A stretch of DNA of 8,783 bases from a bacterium. Its GTDB lineage: Bacteria; JAMCPX01. The notes below the pieces were generated by a model. That model was not told the DNA's origin and searched no databases. It was given only the letters and a program-made list of their open reading frames with translations. The translations under genes were made by a program, and so were the position numbers. This document shows, one piece after another, positions 1 to 8,783 of the stretch. The stretch lies in NCBI GenBank assembly GCA_021789095.1, contig JAJYJX010000105.1, positions 1 through 8,783 on the forward strand, in the 5' to 3' direction. Position 1 is the first letter of the stretch; each line of letters opens with the position of its first letter.

Positions 1-1373
1 TCCAGAAAGATGATCTTTATGTCCTGGCCGCCTACATCGCATATTACATCTACATCCTTGTAGAAATGGAGTGCTGATTTTGTATGCGCCACGGTCTCGA
101 CGATTGCGACGTCCGCTCCTATTGCCTCTTTTATGATGTCCTTTGCATAGCCTGTTGTGCCTGCCCCCAGTATTTCCAGAGCAGGTGCGGAATGCCTGCC
201 TGTCACGGCATCGTTCAAGCTCAGAAGGATCTGCTTCGTATCATCGATCGGATTGCCTCGCGAGAGTATATATGCCCGTTCAATGACCTCACCGTCTTCT
301 GTAATAAGCACGCCTTTTGTCGATGTGGAGCCGCCGTCTATGCCTAGGTATGCCTTAATAACTTTATCCCTGTTAAACTGAAGTGTCGGCTTATAGGCTT
401 GAACTGAACTTTTCAGAAAGGGCACCGACCCTTCCAGTTTGCCGGAAGGCCCCTGTATGTCCGGATTAGTCGTGTTTCTTATTTTGTGAAGATGCTGTTC
501 AAGTATGTCTGCACCACGAAATTTGCTTTCCTGTTCGTCCGATATGCCATAGAATATGCTTCCTATTGCGGCAAAAAACTGTGCATTGTCCGGCACCCTT
601 ATATGCGACGCAGGATCGCCTTTTACTTTTATACCCCTCTGTTCCCAGAGCAAGGGTATATTGTGCTGCCATGCCTGTTTCAGTGCGGGGATAAAGGTAT
701 TAGGACCGCCGAGCAGCAGAACATCCGGGGTCAGCGTGTTGCCGCGTGTAAGCACGCTCAGGTTCTGCTGGACTATCGCCTCAAACAATGAAGCCATGAG
801 TTCTTCCGGTGGCACTCCCTGTTTCTGGAGGCTGTTTATGTCCATTTCTGCAAATACGCCGCATCTGCCTGCAACAGTGTGTATCTTTATGCCCGTGTAT
901 TCGAGCTCCGGCAGGTATTGCTGCGTAACGTTCAGTTTTCCCGAAATCCTGTCTATGACTGTACCCGTGCCGCCTGCACACTTGTCATTCATGGTTGTAA
1001 ATCTGCGCTTCCTGCCTGTTGCAGGTTCAATAGACCATATGATGGCCTTTGCGTCCTGTCCGCCTATTTCTATTACGCTGTTTATATCCGGATAAAGTTT
1101 TTCCACTACAAGGGTTATAGCATTGACCTCCTGCACATACCTGCATCCCAGTACGGATGCGATGGTGCCGCCGCCGCTGCCTGTGACAAAAAGGCTCAGA
1201 TCTGCGTTGCCGAACCTCTCCTGAATCTCCGAGAGGAACTCTATGACCGTTTCTATCTGCCTTGCCTCGTGCCTCTGGTAAGAGCTGTAGAGTATGTTTT
1301 GCGCATCGTCCATAACCACACCTTTAACTGTGGTGGAACCTACATCAAGTCCTGTGAAATACCTGGATGCCAT
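1..1373 (-). CDS. Two-module BadF/HgdC-type acyl-CoA dehydratase activase, 3' part cut by window edge
   Basis: The 457 visible residues contain two successive ASKHA (Hsp70/actin-fold) ATPase modules of the BadF/BadG/BcrA/BcrD family. Module 1 spans about 5-280: phosphate-binding loop GLDVGSTTVKGVV at 8-20, TGSGGG 64-69, IGGQDAK 103-109. C132 (in NDKCAGGTG) and C171 (in AGRCGVFAE) match the two cysteines that in HgdC ligate the [4Fe-4S] cluster bridging the dimer. Module 2 starts near 341 with a second loop, GIDGGSTSTKGV (344-355), then GAGTTGYA 403-410 and DVGGQDIK 446-453 just before the edge. HgdC is about 260 residues with one module. Two modules point to the long fused activase class, usually well over 1000 residues with added dehydratase-related domains, which would lie beyond the window. 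Known family role: ATP-driven injection of one electron at low potential into a 2-hydroxyacyl-CoA dehydratase or benzoyl-CoA-reductase-like partner. The substrate here is unknown. The ATG lies one base after the tetR stop, so the gene is probably translated from the tetR mRNA. Cytoplasmic; no membrane segment seen. Confidence 0.9.
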   Translation of the reverse strand, partial: MASRYFTGLDVGSTTVKGVVMDDAQNILYSSYQRHEARQIETVIEFLSEIQERFGNADLSLFVTGSGGGTIASVLGCRYVQEVNAITLVVEKLYPDINSVIEIGGQDAKAIIWSIEPATGRKRRFTTMNDKCAGGTGTVIDRISGKLNVTQQYLPELEYTGIKIHTVAGRCGVFAEMDINSLQKQGVPPEELMASLFEAIVQQNLSVLTRGNTLTPDVLLLGGPNTFIPALKQAWQHNIPLLWEQRGIKVKGDPASHIRVPDNAQFFAAIGSIFYGISDEQESKFRGADILEQHLHKIRNTTNPDIQGPSGKLEGSVPFLKSSVQAYKPTLQFNRDKVIKAYLGIDGGSTSTKGVLITEDGEVIERAYILSRGNPIDDTKQILLSLNDAVTGRHSAPALEILGAGTTGYAKDIIKEAIGADVAIVETVAHTKSALHFYKDVDVICDVGGQDIKIIFL

Positions 1374-1374
1374 T

Positions 1375-1989
1375 TTATGCGCCTCTGCTTCCCTGTTTTC
1401 CGCCGTTCACTGCAAGTCCGTACAGGTTGAATTCGATCAGATCTTTTATGAGCCTGTCGAGCTGCGGCATGTTGTTTTCGGGACGTGTAATCCTGTCCGT
1501 GATTTCCTTTACACCCCCCATTATGAACACGGAGATGAGATTCAGATCCCCGTTCTTTACAATGTTCATGTATACTCCCAATGTCAGTGCGCTTTCGATA
1601 AGTGCTGCAATCTTATTATAGAATCCCTCTATCTTCTGATCTGTTATGCTGTCCAGACCAGGGGCGTGCCTGAACAGTATCCTTGTTAGCTCTGAGTCAT
1701 CCATTGCAAGCTGGAACACCCTTTTCAGATTGTCTGCAATCTGTTCAATGGGGGGCTTACTACCGGGAGCTATAACAATCCTTTCTACCGAATCATTGAT
1801 TCTTTTTAGCAGCTGGTCAAACAGTGCATCAAAGATCCCGCGTTTGTCCTTAAAGTAAAGGTAGAACGTACCGCGTGCTATACCTGCACGTTTTATTATA
1901 TCGTTTATACTTGTCTCGTGGTATCCTTTTATGGCAAACATTTCTTTTGCAGCGCTTAAAATTAATAGTTTTCTTTCCTCAGGAAGCAT
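1375..1989 (-). CDS. TetR/AcrR-family transcriptional repressor
   Basis: A 204-residue protein, normal length for the family. The N-terminal DNA-binding domain is clear: residues about 5-50 with helix-turn-helix at about 26-46 (TSINDIIKRAGIARGTFYLY) followed by FKDKRGIFDAL, the classic TetR_N pattern. The C-terminal part (about 70-195) is the all-helical ligand-binding and dimerisation region. The stretch ILFRHAPGLD (about 104-113) resembles TetR proteins linked to acyl-CoA and fatty-acid metabolism, which is suggestive only. The ATG at 1989 is preceded by GGGG about 7 nt upstream, a usable ribosome binding site. It is the first gene of a two-gene operon: the stop codon is one base before the activase ATG. 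A perfect 24-bp palindrome sits over its promoter about 115 bp upstream, so autorepression together with control of the activase is the likely regulation. The inducer is not evident; an acyl-CoA related to the activase pathway is an inference from context. Confidence 0.93.
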   Translation of the reverse strand: MLPEERKLLILSAAKEMFAIKGYHETSINDIIKRAGIARGTFYLYFKDKRGIFDALFDQLLKRINDSVERIVIAPGSKPPIEQIADNLKRVFQLAMDDSELTRILFRHAPGLDSITDQKIEGFYNKIAALIESALTLGVYMNIVKNGDLNLISVFIMGGVKEITDRITRPENNMPQLDRLIKDLIEFNLYGLAVNGGKQGSRGA

Positions 1990-2105
1990 TATTTACCCCG
2001 TTACAAAGTTCCGTCATTTATGACGAAGATAAAATGATACATTCTAAATTCCATTTAAAAGGGACGCGGCTTTAAACTGCAGCCTTTCTAACTGGGCTGA
2101 CCCCC

Positions 2106-2129
2106 ATTAGACTGACATGTCAGTCTAAT
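2106..2129. promoter_or_regulatory. Perfect 24-bp palindromic operator, likely site of the TetR repressor
   Basis: The left half ATTAGACTGACA is followed directly by its exact reverse complement TGTCAGTCTAAT, with no spacer and no mismatch. The core GACTGACATGTCAGTC resembles known TetR-family operators (two half sites with dyad symmetry). It overlaps the putative -10 element and start site of the tetR-activase promoter on the minus strand, where a bound dimer would block RNA polymerase. The assignment to this TetR is by position and architecture; binding itself is inferred. Confidence 0.8.
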
Positions 2130-2154
2130 TATCCATCAAAGGCTTTCCTGTCAA
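2128..2154 (-). promoter_or_regulatory. Sigma-70-type promoter of the tetR-activase operon
   Basis: On the minus strand a perfect -35 TTGACA occupies 2154-2149 and a -10 GATAAT (5 of 6) occupies 2133-2128. The spacer is 15 bp, shorter than the ideal 17. The stretch upstream of the -35 (2158-2190) is a run of A/T tracts like an UP element, which could offset the short spacer. Transcription would start near 2121, inside the palindromic operator, and give a leader of about 130 nt before the tetR ATG. Confidence 0.65.
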
Positions 2155-2200
2155 GAGATTTTTAATATTTTTTTAATTACCTTATTTTTTAGGGTGTTAA

Positions 2201-2262
2201 GAAAAGTTGTATACTATTTACAACATCTTCCATAGTTTTAAGGTTAACAAAATCAACTTTTC
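2201..2262. repeat. Nested inverted repeat in the intergenic region
   Basis: The outer arms are GAAAAGTTG (2201-2209) and CAACTTTTC (2254-2262), a perfect 9-bp match 44 bp apart. Inside, overlapping the left arm, GTTGTA (2206-2211) and TACAAC (2219-2224) form a second 6-bp hairpin with a 7-nt loop. The two structures share bases, so as RNA they would be mutually exclusive. It lies upstream of both divergent promoters. The function is unknown; it could be a regulator site, a remnant of a small repeat, or chance in AT-rich DNA. Confidence 0.45.
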
Positions 2263-2295
2263 GACTCCCCGGCTTTTACAGGTTGTCCTACGATT

Positions 2296-2395
2296 GTCAT
2301 TCTGAGGCGTAGCCGAAGAATCTAAAATCATAGAGTCTTAAGAGAGTATATCCTGAGCGAAAAAAAATAAGATTCTTCACGGAGTTTACTCCTCA
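2296..2395. repeat. REP/MITE-like interspersed inverted-repeat element, partly degraded
   Basis: The left arm starts TGTCATTCTGAGG and ends GAAGAATCT (2315-2323). The right arm is AGATTCTTC (2370-2378), a perfect 9-bp complement, and ends CCTCA (2391-2395), complementary to TGAGG at 2303-2307. The arms carry small internal differences, and the outer 'GTCATTC' part has no partner on the right, so the right end looks eroded. A third partial copy of the motif, CCTGAGCGAA, lies at 2352-2361. The TCATTCTGAG…GAAGAATCT pattern is of a kind I associate with short repeats scattered between genes in many anaerobe genomes; copy number in this genome is not visible here. Confidence 0.65.
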
Positions 2396-2431
2396 TAAGA
2401 TCATTGCATATTTTGTTCTTTTATTATTATG

Positions 2432-2437
2432 TATAAT
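2432..2437 (+). promoter_or_regulatory. Candidate -10 element for the typA operon
   Basis: A perfect TATAAT lies 33 bp before the typA ATG and would give a leader of about 26 nt. No good -35 is present: with 17-bp spacing the hexamer is TATTTT (2409-2414), and TTGCAT at 2404-2409 is too far upstream (22-bp spacer). The surrounding 2400-2470 stretch is very AT-rich, so a chance match is possible. Confidence 0.45.
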
Positions 2438-2469
2438 GCCTCCTTATTATAAAATGGTTATATTAAAAT

Positions 2470-4317
2470 ATGATTATGCTATCAGCAGATAAAATCAGAA
2501 ACATAGGAATAATAGCGCATATAGACCATGGGAAAACGACACTGGTAGATGCCATGCTCAAGCAGTCGGGTATTTTCCGCATTAATGAGCAGGTCATGGA
2601 AAGGGTGATGGACTCGTTCGAGCTCGAGCGCGAGCGGGGCATCACGATACTCGCAAAGAACACATCGATCCGGTACAACGACTATAAGATTAACATCGTC
2701 GATACACCGGGACACGCTGATTTCAGCGGCGAGGTTGAAAGGGCGCTTTCAATGGTTGACGGCGTACTTCTGCTCGTAGACGCAATAGACGGTCCGATGC
2801 CGCAGACAAGGTTTGTTCTGAGGAAGGCGCTCGAAAACAAGCTGAAGGCCATTGTTGTTATAAATAAGATTGACAGGCCTGAGGCAAGACCCCAAGATGT
2901 ACTTGATGCTGTATCGGAACTGTTCCTGGATCTTGCTGTAGACCCTTCACAGCTTGATTTCCCTGTCATATACACGTCTGCAAGAAACGGCACTGCGGCA
3001 CTTTCAATGGACGGGCCTTTAAACAGCCTGCAGCCGCTGTTTGATGCCATAGTGAGCCATATACCGTACCCGGAAACAGACACGCATGAAAAATTCGAGA
3101 TGATGATAAGCCAGCTTGCCTACGACCAATACATGGGACCAATGGTCATCGGCAAGGTAAAGAGCGGCAGGCTGCATCCGGGTGAAGAGGTATATATCTA
3201 TCCCAAGGGCGGGCAGGCCACTTTAAAAAAAGTACTAAAGCTGTTCACATTCGAAGGGCTTCAGAGACAGGAGATAGATGAGACTGCGCCCGGAGACATT
3301 ATAGCCATAGCAGGCATTGACACGCAGGACATAGGGACAATTGTTTCTCAAAAAGAGGACATACTGTATGTTGACGGACTAAAAATCGACGAGCCAACGA
3401 TATTCGTGCAGATGCTTGTTAACAACAGCCCCTTCTCCGGCAGGGAGGGTAAATTCTTCACATCAAGACATTTGAGTGAAAGGCTGAAGCGGGAGGTAAA
3501 ATCGAACCTGTCATTAAAGGTAACACCTACCGACAATCCCGATGTCTTTGATGTCGCAGGCAGGGGCGAGCTCCACCTGTCAATTTTGTTTGAAACCATG
3601 CGAAGAGAAGGGTATGAATTCCAGGTGGGTATGCCAAAGGCCATATTGAAACATGCCGATAACAAGATCATGGAGCCCATAGAGGAGCTTACCATTGAAG
3701 TCATTGACGAATACTTTGGCAGGGTTATGGAAAAAATAGGCCCGAGGAAGGGAGAACTTGTCCATTCTTTCAAAACGCCGTCAGGACTTACCCGACTGAT
3801 CTTCTCGATACCCTCACGCGGCATTATAGGGCTGCGTTCGGAACTTTTGCTCGAAACAAAGGGAAATGTTGTTATGCATCACCAGTTCACAAAGTATGAC
3901 GTGTACAGGGGGGATCTGCCGACACGCAAAAAAGGCGTCCAGATCGCCAAGGAACCCGCTGTTGCCGTTGCCTATGCCCTGTGGTTTCTGCAGGAAAGAG
4001 GTCCTTTGTTTCTATCGCCCGGAGACAGAGTTTACGGAGGCATGATCATCGGCATACACAACAAGGAGACAGACCTTGTTGTAAATCCCGGGAAAAAAAA
4101 GCACCTTTCAAACGTAAGGGCAGCAGGCTCTGATGACGCCATAAAGCTTGTTCCTCCGCTGAAGCTTACCCTGGAGTACGGCCTTGGATTCATAGAGGAG
4201 GACGAGCTGCTGGAGATCACACCTGCATCGATACGGTTGAGGAAAAAGGTCCTCGATCATATAGAACGCAAAAGGGCTGAGAGGCACGCTGAACAGGAGA
4301 TAGACGGTGACGAATAA
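2470..4317 (+). CDS. typA: Ribosome-associated translational GTPase TypA/BipA
   Basis: A 615-residue protein, close to the usual length (E. coli BipA is 607). The GTPase domain carries all main motifs: G1 AHIDHGKTT (16-24), G2 region RERGITI (54-60), G3 DTPGH (78-82) and G4 NKID (132-135). EF-G-like domains follow, and then the TypA-specific C-terminal region near 480-595, recognisable from QERGPLFLSPGDRVYGG, DLVVNPGKKKHLSNVRA and DDELLEITPASIRLRKKVL. It binds 70S ribosomes under stress, and in known bacteria it supports ribosome assembly and growth at low temperature. The first ATG is 2470, with an in-frame ATG at 2476. Neither has a recognisable Shine-Dalgarno sequence, so the exact start is uncertain by two codons. 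It is the first gene of a three-gene operon; its last 11 bases overlap the response regulator, whose ribosome binding site lies inside typA. Confidence 0.97.
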   Translation: MIMLSADKIRNIGIIAHIDHGKTTLVDAMLKQSGIFRINEQVMERVMDSFELERERGITILAKNTSIRYNDYKINIVDTPGHADFSGEVERALSMVDGVLLLVDAIDGPMPQTRFVLRKALENKLKAIVVINKIDRPEARPQDVLDAVSELFLDLAVDPSQLDFPVIYTSARNGTAALSMDGPLNSLQPLFDAIVSHIPYPETDTHEKFEMMISQLAYDQYMGPMVIGKVKSGRLHPGEEVYIYPKGGQATLKKVLKLFTFEGLQRQEIDETAPGDIIAIAGIDTQDIGTIVSQKEDILYVDGLKIDEPTIFVQMLVNNSPFSGREGKFFTSRHLSERLKREVKSNLSLKVTPTDNPDVFDVAGRGELHLSILFETMRREGYEFQVGMPKAILKHADNKIMEPIEELTIEVIDEYFGRVMEKIGPRKGELVHSFKTPSGLTRLIFSIPSRGIIGLRSELLLETKGNVVMHHQFTKYDVYRGDLPTRKKGVQIAKEPAVAVAYALWFLQERGPLFLSPGDRVYGGMIIGIHNKETDLVVNPGKKKHLSNVRAAGSDDAIKLVPPLKLTLEYGLGFIEEDELLEITPASIRLRKKVLDHIERKRAERHAEQEIDGDE

Positions 4318-4999
4318 ACAGGTCCTTATAATAGAAGATGATAAAGACATATCAAACCTCATATCGCACTATCTCGGCAGGGAAGGTTTTATACCCATCA
4401 TAGCGTCGGACGGCGAAGAAGGACTATGGCAACTAAAGACAAAAACACCTGCATTGATAGTCCTTGATCTCATGCTTCCGCGCAAAAACGGTTACGAGGT
4501 CATGCAGCAGTTAAAAGTGCAGGAAGCTACAGCGCATATACCGGTCATAATACTCACTGCAAAAGCCGACGAGGTGGATAAGGTACTGGGCCTTGAACTC
4601 GGCGCTGACGATTACATGACAAAACCCTTTAGCCCGAGGGAACTTATTGCAAGGATAAAGGCGGTTATGCGCCGTATGGATCACGAAGCTGCAGCAGAAA
4701 AATCAAAGAAGATCGTCTATGAAAAGCTGGAAATAGATGATATGAAACATGAGGTAAGGTATGACAATAAGATGATGGTCCTGACGTCGAAAGAGTACAG
4801 GCTGCTGAAGTATTTCCTGGAACACAGGGGCATAGTGCTGTCCAGGGATGCCCTGCTGCAGAACATCTGGGGATATAATTATTTCGGTACAACAAGGACT
4901 GTGGACGTACATGTATCAAGATTGAGGAAAAAGATCCCGCAGTTAAACAAGAGTATTCAAAATATTAAAGATATAGGATATAAGTTTACAGATGAATAA
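4307..4999 (+). CDS. PhoB/OmpR-family two-component response regulator
   Basis: 230 residues, the standard length. The receiver domain (about 5-118) has the acidic pair D11/D12, phosphoacceptor D54 in VLDLMLP, the switch T84 and K106 in the TKPF motif, so it should be phosphorylatable. The winged-helix DNA-binding domain (about 134-228) ends with TRTVDVHVSRLRKKI and DIGYKF, typical of PhoB-like activators. The start is GTG at 4307, overlapping the end of typA by 11 bp. AGGAGA at 4295-4300, with a 6-nt spacer, supports this start, and it keeps the usual short N-terminus before the first strand (KQVLIIEDD). Its partner kinase follows with an 8-bp overlap. PhoB itself controls phosphate scavenging, but no pst or phoU gene is visible, so the regulon is not established. 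Confidence 0.95.
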   Translation: MTNKQVLIIEDDKDISNLISHYLGREGFIPIIASDGEEGLWQLKTKTPALIVLDLMLPRKNGYEVMQQLKVQEATAHIPVIILTAKADEVDKVLGLELGADDYMTKPFSPRELIARIKAVMRRMDHEAAAEKSKKIVYEKLEIDDMKHEVRYDNKMMVLTSKEYRLLKYFLEHRGIVLSRDALLQNIWGYNYFGTTRTVDVHVSRLRKKIPQLNKSIQNIKDIGYKFTDE

Positions 5000-6317
5000 A
5001 CCGGCATTCCTGATATTCTTTATGCTGTCATCCCTTACCGGCATCATCGTCCTGCTGGCGGAGCGAATGGGCATAGAATTGTCCGTTTTTGTCGTTTTGG
5101 CCGTTTCTCTTTTCACAGGTGTTGTTGCAGCCGTGTTTTATGCAAAACGTGTAAAAAAAGTTCTGAAACAGATGGTAGCGTCTGCGAAAAGCGACCTCCG
5201 GATCTACAATCTTCCCTATTCATCCACACCGGGAATGGATGACATTTCATCTGTCGTCAAACTCATGATAACAAAGGCCAGGGAATCGGGGGACAATCTC
5301 AGCCGCGGTATAGACGGCATAAAAAAGATCATGGACTCGGTTGATATAGGTATGCTCGTTGTGAACAGGCACGGAAGCGTCGTTTATGCCAATGACTATA
5401 TGGAGAGGTTTGCATCGCTCGGCAAGGATTTAACCGGCATATATTTTCTTGACATTATAAGGAGCTACGAAGCAGAGGCACTGTTCAATGCAATACAATC
5501 AGGCAGCGCACCGAACCAGAAAGACATTTCTCTGTTTACGCCCGAGGAACGCAGGTTCAGCCTGCGGATCAATAAGATAGAATATTTAACAGATGAGCGG
5601 TGCTACCTTTTTACCTTAGAAGACATAACAAGGATCAGAAAGATCGAACAGATAAGACAGGATTTTATTACCAACGCCTCGCATGAGCTGAAAACGCCGC
5701 TAACGTCCATAATCGGGTACCTCGAGGCCCTGAAGGATAATTACAACAATAGGGAATTCGTTGATACGGCTTTCAAGAACGCAAAGAGGATGCAGAGGAT
5801 CGTGGATGACATGCTTGTGCTTTCCAATGCGGACAGGGGAGCGTCCGAGTTTAATTTCAAGGATACCAATATTTCAGACGTCGTTCATGAAGTCTATGAA
5901 TTGCTCGGCAATGAGATTGAAAAAAGACACCAGAAATTCATTTTGAATATACCCGAAGAGGTTGATGTTATTTATACCGACAGGGAGGCATTATTCCATA
6001 TACTCCTCAATCTTATAGACAACGCGGTAAAGTACGGCAATGACAAAGGTGAGATCAGCGTTTCTGCGTCAGAAAGGTCCAATGAAATCGAGATAGTCGT
6101 CAGGGATACCGGCATAGGTATACCGTCAAACGAGCTTGATAGGATCTTCGAGAGGTTTTACACGGTTGACAAGGCACGCTCGCGCGAGCTTGGAGGCACC
6201 GGGCTTGGTCTCTCCATCGTTAAACACTTCGTACTTGCCCACAGCGGAAGGATATGGGTTGAAAGCACGTTGAACAAGGGCAGTGCCTTCCACTTTACGA
6301 TCCCGAAGAAGAAGTAA
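4992..6317 (+). CDS. PhoR-like membrane sensor histidine kinase with PAS domain
   Basis: 441 residues. Two hydrophobic segments at about 5-22 and 29-50 are separated by only about six residues (AERMGIEL region), so there is no periplasmic sensor domain, as in PhoR. A charged linker follows, then a PAS-like domain at about 107-215 (SVDIGMLVVNRHGSVVYAN). The HisKA domain has H231 in ASHELKTPLTSIIGYLEAL. The HATPase domain has the N box around N340-N344 (LLNLIDNAVKYG), G1 DTGIGIP 372-378, F box FERFY 386-390 and G2 GGTGLGLSI 401-409, so it looks catalytically complete. It should autophosphorylate on H231 and pass the phosphate to D54 of the preceding regulator. The ATG overlaps the regulator stop (ATGAATAA). 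The nearest SD-like AGGA (4975-4978) is 13 nt away, so translation probably depends on coupling. The signal sensed is unknown. Confidence 0.95.
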   Translation: MNKPAFLIFFMLSSLTGIIVLLAERMGIELSVFVVLAVSLFTGVVAAVFYAKRVKKVLKQMVASAKSDLRIYNLPYSSTPGMDDISSVVKLMITKARESGDNLSRGIDGIKKIMDSVDIGMLVVNRHGSVVYANDYMERFASLGKDLTGIYFLDIIRSYEAEALFNAIQSGSAPNQKDISLFTPEERRFSLRINKIEYLTDERCYLFTLEDITRIRKIEQIRQDFITNASHELKTPLTSIIGYLEALKDNYNNREFVDTAFKNAKRMQRIVDDMLVLSNADRGASEFNFKDTNISDVVHEVYELLGNEIEKRHQKFILNIPEEVDVIYTDREALFHILLNLIDNAVKYGNDKGEISVSASERSNEIEIVVRDTGIGIPSNELDRIFERFYTVDKARSRELGGTGLGLSIVKHFVLAHSGRIWVESTLNKGSAFHFTIPKKK

Positions 6318-6629
6318 TTTTAAGAACGAGGTTTGTTTGTTCGTTCGGGGCACCCATCCGGGGGGATGGGTCGTGCGATCCACCGAAGATAAATAAGTTT
6401 TTTGTCATAAGGGATGTTAAAGTCCTTTGTATGTTTATATGCAATCACCAGTGTTATAATTTTTGCTGATATTCGAAGAATACCGTTGTTTGACACTGTG
6501 TTATCCTCATTGCTCAAACTTCCTTATTTTGCAAACGCATTTTTCGGGTTAAACACATATACAACAAGCTGCGTCACAAATCAGTTCCTGCCATTATAAA
6601 CAACAGAAAGGAGCAGATAACCATTAAGA
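6318..6629. other. Convergent intergenic region without a supported gene
   Basis: This 312-bp stretch separates the 3' ends of the histidine kinase and radical SAM genes. It contains a GC-rich hairpin near its left end and is AT-rich elsewhere. Short open frames on both strands (6414-6599 plus, 6320-6517 minus) show no recognisable domain. The plus one has no well-placed ribosome binding site; the minus one has an AAGGA about 11 nt upstream. I do not call either as a gene. Confidence 0.6.
6324..6371. other. Tandem hairpins after the histidine kinase gene; possible weak terminator
   Basis: The first hairpin pairs GAACGA (6324-6329) with TCGTTC (6341-6346). The second, stronger one pairs ACCCATCC (6352-6359) with GGATGGGT (6364-6371) around a GGGG loop. 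No T-run follows directly; the nearest is at 6398-6403 on the plus strand, after a 26-nt gap. It could slow or end transcription from the typA operon, mark an mRNA 3' end, or be part of an interspersed repeat, but it is not a textbook intrinsic terminator. Confidence 0.4.
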
Positions 6630-8039
6630 TTATACAGGCCTTTTTAGATAATTAAAAAGTTTTGTAACAAGCTTAGGATAATCGGTTAAAGGCGCTTGTT
6701 TGAGTGTATGAAACCCTGATCGGGCAATTTCTATAGGGTTGAACTTCCTGCGTCTCATATGATGATTCATTTTTTTATATGATGCGGTAGCCTCATTCAA
6801 TAACTCCTTATTCGAAAGGAACCTCGTACCGGGCAAGCTTGCATGGATAAGTTTAAGATCGGACCAATCCATGTCATCTTTCACATAACCATCGGATCTT
6901 GCCTTGAGATATAATTCACTGCCGGGTACGGGCACAAACAATGACATTAAAAGGATATCAGGTTTTATTTGTTCTATAAGCTGCTCAGTTTGCTTGAGAG
7001 TCTCCCTGCTTTCACCGGGTGTGCCTACTATAAAATTTGACTGTCTTTTAATACCTGCTTCCTTTGCAAAAGCAAAAATTTCTTTTATTTCTTCGATTGT
7101 ATAATTTCTTTTTAATTCATTGAGTATTTCCTGAGAACCGCTCTCCACTCCTATCCATATCTCCGTGCATCCGGCAGCCTTCATTTCCTTGAACAACTGT
7201 TTGTCCGCTGTCCTTGGATGTACATTGCAGCCCCACCCGACAGGAAGCTTTTTCTTTTTGAAAAGATCGCAAAAATCGTAAACATGCTGTTTATTGACAG
7301 TGAATGTATCATCCGCAAAGTTTATATAATTCACGCCATAAATTCTTCTAAGCTCCTCTATCTCGCCTATGATATTTTCCGGCGATCTGAGCCGTACCTG
7401 CCTGTTCCATACAGAGTCCGTGGCACAATAAGTACACTGATATGGACACCCTCTGCCTCCAAAAACATAAGCCGCGCGTCTGCCATAGAATTTAAGAAAA
7501 TAATCAGAAAATACCGTCTGTCTTATCAGGTCCCTGTCAGGGTAAGGCAGACTATCAAGATTATCAACCGGTGTACCGGTCTTGTTGTGAACGACCTTCC
7601 CATCGATCTTGTAGGAAATACCGGCTATGCCGGCATAGGGTTTGTTCTGTTCAACTGCCGCTGCTATCCCGTACAGTGTTTCTTCACCTTCTCCTCTGCA
7701 TACAATATCTATGTTTTCGCCTTTCACAGTTGTGTCAGGGCATGCGGTCGGGTGTACACCGCCAAAAACGATGACGGTGTTTTTATTTCTTTTTTTGATT
7801 TCCTTTGCGAGATGATTGCCGTGTGTCATCATGGGTGACGTCACGGTTATGCCTACAAGGTCAGCTTTTGCAGCATCTTCAATAATATCTTTTTCAGAAT
7901 CAAAAGCACTCAACTTAACAGATACATTGGTGTAGCCTTTCAACTTGAGATACGAAGCAAGATAACCAAGCCCAAGCGGCTCTAATACATACGCCGGATT
8001 ATCTTTCCATACCTTTGGCTGAATAAGGGTGATCTTCAT
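6630..8039 (-). CDS. B12-binding-domain radical SAM protein, substrate unknown
   Basis: 469 residues from the chosen ATG. The N-terminal 150 or so residues form a cobalamin-binding-like Rossmann domain with the LEPLGLGYLASYLK (19-32) and FGGVHPTACPD (92-102) signatures typical of BchE-like class B radical SAM enzymes. The radical SAM core begins at about 190 and holds C198, C202 and C205 (CPYQCTYC, the CxxxCxxC motif) that bind the [4Fe-4S] cluster and SAM. FADDTFTVNK (241-250), WIGVESGSQEIL (295-306) and FIVGTPGES (336-344) are usual later core motifs. Relatives act as methyltransferases or ring-forming enzymes on lipids, hopanoids, tetrapyrroles or antibiotics; nothing here decides which. 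An in-frame extension upstream to 8375 exists but is antisense to the aminotransferase and lacks family similarity, and a promoter lies just before 8039, so I start there. The ribosome binding site is weak (GGTG). The codons are more AT-rich than in typA. It is a single-gene unit in this window. Confidence 0.92.
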   Translation of the reverse strand: MKITLIQPKVWKDNPAYVLEPLGLGYLASYLKLKGYTNVSVKLSAFDSEKDIIEDAAKADLVGITVTSPMMTHGNHLAKEIKKRNKNTVIVFGGVHPTACPDTTVKGENIDIVCRGEGEETLYGIAAAVEQNKPYAGIAGISYKIDGKVVHNKTGTPVDNLDSLPYPDRDLIRQTVFSDYFLKFYGRRAAYVFGGRGCPYQCTYCATDSVWNRQVRLRSPENIIGEIEELRRIYGVNYINFADDTFTVNKQHVYDFCDLFKKKKLPVGWGCNVHPRTADKQLFKEMKAAGCTEIWIGVESGSQEILNELKRNYTIEEIKEIFAFAKEAGIKRQSNFIVGTPGESRETLKQTEQLIEQIKPDILLMSLFVPVPGSELYLKARSDGYVKDDMDWSDLKLIHASLPGTRFLSNKELLNEATASYKKMNHHMRRRKFNPIEIARSGFHTLKQAPLTDYPKLVTKLFNYLKRPV

Positions 8040-8060
8040 TTTGTGCCGCACCAAATAAAA

Positions 8061-8089
8061 TTTATAGCAAGAAATAGCCACAAATTCAA
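8061..8089 (-). promoter_or_regulatory. Sigma-70-type promoter of the radical SAM gene
   Basis: On the minus strand the -35 TTGAAT (8089-8084; 4 of 6) and -10 TATAAA (8066-8061; 5 of 6) are separated by exactly 17 bp. Transcription would start near 8054, giving a very short leader of about 15 nt before the ATG at 8039. This supports 8039 as the true start over the longer open frame. Confidence 0.55.
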
Positions 8090-8165
8090 TACCGGGAGGA
8101 TATACGGATAAGAATGCCGGTAAAAAATATTGTATTCCATCTGCATTTCTGGTTAAAGGAGCTAT

Positions 8166-8170
8166 GGAGG
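8166..8170 (+). promoter_or_regulatory. Ribosome binding site of the aminotransferase gene
   Basis: A perfect GGAGG lies 7 nt before the ATG at 8178. It decides the start among the closely spaced ATGs at 8164, 8171, 8174, 8178 and 8184; the first three are in other frames. Confidence 0.85.
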
Positions 8171-8177
8171 ATGATGC

Positions 8178-8783
8178 ATGGAAATGGATTTTAGCGATTT
8201 CCCGAGGATCACCAGACTGCCTTATTATGTGTTCAACATCGTGAACGAACTGAAGATGAAGGCACGAAGGGAAGGCGAGGACATCATAGACCTGGGCATG
8301 GGAAATCCTGACCAGCCGACCCCACACCACATAGTCGATAAGCTTGTTGAGGCGGCCCAGAACGGAAGGAACCACAGGTATTCCGTTTCAAGGGGCATTT
8401 ACAAGCTCAGGATAGCGATATGCGACTGGTACAAACGCAGGTACGATGTTTATATCGATCCGGAGGCAGAAGCCATAGTCACGCTCGGGGCAAAGGAAGG
8501 TATAGCCCATCTGGTGCTCGCAATGATGGACAAGGGCGATATTGCCATAGTACCGGGTCCTGCGTATCCTATACATCCTTACTCTGTTATAATCTCGGGC
8601 GGGGACGTGATCGCAATACCGCTGTCAACTGACCAGACTTTCTTTGAAGAACTGGAGAAGGCTGTCAAGAACTACTGGCCAAAGCCCAAGCTGCTCATCA
8701 TCTCGTTCCCGCACAATCCCACAACCGCTGTCGTTGACCGTGAGTTTTTCGCAAAGGTTGTCAATTTCGCACGGGAGAACAGG
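8178..8783 (+). CDS. alaC: AlaC-like class I/II aminotransferase, N-terminal half; continues past window edge
   Basis: 202 residues are visible, about half of a family length near 400. The sequence follows E. coli AlaC (YfdZ) closely in pattern: RLPYYVFNI (13-21), [22 protein letters not shown] (24-45, the substrate-binding start), HRYSVSRG (66-73), GAKEGIAHL (104-112, PLP phosphate region), [10 protein letters not shown] (126-135; Y130 in the place of the PLP-stacking aromatic) and the conserved N180 in FPHNPTT. The PLP lysine would be further downstream, outside the window. AlaC makes alanine from pyruvate with glutamate as donor. Related LL-diaminopimelate aminotransferases and other class I/II enzymes are similar in fold, so the exact substrate is probable rather than certain. 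It is divergent from the radical SAM gene across 138 bp; no clear plus-strand promoter was found there. Confidence 0.88.

Follow-up and report, generated by a model that had tools for sequence, protein, structure and literature searches.

Bacillus FadR (YsiA; PDB 1vi0, 3whb) is a regulator of the TetR family with a palindromic operator and lipid-type targets. The letters of its operator are of the TGAATGA type and differ from those of the operator that we describe here. PsrA, FabR and FadP, TetR regulators of fatty-acid genes that likewise have palindromic sites, form groups that have been studied in Proteobacteria only (PMC5343134). As for lipid-modifying enzymes, the glycerol ester reductase Ger of Desulfatibacillum and Thermotoga and the plasmalogen synthase PlsA/PlsR of Clostridium perfringens share a DUF2229 domain and a reductase part, and Ger is described with two BcrAD_BadFG activation domains (PMC13274423, PMC11150832); at present, Ger and PlsA are indistinguishable by sequence (PMC13274423). 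A TetR gene directly upstream of pls has already been reported for Enterococcus faecalis, where a TetR/AcrR-like gene precedes the plasmalogen synthase gene (EF1326/EF1327; PMC9702350).

Here we analyse a bacterial contig of 8,783 nt, referred to in its entirety as the window, in which a palindrome lies upstream of a tetR gene and a truncated gene of the PlsA/Ger type. The palindrome probably marks an unreported control circuit of membrane-lipid or acyl-CoA metabolism.

Results

On the plus strand, positions 2106–2129 read ATTAGACTGACATGTCAGTCTAAT, which equals its reverse complement at every position and lacks a spacer, exactly as stated in a preliminary description of this DNA, and is the sole perfect dyad with 12-bp arms listed for the window. 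Perfect 24-bp palindromes are expected by chance at 5e-4 per window (8783/4^12) and at about 0.13 per 2.15-Mb genome, and so the palindrome (2106–2129, no strand assigned), taken alone, is suggestive at most of a TetR operator.

The palindrome coincides with a promoter on the minus strand that reads into tetR (1375–1989) and the truncated gene downstream (3–1373). The -35 element TTGACA (2149–2154, minus strand) is invariant in six aligned sequences and is preceded by an A/T-rich stretch (2155–2189, minus strand), a possible UP element. The preliminary description had placed the dyad over the -10 and expected start of this promoter; we see the same arrangement and refine the -10 hexamer to GATAAT (2133–2128, minus strand), which matches the consensus at five of six positions, overlaps the operator by 2 bp and, as the likely -10, has a short spacer of 15 bp. 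The alternative, TAATTA (2126–2131, minus strand), has a 17-bp spacer and matches the consensus at two of six positions. Either choice overlaps the palindrome, and transcription is expected to start around 2120–2122, about 7 nt past the -10 and within the palindrome. In the relatives, the -10 place is occupied by TATAAT, GATAAT, TATATT or GTTAAT. A standard promoter scan called no promoter here since it allows spacers of 16–18 bp, a range that excludes the 15-bp spacer of GATAAT. Upstream of the operators as a set, TTGACA-like hexamers are found approximately four times more often than in shuffles (35 vs 8.9 expected), mostly 19–36 bp upstream, and in Bipolaricaulota the order is TTGACA-N17-TATACT-operator.

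Comparison of relatives backs the earlier proposal that the neighbouring TetR has the dyad as its operator, over the -10 and start of its own promoter. All six same-family orthologues of tetR (71–77% identity) carry the core TAGACTGACATGTCAGTCTA 10–20 bp before tetR, with TTGACA upstream in 5/5 of those for which upstream sequence is present. A TetR of 41% identity is also preceded by TAGACTGACATGTCAGTCTA, and with it included the core lies 10–40 bp before the start. Exactly one site is found in each of the seven same-family genomes that have tetR (our own genome included), and none in the two that lack it. Both of the latter are less than 85% complete and one of them, G005, has a DUF2229 gene, so that the absence there may reflect a gap in the assembly.

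The preliminary description had also suggested that the site might recur in the genome near acyl-CoA genes and so define a regulon. This fails for the genome itself: scanning it with the 24-mer at up to three mismatches returned a single site and no further regulon members, and the 16-bp core gave few three-mismatch matches, fewer than the reversed control. With one site only, there is no regulon in this genome. The suggestion does hold elsewhere: the site recurs in other genomes and near acyl-CoA genes, and the regulon that we propose, while missing from its own genome, exists in others such as RBG_13_61_14.

The gene downstream begins 1 nt past the tetR stop, and the contig (G000:C37, 8783 bases) ends within it, leaving a 5′ part of about 456 aa (3–1373, minus strand); a search of the own genome for the rest of the gene found no other piece. 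The 456-aa fragment comprises one full BcrAD_BadFG/CoA-activase domain and part of a second, and is matched by the TIGR00241 acyl-CoA dehydratase activase and benzoyl-CoA reductase models. These matches fit a reading in which the operator and repressor are correctly identified and the target is the activase of a 2-hydroxyacyl-CoA dehydratase or aryl-CoA reductase, acting in fermentation or aromatic catabolism. We regard this as unlikely, though the strongest of the alternatives. Full-length relatives of 1112–1161 aa carry two activation domains (PF01869 twice) and DUF2229 and have another ORF, of the reductase type, behind them, in line with the description of PlsA/Ger (PMC13274423); Pfam matched no dehydratase subunits among the neighbours examined; and the genes that share the operator are lipid genes. 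The second ORF (~485 aa) can be aligned, at 22–25%, with the C-terminal region of single-chain giants, including the Desulfatibacillum alkenivorans C45 protein. DUF2229 and the HgdB-like reductase are thus present in the relatives; the window, in which the gene is truncated, contains neither.

This make-up matches the description of PlsA and, with two activation domains, that of Ger (PMC13274423, PMC11150832). The preliminary description, which called the gene an activase, overlooked that by its architecture it belongs to the PlsA/Ger family of ester-to-ether reductases. Since the PlsA/Ger-type proteins are only ~24–35% identical to two D. alkenivorans giants, one of them the validated Ger, the ether-lipid role is assigned at the level of the family. 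On balance, and with some reserve, we favour an ether-lipid enzyme gene as the predicted target. Another giant gene of the own genome (G000:C156, L145; frame of 984 aa) also encodes activation domains and DUF2229, and lacks the operator.

Profile and structure-family matches identify the product of tetR (1375–1989, minus strand; 204 aa) as a FadR-like TetR-family regulator. The TetR_N domain (PF00440) scores 63.3 bits against a cut-off of 24, and the nearest solved relatives are the Bacillus FadR proteins, matched at full length over both the DNA-binding and the ligand domains. The score against the NCBIfam FadR equivalog is 59.1 bits, below the cut-off of 200, and we therefore call the protein FadR-like, not FadR. 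The helix-turn-helix stretch ARGTFYLYF is almost invariant across operator-linked TetRs. On a tree, these fall into three groups altogether, and the window TetR sits in a clade with 98/91 support that contains 21 operator-linked TetRs and best hits and no control paralogues. The operator has remained almost letter-identical while the protein has diverged to ~25–40% identity.

By analogy with these relatives, we lean somewhat towards an acyl-CoA-type ligand. The TetR could instead be an activator or dual regulator, or respond to oxygen or stress, much as an oxygen-sensing role has been proposed for the E. faecalis TetR/AcrR-like regulator upstream of pls (PMC9702350). We consider this quite improbable: by its place over the -10 and start, the operator has the position of a repressor site, the nearest solved relatives are regulators of fatty-acid metabolism, and related operator-linked TetRs adjoin beta-oxidation genes. 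A TetR_N domain and a conserved palindrome on the gene's own promoter are features expected of an autoregulatory TetR repressor.

We searched 84,980 genomes for exact matches to the 18-bp core AGACTGACATGTCAGTCT and found 65 sites, some of them chance matches, where ~4 are expected (257 Gb/4^18). Sites in a Paracoccus (L049) and a Klebsiella-named MAG (L073) are probably of the chance kind. Because an exact 18-mer was required, variant sites such as GACACGTC of D. alkenivorans are undercounted. In 241 genomes searched with a 20-mer at up to two mismatches, there were 15 sites versus none for the reversed control. Moving outwards from the 18-mer query, symmetry holds at the first three flanking positions in 52, 40 and then 38 of 64 cases, and declines further out towards a background of ~16–20. 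Three such positions on each side extend the footprint to 24 bp, the same extent as the palindrome of the window, with the consensus A-Y-T-AGACTGACATGTCAGTCT-A-R-T.

A TetR gene lies within 150 bp of 28 of the 65 sites. The gene order follows one of two recurrent patterns: operator-tetR-target, to which the window belongs, or tetR-operator-target, seen in Nitrospirae, Acidobacteriota, Methylomirabilota and Planctomycetes. Ger/PlsA-like coding sequence is found within 1.8 kb of 20/65 sites, and in all 20 it is transcribed away from the site; in RBG_13_61_14 (G047), the operator is found both at tetR and, unlinked to it, at a Ger-like gene of 1363 aa. Other targets are HAD plus fatty acyl-CoA reductase genes (deltaproteobacteria, Myxococcales), an MMPL exporter with patatin neighbours (Bipolaricaulota) and, mostly in Desulfobacterales, beta-oxidation-type genes for acyl-CoA dehydrogenase, MaoC, SCP2, AMP-ligase, thiolase, 3-hydroxyacyl-CoA dehydrogenase and enoyl-CoA hydratase. 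The operator or its variants also occur near genes for DctP-type solute-binding proteins at two loci (L045, L134), the first of which also has genes of the acyl-CoA dehydrogenase type alongside; this hints that an acyl substrate may be taken up.

D. alkenivorans has seven sites at up to three mismatches. Among its ~50 TetR matches, that with the greatest similarity to the window TetR sits at two of these sites, beside SCP2-AMP-ligase-thiolase genes: operator variants with the cores GACACGTC and GACACCTC (4074–4093 and 4962–4981 of locus L131) flank the beta-oxidation-type cluster beside this TetR. Elsewhere in the same genome (L129, 2926–7965), a different TetR gene directly precedes a 1458-aa Ger-type giant, and the operator is absent there.

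In several genomes the operator lies far from the best-matching TetR: in five that carry it at unlinked genes, no operator was found in the stretch examined around the best TetR match, and in a sixth (G061) the surroundings of this match are cut by a contig end. Such cases could mean that the palindrome belongs to another regulator and that the neighbouring TetR is incidental. We hold this to be very improbable given how often TetR genes adjoin the sites, given that the closest of the many D. alkenivorans TetR matches is the one at the operator, and given that operator-linked TetRs group together on the tree. The pairing of this operator with this type of TetR is almost certainly right, as judged from the comparisons above. 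Since the same letters precede related TetRs and ether-lipid-like genes in many distant phyla, the 24-letter palindrome is very probably a real docking site for a repressor.

An element that the preliminary description had overlooked separates the operator from tetR: a MITE-like dispersed repeat of ~105 bp (1992–2096, minus strand) that begins ~9 bp from the palindrome. It is short, multi-copy and without an ORF, with 12 matches in the own genome (itself included), five in G003 and two in G001; the copies end in inverted-repeat-like ACCCCGTTAGAAAG / CTTTCTAACGGGGT, and the window copy is degenerate at one end. The repeat is absent at this spot in the relatives, the insertion between operator and tetR being found only in the own genome, where the distance from operator to tetR ATG is 117 bp compared to ~10–20 bp in the same family. 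The insertion seems to have disrupted the original ribosome-binding region, and the GGGG at the end of the repeat now precedes the ATG. Folding of the leader is no better than that of shuffles (z -0.87), and an Rfam search of the window found no RNA family. Between tetR and typA (~2293–2392) lies another stretch (GTCATTCTGAGGCGTAGCCGAAGAATCT ... AGATTCTTCACGGAG), which resembles a degenerate dispersed repeat. Despite the nearby start of the MITE-like element, we give hardly any weight to the palindrome being a chance occurrence, a terminator or the end of a mobile element: these are ruled out by its conservation across phyla, it is present in relatives that lack the repeat, and it has no T-run and was not called as a terminator.

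Discussion

We propose that dimers of the TetR bind the 24-bp site and, by covering the -10 and start of the TTGACA promoter, would block RNA polymerase, so that tetR and the PlsA/Ger-type gene 1 nt downstream would be repressed jointly, i.e. by autorepression. Occlusion of the polymerase is highly likely to be the mode of repression, as judged from promoter geometry. A fatty-acyl-CoA or similar lipid would then release the repressor, a ligand suggested by the relatives and the gene context. The de-repressed PlsA/Ger-type reductase, with its two activation domains, DUF2229 and HgdB-like part, would probably convert ester-linked membrane lipids into vinyl- or alkyl-ether lipids. Taken as a whole, a lipid-released, FadR-like TetR that autorepresses an operon including the PlsA/Ger-type gene is a reading that we consider likely. 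What we observe is the sequence and its conservation, the geometry of the promoter, the adjoining genes, the unlinked sites in other genomes and the family membership of the proteins; from these we infer binding, repression, ligand and enzyme product.

The same operator–TetR pair would govern PlsA/Ger-type and other acyl-lipid genes across many phyla. More tentatively, and with slightly less than even confidence, we suggest that a single TetR/operator code with a near-invariant 24-bp site in about eight phyla constitutes an unreported regulon, one that couples acyl-CoA status to ether lipids in Acidobacteriota, Nitrospirota, Methylomirabilota, Planctomycetota and deltaproteobacteria (the PlsA/Ger-type side), and elsewhere to beta-oxidation or acyl reduction. 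Our literature search found no report of the operator: the 16-mer matched no paper in the collection searched, the half-site returned unrelated papers only, among the matches listed, and no paper of that collection joined 'glycerol ester reductase' and 'transcriptional regulator'. The operator touches on the question of how bacteria choose to make ether lipids, including those used as palaeoclimate proxies (brGDGTs), and by predicting TetR-controlled genes in uncultured lineages it offers a testable handle.

How does the locus compare with the described systems? Bacillus FadR is the best solved match to the window TetR and resembles it in having a palindromic operator and lipid-type targets; the window TetR differs in scoring far under the NCBIfam cut-off and in being linked mainly to a target of the PlsA/Ger type. 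PsrA, FabR and FadP are alike in that they, too, are TetR proteins with palindromic sites at fatty-acid genes. Compared with Ger and PlsA, the putative reductase of the window's family is split into two ORFs of ~1120 and ~485 aa. The E. faecalis locus resembles ours in gene arrangement, and differs in being reported for facultative anaerobes, with the role proposed for its regulator being the sensing of O2 (PMC9702350). TetR–pls adjacency is thus already known from Enterococcus; what seems to be new is the operator.
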